From: Olivibacter sp. SDN3
GTDB lineage: Bacteria > Bacteroidota > Bacteroidia > Sphingobacteriales > Sphingobacteriaceae
Direction: 5' to 3'
NCBI RefSeq assembly: GCF_014334135.1
Contig: NZ_CP060497.1
Span: 1,550,001-1,614,000, forward strand
DNA: 64,000 nucleotides
A program made the translations under genes and the position numbers. Shown piece by piece: positions 1-64,000 of this stretch (position 1 is its first letter; each line of letters starts with the position of its first letter). The notes under the pieces were generated by a model. That model was not told where the DNA came from. It saw only the letters and a list, made by a program, of their open reading frames with translations, and ran no database searches.

Positions 1-1
1 G

Positions 2-991
2 CAAGCAGGTAATCCAGATTATAAAAGTACTACTAGAGATGTCAAGAGAATTTTAGACACCTTAAAGCAGGAAGAAGTAGACGGTGTGCTAATGGATTTA
101 AGGGCAAACGGAGGAGGTTCGTTGATTGAGGCTGTTGAGTTGACGGGACTGTTTATCAAATCGGGCCCAGTTGTTCAGGTGCGCGATCCTAATAACCGCG
201 TTGAAGTAAATAGAGATGATGATGAAACAATCAGTTGGGAAGGACCACTTGGAGTGATGATTGATCGCTTCAGTGCTTCTGCTTCTGAAATTTTTGCTGC
301 TGCTATTCAGGATTATGGCAGAGGCGTTATTCTTGGTACACAATCTTATGGCAAGGGCACGGTACAGAGTGCCGTGGCTATGGATCAGTTTATCAGTAGA
401 GCGGACAGACTCTTATTAAGTGCACGAACTAAATCAGATTCTAATATAGACGAAAGTATGCCACAAGGGGCTCCTACGTTCGGGCAAATCAATTTTACTA
501 CGTTTAAATTTTATAGGGTTAATGGAAGTAGTACGCAGCATAAAGGGGTAACACCAGATATCGAGTTTCCCATGATTTACACAGCCGATAAATTTGGGGA
601 GAGTTCAGAGAAAGCTGCATTGCCCTGGGATCATATAAAGTCATCGACGTATAATCAGTATGCAGATCTTGTTGCCATTAACCAGACCTTAAAAGATAGG
701 CATGATGAGCGGATGAAAACTTCTGCTGAATATAAGTATCTTTTGGAGGATATTGAGCTGTTCAGAAAGCGTGAAGGAGAAACATCTATCACGCTACAGG
801 AAGACAAGTTGAAAGAAGAGCGAGATGAACAGGATATAAGAAATAGAGCACGTGTAAACGCTCGTCGAAAATTGAGGGGACTCCCTGAAATTAAAAAAGG
901 AGAGCCTCTGCCAAGGTCAGAAAACGATTTTATTCAAGAGGAAAGTTTGAATGTAATGGCTGACTTTATTTCTGCTAAACAAGAATCCTAA
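2..991 (+). CDS. prc: Carboxy-terminal (tail-specific) protease Prc, 3' part only
   Basis: The gene enters from the left edge; the reading frame is open from base 2, so the N-terminus and any PDZ domain lie outside the window. The visible part has the S41 protease core: a DLRANGGG strand, the FSASASEIF serine motif and the SYGKGTVQ lysine motif, which together form the Ser-Lys dyad. The following LPWDHIK segment and charged C-terminal region match the extra C-terminal domain of Prc/Tsp proteases and are absent from short CtpA proteins. The family degrades misfolded or tagged periplasmic proteins and trims envelope lipoproteins. A strong hairpin follows the stop. Confidence 0.9.
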   Translation, partial: QAGNPDYKSTTRDVKRILDTLKQEEVDGVLMDLRANGGGSLIEAVELTGLFIKSGPVVQVRDPNNRVEVNRDDDETISWEGPLGVMIDRFSASASEIFAAAIQDYGRGVILGTQSYGKGTVQSAVAMDQFISRADRLLLSARTKSDSNIDESMPQGAPTFGQINFTTFKFYRVNGSSTQHKGVTPDIEFPMIYTADKFGESSEKAALPWDHIKSSTYNQYADLVAINQTLKDRHDERMKTSAEYKYLLEDIELFRKREGETSITLQEDKLKEERDEQDIRNRARVNARRKLRGLPEIKKGEPLPRSENDFIQEESLNVMADFISAKQES

Positions 992-1008
992 CATCTTTTT
1001 ATGAAGGT

Positions 1009-1050
1009 GATAAAGCCGCTAGACCCTATGTTTAGCGGCTTTATCTTGTC
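1009..1050 (+). terminator. Rho-independent terminator after prc
   Basis: A perfect 12-bp stem, GATAAAGCCGCT (1009-1020) with AGCGGCTTTATC (1034-1045), has a 13-nt loop. It sits 17 nt after the prc stop and before the nitroreductase start. The T-tract is short. Confidence 0.8.
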
Positions 1051-1069
1051 ATAACGAAAGTAAAACAAA

Positions 1070-1642
1070 ATGCAAAAGGAAGAGATTATATTAAATCATA
1101 TAAAGCACCGCAGAAGTATATTTCCTGCGAGTTATAATACGAAGGAAATTGCTAGACAGGATCTTTTTGAAATCATTCAGGCAGCAACATATGCACCTAC
1201 TCATAAACTTACGCAACCGTGGCGGTTTATGGTGTTTAATGGTGCGGGGCTGATTAAATTGGCAGATTTAATGGCTAATTTTTATAAGAAAAATACGCCC
1301 CCCGATCAATTCCTTCAGAAAAAGTATGACGTTACCAAAGAAAAAATTCTTCGTTCGGCGGCAGTTATCGCGATCAATATTCATTATAGCGGGCTTGTTC
1401 CAAAGTGGGAAGAAGTTGCTGCAGTTGGGGCTGCTGTACAAAATTTGTGGCTGGCCGCAGCAGCTAAGGAAATAGGAGGTTATTGGAGTACCCCCAATAG
1501 TATAAAAAACTTGAAAGAACCCTTTAAGTTAAGCGCTAACGAAGAATGTTTAGGGTTGTTTTATCTTGGCTATCATCAAGAAAAGGATCGGGAAGCCTTA
1601 CGGGAACCAACTGAAACAAAAATTATTTGGGTAGAAGAATAA
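1070..1642 (+). CDS. Nitroreductase family protein
   Basis: The 190-residue protein starts with the HRRSIF motif and an APTHKLTQPWRF segment typical of FMN-dependent nitroreductases of the small YdjA-like subgroup. A central AAVGAAVQNLWLAA helix and GGYWSTP segment complete the fold. Members bind FMN as homodimers and use NAD(P)H to reduce nitro compounds, quinones or related substrates; the natural substrate cannot be told from sequence. It stands alone between the prc terminator and a convergent gene, so context gives no pathway. Confidence 0.85.
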   Translation: MQKEEIILNHIKHRRSIFPASYNTKEIARQDLFEIIQAATYAPTHKLTQPWRFMVFNGAGLIKLADLMANFYKKNTPPDQFLQKKYDVTKEKILRSAAVIAINIHYSGLVPKWEEVAAVGAAVQNLWLAAAAKEIGGYWSTPNSIKNLKEPFKLSANEECLGLFYLGYHQEKDREALREPTETKIIWVEE

Positions 1643-1662
1643 ATGGCAGGAGCAAAGTCCGG

Positions 1663-2304
1663 TCATTTTTTACGGCTTTTATTCCCTTGTGAAATTTGAT
1701 TGATAAAGTTAGCCCATGCAAGAGGGCTAAATAGAGCATTAGAGTGGCGTTGGTTAGTTACTTTATTACTTAGACCAATATGCCGGTTAACTGCGTCCAT
1801 GTTTTGGATCTCTGCTGCATTACGAGGAACGTCTCTCGCCATGGCCATTAACGATTCTGTAGAAAGGTTTTTCTGTGCGATAAGGTAGTCGTCATCAGCA
1901 ATTTTAAGGTTCATAAAGTCGTAATTAAATTCATCTATACTTGCCCAAGGATAGATCGTAACAACGGGTAAATCTATGATATGGGATTTCATAGATACCT
2001 TTACCGTGACGCTATTATCAGCAGATTTAGGAACAACAAGCGTCTCAGAAAGATAGCCTACCGCACTTAACCTAATCGTGTCTCCTTCGTGTGCTACAAA
2101 AGAGAAAAAACCCTGATGGTTTGCATTAAAAATTTGTTCTTGATAAGAATGGTTTGTAAGTGTAACGTACGGAACGGTAATATTCGAGTCCGCATTAAGA
2201 ATGAACCCACTGAATTGCACCAGCTTTCGTTCGGTTTGTTCTTGCCCATAAGCGTTAACCCAAATTCCGAAAAAAATAAGTATGCATATTCCCCAGTTCT
2301 TCAT
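1663..2304 (-). CDS. Secreted protein with carboxypeptidase-regulatory-like (CarboxypepD_reg) domain
   Basis: I place the start at the ATG at 2304, six codons inside the longest frame, which begins with TTG. This gives 213 residues with a clean signal peptide ending ...NAYGQ. Residues about 30-100 form a beta-sandwich of the kind found at the N-terminus of TonB-dependent receptors (VPYVTLTNHSYQEQIFNANHQGFFSF, shown here only as VPYVTLTN and GFFSF). The rest is not recognised. It is probably periplasmic or surface-exposed with no visible catalytic motif. It is convergent with the nitroreductase gene and 65 nt downstream of the NifU-like gene. Confidence 0.6.
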   Translation of the reverse strand: MKNWGICILIFFGIWVNAYGQEQTERKLVQFSGFILNADSNITVPYVTLTNHSYQEQIFNANHQGFFSFVAHEGDTIRLSAVGYLSETLVVPKSADNSVTVKVSMKSHIIDLPVVTIYPWASIDEFNYDFMNLKIADDDYLIAQKNLSTESLMAMARDVPRNAAEIQNMDAVNRHIGLSNKVTNQRHSNALFSPLAWANFINQISQGNKSRKK

Positions 2305-2369
2305 AATGAGTAAAACTACCAAAAACTAAACAGCACCGCCGTTAAATAATGTTAAAAAAGGGAAAGTGC

Positions 2370-2648
2370 TTAGTTAACACGCTGAGGCATAGTTGCATTT
2401 GGATCATCGGCATCAGTAATGTTGAGGGCTTCGACCGCTTTAATTTCTGGTACAGCTTTTTGTATAGCTTGCTCTAGCCCTGCTTTAAAGGTCATAATAC
2501 TCATTGAGCATGATGCGCAAGAGCCTAACAAACGAAGGCGTACTACGTTTTCAGAGGTGATTTCCTCAATCATAACGTTGCCTCCATCTGCCTCTAAGTA
2601 GGGCCTAAGTGTATTTAATGCTTCTTCAACTCTCTCCTGTAAACTCAT
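2370..2648 (-). CDS. NifU-like C-terminal domain protein (Fe-S scaffold/carrier)
   Basis: The 92-residue protein is essentially one NifU C-terminal domain (Nfu type). It has the conserved LRPYLEADGGNV segment and the GSCASCSMS motif whose CxxC (C44, C47) holds a labile Fe-S cluster in this family. It follows the mrp gene on the same strand after 64 nt, so the two probably form one Fe-S cluster delivery operon. Family members pass [4Fe-4S] clusters to apo-proteins. The C-terminal tail after residue 80 is not part of the domain. Confidence 0.9.
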   Translation of the reverse strand: MSLQERVEEALNTLRPYLEADGGNVMIEEITSENVVRLRLLGSCASCSMSIMTFKAGLEQAIQKAVPEIKAVEALNITDADDPNATMPQRVN

Positions 2649-2712
2649 AACCTTATTTGGTTTTAAATAGACGTAAAGATACTAAAAAAAACTATAGTAT
2701 AAAAAAAGCTAA

Positions 2713-3783
2713 TTAGGCCTTTATTATATTATTATTAAGTAATGATAGTTGCTGCGCAACTTTTTCTGCAATGCTTAAAAATTCTTTAGATATCTTTTCA
2801 TCTTCATCCGTCACTATGGGATAACCATTGTCACCCGCATCACTAATGCTTTTTATCAAAGGAAGCTCTCCCAAAAAGGGTGCTTCAACCTGTTCCGCCA
2901 GACGTTTGCCGCCGTCTTTTCCGAAAATATAATACTTGTTATTAGGAAGTTCAGCCGGAGTGAAATAAGCCATATTCTCAATAATACCTAAAATAGGAAT
3001 ATTAATCGTGTTCATCATAAACATAGCAATACCTTTCTGTGTGTCGGCTAAGGCTACATTTTGTGGAGTCGTTACAATTACGGCTCCCGCAACAGGATAA
3101 TTCTGAGCCACAGTGATATGTACATCTCCCGTGCCTGGAGGTAAATCAACAATTAGATAATCTAACTCGCCCCAATCAGCATCGTTAAAAAGCTGTTTAA
3201 TAGCAGCACTTACCATAGGGCCTCGCCAGGGTATGGGCTGGTTAGGATCCGTGAAGAAACCGATAGAAAGCAGTTTTATGCCGAACTTTTCAATAGGTTG
3301 AATCTGTGTTTTACCATCTTCCGTTTTGATCGCTTTTGGTCGAGCTCCCTCCACACCGAACATCATCGGTAAAGAAGGCCCATAAATATCAGCGTCCAGT
3401 AAACCGGTTTTGGCCCCTTTTAACTGAAGCGCCAAGGCTAAATTTGCTGCGACAGTAGACTTTCCAACTCCCCCTTTACCAGAAGCTACCAACACAATAT
3501 TTTTTATGTTATCGAGCTGTGTGTTTGATTGCGAACGAACTTGCGCTGTCATGTTAATGACAACGCCAATGTTCTTATCAACAAAATGAGCTATAGCATT
3601 ACGGCAAGCATGCTCGATATGATCTTTCATAGGACAAGCCGGAGTCGTAAGCTCAACGTTAAAACTGATTTTGTTTGGGGTAATTTCAATATCCTTAATC
3701 ATGTTCAGGGTAACCAAATCCTTCTTTAAATCTGGATCCTCAACAAAACTCAAAGCATGTAATACCTGTTCTCTAGTAATCAT
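2713..3783 (-). CDS. mrp: Mrp/ApbC-family ATPase, Fe-S cluster carrier
   Basis: I choose the ATG at 3783 (MITREQVL, 356 residues), which matches usual family starts; an in-frame ATG lies 36 nt upstream. Residues 1-85 form a MIP18/DUF59 domain with the conserved TTPACPMKD motif (C50). Then comes a P-loop NTPase with a deviant Walker A (SGKGGVGKST, residues 101-110) and a LPPGTGD switch. The CxxC that carries the bridging Fe-S cluster in enteric ApbC is absent: the ENMAYFTP stretch has no cysteines. Co-orientation with the NifU-like gene supports a role in Fe-S maturation. Confidence 0.9.
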   Translation of the reverse strand: MITREQVLHALSFVEDPDLKKDLVTLNMIKDIEITPNKISFNVELTTPACPMKDHIEHACRNAIAHFVDKNIGVVINMTAQVRSQSNTQLDNIKNIVLVASGKGGVGKSTVAANLALALQLKGAKTGLLDADIYGPSLPMMFGVEGARPKAIKTEDGKTQIQPIEKFGIKLLSIGFFTDPNQPIPWRGPMVSAAIKQLFNDADWGELDYLIVDLPPGTGDVHITVAQNYPVAGAVIVTTPQNVALADTQKGIAMFMMNTINIPILGIIENMAYFTPAELPNNKYYIFGKDGGKRLAEQVEAPFLGELPLIKSISDAGDNGYPIVTDEDEKISKEFLSIAEKVAQQLSLLNNNIIKA

Positions 3784-3800
3784 CAACAATCTATTTGTTG

Positions 3801-3808
3801 CAAAAATA
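3801..3808 (-). promoter_or_regulatory. Candidate -7 element of the mrp promoter
   Basis: The minus strand reads TATTTTTG, matching TAnnTTTG. It would give a leader of about 10 nt before the ATG at 3783 and argues against the upstream ATG at 3819. No convincing -33 TTG is present. Confidence 0.4.
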
Positions 3809-3911
3809 ACAAATAGCATGTATAATTTGATGTATGAGGTTTTTTTACCAGGTAATTCTACATTGCGTAAACAAATGGATTAACAGAAGTCCATTATACT
3901 TAAAATAATAT

Positions 3912-3919
3912 TACTTTTG
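3912..3919 (+). promoter_or_regulatory. Candidate -7 element upstream of the GT51 gene
   Basis: TACTTTTG matches the Bacteroidota TAnnTTTG consensus 22 nt before the ATG at 3942. A TTG at the expected -33 distance was not found, so the promoter may be weak or assisted. Confidence 0.45.
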
Positions 3920-3941
3920 ATTAGCAGTTATGAGTTGAAGC

Positions 3942-5993
3942 ATGATGATAAAAGAGTATCTTAAAAAGATAAACCCCCGTCACTTAAAAGTATTAGCTTA
4001 CGTGCTTGGAGGAGTGTTGATCGTTTTACTTGTCACAGGCATAGTAGTTTATAACAAACGTGAAAGGTTATTGGCTGAAGCTATTGAGCGAGTAAAAACA
4101 AAGGCAAAGAAGGAGTACGATCTTAATGTGTCGATTGAAAAAGCGTATTTCTCCGGCATGAATAAGGTAACGCTGGAAAACATTGCAGCTAAACCAGAAC
4201 AAGGAGAGCAACTGCTTTCAATTGCTTATTTGGAAGTGGGAGTGAAACCTTTGCCATTATTGGCCGGTAATGTCAAAATAGCAGCATTAAATGTACACGA
4301 CGGTAAACTTTCATTTGTTAAGCGAGACAGTGTCAGTAATTATGGTTTTCTTTTTAACGAAAAGTCAACCGATACGATCAGCAATCAACCTACATCAAAG
4401 ATGAATCTCGCCGAACTGGCAGATAGAGTTTTAAACAGCGTGCTTTATAAGATTCCTGAAAACATGAAATTGAGGCATTTTGAAAACAGCTACGAAGATG
4501 ATAGCACGAAACAGACAATAGCCATACCCGAAGCGTCAATCATCAATGGGAGATTGTCGTCTACGATTAATATCAACGATAACGAAGCCACGTGGCACGC
4601 CGTTGGTAATTTAAATCCAGACAGAAAACAACTACATTTTAAATTATATGCAGAAGGAACTCCGGTTGAATTACCCTTGTTCAATAGAAAATTCGGTCTA
4701 AAACTTCGCTTTGATACTTTAGAGACAGACCTAAGAAATGTATCCTTAAAAGGCGGTGAGTTAAATGTAGAAGGGGGTTGGGCTGTAAAAAACCTGGTAC
4801 TAAACCACTGGAGAATTTCAGATCATGATATCGTAGTGTCAAACGGGCTGATGAATGCTGTCGTACTCATTGGTGACGATTATATTGGCTTAGATCCGAA
4901 GACTGAAATACAGGTAAAGGAATTAAAGGCACATCCTTATGGCAAGGTTGGGCTTAAACCCAATAGAACAATTGCCTTTGGAATAGAAATGCCCGAGATA
5001 GAAGCACAAGAGATGTTTGATGCTTTTCCGAAAGGGATGTTTGATAATTTGGAAGGTATCAGAGTGTCTGGGAAGTTGAAATATGATCTCGACTTCTACG
5101 TTGACCTTGATAATCCAGATAGTGTAAAGCTGACAGCAGGCATGCAGAAGAAAGATTTTCGAATAAATTCTTGGGGTAGAACGAATTTAGCTAAGATAAA
5201 CACACCGTTCACTTATACACCCTACGAGGATGGTAAAGCGATGCGTAGCATTGAAGTTGGACCGCGCAATCCTAACTTTACCCCAATTAATGAAGTTTCA
5301 TCCCACTTAAAAAATGCTATCCTCACGGCAGAGGACCCTTCTTTTTTTAGCCATAAGGGATTTGTTGAAGACGCGTTCAGGGCGTCTATTGCGACAAATA
5401 TAAAAGCAAAAGCCTTTAGAAGAGGGGGGAGTACCATCTCCATGCAACTTGTAAAAAATGCTTATTTAGGGAGGGAAAAAACACTTGCACGTAAGATAGA
5501 GGAGATATTAATGGTGTGGTTAATAGAAAATAATCAAGTAGTTAGCAAACAGCGAATGTTTGAAGTGTATTTAAACATCATCGAATGGGGACGTAATGTT
5601 TATGGTATTGGAGAAGCAGCTAGGTATTATTTTAACAAAACGCCATCTCAATTAAACTTAGGTGAAAGTATTTACTTGGCCAGTATTGTTCCCAAGCCAA
5701 AAACAGGGTTATATCCTTTTCAATACGACGGACAGTTAAAACCATATTTGAGCGGGTATTTTCGACTTATTGGGGGAATAATGGCTAGACGGGGATTGAT
5801 TGAAAGGGATAGTAGCAGCTATGGTTTTTACGGTGTTCGCCTGAAAGAGTCATTAAGGCCGGCCAGACCGGATACCTTACAGGTTGATACCGCTAAAAGT
5901 ATAGATATCGAGACCGAATTTGAAGAGACGAAAAGCTTTATTGAACGGCTGTTTGGTGGAGGGAAAAAGGAAGAAAATGAAGAAGATAACTAA
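3942..5993 (+). CDS. Membrane-anchored GT51 peptidoglycan transglycosylase with long N-terminal extension
   Basis: The protein has 683 residues with one transmembrane helix near residues 17-38. About 400 residues follow with the repetitive beta-rich look of AsmA/DUF748-like proteins. The C-terminal part (about 450-630) is a GT51 glycosyltransferase: LTAEDPSFFSHKG carries the catalytic glutamate (E464), followed by RRGGSTISMQLVKN and EVYLNIIEWG motifs. There is no penicillin-binding transpeptidase domain, so it would polymerise lipid II glycan without cross-linking. The usual monofunctional MtgA is about 240 residues, so the large extension is notable. hpt follows after 16 nt. Confidence 0.85.
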   Translation: MMIKEYLKKINPRHLKVLAYVLGGVLIVLLVTGIVVYNKRERLLAEAIERVKTKAKKEYDLNVSIEKAYFSGMNKVTLENIAAKPEQGEQLLSIAYLEVGVKPLPLLAGNVKIAALNVHDGKLSFVKRDSVSNYGFLFNEKSTDTISNQPTSKMNLAELADRVLNSVLYKIPENMKLRHFENSYEDDSTKQTIAIPEASIINGRLSSTININDNEATWHAVGNLNPDRKQLHFKLYAEGTPVELPLFNRKFGLKLRFDTLETDLRNVSLKGGELNVEGGWAVKNLVLNHWRISDHDIVVSNGLMNAVVLIGDDYIGLDPKTEIQVKELKAHPYGKVGLKPNRTIAFGIEMPEIEAQEMFDAFPKGMFDNLEGIRVSGKLKYDLDFYVDLDNPDSVKLTAGMQKKDFRINSWGRTNLAKINTPFTYTPYEDGKAMRSIEVGPRNPNFTPINEVSSHLKNAILTAEDPSFFSHKGFVEDAFRASIATNIKAKAFRRGGSTISMQLVKNAYLGREKTLARKIEEILMVWLIENNQVVSKQRMFEVYLNIIEWGRNVYGIGEAARYYFNKTPSQLNLGESIYLASIVPKPKTGLYPFQYDGQLKPYLSGYFRLIGGIMARRGLIERDSSSYGFYGVRLKESLRPARPDTLQVDTAKSIDIETEFEETKSFIERLFGGGKKEENEEDN

Positions 5994-6009
5994 TAATTTC
6001 AGAGAATAG

Positions 6010-6543
6010 ATGAAGATACAGATAGACCACAAAGATTTCGAGTTAATGATTGATCATGAACAGGTGAAGAAGAAGCTGCGGTTAATCGGTATTCAGTTAA
6101 ACGTTGCTTATGAAAAACGGGTGCCTGTTTTTGTTGGAATCTTGAACGGATGCTTCATGTTTATGGCAGACTTGATGAAACAGGTACATATTGCCTCGGA
6201 AGTGTGTTTTATAAAAATGGCGTCTTATGAGGGAGATCGGAGAGCGGATACGGTAAAAAGTGTAATTGGCCTGAATACAAGTTTAAAAGGGCGAGAAGTT
6301 ATCATAATAGAGGATATCATTGATAGTGGAAATACACTCAGAAAAGTAATAGATCTTATTAAAAAAGAAAAACCTGCTTCGATCGCAGTATGTACTTTAC
6401 TCTTGAAACCTGATGCCGTACAACATGATTTTGAAGAAATAGCATATGTTGGTTTTGAAATAGAAAACGATTTTGTAGTAGGTTACGGTCTCGATTATAA
6501 TGGGTTGGCACGTAATCTGAAAGATATTTATCGTGCAGTGTAA
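6010..6543 (+). CDS. hpt: Hypoxanthine phosphoribosyltransferase
   Basis: The 177-residue protein has the PRPP-binding signature EVIIIEDIIDSGNTL and the FVVGYGLDYNGLARN purine-site segment of bacterial Hpt enzymes. It converts hypoxanthine (and often guanine) plus PRPP to IMP or GMP in cytoplasmic purine salvage. It begins 16 nt after the transglycosylase gene and may be co-transcribed with it. The 268 nt before psd contain no gene I can support. Confidence 0.93.
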   Translation: MKIQIDHKDFELMIDHEQVKKKLRLIGIQLNVAYEKRVPVFVGILNGCFMFMADLMKQVHIASEVCFIKMASYEGDRRADTVKSVIGLNTSLKGREVIIIEDIIDSGNTLRKVIDLIKKEKPASIAVCTLLLKPDAVQHDFEEIAYVGFEIENDFVVGYGLDYNGLARNLKDIYRAV

Positions 6544-6811
6544 GTAAACGGTTGAAGTAATTGTTGCTGGTGATTTAAACCGTTGGCTATAAGTGTTTTA
6601 GAAGGAAAAATCTATTGAATTAACAGTAAAAGATAATAAGAAACAACAAGCAATAAATTTTATGCTGAGAAAAAAATATACTAAGTTTGTAGCAAAAAAT
6701 AAGTACATCGGCCAGAATAGGTATGTATAGCCTGAGGAAAAGATAGATCAATAATACCTAACCATTTGAAAGGGCTTGTGTTAAATAAGAGCATACGAAA
6801 AATATTTACGA

Positions 6812-7471
6812 ATGAAATTCCATAAAGAAGGTTATACTACACTAGCATTATCAATATTATTTGTGTTTGTTTTAAACGCATCGATACATTTTTTCTTTTC
6901 AGAGCATACGGTGCTTACATGGTTTGGATATATTGTTTCTTTTGTGTTACTGGTAACCATCATTCAATTTTTTAGAAGCCCTGTTCGTAAAGTTGATGCA
7001 AGTGAACAGAAAATATTATGTCCTGCCGATGGAAAAGTTGTCGTAATAGAAGAAACAGAGGAAACGGAATATTTTAATGATAGAAGGTTACAGGTGTCTA
7101 TATTTATGTCGCCTATTAATGTGCATAGTAACAGGAGCCCTATTTCGGGAATTGTTAAGTTTTTCAAATATCATCCGGGTAAGTACCTTATGGCATGGAA
7201 CCCTAAATCGTCAACGCTCAATGAACGTACCACGATCGTTGTTCGGCATGCGTTGGGAGTAGATGTTTTATTTAGGCAGATAGCGGGCGCATTAGCTAGA
7301 AGGATAGTATGGTATGTGGAAGAAGGAAGAGAAGTGAAGCAAGGGGAAGAGTTTGGGTTTATAAAATTTGGGTCGAGGGTTGATGTGTTTTTGCCTATTG
7401 GCACTAAAGTGAAGATCAAACTGGGAGATAAGGTAAAGGGGGGAATAACGGTGTTGGGAGAGTTTGAATAG
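6812..7471 (+). CDS. psd: Phosphatidylserine decarboxylase proenzyme (short, type II-like)
   Basis: The 219-residue protein has two N-terminal membrane segments (about 10-28 and 36-54) and the CPADGKV and FMSPINVHSNRSP motifs of Psd enzymes. The self-cleavage site is FIKFGSRVD: cutting between G187 and S188 creates the pyruvoyl prosthetic group on the small alpha subunit. It makes phosphatidylethanolamine from phosphatidylserine at the inner membrane. The short form is typical of Bacteroidota and archaeal-type Psd. No pssA gene is adjacent in this window. Confidence 0.92.
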   Translation: MKFHKEGYTTLALSILFVFVLNASIHFFFSEHTVLTWFGYIVSFVLLVTIIQFFRSPVRKVDASEQKILCPADGKVVVIEETEETEYFNDRRLQVSIFMSPINVHSNRSPISGIVKFFKYHPGKYLMAWNPKSSTLNERTTIVVRHALGVDVLFRQIAGALARRIVWYVEEGREVKQGEEFGFIKFGSRVDVFLPIGTKVKIKLGDKVKGGITVLGEFE

Positions 7472-7533
7472 TACCTCTTGACGATGATGTTCAATAGCAT
7501 GAAAGAGGTTACCCATAGTTCATCAAAATAATT

Positions 7534-8559
7534 ATGCAGTTTAAATTGCTGGTTTCTATTAATGCGCTGATTGTGGCGTTATCGCTAAGCTCGGTAAATT
7601 TTTATTTTCAACACAGTTGGTATTATTTCCTTATAACCTTTGTAATAGCATTTATCTGTAGTTTTTTTGTTTTTTATTACCTTATCGAGCGCTATGTATA
7701 TCGTAAGATAACTTTAATATATAAACTTATACATAACTTAAAATTGGGCAAGGATCTGAAGGATGCGTTGGGAGAACAGCTAAGTGATGATCCAATAAAT
7801 GATGTACAAGAAGAAGTGAAATCATGGGCCCGCGAAAAAAAAATAGAGATAGATGCATTGAAGAGCCAAGAACAGTTCAGAAGAGAGTTTTTGTCAAACA
7901 TATCGCATGAATTTAAAACACCTCTTTTTGCTATTCAGGGGTATCTTGAGGCTGTACAGGACGGGTTGATGTACGAAGAACCCGAAAGAGCTGAAGCCTT
8001 TCTTCAGAAAGCTTCAAATAATATTGATCGCTTAAGTTATCTAATAACGGATTTGGATGAGATCGCTAAATTAGAAAGCGGTGAAATTAAAATCAATTAC
8101 CAGCGCTTTGACCTATCAATGCTTTTACGCGAGGTTATTGAGTCTTTAGAACTCAAAGCGGAAAAACACGATATAGCGTTAGTTTTCAAGCATAAGTATA
8201 ATCACCCTGTTTTTGTGAATGCCGATAAAGAAAAAATCAGACAGGTACTGGTTAACCTTATTAACAACTCATTAAAATATGGCAAAGAGAGAGGTCATAC
8301 TTATATCAAAACTTATGAGCTTCATGATCAAGTGCTTGTGGAAGTAACTGATGATGGAATCGGAATTGAAGAAAAATACTTACCTCGGTTATTTGAACGG
8401 TTTTTTCGAGCAGATAAAAGCAGATCACGACAAATAGGGGGCTCCGGCCTTGGCTTAGCGATTGTCAAGCATATACTTGAGGCCCATCAGCAAACAATTT
8501 CCGTTCGGAGTACGGAGGGGCTGGGCTCGACTTTTGGGTTTACATTGGAAAAAGGCTAA
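7534..8559 (+). CDS. Sensor histidine kinase, PhoR-like
   Basis: The 341-residue protein has two membrane helices within the first 55 residues and almost no periplasmic loop, so it probably senses within the membrane or through partners. The H-box SHEFKTPL has H125. The ATPase domain shows the N box (NLINNSLKYG), G1 (DDGIGI), F (RFFRADKSRS) and G2 (GGSGLGLAI) motifs. No response regulator gene is adjacent. Architecture and position before a phosphate uptake pair with a Pho-box-like repeat suggest it is the phosphate sensor PhoR, but this is inference. Confidence 0.85.
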   Translation: MQFKLLVSINALIVALSLSSVNFYFQHSWYYFLITFVIAFICSFFVFYYLIERYVYRKITLIYKLIHNLKLGKDLKDALGEQLSDDPINDVQEEVKSWAREKKIEIDALKSQEQFRREFLSNISHEFKTPLFAIQGYLEAVQDGLMYEEPERAEAFLQKASNNIDRLSYLITDLDEIAKLESGEIKINYQRFDLSMLLREVIESLELKAEKHDIALVFKHKYNHPVFVNADKEKIRQVLVNLINNSLKYGKERGHTYIKTYELHDQVLVEVTDDGIGIEEKYLPRLFERFFRADKSRSRQIGGSGLGLAIVKHILEAHQQTISVRSTEGLGSTFGFTLEKG

Positions 8560-8617
8560 ATCTAGACTGCTTCTTTGCAGTTACTCAAGTATTGCTTTTT
8601 AAAGAGTTGGCACAAAC

Positions 8618-8639
8618 TTAACATTAAGTTAACATTAAG
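8618..8639 (+). promoter_or_regulatory. Candidate Pho box: perfect tandem 11-bp repeat
   Basis: TTAACATTAAG occurs twice in direct succession (8618-8628 and 8629-8639). The 11-bp period is the spacing at which PhoB/PhoP-type regulators bind, and the TTAACA core resembles the Bacillus PhoP box. It lies directly upstream of a TAnnTTTG element and covers the place where a -33 TTG should be, as expected for an activator-dependent promoter of a phosphate transporter. Confidence 0.65.
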
Positions 8640-8643
8640 GATA

Positions 8644-8651
8644 TACCTTTG
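8644..8651 (+). promoter_or_regulatory. -7 promoter element of the phosphate uptake operon
   Basis: TACCTTTG is an exact match to TAnnTTTG, 22 nt upstream of the DUF47 start codon and 4 nt after the tandem 11-bp repeat. There is no TTG at -33. Confidence 0.65.
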
Positions 8652-8673
8652 CAACATAATTTAATTCAATAAA

Positions 8674-9321
8674 ATGTCGCTAAATAGTATATTTCAATAC
8701 TTCGTTCCAAAAGACAAGAAATTTTTTCCTCTTTTTGAACAGGCCAGTACCAACCTCATTGATATTGCCAACGCGCTAAATGAGGCGGTTAATTCAGACG
8801 ACTTAGAACAGCGTAAGCTCCTCTATAAACGAGTTAAAGATTTAGAGCACAAAGGCGACGATATAACCCATCAGATTCATTTGGAACTGGGGAAGAACTT
8901 TATTACTCCTTTCGACAGGGAAGATATCCACACGCTAGCCAGCGCTTTGGATGATATCGCAGATTACATATTTGATTCCGCGAATAGAATGGAGCTGTAC
9001 CACGTTGATACAATTACTGAGCCCATTAAAGAATTATCTGCCCTAATTGTTGAAGCAGTAGTAGCCCTCTCCAAGGGAATGCACGAGCTAAGAAACCTAA
9101 AAAATGTTAGGAGTATTGCAGATGCCTGTGTACGTGTCAACAGCGTAGAAAACAAAGCAGATTATGTTTATAATAAGGCCGTTGGAGATCTTTTCCTATA
9201 TGAGAAGGATGCAATTGCCCTGATTAAATATAAAGAGGTGTTATCGACATTGGAGACCGCTACTGACATGTGTGAAGATGTGGCTAATGTGCTGGAAAGC
9301 ATTTTGGTGAAAAATGCCTAA
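8674..9321 (+). CDS. DUF47 (PhoU-related) phosphate transport regulator
   Basis: The 215-residue all-helical protein belongs to the TIGR00153/DUF47 family, distant relatives of PhoU. Characteristic pieces are KDLEHKGDDITH near residue 50, TPFDREDIHTLASALDDIADYI, and the DMCEDVANVLE motif near the C-terminus; these acidic motifs bind metal clusters in PhoU relatives. It precedes the PiT gene by 56 nt, the usual arrangement in which this protein controls PiT activity. Confidence 0.9.
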   Translation: MSLNSIFQYFVPKDKKFFPLFEQASTNLIDIANALNEAVNSDDLEQRKLLYKRVKDLEHKGDDITHQIHLELGKNFITPFDREDIHTLASALDDIADYIFDSANRMELYHVDTITEPIKELSALIVEAVVALSKGMHELRNLKNVRSIADACVRVNSVENKADYVYNKAVGDLFLYEKDAIALIKYKEVLSTLETATDMCEDVANVLESILVKNA

Positions 9322-9377
9322 CATGTAATGAAGAAAATGACGTTAGCCGCCCCATTCGCAAATTAAAATTTAAAATT

Positions 9378-10388
9378 ATGTTAACCACCATATTGGTTGT
9401 TGTTATTGTTTTAGCTATTGCTTTTGATTATATCAACGGTTTCCACGACGCCGCGAACTCCATAGCAACCATTGTTTCCACGAAAGTTTTAACACCATTT
9501 CAAGCAGTACTTTGGGCCGCTGCATTCAATTTTGCCGCATATTTTTATTTTACAGACCATAAAGTTGCCAACACCATAGCCAAAACGGTGGTTGAAAACT
9601 ATATTACACTTGAAGTAATATTAGCCGGATTGATAGCGGCAATAGGATGGAACCTCTTTACCTGGTATTATGGTGTACCGTCAAGTTCTTCACACACGCT
9701 AATCGGAGGTTTTGCCGGGGCAGGGATGTCCCATGCGCTTTTTCTGGGAGACTCAGTATTGGGTGCCATAAACCTTGGGCCAACATTGAAAATAATTTCA
9801 TTTATTGTTTTGGCGCCCGTAATAGGGATGCTTATATCGATTATTATAACGCTCATTATTCTACATCTGGCCAAGCGTTCGCGTCCCGCTGTAGCCGAGA
9901 AATGGTTCAAAAGACTACAGCTTATCTCTTCTGCGGCATTGAGCTTTGCGCATGGGGGGAATGACGCTCAAAAGGTAATGGGTATTATTGTAGTGGCAAT
10001 GGTTGCAGGGGGGTACTTGCCAAATGCCGATCACATGCCAGAATGGATTCCCTTGACCTGTTATTCGGCCATCGCCTTAGGTACGATGAGTGGTGGATGG
10101 AAGATTGTCAAAACTATGGGGACTAAGATAACCAAGGTAACCGCACTTGAGGGGGTAGGCGCAGAAACTGCGGGAGCATTGACATTAGGGATTACGGAGC
10201 ATTTTGGTATACCGGTTTCTACCACTCACACTATAACAGGGTCCATTATTGGAGTTGGCCTTGTAAAGCGCGTGTCAGCTGTTCGATGGGGAGTTACTAT
10301 CAGTCTTTTATGGGCCTGGGTACTTACAATTCCGGTTTCAGCCGTTTTAGCAGGAATTACCTACGGGATTATGCATTATGTGCTGTAA
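9378..10388 (+). CDS. pit: PiT-family inorganic phosphate transporter
   Basis: The 336-residue membrane protein has the duplicated PiT signature: FDYINGFHDAANSIAT near the N-terminus and SFAHGGNDAQKVMG in the second half, each followed by a serine-rich PSSSSHTL or PVSTTHTI loop. About ten hydrophobic segments are visible. PiT carriers take up metal-phosphate or phosphate with H+ or Na+ at the inner membrane. It follows the DUF47 gene and is probably controlled by the tandem-repeat promoter at 8618-8651. Confidence 0.93.
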   Translation: MLTTILVVVIVLAIAFDYINGFHDAANSIATIVSTKVLTPFQAVLWAAAFNFAAYFYFTDHKVANTIAKTVVENYITLEVILAGLIAAIGWNLFTWYYGVPSSSSHTLIGGFAGAGMSHALFLGDSVLGAINLGPTLKIISFIVLAPVIGMLISIIITLIILHLAKRSRPAVAEKWFKRLQLISSAALSFAHGGNDAQKVMGIIVVAMVAGGYLPNADHMPEWIPLTCYSAIALGTMSGGWKIVKTMGTKITKVTALEGVGAETAGALTLGITEHFGIPVSTTHTITGSIIGVGLVKRVSAVRWGVTISLLWAWVLTIPVSAVLAGITYGIMHYVL

Positions 10389-10395
10389 CTACTCA

Positions 10396-11067
10396 TTACT
10401 CAAAAACAAACTCGACCTCAGCATGTTGACCAGCTACCCATGTTGGTCCGTTTTTTATAAGCCTTTTAGCCTCTTCAGTAAAGGATGATTGGTCTTTTGC
10501 TGATCTTATGTTTTTCGGCTTGCCCACAGCATCTATTTCAAATTGCATGATAACCGAAACTGAATTAGATCCACTTAGTATACGCTTATTTTCTTTTACA
10601 TATTGATTAAAGGCTTCCCATCCTCCCTTCGGAGACGCTGATTCTTCTGTTAGCTTACGTGCAATAAATAAATCGTTTCCAACAGGTATCGGGTCCTTCG
10701 TGCTCAGTTCCATGGTTACCTGTTTGGTTTGCCCGGCATCTTTCATGTTTTTAGCGTTGATCATCCATAATAAAACGCAGGACAAAATGAATAATAGACA
10801 AGCTACCGCGGCTATTCCCAGACGTTGCGAATTAAATAGCATTCTACTATGCTCTTGTGGCTGTTCGGTTACTCGCTCCTGTAGCCTCTGCTGTAATAAA
10901 GTTAATTTATGAGGCTTTATTCCCGTTTCCGTAAAGCCTTCTATTGCATCATTCAATAATGGGTCCTCCAAGGCCTGCCTTTCAAGTGCATTCATTTCCT
11001 CGGGGTTTAGCTCGCCCTTTAAATATTGTTGTATGCGTATAATGTCGTGTGAGTCACCCATTGCCAT
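10396..11067 (-). CDS. Anti-sigma-factor-like membrane protein with TonB-like C-terminal domain
   Basis: The 223-residue product has a cytoplasmic N-terminal helix region (IIRIQQYLKGELNPEEMNAL) like that of Bacteroidota anti-sigma factors. One transmembrane helix lies at about residues 83-103. The periplasmic C-terminal domain (about 165-223) resembles the TonB C-terminal fold (SVSVIMQFEIDAVGKPKNI). The ATG at 11067 overlaps the sigma gene by 14 nt; a second ATG at 11061 would overlap as ATGGGTGA. Tight overlap implies translational coupling. It probably holds the sigma factor at the membrane until a periplasmic signal arrives. Confidence 0.65.
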   Translation of the reverse strand: MAMGDSHDIIRIQQYLKGELNPEEMNALERQALEDPLLNDAIEGFTETGIKPHKLTLLQQRLQERVTEQPQEHSRMLFNSQRLGIAAVACLLFILSCVLLWMINAKNMKDAGQTKQVTMELSTKDPIPVGNDLFIARKLTEESASPKGGWEAFNQYVKENKRILSGSNSVSVIMQFEIDAVGKPKNIRSAKDQSSFTEEAKRLIKNGPTWVAGQHAEVEFVFE

Positions 11068-11629
11068 TTCTTTCCATACAGAGTTTTAGATTTCTTTTCC
11101 CGTTCTGTATATAACTTTTTACTTTATTTATATCATAACCAGTGATAATAGAAATGTCCTTGTAGCACTTTTGATCTAAATAAAATAGTCGAACACATTG
11201 CTGTTGTTCCTTATTTAGTTTTGCTAAACACCTCTCCATCAACGTAAGTTTTGTCTCAAGTGTATCCTCCTCAAACTCTTGATGCTCAATTAACTCATTT
11301 TCCATAAAAGAATTTTCATCAATTGATAAGCTATTTTTATCTGAAGCCCTTAATTCCATTAAGCAATGATTTCGGGCAAGCGAATACAGCCAACTTTTAA
11401 AGTTCTTAACATGGTGTACGCTAAGTTTCTTAATCAGCTGTTCAAAAATTTGCATAACAGCATCCTCACTTTTGGCTTCGTCTTTTAGATACCTTAAACA
11501 TAAACCATAAACCAAAGGCATGTAAGGCTCATACAACGAACCTAGTAATTGAAGATCACCCGTTGATTTATATCGTAGTAATAAATCGCTTTCGGAAAGC
11601 TGCTTGTTATGGTGTTTATTAAAAGCCAA
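11054..11629 (-). CDS. RNA polymerase sigma factor, ECF subfamily
   Basis: The 191-residue protein has sigma region 2 (YEPYMPLVYGLCLRYLKDEAKSEDAVMQIFEQL, recognisable by LRYLKDEAKSEDAVMQ) and region 4 (KLNKEQQQCVRLFYLDQKCYKDISIITGYDINKVKSYIQNGKR, recognisable by CYKDISIITGY). Between them is a short acidic linker. It lacks regions 1 and 3, as ECF factors do. The overlapping downstream gene is the likely anti-sigma partner. The regulon is unknown; ECF factors of this order often control envelope or stress genes. Confidence 0.88.
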   Translation of the reverse strand: MAFNKHHNKQLSESDLLLRYKSTGDLQLLGSLYEPYMPLVYGLCLRYLKDEAKSEDAVMQIFEQLIKKLSVHHVKNFKSWLYSLARNHCLMELRASDKNSLSIDENSFMENELIEHQEFEEDTLETKLTLMERCLAKLNKEQQQCVRLFYLDQKCYKDISIITGYDINKVKSYIQNGKRNLKLCMERNGNG

Positions 11630-11682
11630 TATTTTAAAGACATTTTTCCCTAAAGTAGCTATAATCTTTAAATATTACAATA

Positions 11683-11698
11683 ATCTCCAATTGGAGAT
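11683..11698. repeat. 16-bp perfect palindrome between divergent genes
   Basis: ATCTCCAATTGGAGAT is a perfect palindrome in the 266-nt space between the sigma gene (minus) and the DUF4199-like gene (plus). It could be an operator for a dimeric regulator. It has no T-tract, so a terminator is unlikely. Nothing else recognisable was found in this intergenic space. Confidence 0.4.
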
Positions 11699-11895
11699 CT
11701 GCTGATTTATCGAGATTATAAAGAAGGTTTTTAGACAATATTTCAAACAAATAACTAAAATGCCGCGAACAGCTGCAAAATAGTTTTTATTAAAAACTTA
11801 AATTGAAAGTAAAATGTAGGAAAAACCATTTATAGATGAAAATAAACAATTAGGTGATAAACCTTGTTATACTGAAACAATCAAATAGACTTACT

Positions 11896-12318
11896 ATGAA
11901 GCATGCATGGCCCTACGGTGTTCTCATCGGTATTCTTAGTGGAATATGGATATTCTTTATACAAAAGACGGGTGTTCACAATAGAGAAATAATTCCCTCG
12001 AGAGGTATACTGGGAATATCCTGGATGGAGTATCTATCCGTTCTTATACCATTTGTTGGTTTATATTTAGGTATCAGAAAATATAAAAAGACGTTAACCA
12101 ACGGAGAGCTTTCCTTTTTCCGAGCCTTTGTGCAGGGATTTATGATCCTGTTAGTGGGTGGGGTACTAGCGGGGCTGGCAACAGCTATTTTACTACAATA
12201 CGAACAGCAACCCTACATGGAAGAGTATATAGGTCGATTTGGAGGAGCCCTATTAGCCGGAATTCTTCTCAATTTTGCTGTTTCCTTGTGGTTTATGAAT
12301 AGGCCAAAAAACCTTTAA
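11896..12318 (+). CDS. DUF4199-like small membrane protein
   Basis: I use the ATG at 11896 (MKHAWPYG) rather than an upstream in-frame GTG. The 140-residue protein has four hydrophobic segments: about 6-22, 43-61, 78-100 and 115-132. The pattern of GxxxGxxxG-rich helices and the FVGLYLGIRKYKK segment is that of DUF4199 proteins common in Bacteroidota. Function is unknown. It is co-oriented with the next membrane protein gene, 44 nt away. Confidence 0.65.
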   Translation: MKHAWPYGVLIGILSGIWIFFIQKTGVHNREIIPSRGILGISWMEYLSVLIPFVGLYLGIRKYKKTLTNGELSFFRAFVQGFMILLVGGVLAGLATAILLQYEQQPYMEEYIGRFGGALLAGILLNFAVSLWFMNRPKNL

Positions 12319-12362
12319 AGGGGGCTATGCTATTTATGTTTTTTTGATGTACTTTCGTGCAG

Positions 12363-12842
12363 ATGGAACTGGACATAAATAAGCTAGACAATGAGACGCT
12401 GATTGCTGCGGGTATAGTCGCAATCATCTTTCTAATGATCAAAGCGCTATATGCAAATACCTTTCGTTTAACTTTAAAGTTAATCGCTCCGGAAAACAGG
12501 TTTATGAAACCGGGTGAAGCATGGTTAGTGCTCATACCTATTTTTAACATCTATTGGAACTTTGAGCTCGCGAAAAGGATGGCAGACTCCTTAACTAATG
12601 AATTTTATGATAGGAAAATTGCTGAGGAAGAGGCCCCTGGCCGTTCTACAGGATTAACGGTTGCCGTGCTGTACCTGATCACGATTTTTCCTCTTCCGCT
12701 CAATATTTTGTTAGGAATTAACCTCGTCTATTTTTTTTATTTTATCGTTTATTGGGTAAAAATAAATAGATTTCGAGAACTTCTGAAAGAGCATAACCTG
12801 TTCATGCAGGAGAGGAACAAGGAGGGAACAACTAATCTATAG
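12363..12842 (+). CDS. Membrane protein of unknown function
   Basis: The ATG at 12363 is preferred to an upstream GTG. The 159-residue protein has hydrophobic segments near 15-33, 52-66 and 100-130. Its LVLIPIFNIYWNFELAKRMADSL motif (core IPIFNIYWNF) recurs in small Bacteroidota membrane proteins, some with DUF4328-like folds. I cannot assign a function. It ends 5 nt before the Nif3-family gene and is probably in the same transcript. Confidence 0.55.
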   Translation: MELDINKLDNETLIAAGIVAIIFLMIKALYANTFRLTLKLIAPENRFMKPGEAWLVLIPIFNIYWNFELAKRMADSLTNEFYDRKIAEEEAPGRSTGLTVAVLYLITIFPLPLNILLGINLVYFFYFIVYWVKINRFRELLKEHNLFMQERNKEGTTNL

Positions 12843-12847
12843 GATCT

Positions 12848-13945
12848 ATGATTTTATCTGAACTGGTAAACTATTTGGAGAAACAGGCGCCACTTGCCTA
12901 TCAAGAGGGTTACGATAATTCAGGCTTAATTGTTGGCACATATAATAAAGAGATTAAAAGCGGTTTGATATCTCTTGATTGTACTGAGGATGTGGTACAT
13001 GAAGCTGTTGAAAGTGGTTGTGATATTATTATCTCTCATCACCCAATAGTCTTTAAAGGCCTAAAAAAACTCAATGGTAACTCTTATGTTGAAAGGGTGG
13101 TGATGAAAGCCATTAAACATGATATAGCTATCTACGCGATTCATACAAATCTAGATAATGTAAATCATGGTGTTAATCGGAAAATTGCAGACAAATTAAA
13201 ACTTTCTAACTGTTCTATTTTACTACCCAAAGATGATCTGCTTTATAAATTGGTTGTTTTTGTGCCGAAAAGTGATGCCGAAACTTTACGTGATGCATTA
13301 TTTCAGGCCGGAGCCGGGGCAATAGGCAATTATAGTGAGTGTAGCTTTAATACGGAAGGGCTCGGTACTTTCAAAGCTGGCGATGGAACCAATCCTTATG
13401 TTGGAAATGTGGGGGAAAGACATCATGAAAAAGAAGAAAAGGTCGAAGTAATTTATCCAAAACATGTAGAAAAGAAGCTTGTGGTGGCCATGCATGAGGC
13501 ACACCCTTATGAAGAAGTGGCTTACGATATATACAAACTGCAAAATAAGTATCATCAGGTCGGGAGTGGTATGATAGGCCAGACTCAGGAGGCGTTGGAA
13601 GAACTCGATTTTTTAGCCATTGTAAAAGAAAATTTGAATGTACAGGTAATTAGGCACTCCAACCTAAACGGTAAAAAAATTCAGCGGGTGGCTGTTTGCG
13701 GCGGCGCCGGTGGATTTTTGCTTCCGCATGCTATCCGTATGGGCGCTGATGCCTTTGTTACGGCCGACTATAAATATCATGAGTTTTTCGATGCAGAAGG
13801 GAAGATACTGATAACCGATGTCGGACATTTTGAAAGTGAGCAGTTTACGCAAGAATTATTGTTGGAAATAATTCAAAAAAAATTTCCTAACTTTGCAGTC
13901 CGTTTAACCGGAGTAAATACAAACCCCATAAATTATTATATTTAA
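12848..13945 (+). CDS. Nif3-like dinuclear metal-centre protein
   Basis: The 365-residue protein is a long-form Nif3/YbgI protein. Metal ligands are visible in ISHHPIVFKG, HTNLDNVNHGVN and, near the C-terminus, GHFESEQFTQELL. The middle region (about 125-230) is the PII/CutA-like insertion found in long forms (LLYKLVVFVPKSDAETLRDALF, recognisable by VVFVPKSDAETL). The family is sometimes labelled GTP cyclohydrolase I type 2, but a single agreed reaction is lacking. Its stop overlaps the next ATG (TAATG), so the two are translationally coupled. Confidence 0.9.
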   Translation: MILSELVNYLEKQAPLAYQEGYDNSGLIVGTYNKEIKSGLISLDCTEDVVHEAVESGCDIIISHHPIVFKGLKKLNGNSYVERVVMKAIKHDIAIYAIHTNLDNVNHGVNRKIADKLKLSNCSILLPKDDLLYKLVVFVPKSDAETLRDALFQAGAGAIGNYSECSFNTEGLGTFKAGDGTNPYVGNVGERHHEKEEKVEVIYPKHVEKKLVVAMHEAHPYEEVAYDIYKLQNKYHQVGSGMIGQTQEALEELDFLAIVKENLNVQVIRHSNLNGKKIQRVAVCGGAGGFLLPHAIRMGADAFVTADYKYHEFFDAEGKILITDVGHFESEQFTQELLLEIIQKKFPNFAVRLTGVNTNPINYYI

Positions 13946-14688
13946 TGGAACAAACCGTAGAGCAGAAGTTGCAGGCCCTTTGGGATTTGCAGACAATTCA
14001 TACCAAAATTGACAAGATCCGTCAAGTTCGCGGCGAATTGCCTATTGAAGTTGCTGATCTTGAAGATGAGGTTGCTGGTTTAGAAACCCGCATTGAAAAA
14101 ATAAGAACCGAATTGGATGATTTGGAGGATGCAATCGTTAATCGTAAAAATATGATTAAGGAAGCCCAGACTGCCATCAAAAAGTATGAATCGCAACTAA
14201 ATGAAGTCAAAAATAATCGTGAATATGATGCGATTACCAAAGAAATAGAGATTCAAGGGCTGGAAATTCAGGTTTGCGAAAAGAAAATTCGTGAGCACGA
14301 ATTTGAAATAAAGAACAAAACGGATGTTTACGACAAGACGGAGCATGATCTGGAAGAGCGTAAGAAGGACTTATCGGTAAAGAAGGAAGAATTGGATACC
14401 ATAACGTCAGAAACCCAAAAAGATGAAGACGAACTGTTGCATAGGGCTGAAGGAGCAGAAGGGTTGATTGAGGAGCGACTATTAATCGCTTACAACCGTT
14501 TACGTAATAACGCTAAAAATGGGTTGGCCGTAGTGACGATCGACCGGGATTCGTGTTCAGGATGCCATAACCAGATACCTCCTCAACGACAGCTTGATAT
14601 TCGTCAACGTAAAAAGATTATTGTCTGTGAACATTGCGGACGAATCCTTGTAGACGAAGCTTTTGTTGAGCATAACGTAGAGGCATAA
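13945..14688 (+). CDS. Zinc-ribbon coiled-coil protein (DUF164/CdsZ-like)
   Basis: The 247-residue protein is a long charged coiled coil (about residues 20-185) followed by a four-cysteine zinc ribbon: C204 and C207 (SCSGCHNQ), C228 and C231 (VCEHCGRI). This layout defines the C4-type zinc-ribbon family found next to Nif3-like genes in many bacteria; relatives have been linked to trans-translation and type III secretion chaperoning. It overlaps the Nif3-like gene by one base, which supports a joint role. A strong terminator follows. Confidence 0.85.
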   Translation: MEQTVEQKLQALWDLQTIHTKIDKIRQVRGELPIEVADLEDEVAGLETRIEKIRTELDDLEDAIVNRKNMIKEAQTAIKKYESQLNEVKNNREYDAITKEIEIQGLEIQVCEKKIREHEFEIKNKTDVYDKTEHDLEERKKDLSVKKEELDTITSETQKDEDELLHRAEGAEGLIEERLLIAYNRLRNNAKNGLAVVTIDRDSCSGCHNQIPPQRQLDIRQRKKIIVCEHCGRILVDEAFVEHNVEA

Positions 14689-14710
14689 GAAAATTTATTG
14701 GAACTTGACA

Positions 14711-14740
14711 AAGCTCAGACATATGTCTGAGCTTTTTTTA
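14711..14740 (+). terminator. Rho-independent terminator
   Basis: AAGCTCAGACAT pairs perfectly with ATGTCTGAGCTT over 14711-14734, followed by a run of T. It ends the Nif3-like/zinc-ribbon operon. Confidence 0.88.
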
Positions 14741-14819
14741 TTGACTATTCTTTTTTTGGCACCGTTCCTGCTAATAATACCAACTAGCATTTTTTATTTT
14801 TATTTTCAAAGATTACTAT

Positions 14820-16310
14820 ATGTTCCAAAGAGTGGTTTTATTGGTTGCTGTTTTTATTTTCGCCACATCAAATAATATACAAGCGTCTTTCGACTTTAAC
14901 ATGAATTGCCAAAAAGCCTATCAAGAAGCACTTAATGTGAGGTTAGACATTGCCAGGGATTATATAAAAAAGGAAAAGCAGCATAACCCGGACAACAAGC
15001 TAGTTTATCTGATAGAGAACTATATCGATTATTTTCATATTCTGGCAACAGACAATAAAGCCGAATTTGACAAACTCAAAAAGAACAAATCTACCCGGCT
15101 TGCAAGTCTGAGCGAAGCCGACAAAGAGTCTCCTTATTACTTGTTTTCTCAAGCAGAAATCAACTTACAATGGGCGTTGCTGAGAGGTCGTTATCAAGAG
15201 TATGTAGCGAGCGCTTTTGAAATTAAAAGAGCCTACAATATGTTACAGGAGAATGCGGAAAAGTTTCCTGATTTTCTTCCCAATAGGATTGCTTTAGGAA
15301 TGGTAAATGCGGTATTAGGATCTTTACCCTCAAGTGCGCAAAAGGCTTTGGGAACGCTGGGCGTACATGGTAATACGATGCGGGGAGAGAAAATGCTTGA
15401 GAATTTGGTTGAACAGTTACCGCTAACAGACTATGCGCTATTTTACGATGAATCGGTTTTTTACTTGATGCAGGTTTGGGTCAACATAACGAAAAAAAAG
15501 GATGCTTATAACCATATCATTGCCAAATCGCAAAAGATGAATAATCACAGTTTGCTAAAGGTTTATGTGCAAGCATATACTTCCTTTAAAACCGGGCATA
15601 ATGATGCAGCTATAACGTATTTAACTAACCGGCCGAAAGATCCAAGCTATACCTCCTATCCCTATCTTGATTATCTTCTGGCGATGGCTAAAATTAATAA
15701 GCTAGATCTGTCGGCAATCAATACTTTCCAACACTTTGTAAAGACCAGTAATGGAGCAAGCATGGTAAAGGACGCCTACTTGCATATGGCATATGTAGCC
15801 CTCATTAAAGGTGATAAAGTAGCTTATAGCAACTATATCGAAAAAGTGGCAAGCGAGGGGACTAGCTATGACGAAAGAGATAAGCAGGCACTCAATGAAG
15901 CCAATGACGGGCAACCAAATGTAGCTCTGCTAAAAGCTAGGTTACTATTTGATGGGGGATACTATGAAAAGGCTAGACAGATACTTAAGCAGGAGAACGC
16001 CAATGATTATCAATTAAAAAGGGATAAAATTGAATACTGTTATCGTTTTGGACGGCTTTGTCACGAAGTAGGAGAAATACAAAACGCGATAAAACTTTAT
16101 AGCTATGCGATTGACTTCGGGCATGATAGTAAATATTATTATGCTGCAAATGCTGCGGTTTTTGTGGGAAACCTCTATGAGCAGAAACGGCAGTATAAGC
16201 AGGCGGCCGACTACTATAACAGAGCCATCGCGATGAAAAATCATGATTACGAAGGAAGTATAGAAAATAAGGCCAAAGAAGGGTTGAATAGAATAGCCGG
16301 AAAATATTAA
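14820..16310 (+). CDS. Secreted TPR-repeat protein
   Basis: The 496-residue protein has a signal peptide ending ...NNIQA and is helical throughout. The C-terminal part (about 360-490) contains clear tetratricopeptide-like pairs, such as NAIKLYSYAIDFGHDSKYYYA and QYKQAADYYNRAIAMKN (cores AIKLYSYAIDFG and AADYYNRAIAM). TPR proteins act as scaffolds; no enzyme motif is visible. It starts after the terminator at 14740 and is followed by pepT after 10 nt, so both may share a transcript. Confidence 0.7.
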   Translation: MFQRVVLLVAVFIFATSNNIQASFDFNMNCQKAYQEALNVRLDIARDYIKKEKQHNPDNKLVYLIENYIDYFHILATDNKAEFDKLKKNKSTRLASLSEADKESPYYLFSQAEINLQWALLRGRYQEYVASAFEIKRAYNMLQENAEKFPDFLPNRIALGMVNAVLGSLPSSAQKALGTLGVHGNTMRGEKMLENLVEQLPLTDYALFYDESVFYLMQVWVNITKKKDAYNHIIAKSQKMNNHSLLKVYVQAYTSFKTGHNDAAITYLTNRPKDPSYTSYPYLDYLLAMAKINKLDLSAINTFQHFVKTSNGASMVKDAYLHMAYVALIKGDKVAYSNYIEKVASEGTSYDERDKQALNEANDGQPNVALLKARLLFDGGYYEKARQILKQENANDYQLKRDKIEYCYRFGRLCHEVGEIQNAIKLYSYAIDFGHDSKYYYAANAAVFVGNLYEQKRQYKQAADYYNRAIAMKNHDYEGSIENKAKEGLNRIAGKY

Positions 16311-16320
16311 TTTTACGGTT

Positions 16321-17586
16321 ATGAGTATTTCGATAGAACCTTACGTGCACAGCTTAACTGAGCGATTTTTGCGTTACGTAAAAATTGATACCCAAAGTGA
16401 CCCCTCTTCTACTTCTCAACCTTCGACCATGAAGCAAAAAGACTTAGGGAAGGTGTTGGTGGAAGAACTGCAAGGATTAGGCCTGACAGACGCGCACTTA
16501 GATGATTACGGATACGTTTATGCATCGTTAGAAAGCAACACATCTATAGCGAATGTTCCGGTAATATGCTTCTGTTCCCATATGGATACTTCACCTGATT
16601 GTAGTGGAACAGATGTGCAACCGATTATTCATCATAACTATCAGGGGAATGATCTGACCCTCCCTAATGACCCTACTCAAATTATTAGTGAATCTAATCA
16701 TCCAGACTTGAAGGAACAACATGGGAATGATATTATTACTGCAAGCGGAACCACCTTGCTTGGTGCAGATAATAAAGCGGGATTGGCGGCCATAATGGAC
16801 GCAATAGCTATACTTGTTAAACATCCCGAAATTAAACACGGGAAGATTCGGATATTATTCACTCCTGATGAGGAAATTGGAAGAGGTGTAGATAAAGTCG
16901 ATATCGAAAAACTGGGAGCTGACTTTGGTTATACCGTAGATGGGGAAACTTTGGGATCAATTGAAGATGAGACATTTTCCGCTGACGGTGTCGAGCTGGT
17001 CGTTAATGGCGTGAGCACACACCCCGGTTTTGCCAAGAATAAGATGCAGAGTGCATTAAAAATTGCATCAGCTATTATTGAGGCATTACCCAAAGATAGG
17101 CTCTCTCCCGAATCTACTGAAGGAAAGGAGGGGTTTATACATCCGGTATCCATCAACGGCTCAGTCGAGCGGGCCACTATCGATTTTATTATCAGAGACT
17201 TTTCCGATGAGATGCTGAAACAACATGAGCGGGAGCTGGAAACGATTGCCATGCGTGTAGTAAACCAATATCCCAACTGTACCTTCAGCTTTAAAGTAAC
17301 GGAACAATATCGAAACATGAAGCAAGTGCTTGATCAACATCCTGAAGTGATGAACATAGGCTTAAAGGCGATTCAGCAAACGGGCTTAACTCCAATAAGA
17401 CGTAGTATCAGGGGCGGTACTGATGGTTCCCGCCTATCTTTTATGGGACTGCCTTGTCCTAATGTTTTTGCCGGGGAGCATGCTTTTCATGGAAAGCAGG
17501 AATGGGTATCTGTGCAGGATATGCAAAAGGCCGCGCTCACTATTGTAAATATTGCTCGACTATGGGCAGAAAGGGAAGAAATATGA
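16321..17586 (+). CDS. pepT: Peptidase T (tripeptide aminopeptidase)
   Basis: The 421-residue M20B metallopeptidase has the first zinc ligand in CFCSHMDTSPD, the bridging aspartate in LLGADNKAGLAA, and the catalytic glutamate pair in TPDEEIGRGVD. The RGGTDGSRLSFMGLPCPN segment and a late GEHAFHGKQEW histidine complete the site. It releases the N-terminal residue of tripeptides in the cytoplasm. Its stop overlaps the dtd start as ATGA, so the two are translationally coupled. Confidence 0.93.
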   Translation: MSISIEPYVHSLTERFLRYVKIDTQSDPSSTSQPSTMKQKDLGKVLVEELQGLGLTDAHLDDYGYVYASLESNTSIANVPVICFCSHMDTSPDCSGTDVQPIIHHNYQGNDLTLPNDPTQIISESNHPDLKEQHGNDIITASGTTLLGADNKAGLAAIMDAIAILVKHPEIKHGKIRILFTPDEEIGRGVDKVDIEKLGADFGYTVDGETLGSIEDETFSADGVELVVNGVSTHPGFAKNKMQSALKIASAIIEALPKDRLSPESTEGKEGFIHPVSINGSVERATIDFIIRDFSDEMLKQHERELETIAMRVVNQYPNCTFSFKVTEQYRNMKQVLDQHPEVMNIGLKAIQQTGLTPIRRSIRGGTDGSRLSFMGLPCPNVFAGEHAFHGKQEWVSVQDMQKAALTIVNIARLWAEREEI

Positions 17587-18041
17587 GAGCCGTTATACAA
17601 CGCGTGAGTGAGGCTTCATGCAAAGTAGATGATAAAACAACAGGCGAAATTACGCAGGGTCTTTTGATATTACTCGGTATAGAAGAATCCGACGGTGAAG
17701 ACGATTTGAGGTGGCTGACCCAAAAAATAGTGAACATGCGGATTTTCTGTGATGATAAAAGTTTAATGAACAGATCTCTTCGAGAAGTGGATGGTAATAT
17801 ATTACTGGTTTCGCAGTTCACCCTCTTTGCGCTAACAAAGAAAGGCAATCGTCCGTCCTTCATTCGTGCCGCTAAACCCGATCAGGCAATCCCGCTATAC
17901 GAGCAAACGATAGCGGAACTAGAAAGTATGCTAGACAAAAAAATAGCGACAGGTGTTTTTGGTGCTGATATGAAAATATCGTTGATAAACGACGGTCCCG
18001 TTACCATTATGATGAATACAAAAGACCGAGATAACTATTAG
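17583..18041 (+). CDS. dtd: D-aminoacyl-tRNA deacylase
   Basis: The start is the ATG at 17583 (MRAVIQRV), which gives the family's usual length of about 150 residues. Key motifs are VSQFTLFALTKKGNRPSF (the SQFTL catalytic site) and GVFGADMKISLINDGPVT, where the GP cross-subunit motif appears as DGPVT. The homodimer removes D-amino acids mischarged onto tRNA. It overlaps pepT by 4 nt (ATGA). Confidence 0.95.
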   Translation: MRAVIQRVSEASCKVDDKTTGEITQGLLILLGIEESDGEDDLRWLTQKIVNMRIFCDDKSLMNRSLREVDGNILLVSQFTLFALTKKGNRPSFIRAAKPDQAIPLYEQTIAELESMLDKKIATGVFGADMKISLINDGPVTIMMNTKDRDNY

Positions 18042-18113
18042 CAGATTTTCTACTCCTGCTGTTAATTTTCATTTGAATTTAGATACACAAAAGCGAAAAA
18101 AACCCCTAAAAAT

Positions 18114-18440
18114 ATGACTATACAAGAAGCACAAGAAGCAGTAGATCAATGGATTAAAAGAATAGGCGTAAGGTATTTTAATGAGCTCACTAATACTGCA
18201 ATGTTAATGGAAGAAGTTGGTGAGGTTGCAAGGATTATGGCTCGCCAGTATGGAGAACAATCCTTTAAAAGGAAAGATAAGGACGTTGATTTGGCAGATG
18301 AGATGGCCGACGTCTTATTTGTACTCATCTGTTTGGCTAATCAAACAGGAATCGACTTAACAAAAGCCCTAGAAAAAAACCTAGAAAAAAAATCCATTCG
18401 CGATGCTGATAGGCATAAAAATAACGATAAGCTGAAATAA
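18114..18440 (+). CDS. MazG-like nucleotide pyrophosphohydrolase
   Basis: The 108-residue protein is a single MazG-type helical domain: LMEEVGEVARIM supplies the first EExxE-like metal ligands and VDLADEMADVLFVLICLAN the second. Such proteins hydrolyse non-canonical or surplus NTPs to NMP plus pyrophosphate. It follows dtd after 72 nt on the same strand. The 242 nt downstream, up to the convergent thi operon, hold no gene I can support. Confidence 0.88.
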   Translation: MTIQEAQEAVDQWIKRIGVRYFNELTNTAMLMEEVGEVARIMARQYGEQSFKRKDKDVDLADEMADVLFVLICLANQTGIDLTKALEKNLEKKSIRDADRHKNNDKLK

Positions 18441-18682
18441 CTGAACGGTTAACATCATTATTTTTTAAACCGAAATGAAAGGCAACTGCTATAACAGTTT
18501 TTCCCGTTTATGCGGGATAGAAAAGGGTGTTTAAAACAAAACGTCATTGCGATACGATCGAACATCGGCACAAAGAATTTTAATGGTATTTTTTTGGCAT
18601 TTGGAACATCAATAGCTTATATACAAAGGTATTTGTTCCGTTATTAAAGTTAGTAAGTAAGCGAAATTTTGATAAAAAACGG

Positions 18683-19705
18683 CTATGGCTCCAAACGAGT
18701 TAAATATACAGGAGCTTCATTTAGCATTTTCAAAATCTTGGCGGCATAACGACTTCTTTTACCCGATTGGCAAGCTAGAATAATGGGTTTGCTCTTATCT
18801 ATTTCGTTCTTGCGAAAAGGCAGCTCATTTAAAGGGATATTAATGCCTCCTACGTTACTCTCTTCAAATTCCCACGCCTCCCTTACGTCAATAAGCTGAG
18901 TTTCGGGATGTAGCGCCATAAATGATGAAAGCTCTCCTATGTTCAGTAAAACATCTCTTTTTAAAGTATTTACCTTCTTATTTTCCGCGTTTAATGTAAA
19001 ACTGATCACCTGGTGGTTACTCGTTCTAATATCCATCAGAAGCAACTTGCCGGACAAAACTTCTCCATAACCGGTAATTACCTTAATAATTTCGTTTGTC
19101 ATGTAGAGGGCTACGATCCCTGGAAGGACATTGAGCACACCATTCACCGAACAAGAGTTGCACGTCTCTGGAGACGGCTCATCGGGATATAAACAGCGAT
19201 AGGTTGGACCTCCGTTATAGTTGAATACTGAAATTTGTCCTATATAACCGTCAATTGCTCCCGAAACGAAAGGTTTGTTCAGCATAACGCTGGCATCGTT
19301 CACCAAATATCGCGCGGCGAAATTATCTGTTCCATCTACGATTAAATCATAAGAATCAAAAATCTCCAGGGCGTTCTCAGAAGTTAAAGCCTGATCATAA
19401 ATCTGAATATTTACAGCAGGTTGTAATTGCCTCAGCCTAGATGCTGCAACCTGCGCCTTGGATTTACCTATATCGTCTATCCGAAAAAGAATTTGACGAT
19501 GCAAGTTGCTTTGAGCAATAGTGTCTCCATCTATTATACCAATCTGCCCTACGCCAGCAGTAACCAGATATTGCAGTACGGGGCATCCCAATCCGCCTGC
19601 CCCAACTACAAGTACGCTGGAATTAAGTAGTTTCTCTTGAGATTTTTCGCCAAAGCCTTCAAGCTTCAAATGGCGGTCAAAATATTTTTTTTGTTCTGCT
19701 AACAT
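18683..19705 (-). CDS. thiF: ThiF/MoeB-type adenylyltransferase fused to a rhodanese domain
   Basis: The 340-residue protein has an E1-like adenylation domain (VVGAGGLGCPVLQYL nucleotide loop; DGTDNFAARYLVND) followed by a rhodanese domain (about 240-340) with an active loop ACQSGKRS. ThiF adenylates the C-terminus of ThiS so that sulfur can be loaded; the fused rhodanese would supply persulfide sulfur. Only one cysteine remains of the first zinc CxxC (YRCLYP), and the second pair is missing, so the structural zinc site seems lost. It is the last gene of the thi operon, 16 nt after thiH. Confidence 0.88.
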   Translation of the reverse strand: MLAEQKKYFDRHLKLEGFGEKSQEKLLNSSVLVVGAGGLGCPVLQYLVTAGVGQIGIIDGDTIAQSNLHRQILFRIDDIGKSKAQVAASRLRQLQPAVNIQIYDQALTSENALEIFDSYDLIVDGTDNFAARYLVNDASVMLNKPFVSGAIDGYIGQISVFNYNGGPTYRCLYPDEPSPETCNSCSVNGVLNVLPGIVALYMTNEIIKVITGYGEVLSGKLLLMDIRTSNHQVISFTLNAENKKVNTLKRDVLLNIGELSSFMALHPETQLIDVREAWEFEESNVGGINIPLNELPFRKNEIDKSKPIILACQSGKRSRYAAKILKMLNEAPVYLTRLEP

Positions 19706-19721
19706 TTTATTTTCCTAGCGT

Positions 19722-20840
19722 TTAAAGTGAAGTATGTTGGAGAACAAGGTCCCAGTCTTTCCACACAGGCTCATACCCGGCATTACGAATAACGTGGGCA
19801 ATCTCCTCAGGAGATCGGTTGTCGTCGATCTCGAATTGCTCTAAACTTTGTGGGGCAACAGCGTAACCTCCCGGGTTCGTCTTGGAGCCGGCACTAATAG
19901 AAGTGATGCCGAGTTTTATAATATTGTTGCGAAACGTTTCGCATTCACGTGTTGACATGGAAAGTTCCAAATCGTTGTTAAATAATCTCCAAGCGCAAAT
20001 TAGTTGTACCAACTCCCGGTCATTGATAACAGACTTTGGTTCCAAGCCTCCAACATGAGGTCTTAAACGTGGAAAAGAAATAGAAAACTTGCTCCTCCAG
20101 TAGTATTTTTCCAAATATTGCAGATGCAATGCCGTAAAAGCACTATCCGTTCGCCAATCGTCTAACCCAAGGAGCGCACCCAGTCCAATTTTATGAATAC
20201 CCGCACCTCCAATACGATCGGGCGCTTCCAAACGATAGACGAAATTCGATTTCTTGCCTTTAGGGTGATGTAGCTTATAATCTTCTTCGTGGTAGGTCTC
20301 TTGGTATACCAGTATAGCGTTTACGCCCAAAGCATGTAGTTCTTGATAATTAGGAGCGTCTAATGGCTGCACTTCCATTGCTATGTGTGCGAAATGTTTT
20401 TTTACAACTGGTAACATCTTTCTGAAATAGTCCATACCAACAAGTTGTTGGGCTTCTCCTGTAACCAGTAATACATGCTGATAACCCATCTCCTTTAGCG
20501 CGGCGATTTCCTGTAACAGCTCAACGGTGGTCAAGGTTTTTCGAGGAATCTTATTATCTAAACTGAACCCACAATAGGTGCATATATTTTGACATTCATT
20601 CGACAGGTATAGTGGTGCGTATAGTTGGATGGTTTTTCCAAACCGTTTCTTCGTTTCTTGATGACTTAAAAGTGCCATATGCTCCAAAAAAGGAGAGGCT
20701 GCCGGAGAAATCAGCGCTTTGAAATCTTCGTACGACCGCTTATTCTTGCGTAGGGCATTCTGCACATCTGTTGCTGTTTTTGCGTAAAGAGAAACCTGTT
20801 CTTGTTCCCAACTATATTTTTTGAAAGTTTCTGTAAACAT
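19722..20840 (-). CDS. thiH: 2-iminoacetate synthase ThiH
   Basis: The 372-residue radical SAM enzyme carries its [4Fe-4S] motif as CQNICTYCGF (CxxxCxxC). The SAM and substrate-binding segments LLVTGEAQ and SISFPRLRPH are present. ThiH splits tyrosine into dehydroglycine and p-cresol, feeding thiazole synthesis. Use of ThiH rather than the oxygen-dependent glycine oxidase ThiO is a pathway choice visible here. It follows thiG after 4 nt. Confidence 0.95.
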   Translation of the reverse strand: MFTETFKKYSWEQEQVSLYAKTATDVQNALRKNKRSYEDFKALISPAASPFLEHMALLSHQETKKRFGKTIQLYAPLYLSNECQNICTYCGFSLDNKIPRKTLTTVELLQEIAALKEMGYQHVLLVTGEAQQLVGMDYFRKMLPVVKKHFAHIAMEVQPLDAPNYQELHALGVNAILVYQETYHEEDYKLHHPKGKKSNFVYRLEAPDRIGGAGIHKIGLGALLGLDDWRTDSAFTALHLQYLEKYYWRSKFSISFPRLRPHVGGLEPKSVINDRELVQLICAWRLFNNDLELSMSTRECETFRNNIIKLGITSISAGSKTNPGGYAVAPQSLEQFEIDDNRSPEEIAHVIRNAGYEPVWKDWDLVLQHTSL

Positions 20841-20844
20841 AAAC

Positions 20845-21618
20845 TCATGGGGTTAAAAATGACGTAAGCGGACTCGATGCTTCGGCCAACAAGTTTACCT
20901 GAGCCATTCCTGCTTCATAGGCGATTCTACCGGCTACCACTGCCTTTTTAAAAGCTAAAGCCATTTGCTCAGGTCGGCTGGTTGTAGCAATGGCAGTATT
21001 GACAAGAACTGCGTCAGCGCCTATTTCCATGGCCTGTGCAGCATGACTGGGCGCTCCTATGCCAGCATCAATAATTACTGGAACATCAGACTGATCGATG
21101 ATGATCTCTAACATGGTTAAGGTAGTTAAACCTTGATTGCTACCAATAGGTGCACCGAGAGGCATAACAGCCGCCACACCAACCTCTTCCAGCCGCTTGC
21201 AAAGCACAGGATCTGCATGGCAATAAGGAAGGACAACAAAATTCATTTTTACCAATTCTTCTGCAGCCTTAAGTGTTTCAATGGGGTCTGGCATGAGGTA
21301 CTTTGGGTCGGGATGTATTTCCAGTTTTAGCCAATTGGTCTCTAAAGCCTCCCTTGCCAGTTCTGCCGCAAAAACAGCTTCCTTTGCTGTGCGTACACCA
21401 GAAGTGTTCGGTAATAAATTTAAATGTGGATGTCTGAGATGTTCTAACAAGTTGTCTGTTGTATGCTGGAGCTCAACTCTTTTCAGGGCAACAGTTACCA
21501 GTTCGGTTTCAGAGGTTAATAGCGCTTTTTCCATTTGCTCCATAGAGCTAAACTTACCCGTCCCGGTAAATAACCGGGAAGTAAAAGTTTTATCAGCGAT
21601 CTTTAAAGGCTGTGTCAT
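20845..21618 (-). CDS. thiG: Thiazole synthase ThiG
   Basis: The 257-residue TIM-barrel protein has the Schiff-base lysine in [17 protein letters not shown] and the phosphate-binding motifs [13 protein letters not shown] and [10 protein letters not shown]. It condenses deoxyxylulose 5-phosphate, dehydroglycine and ThiS-bound sulfur into the thiazole phosphate. It overlaps the thiE stop by 4 nt. Confidence 0.96.
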
Positions 21619-22280
21619 ATCTTTTCCTTGTTTGTAAAGACACCTAAAGTGTCTTCAATTTTAGTTAACATTTCTTTATAAATGTTTGCGGGAGACACGC
21701 TGTTGCCGATTACAGCAGAAACCGCGATACCATGAACGCCGGTTTGCATCAATTTTTCTATATCACTTAGTAAAATTCCACCTATGGCGATAATCGGGAG
21801 ATGGATTTGACGGTTTCCCAGCTCTTGCATCATGTGGATATAACCCTCAAGGCCTATTATCGGACTCAGTCTTTTCTTTGTGGGAGTATAACGTAGCGGA
21901 CCTAATCCTATATAGTCGATAGGTTGCTTATTTAACCATAAGATGTCTTCCAGGGTGTTTGCGGTACACCCAATAATTTTGTCATTACCCAGCAATTGCC
22001 TAGCGATCTTTGGTTCCATGTCTTCCTTTCCTATATGTACACCATCGGCATCCAGTTCTTTTGCAATTTCCACCCTGTCGTTGATAATACAGGTTGCACC
22101 ATATTGGCGGGTGATGGATAAGACTTTAGAGGCTTCCTTTAGAAAAGTAATGTCTTTCAGTTCTTTACATCTAAACTGTATCCAAGAGCGGCGCTCTTGA
22201 GCAATGCTTTCGATTTGACGGTGTAAATCGTCACTGTTGGTAGCATGGGTTATATAATGTAGTCGTTCGATCTTTTTCAT
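21615..22280 (-). CDS. thiE: Thiamine-phosphate synthase ThiE
   Basis: The 221-residue protein keeps the catalytic ThiE motifs: [20 protein letters not shown] (pyrophosphate and magnesium site), [14 protein letters not shown] and PIIAIGGI. It joins HMP-pyrophosphate and thiazole phosphate to thiamine phosphate. The usual VSAH-type motif reads IIGCTANT here, a small departure. It overlaps its upstream paralogue by 4 nt (ATGA) and thiG by 4 nt. Confidence 0.9.
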
Positions 22281-22894
22281 GAAATCTGTTCCTTTAGCTT
22301 GTAGAAGTTTTTTAATGGAGCTTCGCCTTGCCAGATGTACCCCAGCAGTGCCGCTCCGTCAAAACCCCTATTAGCTACCTGGGCAATATTCTCAGCGGTA
22401 ATACCACCTAACGCAATGAGCTTCCCTTGTCGGGGTATTGTACCAGCTTTTAACAGTTCTGGCTTTCCTTGGTAACCTGCTTTCGAAAGACTGTCGAAAA
22501 CAGGGCTCAGGAAAATGTGGCTATTTTTTTTGTCGAGCCTTTGAAAGGCTGATATGCTGTGCGAAGATGTCGACAGGATATTGGCGGTTACCGGAGTTTT
22601 TTCGAAAACAGTGGGCTTTAAGTGTACACCTGCCAAATTGAACTCTTGCTGTAATCCCGGGTGATTATGTACGACAATTTTATCATAGAACCGTTCATTG
22701 ATACGCAAGATAAAGTTACGTATGTCGGGGAAAGACATGTAGGGTTTGCGTATGTGTAGCAATTGTAACCCGGCAACGAACAGGTCGTTAATAGTTTCCT
22801 GTTCCTTTTGAACAGGGTTTTCAGAAGTAATGAGAACAATCTTCACTAATCTTATTGCTTTTATTGCAGCTACCACCGAGGTGTTCCTAATCAT
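22277..22894 (-). CDS. ThiE paralogue, probably TenI-like thiazole tautomerase
   Basis: The 205-residue barrel is related to ThiE but lacks its INDR-DGVH and TPTK motifs. A histidine after a serine pair (STSSHSISAF) lies where TenI has its catalytic histidine, and the LAGVHLKP and IALGGITAENI segments agree with the TenI branch. TenI aromatises the thiazole tautomer made by ThiG. I infer this role from motif comparison and from its place between thiC and thiE; a degenerate ThiE is the alternative. Confidence 0.7.
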   Translation of the reverse strand: MIRNTSVVAAIKAIRLVKIVLITSENPVQKEQETINDLFVAGLQLLHIRKPYMSFPDIRNFILRINERFYDKIVVHNHPGLQQEFNLAGVHLKPTVFEKTPVTANILSTSSHSISAFQRLDKKNSHIFLSPVFDSLSKAGYQGKPELLKAGTIPRQGKLIALGGITAENIAQVANRGFDGAALLGYIWQGEAPLKNFYKLKEQIS

Positions 22895-22897
22895 TAT

Positions 22898-24769
<1,872 letters not shown>

Positions 24770-24827
24770 TTACTTGTTTAATCGCTCCTGATATAATGAA
24801 TCGCTTTATTAAGAGAAGGATTTTTGA

Positions 24828-25028
24828 CTACCCTCCCTGTGCTGCACGGATAATAATAATGTTGTCTTGAGGATGAACTTGGAAGGAATTCCACGAAGAT
24901 TTAGGAATTACATGATCATTTACAGCAATAGCGATTCCACTCGTTTCTTGAAGGCCGTAAATACGTAAGGCTTCAATTAAGCTGTCATTTTGAATATTAA
25001 ATACTTCTTGATTGATGATGACTTCCAT
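24828..25028 (-). CDS. thiS: Sulfur carrier protein ThiS
   Basis: The ATG at 25028 (MEVIINQEVF) gives 66 residues, the normal ThiS size; the frame also runs three codons upstream to a TTG. The protein ends in the required Gly-Gly (RAAQGG), which is adenylated by ThiF and converted to thiocarboxylate. It is the first gene behind the TPP riboswitch. Confidence 0.93.
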   Translation of the reverse strand: MEVIINQEVFNIQNDSLIEALRIYGLQETSGIAIAVNDHVIPKSSWNSFQVHPQDNIIIIRAAQGG

Positions 25029-25083
25029 AATTAACAATTGTTACTGCTTTAGAAGTCACCGATAAGGCGGTGAGTTTTTCTTA

Positions 25084-25160
25084 CTTTTCCCTTCGCAGGC
25101 ATTATCCTGAGCAGGTTATGAGGGTAATTCTCAGCGCCGTAAAACGGAGCACCCCTAAAG
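25084..25160 (-). promoter_or_regulatory. TPP (thiamine pyrophosphate) riboswitch
   Basis: The minus strand shows the conserved THI-box pieces in order: AGGGGTGC, GCTGAGA, ACCCTCATAACCTG, GGATAATGCC and GCGAAGGGA. Terminal CTTT and AAAG can close stem P1. It lies in the leader of the thi operon, about 55 nt before the thiS ATG. Downstream is only a 6-bp hairpin (TCACCG/CGGTGA) with no U-tract, so control may be translational rather than by termination. Confidence 0.96.
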
Positions 25161-25166
25161 CTTAGA

Positions 25167-25198
25167 CAAAGGTATGAAATATTCTTTGAATAAAACAA
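25167..25198 (-). promoter_or_regulatory. Promoter of the thi operon
   Basis: The minus strand has a TTG at about 25196-25198, a 21-nt spacer and TACCTTTG at 25167-25174. This is a full Bacteroidota promoter; transcription would begin at about 25160, exactly at the 5' end of the riboswitch. Confidence 0.75.
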
Positions 25199-25339
25199 CG
25201 ATGATGGGATCCCATCTGTTAAAGGACTTTCTCGCCAAGGGTTTTCTCATCGAATCTTGGAAAAAGCTAGGGGGTGCCGCATCATTGTACGATGAAGGAG
25301 GTAATGCCGATATTAAAATTGAAGATATTGATTATCTTC

Positions 25340-25783
25340 ATGGCAAAATCGAAATTTATGCATAGAATTTTTTTTGGAGTTATTTTTCTTTTCTTAGTTA
25401 CCAGGCTTGTTGGACAGGAAAAAAGTGAAGAGGCTATCAGAGAAGTGATGAAGCAACAAGAGCTGGCTTGGAATAAAGGGGATATTGATGCCTTTATGAA
25501 TGGGTATTGGAAAAGCGACAGCTTGTTGTTTGTTGGGAGAGAAGGACCGATATACGGCTGGCAAAAAGCCAGAGAAAGATATTTGCGTACTTATCCAGAT
25601 AGTGAAACGATGGGTGAATTGACCTTTGATCTATTGGATATAAAGGCGCTCTCTGCAGATTGTTATTTTGTCCTTGGTCGTTGGGCACTTGTTCGTAATC
25701 AAGGAAATGTTGGAGGGACTTTTACGTTGTTGTTCAAAAAAATAAATGGAAGGTGGCTGATCACAACAGACCATACCAGTTGA
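25340..25783 (+). CDS. Secreted NTF2-like (DUF4440/SnoaL-type) protein
   Basis: The 147-residue protein starts at the ATG at 25340 or possibly 25358. A signal peptide ends near ...RLVGQ. The mature part is one NTF2-like fold: IREVMKQQELAWNKGDIDAFMNGYW is the typical helical start (core QQELAWNKGDIDAFM), and GTFTLLFKKINGRWLITTDHTS is the typical final strand pair (core GRWLITTDH). These folds bind small ligands or act as simple enzymes; no activity can be assigned. It diverges from the thi operon. Confidence 0.75.
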   Translation: MAKSKFMHRIFFGVIFLFLVTRLVGQEKSEEAIREVMKQQELAWNKGDIDAFMNGYWKSDSLLFVGREGPIYGWQKARERYLRTYPDSETMGELTFDLLDIKALSADCYFVLGRWALVRNQGNVGGTFTLLFKKINGRWLITTDHTS

Positions 25784-25815
25784 TCATGAGCCCAGGGTCC
25801 GAGTTGCGAAAAAAA

Positions 25816-26583
25816 TTAAAGTGCTAAGTCAAGTAAAACCGGACAATGGTCTGAATGGATAGCTTCTGGCAGGATGGCCGCATTTTGAATATTTTTTTCC
25901 AGGGCTTTGCTGACCAAGTTATAATCAATACGCCACCCAAGATTTTTGGCACGTGCATTTGCCCGGTAACTCCACCAGGTATATTGATGGGGTTCTGGGC
26001 GAAGATATCTAAACGTATCAATATATCCGCTATCTATAAATCGATCCATCCACGCACGTTCTTCTGGTAAGAATCCCGAACTTTTTGCGTTTGCTTTAGG
26101 ATTGTGTATGTCTATCGCTTTATGGCAGATATTATAATCTCCCGAAATCACAAGTTTAGGATATTCGGTGACTAATTTATCCGTGTAGGCTTGAAAATCA
26201 TCAAGGAATCTATATTTAAAGTCCTGCCGAAGATCGCCACTCGATCCAGAAGGGAAATAAGCACTAATAACAGATAACTGATCAAAATCCGCACGGATAA
26301 GTCTGCCTTCACAGTCGTAATCTGCTATTCCACAGCCATATACTATATTGTTGGGCTTTATCCTCGTTAAGATAGCTGTGCCACTATAGCCTTTCTTTTC
26401 TGCGGGGAACCAATAATGTTCATATCCCATGGCTTCAATTAATAAAAGATCAATAAGCTGATCGGGAGAGGCCTTTATTTCCTGTAAACAAACGATGTCT
26501 GCATCAGTGGTTTTAAGCCAACCTATCCAATCTTTACGCATGGCTGCCCGTATCCCGTTTACGTTATAAGTGATGATCCTCAT
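25816..26583 (-). CDS. xth: Exodeoxyribonuclease III
   Basis: The ATG at 26583 (MRIITYNVNGIRAAM) gives 255 residues; the upstream in-frame TTG is not needed. The endonuclease/exonuclease/phosphatase core is complete: TYNVNGIRAA, VCLQEIKA, SGDYNICH and SDHCPVLLDL. The enzyme cuts DNA at abasic sites and removes 3' blocking groups in base-excision repair. It lies 24 nt after the cyclophilin gene on the same strand. Confidence 0.94.
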   Translation of the reverse strand: MRIITYNVNGIRAAMRKDWIGWLKTTDADIVCLQEIKASPDQLIDLLLIEAMGYEHYWFPAEKKGYSGTAILTRIKPNNIVYGCGIADYDCEGRLIRADFDQLSVISAYFPSGSSGDLRQDFKYRFLDDFQAYTDKLVTEYPKLVISGDYNICHKAIDIHNPKANAKSSGFLPEERAWMDRFIDSGYIDTFRYLRPEPHQYTWWSYRANARAKNLGWRIDYNLVSKALEKNIQNAAILPEAIHSDHCPVLLDLAL

Positions 26584-26607
26584 CTCCAGGTATTGGTTTT
26601 TTCGCAA

Positions 26608-27351
26608 TTACTGAACAAATAGGTCCAAAAAACGTCTAAAAATGTTAGGCTTATAGTCTTCCCCTCTCAATTCGGCTTCCAGTTTTCGTACTTCTATGGG
26701 CTTAAGTAAGGAGAACTCCATCTTCTGATTTTGCAAAGGTCTGTCGTTGCTATCCGTAGGTAGCGAGGCAATACTGTCAATCAACTCCAGGCCTTTAACT
26801 GTTTCGCCAAAAACGGTATAATTTTGATCCAGGAAAGGGGTTCCGCCGAGTGTTTGATAAATTTCTCTTTGATATTGTGGGAACTTCCTGCCATCCATCT
26901 TCAGTGTTTCCATTCGATCAAGGTCCTTTGAAGTATATCGTTTTCCTTGTACCAAATAAAACTGCGTGGCACTTGATTCTTTTTCCAGATTGTTATCTCT
27001 CGCAGCTGCCAGCACGCCCTTTTTGTGAAACAAGCTGTCATTAAATTCAGCCGGTATGCGATAATCCAGGTCGCCCTCGCCTAAAAGAACACCTGGCGCA
27101 GCATCTTTCGATTCAGGGTCACCACCTTGAATCATAAAATCCTTTATCACCCGATGAAAAAGTGTGCCATTATAAAAGCCCTCTTTTACAAGGTTTAAAA
27201 AATTGTCCCGATGTTTCGGCGTTTCCTCATATAATCTTATGATGCATTCATTTCCATTTACCAACAAACGGATGTAGTGTTGTTTGGGTTTAGCAGCATA
27301 TATAACCAGTGAGATTAGTAAAAGTGCAGTGAAAAGAATGATTTTCTTCAT
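26608..27351 (-). CDS. Cyclophilin-type peptidyl-prolyl isomerase, exported
   Basis: The ATG at 27351 follows a TTG in the same frame and gives 247 residues with a hydrophobic N-terminal segment (signal peptide or anchor). The cyclophilin domain shows NFLNLVKEGFYNGTLFHRVI, FMIQGGDPESKD and FYLVQGKRY (the usual FFI stretch). An insertion around TSKDLDRMETLKMDG extends the domain, as in other Bacteroidota versions. It would assist proline isomerisation in the periplasm. Confidence 0.9.
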   Translation of the reverse strand: MKKIILFTALLLISLVIYAAKPKQHYIRLLVNGNECIIRLYEETPKHRDNFLNLVKEGFYNGTLFHRVIKDFMIQGGDPESKDAAPGVLLGEGDLDYRIPAEFNDSLFHKKGVLAAARDNNLEKESSATQFYLVQGKRYTSKDLDRMETLKMDGRKFPQYQREIYQTLGGTPFLDQNYTVFGETVKGLELIDSIASLPTDSNDRPLQNQKMEFSLLKPIEVRKLEAELRGEDYKPNIFRRFLDLFVQ

Positions 27352-27384
27352 TGACAAATAGTGTTATAAATTAGGTGTTTTTGA

Positions 27385-27744
27385 TCAATTGGTGGTAGAG
27401 TTGGGTAAATGCTCTTCGAAATAATCAATAATAAGTGATTTAATGATCATCTCCTGTTCTAACAATGTATAGTTTGGTATAGGTTTAATCAGTTTCCAAT
27501 GAGGCCATCCATCCTGATCCAAACCTTCTAATTCATAGAACCCCATGCTGCTAAATAGTCTGCAAGTGGCAATATGCATGAGCTCTTCTTTCTGTCTTTT
27601 GCTGAACTTTCTGGGCCCCTTACCGAGCTCTTGTACCCCGATTAGAAAGAGTAAAATTTTAATGTCAGGAGTGTCGGTATCAAAATGAGCCGAAGCAAAT
27701 TTTTGAAGAACTTGCCAGCGATTATTGATTTCTGCTGCATTCAT
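27385..27744 (-). CDS. Conserved hypothetical protein
   Basis: I use the ATG at 27744 (MNAAEINNRW), giving 119 residues; the longer frame adds an unlikely 25-residue lead. The protein is soluble and helical, with ILLFLIGVQELGKG and KRQKEELMHIATCRLFSSMGFYEL segments (core EELMHIATCRLFSSMG). I do not recognise a family with known function. It lies 33 nt upstream of the cyclophilin gene and may be in the same operon. Confidence 0.6.
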   Translation of the reverse strand: MNAAEINNRWQVLQKFASAHFDTDTPDIKILLFLIGVQELGKGPRKFSKRQKEELMHIATCRLFSSMGFYELEGLDQDGWPHWKLIKPIPNYTLLEQEMIIKSLIIDYFEEHLPNSTTN

Positions 27745-27940
27745 GATGCAAAGATAAGATATCCTTTGGAACGTCTTTGTCATTTTTTTGTGTAACTGAA
27801 TGCGGAGATTATTCCACAATTTGTGGTGTGTGTTTTTTTAGCGAAAAATAACGGAGGCGTTTTATGCATCTATAGGCCATTTTTTAAATTGGCACGTTAT
27901 TTCTGTATAGGAGAGGGAATCAACAAAAAGGAATGTAGAA

Positions 27941-28375
27941 ATGAAGAAAGTTGTTTTGGGAGCATATCTTTTATCGTTATTTTGGATAGTAAATTCGGTT
28001 AGTGCAAGTGAGGGAAATATAGATAGAGAAACTGCGGTGATTACGACTAACGATTCATTGATTGTGTATCAGGCTGAGAATGATTCGCTAAAGGCCCAGT
28101 TGATAAGTGCGGATTCATTGAAAAATAAGAAAGAGGTGGGGTATGTGCTGAAAAGAATGGAAACGGCTTATGATGATGAAAAAACACCTGTTCACCCAAA
28201 GGATTTACCAAATGCAATAAAATCCACCCTAAGCAGTGAAGATTTTAAAGACTGGAAAACGGCATCTGCAAATTTTGTGAAACCTTATAAAGGCAAATCA
28301 TATTACGAAATAGCTTTGTTAAAAGACGATGATACACGTATAGCAAGGTTTAAAGGTAACGGTAAAGTACTTTAG
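27941..28375 (+). CDS. Small secreted protein, PepSY-like in appearance
   Basis: The 144-residue protein has a signal peptide ending ...SVSASEG. The mature C-terminal half (about 95-144) has the YYEIALLKDDDTRIARFKGNGKVL pattern (core YYEIALLKDDDTRIARF) seen in PepSY-like and DUF2874-like periplasmic proteins. Function is unknown. A clean terminator follows, so it is a single-gene unit. Confidence 0.6.
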   Translation: MKKVVLGAYLLSLFWIVNSVSASEGNIDRETAVITTNDSLIVYQAENDSLKAQLISADSLKNKKEVGYVLKRMETAYDDEKTPVHPKDLPNAIKSTLSSEDFKDWKTASANFVKPYKGKSYYEIALLKDDDTRIARFKGNGKVL

Positions 28376-28407
28376 AAGTATGTACTGTTTGTTTTAGTAT
28401 CTGACGG

Positions 28408-28440
28408 AAGGCTACCTTATCAAGGTAGCCTTTTTTGTTT
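28408..28440 (+). terminator. Rho-independent terminator
   Basis: AAGGCTACCTT (28408-28418) pairs with AAGGTAGCCTT (28422-28432) across a 3-nt loop, followed by T-rich sequence. It ends the gene at 27941-28375. Confidence 0.88.
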
Positions 28441-28848
28441 TATGTTAAAGGAGAGCGCATGCGGCATTAATTTTTTATCGGGCTACTATTTTTTTCCTAT
28501 GGAGCAGTTAAATATTCTTGCTTTTTTTCTTAACTCAAAATCAGTTCTGATACTAACAGAATAAGGTACTTGTGTGTCCCAGTGCTTTTGATGGAGATAA
28601 GCGTAATATATATATATCCAGTTTTCGGCCGTTGTATTGTAGTTATATTCGACTTTTGATTAACTTAGTATGCTAACAGATAACGGTGCCGATTCAGGGA
28701 AAGGCTAAAGAAGCATAAAAAAGCTTCGTCAACAATAGTTTTTGGCCAAAGAAAACGGGGAGATAAATGCCACATTGGTTAAATGTTATCGTAGCTGTTA
28801 TTGGAAACTATGCATATGAATAACGCCTAACTTTAGAACGCGGGAAAA
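28441..28848. other. 408-nt stretch without a recognised gene
   Basis: No open frame of reasonable size, tRNA-like fold or strong promoter was found. It contains an alternating TA run near 28610 and a weak 5-bp hairpin (GAAGC/GCTTC) near 28708-28724. It may hold the regulatory region of the haemoglobin gene, but no site is recognisable. Confidence 0.5.
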
Positions 28849-29232
28849 ATGCGTGATATCAGGAACAAAATAGATCTCGAAAAGCTGGTAAAAACCTTTT
28901 ATGATCGAGCAACAAAGGATGACCTAATCGGTCATTATTTCACATCCGTAATTCCGATCGACTGGGATCGGCACATTCCTATTATCATATCCTTCTGGAG
29001 CAACATTTTATTTAACAGTGGAGAATATAAAGGAGGGATGATGTATAAGCATATGAATCTAAATTATCTGTCTGCATTTGAAGAGAAGCACTTTGATCGC
29101 TGGTTAGCCCTTTGGAATGATACGGTAGACCAGCTCTTCGTTGGACCGCAAGCGAACGAGGTGAAGTACCGGGCTAAAACTATAGCAGTAATTATGCAGA
29201 CCAAGCTGGGAGTGTTCAGGGGCGAGGATTAA
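28849..29232 (+). CDS. Group III truncated haemoglobin
   Basis: The 127-residue protein has the group III pattern: FYDRATKDDLIGHYF at the start, a FWSNILFNSGEYKG central helix and the proximal histidine in EKHFDRW (H81). A tyrosine in the FYDR helix is the likely distal residue. These globins bind O2, CO or NO and are thought to act in redox or nitrosative defence. It is a single-gene unit closed by a bidirectional terminator. Confidence 0.88.
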   Translation: MRDIRNKIDLEKLVKTFYDRATKDDLIGHYFTSVIPIDWDRHIPIIISFWSNILFNSGEYKGGMMYKHMNLNYLSAFEEKHFDRWLALWNDTVDQLFVGPQANEVKYRAKTIAVIMQTKLGVFRGED

Positions 29233-29233
29233 T

Positions 29234-29275
29234 AAAAAGGGAAACAGTTGAGTCCTTCAACTGTTTCCCTTTTTA
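29234..29275. terminator. Bidirectional Rho-independent terminator
   Basis: An 18-bp stem (29234-29251 with 29257-29274) surrounds a 5-nt loop, with an A-run on one side and a T-run on the other. It serves both the haemoglobin gene and the convergent outer-membrane gene. Confidence 0.92.
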
Positions 29276-29302
29276 TTACCTACTTCGCTACCGGCGCTAT
29301 GC

Positions 29303-29902
29303 CTAAAATAAGCGGTAACCTATACCAATTGTCCACAAGCTTAACTTTTGTGACTCCGAGCCGTCCTTGCTTAAACTACTTAAACCATGTTCATACCTTA
29401 AGTCTGCTCTGAACTTCATAATGTCAACACCAACGCCACCGGTAAGTGCAATAGCTTGATTTCTGTAGTTGCTGAATTCGGTTACTTCTTGTAGCGCATT
29501 TCCAATACCTTTATCCACTAAAAAAGATACGACAGGACCTGCTTGCACTCTTGCTGCAATAGGGCCTAATCCAATACGTGTGCCTAATAATAGGGGTAAA
29601 TCAAGACTGGTAAAAGTTACATTTGCAGTTACATTTCCATTATTTTCATTAAATGTTGCTTCTGCGGATTTTCCCGTCACGTATAATTCCGGCTGGAAAT
29701 GAAATCCTGCTCCACCAACACGGGCCCATACCCCTGCTTGATAACCGGTACGCGAACTGGAGTTTAACCAGCTTCCATCCGTTCTTAACTGAGAAAAGTT
29801 AAGGCCTCCCTTCAAACCAAATTGAAATGTCGGAAGTAATTGAGCAGAAGCCATCGTCGCTGTACTAATCAGTATACAAATAGATAAAAATACTTTTTTC
29901 AT
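29303..29902 (-). CDS. Outer-membrane beta-barrel protein (porin-like family)
   Basis: The 199-residue protein has a signal peptide (MKKVFLSICILIS...ASAQ) and a small eight-strand-type barrel: FGLKGGLNFSQL at the start, alternating strands such as YQAGVWARV and LRYEHGLSSL, and a C-terminal aromatic residue (IGIGYRLF). This is the common OMP_b-brl family of Bacteroidota. Its role is unknown. Confidence 0.82.
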   Translation of the reverse strand: MKKVFLSICILISTATMASAQLLPTFQFGLKGGLNFSQLRTDGSWLNSSSRTGYQAGVWARVGGAGFHFQPELYVTGKSAEATFNENNGNVTANVTFTSLDLPLLLGTRIGLGPIAARVQAGPVVSFLVDKGIGNALQEVTEFSNYRNQAIALTGGVGVDIMKFRADLRYEHGLSSLSKDGSESQKLSLWTIGIGYRLF

Positions 29903-30057
29903 GCTAATACGTTGTTTTTTAATTGTTATTTGTTTTAGTTGCTAAGGTAGTTATTATAGCCAACACCGCTTGCTGTATCCACAAATTTCGAGCCTAATTT
30001 TTCAAAAAGTGTGGTGTGTGGTAATTCAGGCTATTTTTATTAAATTTACGGGAGTAT

Positions 30058-30087
30058 TTGTTTAAGTAAAATTTTATTTTAAGTTTG
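30058..30087 (+). promoter_or_regulatory. Promoter of the CsbD-like gene
   Basis: A TTG at 30058-30060, a 19-nt spacer and TAAGTTTG at 30080-30087 form a complete Bacteroidota promoter. The start codon is 17 nt downstream. Confidence 0.75.
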
Positions 30088-30104
30088 TTATTAAACCAAA
30101 ATTT

Positions 30105-30320
30105 ATGACTTCTATAGCGTTAAGTGAATCTGACTGGGAAATTCTAAAGGAGAAGGTGAAGCGAAAGTATAATCATCTCACGGAAGAAGACCTTAGTTAC
30201 CAGCCGGGAAAGGAGCAAGAACTCATCGAACGGCTAGCCGCGAAAGTAAAAAGAAAACCAGATTACATCATATTTACGTTAAAAAAAGGGCTTTCTGACC
30301 TTTCAAGTAATCGACTTTAA
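30105..30320 (+). CDS. CsbD-like stress protein
   Basis: The 71-residue hydrophilic protein contains the CsbD-type core: a helix with WEILKEKVKRKYNHLTEEDL, then GKEQELIERLAAKVKRKPD (cores KEKVKRKYNHLTEEDL and GKEQELIERLA). CsbD proteins are abundant general-stress proteins of unknown mechanism. It is not adjacent to other stress genes. Confidence 0.7.
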   Translation: MTSIALSESDWEILKEKVKRKYNHLTEEDLSYQPGKEQELIERLAAKVKRKPDYIIFTLKKGLSDLSSNRL

Positions 30321-30461
30321 CTGCTTGGGCACATTTATTTAATCTTAGTACTGTAATTTATGAAACGAAGAATATGCTATAGCATACATCAACGCTAATA
30401 GGGGGATCACCTAACCAGCATGGTGGGGTAGTATGTTTAACTATGCTAATATCATTTAGGA

Positions 30462-32204
30462 ATGAGACAGATAGTAAAATTTACCGGAAAAGTCAAGATA
30501 TCATTGGGTATTATAGGTGCATTGCTATTGACCGCGTTTACCATTTCGAAGGATGGTTTATTTGATGTTGGGAAAAATCTTGAAATATTTTCTGCCCTTT
30601 ATAGGCAGATCAATGTGCATTATGTGGAAAATATAGACACAGAAGATCTAATGAAAACAGGGATTAATGCCATGCTAAACAGACTTGACCCCTATACCGA
30701 ATTTATTCCCGAATCGGATCTTGAAGACTTTAAACTGAGATATGTTAGTACGAAATACAGCGGTTTAGGAGCAAAAATTCTGACCAAGAAAGATGGTAGT
30801 GTCTATATTGCGGAGATATACGAGGGGTATCCGGCGCATCGATCTGGCTTACGATCTGGCGATAGGATTATCAGCATCGATGGAGAACAGGTAAAGGGAA
30901 AGTCAGCACAGGAAATCAGTCATCTACTCAAGGGTAACGAATATACAAATGTCGACTTAGAAATTCAACGTGCAGACAATGATGAACTTGTTGAAAAACA
31001 AATTGAACGCGCAAACATTATACAGCCCAACATCAGTTATTTCTCCAAAAATGACCAGGGCATAGGATATATTAAACTTGATAAATTCCTTACGGGAGCG
31101 TATGAAGAAATGTATGAGGCGCTGGCAGACTTACAGGAAGAAAAAGGTATTAAAGGATTGGTGCTCGATTTGAGAGATAATGGCGGAGGAATTTTACAAG
31201 AATCGGTTAAAATTGTTAACCTTTTTGTTAATAAAGGGGAGCATGTTGTAACACAGAAAGGAAAGCAATTAAATAAGCAAATAGCTTACATTACGAATAA
31301 TACGCCAATTTTGCCCGATGTTCCACTGGTGATATTGATCAATGAATATTCGGCTTCTGCTTCTGAAATTGTTGCAGGAGCTTTGCAGGATATGGATCGG
31401 GCCGTCGTTATGGGACAGCGGAGTTTCGGCAAAGGGCTGGTACAGCAGACCTATAGATTGCCTTATAATAACATGGTAAAGGTTACCGTAGCAAAATACT
31501 ATACACCTTCTGGTAGATGTATTCAGGCGCTGGATTATGCACACAAAGATGCTTACGGGTTTGGTAGTAAAATGGACGACAGTCTCATTACAGAGTTTAA
31601 AACAAAAAACGGAAGAAAAGTTTATAATGGCAACGGCATTTTTCCAGATATTACATTGGAAGAAGAAAAATTAAGTCCAATTGCTCAAAAGCTATTGAAT
31701 GAGCTCATCATCTTCGACTACGCTACCTTATATTATAATACACATAAACGCGTAAACAAAGCAGCAGACTTTAGCTTATCGGAAGATGAGTATCAGTCAT
31801 TTACAGATTATTTAATTGACTTGAACTTCCATTATAACCCAAATTCAGAAAAATTATTGGAACAATTACGTTTAGCGATAGATGAAGAAGGAAAAACACC
31901 TTTGCTGGAGGAAGAATTAGCGGTTATGAAGGAAAAATTGAATAATAATGACCTAGATGAACTCCAGTTCTATAAAGCGGAAATCAAAGGGCTTTTGGAG
32001 AAGGAAATCGTGAGCCGCTATTATTATCAAAAAGGAAGATACGAATATGCTATGCGTCATGATAATACTTTTTTAGCAGCGGAGGATATTCTGGTGGCGG
32101 AGGAAAAGCAGCTCGTTTACTGCGATGTGCTTGAAGGGAAAGGGAGCTTCCGTACGATTGGTAAACCAAATGTGCATTTGGCTTCCTCTGAAACATTTGA
32201 TTAG
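30462..32204 (+). CDS. ctpA: S41 C-terminal processing peptidase (CtpA type)
   Basis: The 580-residue protein has an N-terminal membrane segment (about 11-27), a PDZ domain (SGLGAKILTKKDGSVYIAE to about residue 185; core SGLRSGDRIISIDG) and an S41 protease domain. The catalytic Ser-Lys dyad is S299 (SASASEIVAGAL) and K324 (RSFGKGLVQQ). It is the shorter type compared with Prc at the start of the window, with a helical C-terminal extension of about 150 residues. It processes or degrades periplasmic proteins. Its stop overlaps the stop of the convergent LytTR gene. Confidence 0.93.
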   Translation: MRQIVKFTGKVKISLGIIGALLLTAFTISKDGLFDVGKNLEIFSALYRQINVHYVENIDTEDLMKTGINAMLNRLDPYTEFIPESDLEDFKLRYVSTKYSGLGAKILTKKDGSVYIAEIYEGYPAHRSGLRSGDRIISIDGEQVKGKSAQEISHLLKGNEYTNVDLEIQRADNDELVEKQIERANIIQPNISYFSKNDQGIGYIKLDKFLTGAYEEMYEALADLQEEKGIKGLVLDLRDNGGGILQESVKIVNLFVNKGEHVVTQKGKQLNKQIAYITNNTPILPDVPLVILINEYSASASEIVAGALQDMDRAVVMGQRSFGKGLVQQTYRLPYNNMVKVTVAKYYTPSGRCIQALDYAHKDAYGFGSKMDDSLITEFKTKNGRKVYNGNGIFPDITLEEEKLSPIAQKLLNELIIFDYATLYYNTHKRVNKAADFSLSEDEYQSFTDYLIDLNFHYNPNSEKLLEQLRLAIDEEGKTPLLEEELAVMKEKLNNNDLDELQFYKAEIKGLLEKEIVSRYYYQKGRYEYAMRHDNTFLAAEDILVAEEKQLVYCDVLEGKGSFRTIGKPNVHLASSETFD

Positions 32205-32923
32205 CTGTTTTTCTCGCCGATTCTTTTATAGAAAGCATCTTTGAAAGTGTCACCTATCGGAATAATTTTGTCCCGCAGTGAAATCCTCCCGCGTTCGATG
32301 CTTTCGATTTTTTCCAATGCTACAATATACGACTTGTGAACCCTTATGAAGCGTTCCTCAGGTAGCGTTTCTTCCATGCGTTTCATGTTCTGTAGTGTGA
32401 TGACCCGCTCGTTGGAGGTAAAGATTGAAATGTAATCCTTTAAACCTTCTATATAATAGATATCATCGTAATCAATTCGTTGTATCTTATGCTCGGTTTT
32501 TACGAAGATAAAATCAGTAACCTTATTTGACTGGGGCTGGTCGGCAAATGTATGTTTGTTTTTTGCTTGGTTTTTTTGTCCGATAACTTTCTGTACAGAT
32601 TTATAAAAACGATCAAAAGCGATTGGTTTTAATAAATAGTCGGTAACATTGAGTTCATAACCTTCCAATGCATATTGGGGGTAGGCCGTTGTCAGTATGA
32701 CGTCACACTTACCATTGATAATTTTTAAGAATTGTATACCGGTCAACTCGGGCATTTGTACATCTAAAAAAACCAGATCGATATTGCCCTGTTGAACAAA
32801 GCCCAATCCTTCAATGGCATTGGTAGTAGTGGCAGATAAACTTAGTTCAGGCACTTTTTCTATATAATCTGCGATAATATCTAATGCTAAAGGCTCGTCG
32901 TCTACTACTAAACATCGTATCAT
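32201..32923 (-). CDS. LytTR-family response regulator
   Basis: The 240-residue protein has a receiver domain with the phosphorylation site D54 (LVFLDVQMPELTG) and acidic pair VVDDEP, followed by a LytTR DNA-binding domain (about 140-240; IQRIDYDDIYYIEGLKDYI, core YYIEGLKDYISI, and RVHKSYIVAL). LytTR regulators bind two short direct repeats spaced one helical turn pair apart. Its gene follows the kinase gene by 18 nt. A candidate binding site lies upstream of the pair at 34129-34161. Confidence 0.93.
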   Translation of the reverse strand: MIRCLVVDDEPLALDIIADYIEKVPELSLSATTTNAIEGLGFVQQGNIDLVFLDVQMPELTGIQFLKIINGKCDVILTTAYPQYALEGYELNVTDYLLKPIAFDRFYKSVQKVIGQKNQAKNKHTFADQPQSNKVTDFIFVKTEHKIQRIDYDDIYYIEGLKDYISIFTSNERVITLQNMKRMEETLPEERFIRVHKSYIVALEKIESIERGRISLRDKIIPIGDTFKDAFYKRIGEKNS

Positions 32924-32941
32924 TTGTATTGGATTTTACTT

Positions 32942-33949
32942 TTATAAATATACAAATAATTCACTGCTATAATAATCATCGTTGTCTTGTATATTAAAAG
33001 TATGTTTATTTGGGTATCCTAACTCAAGGCGCCTTTTGAGGTTGGTTAGGCCGATTCCGCCCGTTTTATCCTTGTTGAGTTTATTCTTTTTATTCTGCGC
33101 TTTAAAGTGTAAACGACTGTTTTGAACTTCAACAGTAATACGTATAGGATGTTCTTTATCTGTGGCGACACCGTGTTTGAATACATTTTCAAGGAAAGAT
33201 ATCACCAAGAGCGGCATTACACGATGTTGATAATTGTCGACATTGATTTTTAACTCCAAATAAACATGTTCTTTAACGCGTAGCTTTTGTAAGTCTATAT
33301 AGTTTTCCAGGTAATTGATTTCATCTTCTAATGAAACCTTATCGTCGTTGCTTTCATAAAGCATATAACGCATGATTTCAGACAGCTTTAATATAGCTTC
33401 GGGCGCTTTGTCTGATTTTTGATATGCAAGAGAATAGATGTTGTTAAGCGAATTAAACAAAAAATGTGGGTTGATTTGCGATTTTAGAAAAGCCAGTTCC
33501 GCATTTAGCTTTTCTGTTTCAAGTGTTTTGCGGGCCTGTTCGATCTGGTACGAATTAGTGGCTAATCTGAAACCGTAACTTAGCAACATAAAGAACAATG
33601 TGATCATTAGGGCTGAAGTAAAGTACTGCTCTTTACTTAAGGTCTTTTCAAGGTTATCTCCGTAGCGCATGACAATATCACTATTATACACAGCAATAAC
33701 CAATTTGGTAAACGACGTAACAAAGAGCAAAATTACCGAATAAACGATGCCCGGAAGATAACGTTTACTACCAATGAAATAGGGCGTGATAAAAAAGTAG
33801 GTAAGATAGAAAATAAAAATATTTACACCGGTATAAAATATATAGAATAGATTGTGTGTAATGTTTGTCTTTTGATCACTTGTGAGAAACAACAAGGCCG
33901 TTATGATAATCCATATTAAGATATGATAGATTATATGGCTTTTTTTCAT
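32942..33949 (-). CDS. LytS/YehU-type sensor histidine kinase
   Basis: The 335-residue protein has four membrane helices (about 6-22, 36-56, 66-86 and 112-128) and the His_kinase domain QINPHFLFNSLNNI with phospho-acceptor H162. The ATPase part (about 240-335) has the GGIGLTNLKRRL motif. There is no periplasmic sensor domain, so the signal is probably membrane-related. It forms a two-gene operon with the LytTR regulator. Confidence 0.92.
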   Translation of the reverse strand: MKKSHIIYHILIWIIITALLFLTSDQKTNITHNLFYIFYTGVNIFIFYLTYFFITPYFIGSKRYLPGIVYSVILLFVTSFTKLVIAVYNSDIVMRYGDNLEKTLSKEQYFTSALMITLFFMLLSYGFRLATNSYQIEQARKTLETEKLNAELAFLKSQINPHFLFNSLNNIYSLAYQKSDKAPEAILKLSEIMRYMLYESNDDKVSLEDEINYLENYIDLQKLRVKEHVYLELKINVDNYQHRVMPLLVISFLENVFKHGVATDKEHPIRITVEVQNSRLHFKAQNKKNKLNKDKTGGIGLTNLKRRLELGYPNKHTFNIQDNDDYYSSELFVYL

Positions 33950-34128
33950 TCGATAAATAAGTCTAAGCGTATCCTGCTATTAAATATTAGTTCTGATCTT
34001 TTTTCAAGATGTTTTCATTATGTGGAATTTAGCAAAAATATCTGTTAATATATATAATGGAAGGTGAGATATACAAACATGGGTTTTTTTTAGACAAACA
34101 GGATAAAATGATCTATAAACACTTAATA

Positions 34129-34161
34129 GGCGTTCGTCTAGTAATATATGGCGTTAGTCTA
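34129..34161 (+). promoter_or_regulatory. Candidate LytTR binding site: direct repeat with 21-bp period
   Basis: GGCGTTCGTCTA (34129-34140) recurs as GGCGTTAGTCTA (34150-34161), 11 of 12 bases identical and exactly 21 bp apart. LytTR regulators bind two 9-bp repeats with a GTT core separated by 12-13 bp, which is the same period. The site lies 7 nt upstream of a promoter-like sequence and 180 nt from the LytS start codon. Confidence 0.6.
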
Positions 34162-34168
34162 AAAAAAT

Positions 34169-34198
34169 TTTGTTTTAGGGGGGATTGCTGTTTATTTG
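34169..34198 (+). promoter_or_regulatory. Candidate promoter of the small membrane protein gene
   Basis: TTTG at 34169-34172, an 18-nt spacer and TTTATTTG at 34191-34198 (one mismatch to TAnnTTTG). The weak -7 and the adjacent LytTR-like repeats fit an activated promoter. Confidence 0.4.
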
Positions 34199-34337
34199 TA
34201 TCATAAATAGATGGCAAAATAGATAACTTGCCGTTTACATACAAAGTAAGCGAAACGTATACAAAGCATTTATCGGTCTATCCTGTTATCGAGAGCTTAA
34301 TTTATAGTGAAATTTTTAAACAAAAAATCCTAAAGAA

Positions 34338-34514
34338 ATGAAAACATTTATCTCCAGTATATCGCCTTTTTTATTACTTCTTATTCCTATTATGATTGCG
34401 GCCTTTGTGGTATGTACGCATGTTGATAAGGAAATTGTACAAGAGCGTATTGAATTAAATGCATCTTTTATTAAGGTTCCTAAATTTTTAAATGTAAGGG
34501 CTTTCCTGTTCTAA
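34338..34514 (+). CDS. Small (58-residue) putative membrane protein
   Basis: An ATG frame of 58 codons stops with TAA at 34512-34514. The product starts MKTFISSISPFLLLLIPIMI and has one transmembrane segment at about residues 9-26, then a charged stretch (DKEIVQERIEL) and a basic hydrophobic tail. It has an upstream candidate promoter with LytTR-like repeats and a strong downstream terminator, so it forms a complete transcription unit. I recognise no family. It could be a LytTR target, or a non-coding leader; confidence is moderate. Confidence 0.5.
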   Translation: MKTFISSISPFLLLLIPIMIAAFVVCTHVDKEIVQERIELNASFIKVPKFLNVRAFLF

Positions 34515-34596
34515 AAGAGCCCTCGTGTACCAGCTTGTTTAGGAGATAGCGTTTAACCATTGCCCCCTTTCATATATTATATATTATACAGTCAGA

Positions 34597-34627
34597 AACG
34601 CCTCATATCATTGAGGCGTTTTTTTTA
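34597..34627 (+). terminator. Rho-independent terminator
   Basis: AACGCCTCA (34597-34605) pairs with TGAGGCGTT (34612-34620), followed by eight T residues. It separates the small membrane gene from the BlaI operon. Confidence 0.9.
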
Positions 34628-34635
34628 TTGCAAAC

Positions 34636-34675
34636 AAACTAAACTGTTAGTTGTTAAACTAAATTATTAGTTGTA
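34636..34675 (+). promoter_or_regulatory. Candidate BlaI operator: two dyads AACTAA-N4-TTAGTT
   Basis: The dyad AACTAA-N4-TTAGTT occurs at 34637-34652 and again at 34657-34672, a 20-bp tandem arrangement. Together the copies cover the -33 region and reach the -7 element of the blaI promoter. BlaI/MecI/CopY repressors bind such dyads as dimers, so this is probably the autoregulatory operator. Confidence 0.7.
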
Positions 34676-34681
34676 TGTTTG
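34651..34681 (+). promoter_or_regulatory. Promoter of the blaI-M56 operon
   Basis: TTG at 34651-34653, a 20-nt spacer and TATGTTTG at 34674-34681 match the Bacteroidota consensus exactly. Both elements overlap the tandem dyads. Confidence 0.8.
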
Positions 34682-34730
34682 TGCTATAAGTTCCGTTTAG
34701 TTGAATAAGTAACCAATTTTAACATTAAAA

Positions 34731-34736
34731 GGAGGT
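34731..34736 (+). promoter_or_regulatory. Canonical Shine-Dalgarno sequence before blaI
   Basis: GGAGGT lies 4 nt before the ATG at 34741. Strong Shine-Dalgarno sites are uncommon in Bacteroidota, where leaders are mostly A-rich. Confidence 0.6.
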
Positions 34737-34740
34737 AAAT

Positions 34741-35118
34741 ATGGAGATAAAAGAATTAACGAGAGCAGAGGAGCAGATTATGCAAGAGTTGTGGAAATTA
34801 AATAAAGCTTTCGTAAAAGAGATTATTGAAGAAATGGATGAACCCAAACCTGCATATAATACGGTTTCGACGATCATACGTATACTGGAGACAAAGGGCT
34901 TTGTAGGGCATGAGAGCTTCGGAAAAAGCCACCGGTATTTCCCGAAGATTAGCAAAGATGACTATAAGGAGTTCGCTACGGGTAAGTTGCTGTTGGGATA
35001 CTTCGATAATTCAGCCAATAATATGCTTTCTTTTTTTCTGGAAGAGAAAAAGCTGAATCTTAAAGATGCCGATGAACTGTTAAAGCTATTGGCTGAAGCA
35101 AAGAAGAAGGCAAAGTAA
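34741..35118 (+). CDS. BlaI/MecI/CopY-family transcriptional repressor
   Basis: The 125-residue protein begins with the family helix MEIKELTRAEEQIMQELWKL (shown up to 20 residues) and a winged helix PAYNTVSTIIRILETKGFVGHE. The C-terminal half is the dimerisation region. These repressors are inactivated when the partner M56 protease senses a signal. The M56 gene follows after 23 nt. Relatives in this phylum are not necessarily linked to beta-lactams. Confidence 0.93.
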   Translation: MEIKELTRAEEQIMQELWKLNKAFVKEIIEEMDEPKPAYNTVSTIIRILETKGFVGHESFGKSHRYFPKISKDDYKEFATGKLLLGYFDNSANNMLSFFLEEKKLNLKDADELLKLLAEAKKKAK

Positions 35119-35141
35119 GCTGACCACTTAAACAATCTATT

Positions 35142-36788
35142 ATGAATTACTTAATTATAGCAAATATTTATCTGACATTATTCGGTGTGTTTTATTGGCT
35201 GTTTTTATCAAAGGAGACCTTTTTTCAGATCAATCGATGGTATTTGATCGGAACAGTGCTGCTATCCTTCGTCTTGCCTTTAATACAGCTCACTTGGTTA
35301 CAGGAGATGTTTAGAACAAGTACAGTTGTAATAGCCCGCGCGAGTATTGACGCCGTTGCTGTCTACGCTGAACCGAAGGCCGAGGAGGAGTTTCGTTCAT
35401 TTTTATCTAAAATACCTTTCTGGTTAACTGTTTATATGGCAGGGTGCGCCGTACAGGCATTTTTTACGATCAGAAAGGTGATAGCGTTAAAACGAAAACT
35501 GGGAATGGACAATTCCGGAGATGCCTATTCGTTTTTGGGTTCAGTTAAAGTAGATCGTGATCAGGATGGAGCTAGTTTTGTGTTGCAACATGAGAAGGTT
35601 CATGTACGGCAATTGCATAGCCTAGATATTCTGTTTGCGGAAGCGGTGAAGATCTTTAATTGGTTTAACCCCATGGTTTATTATTGGAGTAAATCGGTCA
35701 AATTAACACATGAATATATAGCAGACGAGGCGATTAATAAAACCGCTCAAGAAAGACTAGCTTATGCCGAGTTACTGATCAGCAAAACTTTTTCCATAGC
35801 ACCAAGCGCATTGACTAATAATTTTTTCAATCATTCGTTCATTAAAAGTCGTATTCACATGTTATTCAAGAATAAATCAAAAAGAACAGCTTTATTAAAA
35901 TATACATTGGCTGTGCCGCTATTTGTCGGAATGTTAATTTTTTCTTCTGCGAAAGTGAGTGACGTAGAAGGTTTAAGCCGTGTATTATCGGATAATCTAC
36001 AGGTCAAAAAGTCCTTTTATAAATCTATGGGACGAAATATCAATTATCTGCAGGAAGCGAAGGAGAATGGAGCAATAGGAGCAGTAGATATTGCGTTTGA
36101 AAGTGAGAAAGGTGAAGTTAAGCAGGCAAAAGCGCTTAAAACTATTGGTTTTGGGATAGAAAAAGAGGTGATAAGGGTATTAAGTTTACCCGAAGTTCAG
36201 CCAGATTTACCCGAAGGTAAACATATTTTACGTGTAAATTTTAAGATGATGCCTGTAGAAGAAGATCGATCCCGCAAAGAGGAAACAAAGGAAGATGCTT
36301 CTCGTTTGGAAGGATATCATAATTTGGACGATTTAGTGATTGTCGGTTATGCAAAGCAAGAAGCATCGCCAAAGGGCAGGCCGGAAAAGGAAAATGATAC
36401 CGAGCGCGTTCAATTGGCGATCAATAGGGAAGATCAGGACACAGTGAAAAGTAAGGAAGATGTAAGTGACTACAATTTAGTAGATGTGCCACCCAGTTTT
36501 CCCGGCGGGATGAAAGCTTTCTATGAATGGGTTGGCCAAAACTACGTGTATCCCCAAAAAGCAAAGGACGAAGGAGTCAATGGAACCATCCATTTAAGTT
36601 TTGTCGTAGAGCGAAACGGTGCCTTGAGTGATTTTAAGTTACTGCAGGATCTTGGTCATGGTACAGGAGAAGCGGCTTTGGAAATGTTAAAAAAGTCGCC
36701 TAAATGGACTCCGGCTACCGTTAAAGGTGAGGCGGTTCGCGTTGCCTATTCCTTACCTATCCAGCTGAATCTACAGGAAAAGGAGTAG
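35142..36788 (+). CDS. M56 (BlaR1-like) membrane metallopeptidase with TonB C-terminal domain
   Basis: The 548-residue protein has membrane helices at about 5-22, 35-52, 92-110 and 260-275. The zinc protease motif is HEKVH (H150, E151, H154), with a downstream HEYIADE helix for the third ligand. The C-terminal 90 residues form a TonB C-terminal domain (PPSFPGGMKAFYEWV start). Between them, residues 395-405 read LDDLVIVGYAK, strongly resembling the TonB-box region of SusC proteins. It lacks the penicillin-binding sensor domain of true BlaR1. With BlaI it probably forms an envelope-sensing switch. Confidence 0.88.
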   Translation: MNYLIIANIYLTLFGVFYWLFLSKETFFQINRWYLIGTVLLSFVLPLIQLTWLQEMFRTSTVVIARASIDAVAVYAEPKAEEEFRSFLSKIPFWLTVYMAGCAVQAFFTIRKVIALKRKLGMDNSGDAYSFLGSVKVDRDQDGASFVLQHEKVHVRQLHSLDILFAEAVKIFNWFNPMVYYWSKSVKLTHEYIADEAINKTAQERLAYAELLISKTFSIAPSALTNNFFNHSFIKSRIHMLFKNKSKRTALLKYTLAVPLFVGMLIFSSAKVSDVEGLSRVLSDNLQVKKSFYKSMGRNINYLQEAKENGAIGAVDIAFESEKGEVKQAKALKTIGFGIEKEVIRVLSLPEVQPDLPEGKHILRVNFKMMPVEEDRSRKEETKEDASRLEGYHNLDDLVIVGYAKQEASPKGRPEKENDTERVQLAINREDQDTVKSKEDVSDYNLVDVPPSFPGGMKAFYEWVGQNYVYPQKAKDEGVNGTIHLSFVVERNGALSDFKLLQDLGHGTGEAALEMLKKSPKWTPATVKGEAVRVAYSLPIQLNLQEKE

Positions 36789-36843
36789 GATAAGGCATAT
36801 GTGGATTAAAAGGAATTGAAGGCGCGAAAGGGATAAAAAAGTG

Positions 36844-36879
36844 AAAAGCGGTCGACTCCTTAAAGAGCGACCGCTTTTT
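36844..36879. terminator. Bidirectional terminator
   Basis: AAAAGCGGTCG (36844-36854) pairs with CGACCGCTTTT (36868-36878), with T-rich ends on both strands. It lies between the M56 gene and the convergent sdhB. Confidence 0.88.
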
Positions 36880-36900
36880 GTTTAGTTAGTGTAAAGCGGC

Positions 36901-37674
36901 TTAATGAGCTGTTTTTTCTTTAAAGAACTTGGCATTAAAGTATTCTCTGTTCATACGCGCTATATTTGTCAATTTAATTCCGACAGGGCACTCCGCTTCA
37001 CAAGCCTTTGTTACTGTACAAGCACCAAAGCCTTCTTTATCCATTTGCTTTACCATAGCCTGTGCCCGGTCATAACGTTCTGCCTGACCTTGTGGGAGCA
37101 AAGCATACTGAGATATTTTGGCAGATACGAAGAGCATGGCAGAGGCATTTTTACAAGCAGCAACACAAGCTCCACAACCGATACAGGTCGCTGACTCAAA
37201 AGCTTCATCAGCTTTGACCTTCGGAATGGGAAGTGTATTCCCATCGGGTACACCACCGGTATTTACCGATACGTAACCGCCAGCCTGCTGGATGCGTTCA
37301 AAAGCAGTGCGATCTACGGCCAGGTCTTTGATTACCGGAAATGCAGCCGCTCTCCAAGGCTCGATAACGATGGTTTGTCCATCATGAAAGCTACGCATAT
37401 GCAGCTGGCATGTGGTTGTACCATGTTTTGGTCCGTGTGGTTGTCCGTTAATATGCAGCGAGCACATCCCACAAATTCCTTCGCGGCAATCGTGATCAAA
37501 GTATATAGGGTCTTCCCCTTTTCTCGTAAGGTCTTCGTTTACTACGTCGAGCATCTCCAAGAAAGACATGTCTGGAGAAATGTTCTTTGCTTGAATCGTA
37601 ACAAACTTACCTTTTGAATCTTCATTTTTTTGACGCCAAACTTTCAGCGTTAAGTTCATCGTGTTTTCACTCAT
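36901..37674 (-). CDS. sdhB: Succinate dehydrogenase/fumarate reductase iron-sulfur subunit
   Basis: The 257-residue subunit has the [2Fe-2S] ligands in [18 protein letters not shown] and TTTCQLHM, and the 4Fe and 3Fe cluster cysteines in [15 protein letters not shown] and [15 protein letters not shown]. It passes electrons between the flavin subunit and the membrane cytochrome. It is the last gene of the sdhCAB operon, 67 nt after sdhA. Confidence 0.96.
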
Positions 37675-37741
37675 GATGTTATGTAATGGTGTGTTGAGTG
37701 CGTATAATATACGGGCTAAACAACACAGATTTTAAACACTC

Positions 37742-39679
37742 TTATTTATAACTTCTTTGTGTTAACTTCACGTTTTCAAAAACTAACTTTTCTTTATGGA
37801 GCGTTTCCGGTTGGTTATCACCGTTGTATTGCCAAGCTGAAACATAAGCAAAGTTTTCGTCATCGCGTTGCGCTTCTCCTTCGGGAGTGGCACTTTCTTC
37901 ACGGAAATGACCGCCACAAGATTCTGAACGATTTAATGCATCGTCAACCATAAGCTCTCCGAGTTCCAGGAAGTCGGCTACCCGGCCTGCTTTTTCAAGG
38001 GACAGGTTCAATTCTTCATTTTCTCCCAAGACGGTAACGTCATTCCAAAACTCCTCACGTAAGGCTTGAATCATCCCTTTTGCTTTTTTCAAACCAGCCT
38101 CATTACGAGCCATACCACAGTATTCCCACATAATATGCCCTAATTTTTTATGGATGTCATCAACGGTTTTAGACCCCTTTAGGCTCAACAATTTCTTGAC
38201 CTTCGTTTCCACCTCTTTACGGGCAGATTCAAATGCTGGATGGTTTTTATCCACTGGAGCAAAGCTGCCTAGGCTGGTTAAGTAATCGCCTACGGTATAA
38301 GGAATTACAAAATACCCATCAGCTAAGCCCTGCATTAGTGCAGATGCTCCCAGTCTATTGGCTCCATGATCTGAGAAGTTACATTCGCCCAAAGCATATA
38401 GTCCTGGGATACTGGTCATGAGGTTATAATCTACCCATAATCCACCCATGGTATAGTGAACCGCTGGATAAATACGCATGGGTTGTTGGTAAGGGTTCTC
38501 ATCGGTTATTTGATAATACATATCAAATAGGTTTCCGTATTTTGCTCTTACCGTGTCTTCGCCCATGCGATTAATCGCATCGGCAAAATCAAGAAATACG
38601 GCTAAGCCCGTTGTACCTACGCCCCTACCTTCATCGCACATCATTTTAGCATTACGGGAAGCAACGTCGCGAGGTACTAGGTTCCCAAAGGAAGGGTATT
38701 TACGTTCAAGAAAATAGTCTCTATCTTCTTCTTTGATATCGGTAACTTTTATTTGACCCTTTCTAAGTTTTTCAGCCGTTTCTTTTGTTTTTGGCACCCA
38801 AACTCTCCCGTCATTACGTAAAGATTCCGACATTAAGGTCAGTTTCGATTGGTGATCTCCCGTTACAGGGATACAAGTTGGGTGAATCTGCGTATAACAT
38901 GGATTTGCAAAAAAAGCACCGCGCTTATGCGCTCTCCATGCTGCGGTTACGTTACAACCCATGGCGTTTGTAGACAGGAAGAATACGTTGCCATAACCGC
39001 CTGTACAAAGTAAAACGGCGTGTCCTTCGTGCGTTTCGATAGCTCCCGTTTTCAGATCACGCGTAACGATACCTCTTGCGTGACCATCAACCATCACTAC
39101 ATCCAACATTTCGTGGCGGGTATAGGATTGTACTTTGCCTGTGTGTATTTGGCGGTTCAGTGCCGAATAAGCGCCAAGCAATAGCTGCTGTCCGGTTTGT
39201 CCACGGGCATAGAATGTACGCGATACCTGGGCACCACCAAAAGAGCGATTATCTAATAAACCGCCGTATTCCCGGGCAAAGGGAACGCCTTGTGCCACAC
39301 ACTGATCGATAATATTTACAGAAACTTCTGCCAGTCGATATACATTGGCCTCACGGGCTCTGTAATCGCCTCCTTTAATGGTGTCGTAAAATAGCCGATA
39401 TATGCTGTCACCATCATTTTGATAATTTTTAGCTGCATTTATCCCTCCTTGTGCAGCTATAGAGTGCGCGCGGCGGGGGCTGTCCTGATAGCAGAATGTT
39501 TTTACATTGTATCCAAGTTCTGCGAGTGAAGCAGCTGCAGAAGCGCCCGCTAAGCCGGTACCCACCACAATAATCGTAAATTTACGCTTATTGGCAGGAT
39601 TAACGAGCTTTAGGTTGAATTTATGTTTTGACCATTTCTCGGCTAATGGGCCTTCTGGTATTTTAGAATCTAATATCAT
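37742..39679 (-). CDS. sdhA: Succinate dehydrogenase/fumarate reductase flavoprotein subunit
   Basis: The 645-residue flavoprotein shows the FAD dinucleotide fold ([19 protein letters not shown]) and the histidine for covalent FAD in [14 protein letters not shown]. Active-site segments include [12 protein letters not shown] and [10 protein letters not shown]. Its length and the single cytochrome b partner fit the epsilon/Bacteroidota type B enzyme. It oxidises succinate to fumarate, or works in reverse. Confidence 0.96.
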
Positions 39680-39732
39680 TGTTATTCTATTTTTATCACA
39701 AGCTAGCGCAATAAACTACTTGTTGTGAAGAC

Positions 39733-40506
39733 TTATTTACAAAAGAAAAAATACAACGGCATAGCAGCAAATCCAATAGGAATAATGATGCCAAATGCCC
39801 AGATTGCTAAAAATCTGATGATTGGAGTATATTTTTTATGATCAAATCCAAGTGATTGGAAAGCACTTCTGAAACCATGAATCAAGTGGAAAGATAGTGC
39901 TATCATGGCCAATACATAGAAAGCCACTAATATAGGGTTCTGAAAGGCAAAGGCAACCTGTTTATATAAATCACGGGCCTTTGTTATTTCTTCCCCATCT
40001 TGAACAAACTTCTGATAATCTGAAAATTCGGCAGCGCTTAGTTCTGATGCCTGCGTATCCAATGTGTTTAAATTGGTGCGATATTCTATATATGGAACCT
40101 CATCGTTATGATATTTCCACCAAAAGTTCGACAAGTGAGTAGCAATAAAAACCAGAAGGACAGTCCCTAAGATCCCCATATTCCTAGAATTCCAGGTACT
40201 ATTCCTGTTACCTGCATAGCTCGCATAACCAACAGGGCGAGCTTTTTTGTTTTGTAAGGTTAGAATTAGTGCATAGATAGCGTGAATAATAATAGATGCA
40301 TACAATAAATATGATACCACTTTTATGGGAGCAAAGTGTGTCATGAAATAGGCATAGTCATTAAAGGCCTTACCTGCATCATCCTTAAATAATTGGAGGT
40401 TACCAATCAAGTGTACAATCAGGAACGTACATAGAAACAGTCCTGTCAAACTCATGATTAGCTTCTTGCCTAATGTGGAAGTTAATGCTTGATTAAAACT
40501 ACTCAT
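39733..40506 (-). CDS. sdhC: Succinate dehydrogenase cytochrome b subunit
   Basis: The 257-residue protein has five membrane helices and histidines for two haems, for example LIVHLIGNLQLF, YASIIIHAIYAL, IATHLSNFWWKYH and SFHLIHGFRSAF. This single diheme anchor defines type B succinate:quinone reductases. It is the first gene of the operon. Confidence 0.94.
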   Translation of the reverse strand: MSSFNQALTSTLGKKLIMSLTGLFLCTFLIVHLIGNLQLFKDDAGKAFNDYAYFMTHFAPIKVVSYLLYASIIIHAIYALILTLQNKKARPVGYASYAGNRNSTWNSRNMGILGTVLLVFIATHLSNFWWKYHNDEVPYIEYRTNLNTLDTQASELSAAEFSDYQKFVQDGEEITKARDLYKQVAFAFQNPILVAFYVLAMIALSFHLIHGFRSAFQSLGFDHKKYTPIIRFLAIWAFGIIIPIGFAAMPLYFFFCK

Positions 40507-40534
40507 TTTTTGTGTTATTTTTAATAATGGTAGG

Positions 40535-40542
40535 CAAAGCTA
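40535..40542 (-). promoter_or_regulatory. -7 element of the sdhCAB promoter
   Basis: The minus strand reads TAGCTTTG, an exact TAnnTTTG match, 29 nt before the sdhC start. The -33 position carries ATG rather than TTG. Confidence 0.55.
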
Positions 40543-40679
40543 TTTATTTGATTTAAAAATGACATAATAATATTGTGCTATTTAAGCAATTTAGAACGGT
40601 TCTAATTACAGCAAGAGAATTGTTTGATGCTGGAGAGTTATTCGCTGCAATGAAGTCGCTTCTTACCAAAGAAACGCAA

Positions 40680-40715
40680 AAAAAAGAAGGATTCCCTTTT
40701 GGAAACCCTTCTTTT
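40680..40715 (-). terminator. Terminator of the DegP gene
   Basis: Inverted repeat AAAAGAAGG (from 40682) with CCTTCTTTT (to 40715), containing an inner stem and followed on the minus strand by a long T-run. Confidence 0.8.
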
Positions 40716-40733
40716 GTATAAAGGTTATGGATT

Positions 40734-42290
40734 TTATTGTAACGGGAACCTCAGATCAACTCTTGCGCCATCTGGTGTGATACCGTTCAGTTGTAAAAGA
40801 TTGTTCTTGTTGTTGCCTAAAGCACTTTCTACTTCGTCAACATTACTTACGGCTCTACCATTGATAGCCGTAATGATTAATCCGCGAGGAACATCATACA
40901 TGTCAAATAAACCGCCGCGACGTACTTCAGAAACGACTACACCAGAATTAATCTTATGTTGTTTCTTTTGTGCATCTGTTGCAGGAATAAAGCCCGCCCC
41001 GAGTTTATTATATAACTCTGCAGTGCTCCGCTTTTCGCTTTCGCTCTCTTTTTCAGACTTGTTCTCTTCTTCTCCTTTCAGCGTAACAGTTACATCTTTT
41101 TCTTTACCGTCGCGTTTATAAGTGAGTTTTACCTTATCTCCCGGGCGTAAGCGGGCAACGCGTTCCTGTAAATCTGGGCTGGAGTATATCACGTTACCAT
41201 CTATTTTCGTGATGATATCTCCCTTTTTCAAGCCGGCGGCAGCTCCTCCTCCTCCTGGGATTACGCTATTAACATACAAGCCATTAATTTCATCTACACC
41301 TAACTGTTTGGCAACATCGGTATCCAGCTCTTGGAAGGTAACGCCCACATAACCACGTTTGACACTTCCGAATTTCACAAAATCATCAGCTATCTTTTTT
41401 ACGAGATTTACCGGAATAGCAAAGCCATACCCCGCATAATAGCCGCTTTGAGACATGATAGCTGCGTTAATACCAACCAACTCTCCATTGGCATTTACCA
41501 ATGCTCCACCACTGTTCCCACGGTTGATGACAGCATCAGTCTGTATGAAAGATTCTACGGCAGAACTTGCTGGAAGATTGTCCGGGTCAGCTCCCTCTTG
41601 TTGCCAACGCTGGTATTGTTCCTGTCGTTGCTGATCGGCTAAGATACCGATAGCACGGCCTTTGGCACTTACAATACCAGCCGTTACGGTAGATTGAAGG
41701 CCCATAGGATATCCCACAGCAAGTACCCATTCACCAATATTGACTTCGTCAGAATTGCCGAGCTTTACTATGGGTAAGCCAGTTGCATTTACTTTAATTA
41801 AAGCGAGGTCAGTATTCGGGTCTCTTCCGATAACTTTAGCATCGTATACTTTCTTGTTGGTTAATTCTACCGCAATTTTATCAGCATTTTCCACTACATG
41901 GTTGTTTGTTACAATATAACCGTCAGCAGAAATAATTACACCCGAACCAGAAGCTCTTTGAGGTTGTTGTTGTTGTCTTTGACGGCCACGTGGAGCCCCA
42001 AAAAATTCTTCAAACATGTCTTGAAACGGATCGCTTCCGCGCTGATTGCCAGAACGCTCATAAGTGGTCTTGATGTGTACTACAGCCGGACTAACGGCGG
42101 CGGCCGCTTGTGTGAAATCTAAATTTCCTGTAGAAGCACTGATATCGCTTGGGTTATTGGCGTAATGTATTTGTTGCCGTTCTTCAAACGACAGTTGGTT
42201 ACCTTGCTTTTTTTCTAAGAGCTTGTAACCACCTACGGCTACTGCTCCGCCAATCAGTGCTGTAAGTAACGTTAATCCTATTTTTTTCAT
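40734..42290 (-). CDS. degP: DegP/HtrA-type periplasmic serine protease
   Basis: The 518-residue protein has an N-terminal signal anchor, a trypsin-like domain with the triad H131 (TNNHVVENAD), D161 (NTDLALIKV) and S260 (NRGNSGGALVN), then two PDZ domains (about 310-400 and 440-510). A Gln/Arg-rich loop (RGRQRQQQQP) sits in the LA-loop region. It degrades or refolds damaged envelope proteins. It is a single-gene unit with its own promoter and terminator. Confidence 0.95.
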   Translation of the reverse strand: MKKIGLTLLTALIGGAVAVGGYKLLEKKQGNQLSFEERQQIHYANNPSDISASTGNLDFTQAAAAVSPAVVHIKTTYERSGNQRGSDPFQDMFEEFFGAPRGRQRQQQQPQRASGSGVIISADGYIVTNNHVVENADKIAVELTNKKVYDAKVIGRDPNTDLALIKVNATGLPIVKLGNSDEVNIGEWVLAVGYPMGLQSTVTAGIVSAKGRAIGILADQQRQEQYQRWQQEGADPDNLPASSAVESFIQTDAVINRGNSGGALVNANGELVGINAAIMSQSGYYAGYGFAIPVNLVKKIADDFVKFGSVKRGYVGVTFQELDTDVAKQLGVDEINGLYVNSVIPGGGGAAAGLKKGDIITKIDGNVIYSSPDLQERVARLRPGDKVKLTYKRDGKEKDVTVTLKGEEENKSEKESESEKRSTAELYNKLGAGFIPATDAQKKQHKINSGVVVSEVRRGGLFDMYDVPRGLIITAINGRAVSNVDEVESALGNNKNNLLQLNGITPDGARVDLRFPLQ

Positions 42291-42450
42291 TTTCTATTAA
42301 TTAATTTAAGCGGTTGTTAATTTTTTGAAGAGCTGTTTTAATGCTAGCCGTCCTTTCTTATTGTCTTTTTCTGAAGGTAGCAATCACCACATTTTAGCCC
42401 TTATAGTTGTTTTAGTTTTCCAGCTTACAAACTTTCATTTTTGTTTCTTC

Positions 42451-42482
42451 CAAAAGTAATACCATTTGCCACTTAAAGACAA
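42451..42482 (-). promoter_or_regulatory. Promoter of degP
   Basis: The minus strand has TTG at 42480-42482, a 21-nt spacer and TACTTTTG at 42451-42458. This implies a leader of about 150 nt. The rest of the 348-nt gap before the DUF3109 gene shows no gene. Confidence 0.7.
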
Positions 42483-42638
42483 ATTTTTGGCTTCTCTTTT
42501 CTGTTAAAAAATGTTAAAGAAAACGCAAATAACCTTGTGTTATATGCAATTTTACAAAAAGCTTATACAAGGCCGCTTTTGGTCGATAACTCTTTTTCCA
42601 ACTTGGAAACGTGTCGAGAGAGGTTTAGGCGTTGAATA

Positions 42639-43211
42639 TTATGTTGTCTCAGCTGCCGCAGCCTCCTCAAGTTCTTTGTACCAGGACTCACCATACTTGC
42701 GGATAAGCGGTTCTTTTAGGAAACTGTATATGGGAACCTTCAATTCTCTGCCAAAAGAGCAGGCGTCATGACAGATGTGCCATCGATCGTAGTTGAGTAC
42801 ATCAAACTCAGGGTATTTAGTAGTTCTTATAGGGTATAAGTGGCAAGAAATGGGCTTTTTCCAAGATGTATGACCTTGTTCATAGGCTATTTCTATCGCA
42901 CATTTTGTAATACCGTTTTCCCAGGTAACATATGCACATTCTTTATTACCATCAACACAGGGAGTCGTTAAGTCACCATCGACGTCTACAACGTGGGTTC
43001 CTGCCATCTCTATTGTCTCTATCCCTCTTTCTGTCATAAATGGCTTAACCTTGGGATAAATCTCTCGTAATACAGCTAATTCATCTCGCTCAAGGGGGGC
43101 ACCTGAATCGCCTTCTACACAACAGGCTCCCTTGCATTTATGAAGGTTACATACAAAGTTTTCTTTGATTATTTCTTCATTTACCAGCACATCTGCTACT
43201 TCGATCATCAT
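42639..43211 (-). CDS. DUF3109 family protein (cysteine-rich, YkgJ-related)
   Basis: The 190-residue protein has many conserved cysteines: NLHKCKGACCVEGDSGAPL, TPCVDGNKECAYV, TKCAIE, SCHLYPIR and CHDACSFG. This pattern resembles the putative zinc- or iron-cluster family YkgJ and is typical of DUF3109. Function is unknown, but metal or cluster binding is likely. It is the most downstream gene of the minus-strand envelope group. Confidence 0.85.
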   Translation of the reverse strand: MMIEVADVLVNEEIIKENFVCNLHKCKGACCVEGDSGAPLERDELAVLREIYPKVKPFMTERGIETIEMAGTHVVDVDGDLTTPCVDGNKECAYVTWENGITKCAIEIAYEQGHTSWKKPISCHLYPIRTTKYPEFDVLNYDRWHICHDACSFGRELKVPIYSFLKEPLIRKYGESWYKELEEAAAAETT

Positions 43212-43269
43212 ATCTTATACTGTTAACTATTTTCACAAAAGCTGTTAATAGGTATTTGTGGCTTTTTGT

Positions 43270-44055
43270 TTATTTTGTGGTTTTTAACGGGTGTTTCAAT
43301 CCCTTTACGTTGGTAAGCTCAAGAGTAACAGAACCTATAAGGATGTCGACTTGTGCTTTTACAGGTATCCGGTTACCATCATCTGTAACCCATAAGTATA
43401 ACTTGCTGTTCTTTTTAAAAACGCGCCCTGGTTCTAATGAAGGACTAAACTTTAAGCATTTGAGTGTTCCGAGGGCCGTCTTGATATTTTCTTTTCCCAG
43501 ATAGGTAATATCAAGATAGGTTACGGTATCTTTTAAAAAGTAAGAAATTTTAAAAGACTGTCCCTCTTTGATATTGGTTAAGTCCAGTGCTCTGGAAAAG
43601 TAATAAGCAGACAACAGGTCAAAGGTTTGTGACTCTTTTGCATCGAAGTTTCCACGGGTGGCTTCTATTTTCTTTTTATGCTGATAAAAACGAATTTTAT
43701 CATTTCGTCTATATTTTCCCTCTCGTATATCTTCACTAAAAAAGTAAGGAAGATACGTCTGCTGGTCAATGTAGGAGTCATATTGATCTCTTATATTATA
43801 AAAAACACTAAAAGCTTTGGATGTTTTTCCCACAGCATTGAGATGATAAGTTGGTTTACCTTCGAAAGTTAAATCAGACGGCATCACTTTTAATACGCCT
43901 TCGGCAGCCGAAATAAAACCATATTTCAATTTATAGGTTAATTCTTCGCCCGGCTCAAAAACACTGGTTTTTAAATAAGGCAAAGTTTGGGAAAAAGCAC
44001 CGTTAATTGTAATAATAAAGAGTGCTATTAAAGAAAAAAGGGTGTTTTTCATCAT
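43270..44055 (-). CDS. DUF3108 family secreted protein
   Basis: The 261-residue protein has a signal peptide ending ...NGAFSQ and a beta-rich body with FEPGEELTYKLKYGFISAAEGVL, LWVTDDGNRIPVKAQV and a final IGSVTLELTNVKG strand (cores GEELTYKLKYGFISAAE and VTDDGNRIPVKA), the hallmarks of DUF3108. Relatives are periplasmic or surface proteins of unknown function. It lies 58 nt upstream of the DUF3109 gene. Confidence 0.82.
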   Translation of the reverse strand: MMKNTLFSLIALFIITINGAFSQTLPYLKTSVFEPGEELTYKLKYGFISAAEGVLKVMPSDLTFEGKPTYHLNAVGKTSKAFSVFYNIRDQYDSYIDQQTYLPYFFSEDIREGKYRRNDKIRFYQHKKKIEATRGNFDAKESQTFDLLSAYYFSRALDLTNIKEGQSFKISYFLKDTVTYLDITYLGKENIKTALGTLKCLKFSPSLEPGRVFKKNSKLYLWVTDDGNRIPVKAQVDILIGSVTLELTNVKGLKHPLKTTK

Positions 44056-44090
44056 TTCTACGTCTTGGCATTTATTAAAATGCGTACGAC

Positions 44091-44606
44091 TTATGTTTTA
44101 CGCTTAAAAATAGGCACCGTTGAGCACGGTTCTCCATACATGATGCTTTTTGCAACTTTTGATAATTTATAAGCAAAATTTACGAAAGCGGATTCCGGAA
44201 TTTTAATGTCGCCACAGCCCTTTACCACTACACGTTGATCTCGAAATTGTTCCATATCCAGTCGACTGAGCGCTCGCTCGAAAAGGATATCTTCAAAGCT
44301 TTCCTTATTACCGAAGAAGAGTTCGTTCACGTAAGGTTCTAACTTGTTGGCTAACAACATGTATGCCCACGTTGGTACAATGGCGTCGGCAGAGCACGTA
44401 ATAAGCACATTTTTTCCCGTATATTTTGACCAATCGTTTTCTTTAACGAAAGCTCTGAATTCTTTTTCACGTAAAATAAGACCTTGAAATAAATTATCTT
44501 TAATGTCATAAATCGCTATTCCGGCATTTGATTTTAGCACGGCTAAATCAAATGTAAATAAACCGCTGTTCGCAACTTTGTTGACTATATTTTCCTGGAT
44601 TTCCAT
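44091..44606 (-). CDS. DUF2480 family protein
   Basis: I choose the ATG at 44606 (MEIQENIVNKVANSGL), because an AGGA/GGAGG-like site lies just upstream within the longer frame. The 171-residue soluble protein has the FVKENDWSKYTGKNVLIT and CSADAIVPTWAYMLLANKL segments (cores WSKYTGKNVLI and IVPTWAYMLL) of DUF2480. The VVVKGCGDIKIPESAFV motif contains its conserved cysteine. Function is unknown; the family seems confined to Bacteroidota. Confidence 0.8.
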   Translation of the reverse strand: MEIQENIVNKVANSGLFTFDLAVLKSNAGIAIYDIKDNLFQGLILREKEFRAFVKENDWSKYTGKNVLITCSADAIVPTWAYMLLANKLEPYVNELFFGNKESFEDILFERALSRLDMEQFRDQRVVVKGCGDIKIPESAFVNFAYKLSKVAKSIMYGEPCSTVPIFKRKT

Positions 44607-44630
44607 ACCATTCCTCCAATTCATTAAACG

Positions 44631-44667
44631 AAAAAATCCGGATAAGGTTTAAAATACTTATCCGGAT
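44631..44667 (-). terminator. Terminator of the PpiD gene
   Basis: ATCCGGATAAG (44636-44646) pairs with CTTATCCGGAT (44657-44667). On the minus strand it is followed by a six-T run. It separates ppiD from the DUF2480 gene. Confidence 0.9.
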
Positions 44668-44689
44668 GCAAAGGTATAAATAAATCTGC

Positions 44690-46795
44690 TTAATAGAATC
44701 TAACTCTATTGTCTGTAATGTCGGCTTTATCTAATAATGCTTGAAAAGCTTGGTTTGCCGCACGCTGTTTAACCTGTTGGCCGACCTGTTGTTTTTGACG
44801 ATCGATATTATCAAGCGCAGGTGGGTTCACAAAATCATTGACCTCAATTACATAAACACCCTGCGTTCCCTCAATCACCTTAGAAAGCTGCTTGGGCTGT
44901 AAACCGAATGCTGTACCTACGACTTTGTCCTCTTGGGCAACACCGGGAATAATAGGATTTGCAAAAACGATGTTCTGTTCTGCTTTTGCTGTTTTTCCCA
45001 CTTTTTTCGCTACCTCATCAATACTTTTCGCACCCTTTAAAGCGTCATTTAGTTGCTGCTCAAGCTTGGCCGCTTTTACCTTATTGATTACGGCAGGTTC
45101 GATTTCTTTCTTTACATCGCTCAGTGCTAGCTGGCCTTTCGGACGAATACTTGTTATCCGGGCAACTACATACTGATTTTCGAGCTCATAAACTTTATCA
45201 CTTAACTCCCCTTTTTCTGCTTTGAAGGCCCACTTAACAAGCTCTCTCGGCGACGATAGGTTTTGGATCTGGGGCTGCATAGGCGCAATGTCGTCTGCAA
45301 CTTCAACCGTCAGGCCCGCTTTTTTCGCATCATCCGCGAAACTTTTGCCGTTGGTGCTACCGAAGAAGCTTGAAGCCTTATTGTATGCGGCTCGCAATGT
45401 CTCGTTGCTACTGGCAACACTTTTATCAATAAGCACAGCTTTTACAACTTTCGACATGCCTTTTTGAGCGTCTACTTTAATAACGTGAACGCCGTATTGC
45501 GTGTTCAATACGAATATGTCGCCCGGCTTAGCGTCAAAAACCGCATCTTCAAAGGCCGGAATCATGTTTCCTCTGGCAAATGTCCCTAATTCTCCACCAT
45601 TATCTTTGGTACCGTCGGTTCCAAACTCAACAGCCAATGCTGCAAAGCTTGCACCGTCTACCAGTAGATTTTTAATTGAATCTGCCTTTGCTTGTGCTTT
45701 GTCAATTCCTCCTTCCATCGTTGGATTCAATAAGATATGACGGGCGGTCACAGAGTCTGGACTATTACGTACATCGATGACCTTAGCAGACTCATACACC
45801 CCATCCGAATAAACTGGACCAACTGTCGTACCTTTAGCTGCGCTAAATACCAAGGAGTCCAAGACTGGGGAAAGTGTACCTTTTTTGATATATGCTATAG
45901 GTCGTTTTTGTTCTGAGTTAGAAACAGCAAACAACGAATCATTGGTTGTTTTAGCCAGTTCTTCAGTCAATTTACTGATGGTTTCCTTCGCTAATGCCGT
46001 ATCCTGTGCGGTAGGCTGCGCGTCGAATACCACATATTCAAAAGAGCGCGTCTCCATATCATTTTTAAATGATGCTTTATGCTCATTGTAATATTTTTGA
46101 TAATCAGCATCTGTCGGTTTTACATCGTTATCCTGAACAGCAGCGTAATCCAACAAAACATAACTGAAATTGGCTATTTTATTTCGTTGGTTATAATCTT
46201 CGTTTGCTTCTAAAGAAGTTACATAGATACTGTTTTGGATGAGGTTGTTATACTTTTCCTGCAAGCGATTGTCGCGCATAGCCATCAAAAAGCTACTCCA
46301 TTGTTGGCTTAATTCACTGTTAGCGGGCTCGTTGCCTATATTTGTAAGAAATTGGTTGAGTTGCTCCCGATCTACCTCGCCAGTTTGTGGGTTGCCAAAA
46401 TTCTGTACAATCATGGGCGACGGATTCTTGCCAGACACCATATCATTCAGCTCGTTTCTTCCCACACCCAGACCGATCATTTCAAGCTCTTTGTCTAATA
46501 ATAGGCGTCTTAAGTTCTGGTTCCACGCATCCTCAACAGCATAGGCTGTCATTTGCGGGCTCATATTACCACCCATCTGCTGCCGCATGTTATCGGTGCT
46601 CTGTTCTACCTGTTGGTTAAATTCCTGGTAAGATAGCGATTCACCGTTTATATTTCCCACCTCGTTTTGGTGTGAAGCCCAAAAGGGTGTTCCGAAACGA
46701 ATAACATCCCCTAATAAAAATGCTACAATTGCTAAACCGATAATTACTACGATGATTATTCCCGCTCGGTTTCGCAAAAAGGTCATTAATCCCAT
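44690..46795 (-). CDS. PpiD/SurA-type membrane-anchored peptidyl-prolyl isomerase
   Basis: The 701-residue protein has one membrane helix (about 12-30), a SurA-N-like chaperone region and a central parvulin (rotamase) domain near residues 350-440 (TARHILLNP, GGELGTFARGNMIPAFEDAVF with core GELGTFARGNMIPAFE, YGVHVIKVD). The C-terminal 250 residues contain a second, degenerate rotamase-like part. It would assist folding of proteins leaving the Sec channel. It is the last gene before a strong terminator, downstream of the LptC-like gene. Confidence 0.88.
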   Translation of the reverse strand: MGLMTFLRNRAGIIIVVIIGLAIVAFLLGDVIRFGTPFWASHQNEVGNINGESLSYQEFNQQVEQSTDNMRQQMGGNMSPQMTAYAVEDAWNQNLRRLLLDKELEMIGLGVGRNELNDMVSGKNPSPMIVQNFGNPQTGEVDREQLNQFLTNIGNEPANSELSQQWSSFLMAMRDNRLQEKYNNLIQNSIYVTSLEANEDYNQRNKIANFSYVLLDYAAVQDNDVKPTDADYQKYYNEHKASFKNDMETRSFEYVVFDAQPTAQDTALAKETISKLTEELAKTTNDSLFAVSNSEQKRPIAYIKKGTLSPVLDSLVFSAAKGTTVGPVYSDGVYESAKVIDVRNSPDSVTARHILLNPTMEGGIDKAQAKADSIKNLLVDGASFAALAVEFGTDGTKDNGGELGTFARGNMIPAFEDAVFDAKPGDIFVLNTQYGVHVIKVDAQKGMSKVVKAVLIDKSVASSNETLRAAYNKASSFFGSTNGKSFADDAKKAGLTVEVADDIAPMQPQIQNLSSPRELVKWAFKAEKGELSDKVYELENQYVVARITSIRPKGQLALSDVKKEIEPAVINKVKAAKLEQQLNDALKGAKSIDEVAKKVGKTAKAEQNIVFANPIIPGVAQEDKVVGTAFGLQPKQLSKVIEGTQGVYVIEVNDFVNPPALDNIDRQKQQVGQQVKQRAANQAFQALLDKADITDNRVRFY

Positions 46796-47003
46796 ATGCT
46801 GTTTATACTAAATTGATTTAAGTTTTTTTGAATTTATAGTTATTTGCTTTCTAAGTGTTTAAAAATAAAAATGTCAATTTTTTAAACGAGGGCGCAAGAT
46901 ACAACTTTTACTAAAAAAATAATAGGTTTTTCCACGAGAATAATTATTCGGGGACAGCGTACATTATCTCTCCCTTTGTAAATAATGCGTGTTGCGTCAC
47001 GCA

Positions 47004-47606
47004 CTAAAAACCATCTTCCTCCTTCACATTGTACACGCCTCTTGCACCATTGATTTTCCTGTTATCAAAATTTTCATCCGCTTCAAAATAGTTTCCCTCT
47101 AACATACTACCGTCCGGACTGGTAATGGTAAGCGGCAATTTGTTATAGAAAATACGTTTATCATTATCCCAGAAGAGCTCTTCAGATTTAAAGATTGTTC
47201 CATCGGCCATGGTCACCACCACATCATGTCTAAGTTCTACCAGGTTCTTTTTTTCAAAATATAATCCGTACTTCGAGGTCACCCGACGTTCTTCCTTTTT
47301 GTCTTTATCATAAAAAATTAGCAAAACGTCCTTCGGAAATTCATAAAAGGGGCTATCCACATTGTGCTTGATCATTTCTGTAGAGATCAATTTCGCCTTC
47401 ACAACAGCCGAATCGCTATACAGTACAGAAACACCGTAGGAGATATCTATAGGTTCTTCGGCATCAATATTGGCAATACGCTCTACTTCTTTAAGGTCAT
47501 TTTCACATGAGCTGAAGAAAATTAAGGCCAAAAACAGACCAACCATAACGTTTGGAAGGGTTATGGTTGGTATATAACTGTAGCTATGGATGATTTTTGT
47601 TATCAT
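47004..47606 (-). CDS. lptC: LptC-like lipopolysaccharide export lipoprotein
   Basis: The 200-residue product (or 180 from the ATG at 47546) has a hydrophobic segment ending in a lipobox-like FFSSC, so it is probably a lipoprotein. The mature part is the LptC/OstA-like beta-jellyroll: GVSVLYSDSAVVKAKLISTEM, SKYGLYFEKKNLVELRHDVVV and GTIFKSEELFWDNDKRIFY (cores YSDSAVVKAKL, KKNLVELRHDVVV, KSEELFWDNDKRIF). It would bridge LPS between inner and outer membranes. The start is uncertain. Confidence 0.8.
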   Translation of the reverse strand: MITKIIHSYSYIPTITLPNVMVGLFLALIFFSSCENDLKEVERIANIDAEEPIDISYGVSVLYSDSAVVKAKLISTEMIKHNVDSPFYEFPKDVLLIFYDKDKKEERRVTSKYGLYFEKKNLVELRHDVVVTMADGTIFKSEELFWDNDKRIFYNKLPLTITSPDGSMLEGNYFEADENFDNRKINGARGVYNVKEEDGF

Positions 47607-47636
47607 CGGGTATTAATACGTATCCCCTCCTTTGTC

Positions 47637-48944
47637 TTAATCATATCGATAACGCATAAACCATCGATCATTAAGCATAAAGGAAACAATGAAATTAAAA
47701 TAGTTTTCTTTAACCAGATTATTAGATAAAGTTCCTCTTTGCCCTATTTCTGCCGAAAGATTTATTTTGTAATAAGCGTTAATACCTGGCTGCGACCGCA
47801 ATGGTAAACCGAAACCAACAGTAACGGCCATATCTTTTATGTCTTGTGAGTTAAGGTTGAGGTAAGTTTTGTCATACCTTAGTCCTAAACGGTAATCAAC
47901 CAAGTTCCAATATTTTATAGAATTGACATCAGGAGTCCATTGGGCCCCTACAGAAGCTCCGTAGCTGTCTTCCAACTGAAACTGTAAATCACTATTTTCT
48001 TGGTTGTAATCAGACCATGTAGCATAACGTACGTCTGCCCCTAACAACCATTTTGCTTGGTTGATACTAAAGCCAAAACTATGGCGCATGGGTAAGCGTA
48101 CCTTTTCTTCATTTCCATAAAAGGAGCTAACCGTATCTAAAATGGAATTGATTGTTCCGTCTGATACATTGCTTGATATACGGGTAACAATTTTTGAAGC
48201 CTCTGAAGTGATTCTGGTGCCCAAGCTATTGGTATAACCTATGGTCAGTAAGGTACGGTCGTTTAGCGGTGTAAAGTATTGCACGCCAAGATCGTAATTA
48301 AAGCCATTAATATCACGCTTATCTTCAATGCGCGAATTGGTTGCACCTAGCTGATTGGGAAACTCAATGCCACTGATGTTATTTAGTTTCCCAAAGAGAT
48401 AGGAAACATTCGCTCCAATGCTAAAATGTTCTCCAATTCCTATTCCATAACCGATGTATGCTTTGCTGATTCCCCCTTCTCCCGCAAAAGCCCGATTGGC
48501 TAGCGTGCTATCACCAGAGCCGAAAGAAGTAGGCGCAGAATAGCTATAGCCCATATCCGAGAAGGGCATCAAGCCGAAGCTAAAAGCCGATTTTGGTGTT
48601 AACGGAATACCAAAATTTATATGGTTTAAAGAAAAGTTACCACTTGCTTCGCTCTGTCCGTCCTTTTGAAGAATAGTGCGGTTCATGTACGCCCCAATAT
48701 CCATGGTGGTAAGATGAATGTTTGAATAGGATGCAGGGTTGGCAACATTGATGTTGCTATAGCTTCCCATGTTGCGTACACCGGTTGAGAGTCCACCTAT
48801 TGCTTTATATTGAGGAAGTTGATCGCCTCTTAAGAGGCCATAACCAAATGCTGAATAAGGGGAGCTACTGTTTGATTGCGCATTGGCGGTAGCGCTTATG
48901 CATAGTCCAACGATACAAAGGTATTTCTTAATATTTAATCTCAT
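47637..48944 (-). CDS. Outer-membrane protein of unknown function
   Basis: The ATG at 48944 (MRLNIKKYLCIVG) follows an in-frame TTG and gives 435 residues. A signal peptide ends ...TANAQ. The body shows FadL/PorV-like features: SPYSAFGYGLLRG at the start, IGGLSTGVRNMGSYSNINVANPASYSN (core NVANPASYSNI), and many alternating strands to a C-terminal YRYD. Homologues commonly precede lptC in this phylum, hinting at an envelope-assembly role. Confidence 0.75.
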   Translation of the reverse strand: MRLNIKKYLCIVGLCISATANAQSNSSSPYSAFGYGLLRGDQLPQYKAIGGLSTGVRNMGSYSNINVANPASYSNIHLTTMDIGAYMNRTILQKDGQSEASGNFSLNHINFGIPLTPKSAFSFGLMPFSDMGYSYSAPTSFGSGDSTLANRAFAGEGGISKAYIGYGIGIGEHFSIGANVSYLFGKLNNISGIEFPNQLGATNSRIEDKRDINGFNYDLGVQYFTPLNDRTLLTIGYTNSLGTRITSEASKIVTRISSNVSDGTINSILDTVSSFYGNEEKVRLPMRHSFGFSINQAKWLLGADVRYATWSDYNQENSDLQFQLEDSYGASVGAQWTPDVNSIKYWNLVDYRLGLRYDKTYLNLNSQDIKDMAVTVGFGLPLRSQPGINAYYKINLSAEIGQRGTLSNNLVKENYFNFIVSFMLNDRWFMRYRYD

Positions 48945-49053
48945 GCGGATGTACAATTCAAGAAGCTATTTCTTCAAATTTTAACAGCTAAGACGGATAG
49001 TTGTAACGGATATGATACGGCTTCCGGCCTAGTATTTTGCTATTTTAAGATTG

Positions 49054-49061
49054 CAAAGCTA
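49054..49061 (-). promoter_or_regulatory. Candidate -7 element upstream of the outer-membrane protein gene
   Basis: The minus strand reads TAGCTTTG, an exact TAnnTTTG match, 110 nt before the start codon at 48944. No -33 TTG is visible. Confidence 0.4.
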
Positions 49062-49127
49062 TTTATTTTTTAATTGTGATGCGGTGTGTTTTTGTTAAAA
49101 AAGGTTAAAACCCACAGATTTACTTGC

Positions 49128-50108
49128 TTAGAAGAGTTGAAAATACAATATCGTTAACAATAAAATTGTGTAGACTCCTTCGTAAAACCATCTAAGTTTG
49201 GCAAAATTAAAATAATATGCCATATAAATTGATATCGGTGGAGCACATAGTAGGAAATGGAAATCGGGAGTATCTGCTTTTAGGTAAAAAGAGGCAGCAC
49301 CAAATAAAAACATAAAGAAAAGCAATTGAAAAGATTTTCTTACATGGACAATACTCTTATAAAAATTTTCCCTTAGCGTATTTAGAAAGAGTATCAGCAC
49401 CAATGCGAGGGGCAGAAGCACCCAATAATCGTATAAGTCGATATTGAAAGAAGTCGGGAAAGCGTGCGTTAATGGCTTCCAGATAGCATAATAGGCCGCT
49501 AACTGATCGTTCCATAGGTAAATAATACCTAAGAGGAAGTAAATTACCACAAAACCTAATAAACCTGCTACCCATTCCCGCCAGTCGAAAGGCCTGAAAA
49601 TAATAAGCGCAATCCAAAGTAAAGGGAACATCACAATGAAGGGGAAATAGAAAAGTGTACCAACGGCCACGAGCATGCCCAAATCAAAAAGCGTAGATTT
49701 TACTTCCTTTCGATGGTAGGTTTTCAGGAGTTTATCGATCATCCATATGAGGAAAAAATTACAGATCAGGGTGGGTGTTAATGCTAAAAACGGCAGCAGA
49801 AGACTTGCCGTTGTAACGTACATCAGTGCCGGAAGAAAGGTGGGTTTTCCCAGAAGGTTGTGGTTATCAACAATTCTGTTGAGAAATAAGGCCTGGCCAA
49901 TGGTAATAACTAGCGTAATAATCACATTGGACTTTGGAGTTAAGGTGAAATCGTCAAAATTATCTAAGAGAGATGAGATGGAAGGCTCAAAAAGTAGCGG
50001 ATGAAATGCACGGGGTAGATGTATGAAGGCACCAATACACAGAATAACAGCTATAGCTATTAGAAAGGCTAAATTCGCCGGAGTAAATTTTCTAAATAAG
50101 TTGATCAT
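49128..50108 (-). CDS. Polytopic membrane protein (DUF6427-like)
   Basis: The 326-residue protein has about nine hydrophobic helices and few charged loops. The segment FPFIVMFPLLWIALIIFRPFDWREWVAG (core LIIFRPFDWREWVAG) is typical of a Bacteroidota family annotated as DUF6427. Function is unknown; it belongs by position to the envelope cluster. Confidence 0.65.
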   Translation of the reverse strand: MINLFRKFTPANLAFLIAIAVILCIGAFIHLPRAFHPLLFEPSISSLLDNFDDFTLTPKSNVIITLVITIGQALFLNRIVDNHNLLGKPTFLPALMYVTTASLLLPFLALTPTLICNFFLIWMIDKLLKTYHRKEVKSTLFDLGMLVAVGTLFYFPFIVMFPLLWIALIIFRPFDWREWVAGLLGFVVIYFLLGIIYLWNDQLAAYYAIWKPLTHAFPTSFNIDLYDYWVLLPLALVLILFLNTLRENFYKSIVHVRKSFQLLFFMFLFGAASFYLKADTPDFHFLLCAPPISIYMAYYFNFAKLRWFYEGVYTILLLTILYFQLF

Positions 50109-50190
50109 GCAAAAGCCATCTCCATGTTATGAAAGTACAATATTAATACAATTATTGGAGATTGAAAATGATGGCTGGAGCAGAACCTTT

Positions 50191-51039
50191 TTACACCTCT
50201 GTTTTTAATAGTTCCAGCAGTTTATTGATGTTTAATTTGTCGTTTAGATCTTCGACATCCAATGGGTCTGTCTCATCATATTCTTCAGGTAAGCATTCTT
50301 GAGGATTATAACGATAAATGCTCCAAGAGCCATTAATATATTCCAATGCAGTTAAATTTTCAACCCAATCGCCTGAATTGAGGTACATCACCCGACCATT
50401 TTCAGTAACAATTTCTTTTATTTCGGGCTGGTGGATATGCCCACAGATTACATATTGATAACCTTTTTCTATTGCTAAATCTGCGGAGGTTTCCTCAAAG
50501 TTATTAATGAATTTAACGGCGTCTTTAAAATGCGCCTTTACTCTTTTCGAAAAACTCATTTTCCCTTGTCCCATTTTAACTAAACACCAATTGACAAAGC
50601 TGTTAAGAAGGATAAGTGTATCGTAACCGATAGCCCCGAGGCGCGCTAGCCATTTAGAATGCTGCATGGTTACATCAAAAATGTCCCCATGGAAAATCCA
50701 GGCGCGCCCCTGCTGTAAGGGGAGGACTAGTTTATTCAGTAGTTGTAGGGAGCCCAGCTTGAAATCGGCAAATTTACGGAGCATCTCATCGTGGTTCCCT
50801 GTTAAATAGAACACCGGAACTCCCTCTGCCACAAACTTTAGTAGTTTCCGAACAACCTTCATATGGCTTTCCGGCCAGTAATGTTTGCTGAATTGCCAGA
50901 CGTCAATGATATCACCATTTAAAATGATCTTTTTCGGTTTGATACTTTTGAGATAGGTGAGGAGTTCTTTAGCGTGACACCCGTAAGTTCCGAGGTGAAC
51001 GTCTGAGATAACAACCAGGTCTACTGCGCGTTTTGGCAT
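50191..51039 (-). CDS. LpxH-like UDP-2,3-diacylglucosamine diphosphatase family metallophosphoesterase
   Basis: The 282-residue protein shows the LpxH-type calcineurin motifs: ISDVHLGTYG, LNGDIIDVWQF, LTGNHDEMLRKF, FHGDIFD and CGHIHQPEI. LpxH makes lipid X in lipid A synthesis; a related Bacteroidota subgroup has uncertain specificity. Its position beside lptC-type genes supports an outer-membrane lipid role. Confidence 0.82.
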   Translation of the reverse strand: MPKRAVDLVVISDVHLGTYGCHAKELLTYLKSIKPKKIILNGDIIDVWQFSKHYWPESHMKVVRKLLKFVAEGVPVFYLTGNHDEMLRKFADFKLGSLQLLNKLVLPLQQGRAWIFHGDIFDVTMQHSKWLARLGAIGYDTLILLNSFVNWCLVKMGQGKMSFSKRVKAHFKDAVKFINNFEETSADLAIEKGYQYVICGHIHQPEIKEIVTENGRVMYLNSGDWVENLTALEYINGSWSIYRYNPQECLPEEYDETDPLDVEDLNDKLNINKLLELLKTEV

Positions 51040-51103
51040 CAGCGTATAGCTTTTTCACAAAAGACTAAAACGGATGTTAACTTACTGTTAAACAGGTGTT
51101 ATT

Positions 51104-52930
51104 TTATTTCGCCGCTGCCTCCCTAAGTAAAATATTAGCGCTGAAATTAATAAAATAATCAGCTGCTTCATCATCCTTTGAACGGTAATGGTCAATGTAA
51201 ATGGAGTTTAGCGATAAACATACCTCATAACCTTTCACCTGCATGGTCATCTGCATTTTTTTCTTGGGATAGTAAAAATGACGATTATTGGGCATTTTAG
51301 CGATGAGTTTATTTGACTTATAGTCCGCTTCGATTTCTTGTAGGAGCTCGCTCAGATCAAAAATATGTTGCTCGGAAGCGATGATAATTTCACAACTATG
51401 TTTCCTGTTATCAGGTATGATACGGATAGAATCGCCTGCAAGCCTTGTTGCTACCTCCTGTTGGTAGGTGTCGAGTTTGATGAGGAAGTCCCAACTTGTG
51501 ACAGAGATCACCTGCTCTTCATCTGAAAAGACTGTGTAGCTCTTTGCTTCAGGGCTGGCGGTACTGGGATCTATATGAAGTATGGCATAAGCAGAATCGA
51601 GTTTATGTTTGATGACATCGTAACTAGAGCTATTGTTGTTCTTTGTCTCGATGGTTTTTTCGATAGATTTTAAGTCCTTATCGGTAAATGATTGAATTGA
51701 AGAAAGTCCGTGGGTACTTATCAGGTATTGAAGAATACTTATCTGTGTTGTTCCGTCACGTTCTCCCGCCCCTTCTTCCATAAGGGCTTTTAGCCTATTT
51801 ACCTGAGATCGTAAGGAAATTTTACTGGCGCTTTGCGGACCGTAAACCATTCCAAATGCAAATAGGCAAAGGCTAATTGGAATAAGCCGGATATCCTGCC
51901 GTTTACTGATCAGGAAATAAGCCGTTATGCCGGAAAGCCATAAGGCGATTGCGATAAGAAAATAACGGGGCTCAGTAATTCCATAGGCGGCCACTCGTTT
52001 ATAGATAGCCAATATTAGCAGCGCCAGTAAGGGAATCATCATGAGGTAGAAGAGACGGACGAACAGGCTTATCCAAGTGTTCTCCGCAGTGTCTCTGATG
52101 GGAAAAACCAATAGTAGCGATAAGACGCCAAAGAAAGCGTAACCAATAATGAGTGTGGAAACCATTCCATCCGGAAGCTCCCATTTAATCATGATCTTCA
52201 GCTCATAGATAAGCAATATCAACAGGTAAATACTCATCAACGGAATGAGTACATATTGGGTGAATATTTTAAGGCTTCTGGGATACCCTGAGGTTTGCCG
52301 GGATGTTATACGACTTGCAGAGGGAATTCCGGCAAGGAAGAATAAGGAGTTAAAACCAATCGCGATCAACGAGAACAAACGCTGGTAATACTTCTCGTCG
52401 AGCTTCACAGAAAAGAGCTTGTCGATAGCAGAGAGGGCTATTACCAGACCGAAGAATAATATGAAAGCATATAGTGCAGCGGTAATGAAACGTAGAAAAA
52501 GGGTTTTATTAAATGTCCAAAAAGCCGGTACACTTTTATCCCTAACAAAGGGAGCGATGGATACCAATAAATGACCTCCAATGGAAAGTAAAGCAATCCG
52601 ATATAAATCAGCTTTGTAATACATTGGGTTTAATACCCAAAAAAGTATTCCACAGAGCATGACAATTGCAACACTTAGGAGTGCTCTTTTCTTTGCGCCA
52701 AGTGATGCAGCTTCTGCATATAAATCGGCGGCCAGTAGCCAAGTAAAACTTATATTGGTAAGCGCTAGAAATTTAACTAGCTGATAGCTAAGGGTTCGAT
52801 TATCATACGCTACTTCAACAAACAGCAATGCGGCAATTGTGGCCAATACAATTAGCGCAGCTTGTAAGGGAAAACGGCTAAAAACGCCCATCGTGGCACG
52901 CAATAGCCTGCTTGGAGAAGGAATTTTCAT
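51104..52930 (-). CDS. DUF4153 family membrane protein
   Basis: The ATG at 52930 (MKIPSPSRLL) gives 608 residues; the longer frame runs back across the divergent promoters. Ten or more hydrophobic helices occupy the first 380 residues, with LYAFILFFGLVIALSAIDKLF and TQYVLIPLMSIYLLILLIYELKI segments (cores GLVIALSAIDKLF and YVLIPLMSIYLLILL) typical of DUF4153. A soluble C-terminal domain follows. Function is unknown. Confidence 0.8.
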   Translation of the reverse strand: MKIPSPSRLLRATMGVFSRFPLQAALIVLATIAALLFVEVAYDNRTLSYQLVKFLALTNISFTWLLAADLYAEAASLGAKKRALLSVAIVMLCGILFWVLNPMYYKADLYRIALLSIGGHLLVSIAPFVRDKSVPAFWTFNKTLFLRFITAALYAFILFFGLVIALSAIDKLFSVKLDEKYYQRLFSLIAIGFNSLFFLAGIPSASRITSRQTSGYPRSLKIFTQYVLIPLMSIYLLILLIYELKIMIKWELPDGMVSTLIIGYAFFGVLSLLLVFPIRDTAENTWISLFVRLFYLMMIPLLALLILAIYKRVAAYGITEPRYFLIAIALWLSGITAYFLISKRQDIRLIPISLCLFAFGMVYGPQSASKISLRSQVNRLKALMEEGAGERDGTTQISILQYLISTHGLSSIQSFTDKDLKSIEKTIETKNNNSSSYDVIKHKLDSAYAILHIDPSTASPEAKSYTVFSDEEQVISVTSWDFLIKLDTYQQEVATRLAGDSIRIIPDNRKHSCEIIIASEQHIFDLSELLQEIEADYKSNKLIAKMPNNRHFYYPKKKMQMTMQVKGYEVCLSLNSIYIDHYRSKDDEAADYFINFSANILLREAAAK

Positions 52931-52954
52931 TGGCAAGATGTTAGCGGTTCTTAT

Positions 52955-52962
52955 CAAAGATA
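52955..52962 (-). promoter_or_regulatory. -7 element of the DUF4153 gene promoter
   Basis: The minus strand reads TATCTTTG, 24 nt before the start at 52930. It overlaps the -33 region of the divergent trhO promoter. Confidence 0.5.
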
Positions 52963-52984
52963 TGGAAGCTCGATCAAAAATCCT

Positions 52985-52992
52985 TATCTTTG
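52985..52992 (+). promoter_or_regulatory. -7 element of the trhO promoter
   Basis: TATCTTTG, an exact TAnnTTTG match, lies 47 nt before the chosen trhO start and supports it. The -33 position holds ATG instead of TTG. Confidence 0.55.
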
Positions 52993-53039
52993 TGCTTTTT
53001 AAAACATTAAACGCCGTTTGCAGCGGTATCAATGCATAT

Positions 53040-54020
53040 ATGAGAGCATATCAAACCTTGCTGTACTATTGCTACAGCCCTATCGAAAACGCAGAAGAGT
53101 TTGCCCAGCAGCATTTGGAATTTTGTAAGTCATTAGACCTTGTTGGGCGTATTATCGTGGCAGACGAAGGCCTGAACGGTACGGTATCTGGAACGCAAGA
53201 GGCCTGCAAAGCCTATATGGATACCGTGCATGCGGATGAGCGATTCGCTAAAACCGACTTTAAAGTAGACGAAGTAGATGAGCCTTCTTTCATTAAGATG
53301 CACTGTCGGTATAAGGCGGAGATCGTACATTCAGGACTGCGCAACCCCCAAGTAATTGACCCTAATAAACGCACAGGGGTTCATCTGGAGCCTAAAGAAT
53401 TTTTGGAATTAAAAGATCGGGAAGATGTGGTGATATTGGATGTACGCTCTGACTATGAGCATAATGTAGGGCATTTTAAAAATGCCGTGCGGCTAGATAT
53501 TGAAAACTTTCGCGAATTTCCGGAAAAGATCAATGAATTGGCCAAATACAAAGATAAGAAGATATTGACCTACTGCACCGGAGGCATTAAGTGTGAGAAA
53601 GCATCTGCGCTGTTATTACATGAAGGCTTTGAAAATGTTTACCAATTGCATGGTGGCATTATTAAATACGGGAAAGAAGTTGGGGGAAAAGACTTTGAAG
53701 GTAAATGTTACGTGTTTGACAATAGAGTTGCTGTTGACATAAACCAAGTCAATCCCACAGTGGTTTCTACCTGTTTTAATTGCGGCGCTGTTAGCAGCAA
53801 GATGATCAACTGTGCTAACCCGGAGTGCAACGAACACTTTACCCAATGCGATGAATGTGGATGGAAAATGGATGGCTGTTGTTCAGAAGCATGTAGAGAA
53901 CATCCAAGAAAGCGACCTTATGACGGTACGGGATATTATGTTAAAATTCCACAGTCGGTTGATGTAAGCAAAAGGAAGTATAAGAAATTTCCTGAAAAGA
54001 CCCTCCTTACTAACGAATAG
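53040..54020 (+). CDS. trhO: tRNA uridine(34) hydroxylase TrhO (rhodanese family)
   Basis: The ATG at 53040 (MRAYQTLLYYCY) gives 326 residues; the longer upstream frame crosses the promoter. The N-terminal acylphosphatase-like region has ADEGLNGTVSGT. The rhodanese domain has the diagnostic YCTGGIKCEKAS loop with catalytic C179. A cysteine-rich C-terminal region follows (CFNCGAVS, CANPECNEHF, CDECGWKMDGCC). TrhO hydroxylates wobble U34 to ho5U. Confidence 0.94.
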   Translation: MRAYQTLLYYCYSPIENAEEFAQQHLEFCKSLDLVGRIIVADEGLNGTVSGTQEACKAYMDTVHADERFAKTDFKVDEVDEPSFIKMHCRYKAEIVHSGLRNPQVIDPNKRTGVHLEPKEFLELKDREDVVILDVRSDYEHNVGHFKNAVRLDIENFREFPEKINELAKYKDKKILTYCTGGIKCEKASALLLHEGFENVYQLHGGIIKYGKEVGGKDFEGKCYVFDNRVAVDINQVNPTVVSTCFNCGAVSSKMINCANPECNEHFTQCDECGWKMDGCCSEACREHPRKRPYDGTGYYVKIPQSVDVSKRKYKKFPEKTLLTNE

Positions 54021-54031
54021 GATGTAAGGTT

Positions 54032-56983
54032 ATGCGCATTTCCTTTTTGGCCATTGTTAGCTTATCAATTACCTTAATGGTAGGACTCGTCTACTCCAGA
54101 CAACCATCCCTTGGTAATTCGTCCTATGGGCAAAGCAATGCGTTTAATAAAAGGATAGGCGTTAACGCCTCCGGACAGGTGCCATTCTCCGGTATACCTC
54201 TTGTACAGAACTATACCAAAGCAACATATTTAGCAGCAAATCAGAATTGGTCGGTATCCTGTGGAGAAAACGGTATGCTTTATTTCGGTAATAATGATGG
54301 GCTGCTCAGTTTTGATGGCCATTGGTGGGAATTATACCATATGCCAGGTAATATCATTGTTCGAAGTGTCGCTACGGATAAAAATGGCCGAACATACACC
54401 GGGGGACTTCGTGAATTCGGTTACTGGGAAAGAGACTCTTTCGGACAGCTAGGTTATCACTCGCTCAGTAATCAGTTAGAAGAAAAGCATAGGTTAAATG
54501 ATGAGGTGTGGAAGATCTACGTAAATGAAGAACAAGTTATATTTCAGAGTTTCTCGTCCATATACGTTTATAAAGAGGGTAAATTATTGCATATTGATGC
54601 TCCCAGCCCGATGCTTTTTCTATTCGAGGTAAATGAGCGGTATTTTGTTGAAGCGCTTTCCTCAGGCTTATACGAACTGAAGAATGATAAGTTAAGAAAG
54701 GTGCTTTCTTCCGGTGACTTTGGTAATTCGCGTATCCTCACGATATTATCGAATGATAACGGTAATTTTCTTATCGGCACAGCCCAGCAGGGTATTTACG
54801 AATGGGATGGTCAATCGATCAAGCCCTGGCAAAATGACGCACAAGAAGATCTGCGGAGGTACCAGCTGAATAACGGACTAAAATTACGGGAGGGCCATTA
54901 TGCTTTTGGAACAATCCTTAACGGTCTTTATATTTTAAACGACAAAGGGAGAAAAGTACTCCACATTAATAAAGAAACAGGTCTTCAAAACAACACCATA
55001 CTTAGTCTACAGCTTGATAAACAGCAGAATATATGGGCGGGTTTAGATAATGGTATCGATCGTATAGAAATAAATTCTCCCATATATTATTATAACGACA
55101 AAGCAGGGCTTTTAGGTACCGTATATGCCTCGATCGTTTATCAAAACAAACTATATCTGGGAACAAACCAAGGGCTGTATTGTAGCGACTGGTCTGCGGA
55201 AAAAAGTAAATCCCTAAATTTCAAATTGCTAGAAGGCTCGCAAGGACAGGTCTGGGATCTTAGCCTTATCGACAACGAATTGCTATGTGGGCATAATAAT
55301 GGCACATTTAAGGTTAACGGAGATCAACTGGAGTGGCTTTCGGATGTTACGGGAGGATATGTAGTGCAAGCGCTCCAACAACAGGAATCTCGCCTAATTC
55401 AAGGAACATATACTGGTCTGGCGCTTTTTGAAAGACATCAGCATGAATGGAAATTTGTTCATAAGATTAAAAATTTCGAAGAGCCTGTACAATATCTTCA
55501 GCAGGTGGATAACAATAAGTTTTGGATAAGCGGCTATAAAGGTTTATACATGTTACAACTGAATGCAACGCAGGATTCCGTTGTTTACAGTCGCCTATAC
55601 CAGGAGAAAGATGGTTTACCAAAGACACCCTATGTAAATGTGTTTAATCTGGCTGGTAAGCTTGTTTTTTCTACAGATGCTGGTTTCTACCTCTATGATG
55701 AAATAGCCGATAAATTTCATGTGTATGCACAGCTAAATGAACGTCTTGGCACCTTTGCGAATGCGAATAAGGTGATACCGGCAGACGCTGGAAATTATTG
55801 GTTTATTAGAAAGGGAAATGTGTCGCTTGTAAGTTTTGGAGAAGCAGGAAAGGTTACGATTGATTCGATGCAGTTCTCCCCCTTAAGTAACCGAATGTTA
55901 AACTATTACGAGAATGTAAATAAATTAGCTGATGATCTCTACCTGATCAGTCTCGATGATGGTTTTGCGCTATATCGAAAAAATGATCGTACGGTGAATG
56001 ATCTTGACTTAAGTAAGCCGCTGTTACAACGGGTGGAAGATATAACGGATAGTACCGCACGGTTAATTAACTTTGCATCAACAGCCGACTTAGAAATTGC
56101 TTACAATAAAAATAACATCCGGCTCACTTATGCCCTGCCTCACTACAGCTCCAACACCGTCCTGTTTCAGTATATACTTGAAGGATATTCGAAGAATTGG
56201 TCGGAGTGGACGGACATACCGCAGCGGGAATTTACAAATTTAGCACGTGGCAAATACGTTTTTAAACTTCGGGCAAAAACCGTTGATGGTAAAATTACGC
56301 CTGTATCGAGTTTAGCCTTCCGTGTTTTGGCCCCATGGTACCTATCCTGGCCGGCTTGGATGGTATACGGCTGTTTGCTCATTATAGGAGCAATAGGTGT
56401 TCGAAAATACTATCAGTATAAATTACGTAAACATCGCGAACATGTACAGCAGAAGCTGAAATTGGAGCAGGAAGAACGACTGCGACAGGAAGCACAGGCA
56501 AACGAACAACGCTTAATGCAGTTAAAAAATGTACAACTTGAAAAGGAATTGGCGGGAAAAAACCGGGAATTAGCTAATTCGGCTATGAATATCGTGTATA
56601 AAAACGAGTTGCTCAATAATGTGCATGATGAACTTTCACAATTAAAAGACAGCGAGGGACGTAAGCTTTCTGGCGAACAGTTAAAAAAGATAAGTAAGAT
56701 AATCGACGATGCGAGGAGTGACGAGCGCGATTGGAACCTGTTCGAAGAAAGTTTCAATGAGGCTCACGAAAACTTCTTTAAAAAATTGAAACAAACTTAT
56801 CCAGAGCTCGTGCCCAACGACCTGAAACTTTGTGCCTACCTAAGAATGAATATGAGCAGTAAGGAAATCGCATCATTACTTAATATTACCACCAGAGGAG
56901 TAGAAATTCGGCGCTACCGCTTACGGAAGAAATTGAACTTGCAACATGATCAGAACCTATCCGAGTTTCTGATGGAAGTGTAG
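54032..56983 (+). CDS. Membrane-bound transcription regulator with propeller, triple-Y and LuxR-type HTH domains
   Basis: The 983-residue protein has a signal anchor, two seven-bladed two-component-regulator propellers (about 60-690) and a Y_Y_Y domain (about 710-780; FQYILEGYSKNWSEWTDI). A membrane helix (about 785-805), a coiled coil and a C-terminal HTH (about 915-980; MSSKEIASLLNITTRGVEIRRYRLRKKL, core SSKEIASLLNITTRGVEIR) follow. It is a hybrid two-component-like sensor without kinase or receiver domain. Such proteins usually control nearby SusC/SusD genes, which lie 768 nt downstream. Confidence 0.85.
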   Translation: MRISFLAIVSLSITLMVGLVYSRQPSLGNSSYGQSNAFNKRIGVNASGQVPFSGIPLVQNYTKATYLAANQNWSVSCGENGMLYFGNNDGLLSFDGHWWELYHMPGNIIVRSVATDKNGRTYTGGLREFGYWERDSFGQLGYHSLSNQLEEKHRLNDEVWKIYVNEEQVIFQSFSSIYVYKEGKLLHIDAPSPMLFLFEVNERYFVEALSSGLYELKNDKLRKVLSSGDFGNSRILTILSNDNGNFLIGTAQQGIYEWDGQSIKPWQNDAQEDLRRYQLNNGLKLREGHYAFGTILNGLYILNDKGRKVLHINKETGLQNNTILSLQLDKQQNIWAGLDNGIDRIEINSPIYYYNDKAGLLGTVYASIVYQNKLYLGTNQGLYCSDWSAEKSKSLNFKLLEGSQGQVWDLSLIDNELLCGHNNGTFKVNGDQLEWLSDVTGGYVVQALQQQESRLIQGTYTGLALFERHQHEWKFVHKIKNFEEPVQYLQQVDNNKFWISGYKGLYMLQLNATQDSVVYSRLYQEKDGLPKTPYVNVFNLAGKLVFSTDAGFYLYDEIADKFHVYAQLNERLGTFANANKVIPADAGNYWFIRKGNVSLVSFGEAGKVTIDSMQFSPLSNRMLNYYENVNKLADDLYLISLDDGFALYRKNDRTVNDLDLSKPLLQRVEDITDSTARLINFASTADLEIAYNKNNIRLTYALPHYSSNTVLFQYILEGYSKNWSEWTDIPQREFTNLARGKYVFKLRAKTVDGKITPVSSLAFRVLAPWYLSWPAWMVYGCLLIIGAIGVRKYYQYKLRKHREHVQQKLKLEQEERLRQEAQANEQRLMQLKNVQLEKELAGKNRELANSAMNIVYKNELLNNVHDELSQLKDSEGRKLSGEQLKKISKIIDDARSDERDWNLFEESFNEAHENFFKKLKQTYPELVPNDLKLCAYLRMNMSSKEIASLLNITTRGVEIRRYRLRKKLNLQHDQNLSEFLMEV

Positions 56984-57190
56984 CGCAAATCTGACAAACG
57001 CGACAGAAGCGTTAAGCCTGTAAATCATAATTATCTTCTCCATCACTATGGCGTTTTATTCAAATGGCTCGTATGTTGTTTACTTCCAGCATTCCCCTCT
57101 AATTAAAGATGATTGGTAACCATTTTAAGAAAAAACGCTAAAATAAAAGTAGTAAGATTTTATAATAAACCTATAAAGATACTCATGTTG

Positions 57191-57283
57191 ATCGTAAACT
57201 TACCGTTTTTTCACCGTTTATTGACCGTATAATTTACGATCAATAAACGGTGAAAAAACGGCCAAAAAACGATAAATTTGGCC
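57191..57283 (+). repeat. Nested inverted repeats between the regulator and SusC
   Basis: A perfect 22-bp inverted repeat has arms at 57203-57224 and 57240-57261 (each containing CACCGTTTATTGA or its complement) around a 15-nt loop. An 8-bp pair ATCGTAAA (57191-57198) and TTTACGAT (57233-57240) interleaves with it, so the two folds exclude each other or form a pseudoknot. A further hairpin GGCCAAA/TTTGGCC spans 57260-57283. It lies 207 nt after the regulator stop. Role unknown: operator, RNA switch or terminator. Confidence 0.6.
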
Positions 57284-57420
57284 TTGTATATACTTTCTTT
57301 ATAATTTTTTTATTATTTCATTTCTGGTTATTTGGTTAAAATAGGATTGTTTTAGCTATAACTGTTAGTCAAAAAAATTGGCAGGAAATAAAAAAATTAA
57401 GCGGAGTACAATTTCCATAC

Positions 57421-57482
57421 TACATCATTGCCTCTCAGGTACAAATGTGTATTTTCAACACTAATGCCTTTATTTTGAGAGG
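57421..57482 (+). repeat. Conserved nested-dyad element upstream of SusC, copy 1
   Basis: TACATCATTGCCTCTCA (57421-57437) is followed 38 nt later by TGAGAGG (57476-57482), complementary to CCTCTCA. Inside are GTGT (57447-57450) and ACAC (57458-57461), an inner pair. The same layout with identical 38-nt spacing occurs at 63397-63458 before the second SusC. T-rich sequence follows. Confidence 0.65.
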
Positions 57483-57599
57483 TTTTCTATTTTTCAAATA
57501 CCTTTAAATTAGCAGGTTATGTTTTTTATGAGAAATCGAAATATTAAATGATGTAATTATGTTGTAGAAAATATATACCTACCTGTTGATCAAAATATG

Positions 57600-57620
57600 C
57601 ACATTTGCTGCCGTTAACCA
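57600..57620 (+). promoter_or_regulatory. Candidate SusC promoter, copy 1
   Basis: CACATTTG (57600-57607) is followed after 5 nt by GTTAACCA (57613-57620). The second SusC has CACCTTTG and GTTAACCA at nearly the same spacing. CACATTTG departs from TAnnTTTG in the first base. Transcription would start near 57613, giving a leader of about 140 nt. Confidence 0.4.
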
Positions 57621-57751
57621 AAACGAAATCAATAAAATAGTGAACCAAATGATGATTAACTTATAGGAGTTCTTAAAGAAAGAGCCAATCTAAACTAAAA
57701 CGATCAAAACTTTTTTATTAAACAATTTATCAACCAATTAAATCAAGTGTA

Positions 57752-60700
57752 ATGAGAATTTTTACTTATTGCCTAATGGTATGTTGTGTGCTATGTATGA
57801 CGGCATTTGCACAGCAGGAAACTACCATCAGCGGATCGGTTACCGATGCCACAACAGGTGAATCGATTCCCGGAGTAACTGTTACTGTTAAAGAAACAGG
57901 GAGAAGCGTACAGACGGATGTCAATGGCAGGTATATGGTGCGTTCGAGTGGCGCGGAAACTTTGCAATATAGCTATATAGGTTATCGAACGCATGAAGAA
58001 TCCATTACCAACCGCAGTGAAATTAATGTTTCGCTGGTTACCGGTGATGAACAACTGGATGAAGTTGTCGTAGTGGGTTACGGTACTCAGCGTAAACAGG
58101 ATGTAACCGGTTCCATTGCAAGTGTGCAAGGCTCGGAATTACTCAAACAGCCGGTACAAACGCCTACACAAGCCTTACAGGGAAAAGCAGCCGGTGTGCA
58201 GATTATAGCATCTGGCCAACCCAACGAACAACCACAGGTTCGTGTAAGGGGTACGGGTTCCATGCTAGCTGGAGCAGAGCCCCTATATGTGGTAGATGGC
58301 GTGCTCAGTGATGATATCCGTAATATTAACAACGCTGATATTGTAAGCGTAGATGTGCTCAAGGATGCTTCCGCGGCCATTTATGGCGTAAGAGCGGCCA
58401 ATGGTGTCATCATTATTACCACCAAAAAAGGGCAGGAAGGCACAGTAAAGGTCGATTACTTTGGCCATGGCGGATTTCGGCAAGCGGCCAATCTCGTGAA
58501 AATGGCCAACAGGGAACAGTATATTGACTATATAAGAACAGCCGCTCCGGCAAGATACAATAGCTTGGAAGCCGATCTGGAAAGCGGACTGATATATGAC
58601 GGGAGCACCAATTGGTACGACGAAGTCTTGCGGAATGCTTTTCAGACGAACCAGAATATCTCATTTTCAGGTGGCTCGGAGCGAAGTACATTTTATGTAA
58701 GTGCCGGTATTATTGCAGAGGATGGTATTATCCAAACGAATAACTTTAACCGGTTTAATTTCCGGGCGAACAACGACGTGAAGATTTCGGAAAAACTCCG
58801 TTTTTCATCACAGCTAGGGCTCTCTAGGGCAAACGAACGGGCCGTAGAAGTGGGCGATAACTATCGGAACGTATACCGGGCGTCACCGCTCGTTCCGGCA
58901 CGTGTAGGCGATCGCTTTGGTAATCCTGCAGCTTACCAAAGCGTAGGTAATCCAGTGGCCTCCTTGGAAACCAGGGATGAAGGGATTGTGAATAACCGTA
59001 TACAGGGAAATATCGCTTTAGACTATAAACCCATTAAAGTACTGACCTTGCGTTCGGCTTTTAACACAGACGTCGTTTTCAACAATGAGCGCGTTTACGG
59101 ATATAAAATTTTAAACAGTGATGAATATTATTCACCGGGCGGAGGCTCGCAACAGCGGTTAAACAGTACACTCAGTGTGGAGCGGTCTAACTCACTACGG
59201 TATATCTGGGACAATACCGTTACTTTTGATAAGTCTTTTGATAAACACCAGCTAACCGTAGTGGGCGGGTCGGTGACGGAGAAATTCAGGTCGGACATGC
59301 TTAGCGGCAGCCGCATTAATATTCCAGAAAGTAAAGACCAATGGTACCTGGGCCTGGGGGATCCGGATAACTCGCTCACCAATAACAGTACGGGAGATCT
59401 CTTTACCCGTCAGTCTTTTTTGGGAAGAGTCAATTATAATTTCGACGGACGTTACTTGCTTTCTGCATCGTTACGTGCCGATGGCAGCTCGAAATTTCGG
59501 GAGAAGTGGGGCATGTTTCCTACCTTAGGATTAGGCTGGGTACTGTCTGAGGAGTCCTTTATGCAGAACCAAAATGTGTTTGATTTTCTTAAGTTTCGGG
59601 GAAGTTACGGTATACTCGGTAATGATAATATAGGTACTGCTTTATATATCGTTACAGGGGGTATTAACATTCCCTATTTTTTCGATAATGGCATTTCGCT
59701 GGGAACCGCCATACAAGATATAAAGGATGGTAACTTGCGTTGGGAAAAGACAGAGCAGATCGATTTTGGAGTTGAATTTTCACTATTCAATAACCGATTG
59801 AAAGGAGAGGCCGATTATTATAATAAGCGAACAAGTGATGCGTTAGCCAGGGTATTGATTCCGGCTATTTTTGGTGATCCAGATAACACCTATGTAACGA
59901 ATACCGCATCGTTCCGAAACAGGGGAGTCGAGTTCGGCTTGAATTGGAGCGATCAGGTGGGCTCGGATTTCACCTATAGACTGGGAGGCAATATTACCTT
60001 CAATCAGAACAGAGTGATCGGACTGGCGGGCGGGCAAGCGATTTCTGCGGGAGGTGTAGGACAGCAGGGTGTAACTACCCGCACAGATAACGGACAGCCG
60101 GTAGGAAGTTTCTACCTGTTAAATGCCATCGGCATTTTTCAATCACAGGAAGAGATCGATAATTCGCCCGTTTATGGCAATCGGGATAATGTACAGCCGG
60201 GAGACCTGAAATACGAAGACGTAAACGGTGATGGTATAATTAATGCAGATGACCGGATTTTCGCTGGATCTTATCAACCGAAATTTTATTTCGGATTCAA
60301 TGTTGGATTTGAATATAAAGGCTTCGACCTCTCAGCTGATTTTTACGGGAATGTGGGCAATCAGATCTATAATGGTAAAAGAGCCTTTAGGTACCAACCA
60401 ACCGATAATATCGAAGCTTCTTTTGCGCAAAATAGATGGACGCCGGAGAACCCCTCACAAACCGACCCGCGCATAATCGACACCGCAGTACCAGCTTCCA
60501 CTTATTTTATGGAATCCGGTGATTTCTTGCGATTGAATAACCTAACCGTTGGTTATAGCTTACCTTCGGCACTACTGAGCAAAAGCAAATGGATTAATAA
60601 TTTAAGGCTTTTTGCTACCTCGCAGAACCTATTTACGCTACAGAAATTCAGTGGCTTCAGTCCTGAACTCCGGGGAGGCGATATATTGGCTTCCGGGATC

Positions 60701-60760
60701 GAATTAAACATTTATCCTACAACCAGAACATTCGCTTTTGGGATAAGTGCAGGGTTTTAA
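57752..60760 (+). CDS. SusC-family TonB-dependent outer-membrane receptor
   Basis: The 1002-residue protein has a signal peptide (cleavage near CMTAFAQ), a carboxypeptidase-regulatory-like domain (about 25-100; GSVTDATTGESIPGVTVTVK), the TonB box and plug start (LDEVVVVGYGTQRKQDVTG) and a 22-strand barrel with the YVVDGVLSDDIRNINNADIVSVDVLKD motif (core DIVSVDVLKDASA). It ends in FAFGISAGF. SusC proteins import oligomers with a SusD lid. SusD follows after 18 nt. Confidence 0.95.
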   Translation: MRIFTYCLMVCCVLCMTAFAQQETTISGSVTDATTGESIPGVTVTVKETGRSVQTDVNGRYMVRSSGAETLQYSYIGYRTHEESITNRSEINVSLVTGDEQLDEVVVVGYGTQRKQDVTGSIASVQGSELLKQPVQTPTQALQGKAAGVQIIASGQPNEQPQVRVRGTGSMLAGAEPLYVVDGVLSDDIRNINNADIVSVDVLKDASAAIYGVRAANGVIIITTKKGQEGTVKVDYFGHGGFRQAANLVKMANREQYIDYIRTAAPARYNSLEADLESGLIYDGSTNWYDEVLRNAFQTNQNISFSGGSERSTFYVSAGIIAEDGIIQTNNFNRFNFRANNDVKISEKLRFSSQLGLSRANERAVEVGDNYRNVYRASPLVPARVGDRFGNPAAYQSVGNPVASLETRDEGIVNNRIQGNIALDYKPIKVLTLRSAFNTDVVFNNERVYGYKILNSDEYYSPGGGSQQRLNSTLSVERSNSLRYIWDNTVTFDKSFDKHQLTVVGGSVTEKFRSDMLSGSRINIPESKDQWYLGLGDPDNSLTNNSTGDLFTRQSFLGRVNYNFDGRYLLSASLRADGSSKFREKWGMFPTLGLGWVLSEESFMQNQNVFDFLKFRGSYGILGNDNIGTALYIVTGGINIPYFFDNGISLGTAIQDIKDGNLRWEKTEQIDFGVEFSLFNNRLKGEADYYNKRTSDALARVLIPAIFGDPDNTYVTNTASFRNRGVEFGLNWSDQVGSDFTYRLGGNITFNQNRVIGLAGGQAISAGGVGQQGVTTRTDNGQPVGSFYLLNAIGIFQSQEEIDNSPVYGNRDNVQPGDLKYEDVNGDGIINADDRIFAGSYQPKFYFGFNVGFEYKGFDLSADFYGNVGNQIYNGKRAFRYQPTDNIEASFAQNRWTPENPSQTDPRIIDTAVPASTYFMESGDFLRLNNLTVGYSLPSALLSKSKWINNLRLFATSQNLFTLQKFSGFSPELRGGDILASGIELNIYPTTRTFAFGISAGF

Positions 60761-60778
60761 TTGATAGATTGTAAAGAC

Positions 60779-62296
60779 ATGAAAAAATATAACAAAACAA
60801 ACAAGTTGATTGCAGGCGCATTTTTTGTTGGTTTAGCAGCAATGTCCTGCAGTAAGTTCTTGGAAGTGGCGCCTCAAGGGGCAATCACGGAGCAGGAAAT
60901 AAGTACCAATCCTTCTGCAGCGCAAGACTTGGTAACCAGCGTATATAACATCATGTGGCAGGGAGGTCTGCATGGTGTAGGGTTTGTTGGGATGACCAAT
61001 ATTGCCTCAGATGATGCCGATAAGGGTAGCCACCCAACAGATGGTGCAGCAACCATGGGTAGGTTAGATGACCTTTCACAATGGGATCCAAGTATTACCA
61101 CTTTGGATCAAATATGGTCGGGACATTTTGCAGCCATTGCACGGGCAAATCAGGCACTGGCATATATCACACTGAGTCCGGCCGATGAAATTGTGAAGAA
61201 TCGTTTAACGGGCGAGGTCCGCTTTTTACGAGCGTATTTTTACTTCAATTTGGTTCGATTTTTCGGTGGGGTGCCCAAAATTGATGAAGTCCCGCCACTG
61301 GAAGAAATCAATAACCCCAGCTATCAGCAAAAAGCCACGAAAGAAGAGATTTATGAACTCATTGTTGGCGATTTAGAATTTGCAGTGGAAAACCTGCCAA
61401 TTAAAGGCGATGGGGGGACGCAGTTGGGCAGGGCTAATAAGGGGGCGGCCACCGGTATGTTGGCGAAGGTATTTCTCTACCAGCAAAATTGGCAAAGGGC
61501 CTATGAGTTGAGTAGTCAACTTGTTAACGGACAAGTAGGCAATTATGATTTACTGGCGAACTATGAAGACATTTGGCGGCATGTAGGGGCAAATAGTGTC
61601 GAATCGCTCTTTGAAGTCCAAACAGGCGTGAACGCAGCCTGTACTGCGGCAATCGATAACTATGCCTTCAGTCAGGGCCCCCGTGGTTCGGGGCCTGATA
61701 ACCTGGGCTGGGGCTTCGGAACACCGTCGGAGAGTCTAACAAACGCCTATGAAGAAGGTGATCAACGAAGGGAAGCGACCATCATTTTTATTAATCCAGA
61801 TGGTAACACCGTTTTGTGGGATGGCTACACTTTTCCGGGAACAACTACAACGAATGAGCGTTATAATTATAAGTCGTACCATAGCCGCGTGCAGGAGCCA
61901 AATTGTGCGGCGGCGGGTAGGCTCCCTAAAAATCTGCGCATCTTGCGCTTTGGTGAGGTTTTACTGATTCACGCAGAAGCAGCGTTGGCGACTGGAAATG
62001 TAGCGGAAGCAATGGAAGATATCAACAGGTTGAGATTACGTGCGGGAATCGCTCCTTTAAGTATGGCGGATATTAGCCGGGAGGCTATTTGGAATGAAAG
62101 GCGCGTTGAGCTCGGAATGGAGCACGATCGATACTTTGATTTAGTAAGGCAGGAAGCCATACAGCCCGGAAGAGCGGTACAAGCCTTTGAAGCCGACGGA
62201 AAAGTTTGGGTGAAAGGAAGACATGAGCTTTTCCCTATACCCCAGAACCAGATACAGTTGAGCGAAGGAGAATTGGCTCAGAATCCAGGATACTAA
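60779..62296 (+). CDS. SusD/RagB-family nutrient-binding outer-membrane lipoprotein
   Basis: The ATG at 60779 (MKKYNKTNKL) follows an in-frame TTG and gives 505 residues. The lipobox is AAMSC. The protein has the SusD TPR-like start (FLEVAPQGAITEQEI), NLVRFFGGVPKID, and the C-terminal signature IWNERRVELGMEHDRYFDLVR (core ERRVELGMEHDRYFDL). It captures ligand for the SusC channel. Ligand identity is not visible from sequence. Confidence 0.95.
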   Translation: MKKYNKTNKLIAGAFFVGLAAMSCSKFLEVAPQGAITEQEISTNPSAAQDLVTSVYNIMWQGGLHGVGFVGMTNIASDDADKGSHPTDGAATMGRLDDLSQWDPSITTLDQIWSGHFAAIARANQALAYITLSPADEIVKNRLTGEVRFLRAYFYFNLVRFFGGVPKIDEVPPLEEINNPSYQQKATKEEIYELIVGDLEFAVENLPIKGDGGTQLGRANKGAATGMLAKVFLYQQNWQRAYELSSQLVNGQVGNYDLLANYEDIWRHVGANSVESLFEVQTGVNAACTAAIDNYAFSQGPRGSGPDNLGWGFGTPSESLTNAYEEGDQRREATIIFINPDGNTVLWDGYTFPGTTTTNERYNYKSYHSRVQEPNCAAAGRLPKNLRILRFGEVLLIHAEAALATGNVAEAMEDINRLRLRAGIAPLSMADISREAIWNERRVELGMEHDRYFDLVRQEAIQPGRAVQAFEADGKVWVKGRHELFPIPQNQIQLSEGELAQNPGY

Positions 62297-62338
62297 TAGC
62301 GTAATGACTGCTAGACTGAGAATGACAAACAAATAATA

Positions 62339-63346
62339 ATGAAGAATTTGATGAACGTAAGAAAAAAAACAGTGTTATACCTTATGCTCTGTTTCCTGCT
62401 GGTGGCTTGCCAACAGGAAACAGAGGAGATTACTTTTGTGTTACTCCCCGATACGCAAACCTATGCGGAAAAATACCCCGAGATCTTAGATGCCCAGATT
62501 AGCTGGATTGAAGAAAATACGGAAAACATTGACCTAGTGTTGCAGCAAGGCGACCTCACACAAAACAATAATGATATCGAGTGGCAACGCGTGCAAAAGA
62601 GCTTTCAACGCCTAGATAACAAGGTGCCCTATGTATTGGCGGTGGGTAATCATGATATGGGAAGCGGACCAGGGAATTTTGCTGATGAAAGAAACACAAC
62701 CCTGTTCAACAAGTATTTCCCCCTAGACAAAATGTCGGCTTTACCGGCCTATGGAGGAACATTTGAAGATCAAAAGTTAGATAATACCTATTATGTCCTA
62801 GAAACCGGCAGACAGAAATGGCTGATCCTTTCTTTGGAGTTCGGCCCTAGAGAAGCGGTGTTGGAATGGGCCAATGAAATAGTTGCCAAACATCAGGATA
62901 AATTGATTATTCTAAATACACACAGCTATATGTACTCGGATAGTACTCGGCAAGGGTATGGTGATAATTGGCGGGCACAAGGTTATGGCGTTGGGCAGGA
63001 TGAAGGACAAGACGCGGTAAACGATGGAGAACAGATTTGGGAGAAATTTGTGAAAAAACATCCCAATGTACGTTTCGTGTTCTCCGGTCATATCTTAAAC
63101 AATGGCGTAGGAACCCTGGTAAGTGTAAATGATGCCGGTTTTCCGGTTTATCAATTTCTTGCTAACTATCAAGAAGGAGTAAAAGGGTCTGTCAAAGGCG
63201 GGAATGGTTGGTTGAGGATCTTAAAATTAAGACCAAAGGAAAAGCGTATAAAAGTAGAAACCTATTCCCCGTATATCAACGAATATATGGATGATGAAGC
63301 GCATAGTTTTCACATAAAAGAGGTATTTCTGCGGAGTGGATATTGA
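62339..63346 (+). CDS. Calcineurin-like metallophosphoesterase lipoprotein
   Basis: The 335-residue protein has a lipoprotein signal (LLVAC) and metallophosphoesterase motifs: LLPDTQTY (DxQ variant of DxH), QQGDLTQ, VGNHDMGSG, NTHSYMY and FSGHILNNG. It is 42 nt downstream of susD, so it is probably in the same operon and exposed at the cell surface or periplasm. It may cut phosphate from the molecule captured by SusD; the substrate is unknown. Confidence 0.88.
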   Translation: MKNLMNVRKKTVLYLMLCFLLVACQQETEEITFVLLPDTQTYAEKYPEILDAQISWIEENTENIDLVLQQGDLTQNNNDIEWQRVQKSFQRLDNKVPYVLAVGNHDMGSGPGNFADERNTTLFNKYFPLDKMSALPAYGGTFEDQKLDNTYYVLETGRQKWLILSLEFGPREAVLEWANEIVAKHQDKLIILNTHSYMYSDSTRQGYGDNWRAQGYGVGQDEGQDAVNDGEQIWEKFVKKHPNVRFVFSGHILNNGVGTLVSVNDAGFPVYQFLANYQEGVKGSVKGGNGWLRILKLRPKEKRIKVETYSPYINEYMDDEAHSFHIKEVFLRSGY

Positions 63347-63396
63347 AGATCGTGAAATAGCGACTCTTTTTTAAATGAAAATACCTCACTAGACAG

Positions 63397-63465
63397 TACA
63401 TCATTACCTCTCATCGTTAATTGTGTACTTGATACACAATTTAACGATTTCTGAGAGGTGTTTTT
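63397..63465 (+). repeat. Conserved nested-dyad element upstream of SusC, copy 2
   Basis: TACATCATTACCTCTCA (63397-63413) pairs through CCTCTCA with TGAGAGG (63452-63458) after exactly 38 nt. Inner stems TCGTTAA/TTAACGA and TTGTGTA/TACACAA extend the hairpin almost fully, and a T-run follows (63461-63465). As a hairpin it could terminate the metallophosphoesterase transcript. The shared outer motif with copy 1 suggests a further role. The rest of the 347-nt gap holds the candidate promoter and no gene. Confidence 0.7.
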
Positions 63466-63586
63466 AATTGTTAAACGTTTGATTTATAGTTGTTTGATTT
63501 TTTTTATGTGTATTGGTTGAGAAAAAAAAGTAGATTGATGTATGAATGTTGAGGATAACAATATGAAGTTTTCCAAAACAACCTAG

Positions 63587-63606
63587 CACCTTTGTTTTGT
63601 TAACCA
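63587..63606 (+). promoter_or_regulatory. Candidate SusC promoter, copy 2
   Basis: CACCTTTG (63587-63594) is followed after 4 nt by GTTAACCA (63599-63606), matching copy 1 at 57600-57620. It lies 128 nt after the nested dyad; copy 1 lies 117 nt after its dyad. Confidence 0.4.
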
Positions 63607-63693
63607 TAGACGACAGGGAATGCCGTAGGTAGTTAAAACCTAAAATATGTCTACTTCGTCTTTAACTAGTATTAACCAATAAAGAATTAAACA

Positions 63694-64000
63694 ATGAGGA
63701 ATAAATTTACTTATTACCTACTGGTAGTATTTATTCTTTTTGCAAGTAGTGTTTTTGCACAAGATGAAATTACTATTCAGGGTAAGGTGGTTGATTCACT
63801 TGATGGTCTGGGTATACCGGGTGTAAGTGTACTGATCAAAGGAACCACCACGGGAACACAAACGGACGCGGAGGGCAATTACCGTATTACTGCGTCATCT
63901 GATGCCACACTAACATTTAGCTTTATTAGCTACAAAAGGCAGGAAATACCTATCAATGATCAAACCACTATTAATGTAACCATGGAAAGCGAGAGTGAGC
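63694..64000 (+). CDS. SusC-family receptor, N-terminal part only
   Basis: The gene begins at the ATG at 63694 and runs off the right edge after 102 codons. A signal peptide (ending SSVFAQ) is followed by the carboxypeptidase-regulatory-like domain (GIPGVSVLIKGTTTGTQTDAEG). The first codons closely match those of the SusC gene at 57752 (both contain TTTACTTATT), suggesting a fairly recent duplication. Confidence 0.92.
   Translation, partial: MRNKFTYYLLVVFILFASSVFAQDEITIQGKVVDSLDGLGIPGVSVLIKGTTTGTQTDAEGNYRITASSDATLTFSFISYKRQEIPINDQTTINVTMESESE

Follow-up and report, generated by a model that had tools for sequence, protein, structure and literature searches.

The repeated pattern that precedes two SusC genes of Olivibacter sp. 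SDN3 is part of a predicted DNA control site, which lies before sugar-uptake genes and recurs in many related bacteria. Its probable reader is a sensor protein, encoded in most cases by an adjoining gene. Two parts of this element have lasted, site A (CTACATCATTACCTCTCA) and site D (TGATGTAnTAATGTnGAG), which are inverted relative to each other; D mostly lies 139-163 bp downstream of A, and a promoter-like box follows it closely before SusC. On the sequence evidence we consider a two-site DNA operator the likely identity of the element; it would activate the SusC promoter of one sugar-uptake locus and would be read by the neighbouring regulator.

The element in the window

The window, the whole stretch of DNA analysed, comprises 64,000 nucleotides, and its locus runs in the order regulator, copy 1, SusC1/SusD1/phosphoesterase, copy 2 and SusC2 (Table 1). 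SusC gene 2 is followed by SusD, a PF10091 enzyme, two GH43, GH3 and DUF4397. Starch, our first guess at the substrate from the SusR likeness, was dropped, as the enzymes of the locus are PF10091 (which we take to be the family covering GH144 beta-1,2-glucanases), GH43 and GH3.

Table 1. Features of the locus, in window coordinates
Feature	Position	Strand	Basis
SusR-like one-component regulator gene	54032..56983	+	Pfam, hydropathy, structure likeness, co-occurrence
Copy 1 site A (distal), CTACATCATTGCCTCTCA	57420..57437	+	Pattern match; family consensus
Copy 1 site B, degenerate palindrome GTGTATTTTCAACAC	57447..57461	.	Read from sequence; intact form scanned
Copy 1 site C, TGAGAGG, inverted copy of site A's CCTCTCA half; genus feature	57476..57482	+	
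Copy 1 site D (proximal), TGATGTAATTATGTTGTA, orientation opposite to A, A-D 129 bp	57549..57566	+	
Copy 1 -7-like box CACATTTG, 51 bp after D start	57600..57607	+	
SusC gene 1	57752..60760	+	TIGR04056 854 bits; Pfam
SusD gene 1	60761..62296	+	Pfam
Copy 2 site A, GTACATCATTACCTCTCA	63396..63413	+	Pattern match
Copy 2 site B, intact palindrome GTGTACTTGATACAC	63423..63437	.	
Copy 2 site C, TGAGAGG	63452..63458	+	
Copy 2 site D, TGATGTATGAATGTTGAG, A-D 140 bp	63536..63553	+	
Copy 2 -7-like box CACCTTTG	63587..63594	+	
SusC gene 2 start, runs past window end (L018:1695-4721)	63694..64000	+	

The first-pass annotation had described a nested dyad before both SusC genes. Its two copies, with exact arms and N38 spacing, were recovered by exact matching of TACATCATT-R-CCTCTCA-N38-TGAGAGG at 57421-57482 and 63397-63458, and they were the only dyad matches in the window at up to three mismatches (100 shuffles gave 0). 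The inner GTGT/ACAC pair at constant offset (site B), the "second shared motif" (site D) and the distances to the SusC starts, which lie 270 and 236 nt past the dyad ends, were likewise found as described. The dyad with N38 did not stand as the unit, however. The whole genome (6.12 Mb, one contig) contained no match of the pattern other than the window pair when the gap could vary from 20 to 50 nt, and no other CCTCTCA-N10-40-TGAGAGG dyad. The genome search proposed for the full dyad yielded nothing beyond this pair in the own genome, 59 relatives and named public genomes, whereas the left part alone, the 18-mer of site A, occurred 57 times, in 56 of the 146 family genomes (reversed pattern, 0). 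With a gap of 30-45, the dyad pattern had 0 matches in the named public genomes, a set that the window's own genome is possibly outside, because the right arm is genus-specific. Since the full dyad occurs only twice and its left part in many genomes, the true unit is site A plus site D, and the two copies first noticed represent a locally elaborated version of this larger element.

The inner sites differ from A and D in their distribution. An exact partner of the CCTCTCA arm was present in 3 of 164 elements, namely the two window copies and one stray; the TGAGAGG arm is thus a feature of the genus, where it may act as an extra half-site. The inner GTGT/ACAC is a separate palindrome, of which the complete form GTGTA-N5-TACAC is present in copy 2 only of the two window copies, and which also occurs before pyruvate kinase, phosphofructokinase and fructose-bisphosphatase genes; it is probably a site of a global carbon regulator.

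Sites A and D across the family

A 19-mer made of the site A letters alone gave 121 matches, of which 112 had the C-terminus of the regulator within 1.8 kb upstream and 111 had SusC downstream; nine of the ten matches lacking SusC had less than 400 nt of sequence remaining, and the tenth was the chance match L187. Like this match, three out-of-family matches of the 18-mer (G490, G455 and G243) fall within long open frames, and all four have the look of chance matches. The full set was assembled from 32 elements fetched via the regulator, 37 via the 18-mer, 93 via the 19-mer scan and the two window copies. Rows whose best site D had more than four mismatches were left out (5 of 74: L066, L098, L100, L110 and L117; 4 of 121: L187, L203, one of two in L219, and L220), after which 188 elements including the window copies remained, and 24 were dropped as duplicate or too short, giving 164. 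The regulator was upstream in 156 and SusC downstream in 157 of these, a partly selected sample for which the 121-match counts are the unselected counterpart.

Site D, selected by the four-mismatch filter, had 0 mismatches in 82 elements, 1 in 32, 2 in 30, 3 in 10 and 4 in 10. On the wrong strand the best matches had 5-8 mismatches in 163 of 164 elements and 3 in one; D read backwards matched with 2-4 mismatches in 101 of 164, a control not counted as clean because D is nearly identical when reversed. Both A and D can be read as two TACATCA-like half-sites in tandem, offset by about one helical turn (10-11 bp), and the two sites lie on opposite strands; the second half-site is the present analysis's own reading. 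Searching the window's genome for site D with up to two mismatches gave 35 matches against 22 for the control, and among 20 of these loci examined, site A was upstream at the two window copies only, so no further target was found there via site D. A mobile element is an unlikely source of the pattern, with two genome copies only and a constant position relative to SusC.

The promoter-like box follows D closely: the best -7-like box was at D+54/55 in 156 of 164 elements (ties resolved towards 55), with TT at D+55/56 in 114 and TTG at D+27/28 in 134. The TTG at the usual -33 offset is absent from both window copies, copy 1 included, and from four genus relatives. At four loci (L066, L070, L071 and L220) the element precedes SusC while the regulator is absent within 1.5 kb upstream, which indicates that A tracks the SusC promoter and not the end of the regulator gene.

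The A-D spacing ranged from 118 to 165 bp and clustered near 141, 150 and 162 bp (148-153 bp in 71 of the 164 elements, 159-165 in 69, 139-142 in 13, 143-147 in 2, 154-158 in 0 and less than 139 in 9). The interior DNA had a median identity of 0.44 in the 150 class and 0.37 in the 162 class. A periodogram of 66 spacings, from which five further weak rows (L101, L109, L113, L116 and L118) were excluded, peaked at 10.5 bp with R 0.724; when each distinct spacing was counted once the signal was weak (R 0.38 at 10.0 and 0.36 at 10.5), and a genus-collapsed test of 18 values, collapsed by hand, gave p 0.0066. On a 117-tip tree there were 11 spacing changes, so the phasing reflects few independent events. 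Among seven independent pairs differing by at least 5 bp, five differed by 8-12 bp and two by 17 and 28 bp, the latter both from genus g20. Seven of the 164 elements, at 131-137 bp, are out of phase with the main classes, and named records with such out-of-step spacings include Arcticibacter and Rufibacter. The spacing classes, clear in the raw values, may correspond to whole helical turns; such a pattern, with a divergent interior, speaks for a DNA operator rather than an RNA hairpin or a terminator.

The neighbouring regulator and competing explanations

The regulator has a hydrophobic N-terminus, a propeller (Reg_prop), Y_Y_Y (8.8e-10) and a C-terminal LuxR-type HTH (about residues 830-983; GerE at its cut-off); the only other domain that Pfam listed was Sigma70_r4_2. 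Around residue 780 there is another hydrophobic stretch, seen by eye only and below the cut-off used. Pfam and gene order thus place a one-component regulator with a Reg_prop/Y_Y_Y sensor and a C-terminal HTH beside susC/susD, as in a SusR-like regulon; the name "SusR-like" is given by domain architecture and gene order, not by comparison with B. thetaiotaomicron SusR (BT3705). In 121 family genomes the 18-mer was present in 47 of 71 with a regulator orthologue (800 bits or more) and in 0 of 50 without one, these being raw counts uncorrected for kinship; conversely, all 47 genomes of this sample with the 18-mer had the orthologue. The exact 18-mer was missing from 24 of the 71 regulator-bearing genomes, some of which carry diverged forms. 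Among the fetched loci, 12 showed no site A at up to four mismatches, and four of these 12 come from genomes that have the 18-mer at another place. L179, L220 and L221 are unlinked named records.

That A and D form a DNA operator read by a protein other than the neighbouring regulator is unlikely. Association with one gene would be compatible with another reader, and the inner GTGTA-N5-TACAC suggests that a second regulator may act here, but the split of the 18-mer by presence of the orthologue speaks against it, as do three unlinked cases (L066, L070 and L071) in which the orthologue lies on a different contig of the same genome. Tandem half-sites also stand beside regulator homologues in other families: outside the family, 12 of 30 loci with TACATCA-N4-TACATCA also contained a homologue of this regulator, compared with none of 29 control places taken from the window's genome. 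Duplication alone, with the likeness of the copies as residual ancestry, is barely credible, although the gene order suggests an inserted paralogous block. SusC1 and SusC2 are 36% identical in protein sequence, which indicates that their duplication is not recent, yet the site A letters of the two copies agree at all but 2 of 18 positions and are kept in other genera.

Of the three options offered by the first-pass annotation, the regulator operator is supported, whereas the RNA hairpin and the terminator are not: pairing is not maintained outside the genus, and what persists across the family are the letters and spacing of two distant inverted sites. A hairpin or leader, whose arms would base-pair in the RNA and regulate susC through attenuation or transcript stability, finds some footing within the genus, where folding of both window copies is stronger than that of shuffled sequence (z -2.4 and -5.7), five of six copies pair at least five of the seven bases of the CCTCTCA box, and a larger stem could be closed by TACATCA with TGATGTA, as the fold of copy 1 shows. 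Among the remaining 158 elements, however, the median z was -0.75 (26 below -2) and the box was paired in 20, besides the rarity of the exact partner arm. Because the element is upstream of the -7-like box, RNA transcribed from that box would lack it, and Rfam returned no family at gathering score for 56900-64000 (six weak matches, none overlapping the copies); we regard this reading as quite improbable. Very improbable is an intrinsic terminator guarding each locus. T-rich sequence does follow both dyads and copy 2 begins about 50 nt past the stop codon of the upstream gene, but copy 1 begins 437 nt past the regulator stop, the dyad is lost in the wider family, and a simple scan (loops of 3-8, immediate T run only) found no site at either copy.

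Proposed mechanism and known systems

What the sequence shows is where the sites lie, in which order and at what spacing, what adjoins them and that they co-occur with the regulator; binding, activation, looping, membrane anchoring and the ligand are inferred. The regulator, probably anchored in the inner membrane, would sense an oligosaccharide via its propeller/Y_Y_Y part, and its LuxR-type HTH would bind A and D. As the TTTG of the -7-like box comes about 54-55 bp after the start of D, an activator at D could contact RNA polymerase; with A 12-15 helical turns farther upstream, the regulator might bridge both sites in a small DNA loop, whereupon susC transcription would start. More tentatively, and with somewhat less than even confidence, this may be extended to an operator grammar for Bacteroidia propeller/Y_Y_Y/HTH regulators, in which tandem TACRTCA half-sites one turn apart would form two helix-phased clusters, orientation and distance would depend on lineage, and an inner-membrane regulator would hold a 12-15-turn loop over the susC promoter. 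The fixed letters and spacing classes bring two questions within direct reach of testing, namely the half-site that the HTH domains recognise and the use of a DNA loop by a membrane-bound activator, and they offer a searchable signature by which regulators could be linked to loci whose regulator gene is not adjacent.

Spacing that changes by whole helical turns is a hallmark of the lac and gal looping operators, whose regulators are repressors. The present element resembles them in its two distant sites and in spacing that seemingly changes by whole turns, and differs in its presumed activator, which is predicted to be membrane-bound.

Three types of regulator have been proposed for Bacteroidota polysaccharide loci, the SusR-like ones among them, and the Bacteroides operators of the latter are a computational prediction (Ravcheev et al. 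2013, PMC3878776). As described there, those operators likewise have two conserved sites separated by a long unconserved spacer upstream of SusR-like-controlled genes, but the sites are direct repeats, 67 or 77 bp centre-to-centre. This layout was not found in the 164 elements, in which A and D have opposite orientation at 118-165 bp, mostly 139-163 bp, and which belong to a different family; the comparison is one of layout, not of letters. HTCS regulators have the same propeller/Y_Y_Y kind of sensor, and the Y_Y_Y region of the present regulator resembles the solved HTCS sensors 3v9f and 4a2l, but Pfam finds no histidine kinase or receiver domain in it, and HTCS motifs, in the account given in PMC3878776, are direct repeats averaging 21 bp apart.

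Two dyads within a wider operator-like element

The first-pass annotation had described two dyads of fixed spacing, copy 1 before SusC1 and copy 2 before SusC2, and a sequence check found both present exactly as claimed. A whole-genome pattern search revealed that they are the sole ones in their own genome. Comparison with four genus relatives split the motif into a distal site A, an inner palindrome B (GTGTA-N5-TACAC), the arm C (TGAGAGG) and a proximal site D, which lies ~140 bp after A and is the second shared motif noticed earlier. TACATCA of site A and TGATGTA of site D are inverted copies. Site A reads CTACATCATTnCCTC in three of the four relatives; C is likewise kept in three, with TGATGTA at that place in the fourth. 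Orthologues of the SusR-like one-component regulator encoded upstream of copy 1 were found in all four other genus genomes searched, and in each a diverged form of the element follows the best orthologue, ahead of a SusC-sized frame. The element is real, strongly conserved and operator-like, belonging to one sugar-uptake locus, and the dyad is a genus-level embellishment of it.

The same annotation had also considered an RNA hairpin or a terminator. Both copies look hairpin-like because both fold when read as RNA; across the 164 distinct elements with A and D (window copies included) the pairing that a hairpin needs is not kept, an exact partner arm occurring in 3, and outside the genus (158 elements) the median fold z is -0.75. 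Against a terminator, a simple scan for short-loop stems directly followed by a T run found no terminator-like site at either copy. Overall an element acting as DNA is favoured over one acting as RNA.

No earlier description of the element was found in the open-access literature searched. For the SusR-like regulators of Bacteroides, Ravcheev et al. 2013 (PMC3878776) gave untested predictions of direct-repeat operators with 67 or 77 bp between the sites; both systems have two distant sites, but the present element differs in orientation and spacing.

Distribution and the probable reader of the element

The 18-mer site A pattern CTACATCATNNCCTCTCA occurred at 57 places in 56 of 146 genomes of the family Sphingobacteriaceae, and read backwards at none. 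Within a phylum sample of 394 genomes it was present in 8 of 11 family members versus 3 of 383 others, these three matches sitting within long open frames. A named-genome scan for ACTACATCATTACCTCTCA returned at least 120 stretches, 80 of them named; the matches listed were mostly from Pedobacter and Mucilaginibacter, with Parapedobacter, Solitalea, Sphingobacterium, Arcticibacter, Adhaeribacter, Rufibacter and a few others. Among 121 matches in the stretches listed, 112 have a regulator C-terminus upstream and 111 a SusC downstream, and nine of the ten lacking SusC have <400 nt of sequence left. The corresponding counts for the 164 elements (156 and 157) are partly selected, that set having been chosen partly via the regulator.

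With orthologues defined by 800 bits or more (next match 510), the regulator was present in 71 of 121 family genomes searched, and the 18-mer pattern for site A was found in 47 of these 71 versus none of the 50 others (Fisher 6e-16, not corrected for kinship). Many of the 121 genomes hold a second match at 29-34% identity, probably a paralogue. At four loci (L066, L070, L071 and L220) the element stands before SusC and the 1.5 kb upstream contains no regulator; the genomes of the first three carry the orthologue on a different contig. TACATCA-N4-TACATCA was found in 40 of 396 class genomes, at 50 places in all, of which 8 places lie in the family; its control gave 19 matches (hand-counted). 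All 30 loci returned lay outside the family; 12 had a regulator homologue, 8 of those with SusC as well, and at 29 control places from the window's genome alone the counts were 0 for the regulator and 2 for SusC. Among four loci beside regulator homologues in another family (f26), L286 and L287 contain TACGTCA half-sites, and neither TACGTCA nor TACATCA was seen in the 330 nt read at L289 and L292. The HTH helix of the L286 and L287 regulators reads ETHRYR, with threonine where other aligned regulators have isoleucine, leucine or valine; judged from these sequences, a specificity change between regulator and operator is possible, a lead from two cases.

Promoter position and A-D spacing

Bacteroidetes promoters consist of TTTG, about 20 bp and TAnnTTTG. 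Counting from the start of D, 114 of 164 elements have TT at D+55/56, 156 have their best -7-like box at D+54/55 (ties assigned to 55) and 134 have TTG at D+27/28; that TTG is absent from both window copies and the four genus relatives. The three features match this shape and mark a putative promoter.

The A-D spacings fall into classes of 139-142 (13 elements), 148-153 (71) and 159-165 (69), with 2 at 143-147, none at 154-158 and 9 under 139. Median identity of the DNA between A and D is 44% in the 150 class and 37% in the 162 class. A periodogram of 66 spacings peaked at 10.5 bp (R 0.724). Collapsing equal spacings to a single value left a weak signal (R 0.38 at 10.0, 0.36 at 10.5). A tree built from 117 regulator C-termini shows 11 changes of spacing class. 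Independent pairs at least 5 bp apart in spacing differ by 8, 10, 11, 11, 12, 17 and 28 bp; in the closest pair the spacing is 150 in Mucilaginibacter gossypii and 139 in M. kameinonensis, 11 bp less, and both misfits fall in one genus (g20). Helical phasing of the spacing is likely, not proven.

Locus layout, inner palindrome and minor features

Features in and around the two copies (window positions)
Feature	Position	Location	Remarks
One-component regulator gene	54032-56983	upstream of copy 1	Reg_prop, Y_Y_Y, C-terminal LuxR-type HTH
Inverted repeat	57203-57224 / 57240-57261	between regulator and copy 1	exact 22-nt arms
Copy 1	57421-57482	before SusC1	
Calcineurin-type phosphoesterase gene	62339-63346	between SusD1 and copy 2	N-terminus resembles lipoprotein signal, by eye
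Copy 2	63397-63458	before SusC2	
GTGTANNNNNTACAC match	63423-63437		

Copy 2 is followed by SusC, SusD, a PF10091 enzyme, two GH43, GH3 and DUF4397. Downstream of the regulator and pointing the same way, the four relatives have one frame of SusC size (1005-1069 aa), then a frame of 500-508 aa and further frames of enzyme size, all judged by length; no second same-direction SusC-sized frame was seen in the stretches examined. Copy 1 with SusC1, SusD1 and the phosphoesterase therefore looks inserted between the regulator and an older operon. SusC1 shares 36% identity with SusC2.

GTGTANNNNNTACAC matches the window's genome at 12 places, the reversed pattern at 3. By Pfam, genes downstream include pyruvate kinase, phosphofructokinase, fructose-1,6-bisphosphatase and a SusC-type receptor; one of the 12 places falls within a receptor gene. 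The simplest reading of GTGTA-N5-TACAC is a candidate site for a global carbon regulator.

The inverted repeat, which the repeat finder did not list, appeared in 8 of 322 examined loci, only those covering the place, and four of six weak Rfam matches coincide with it. At L017, a distant regulator paralogue (29% identity) in one relative, no TACATCA was found up to the next large frame; repeated TGTAGGG/TGTAGTGG-like letters in that interval are perhaps the paralogue's own operator.
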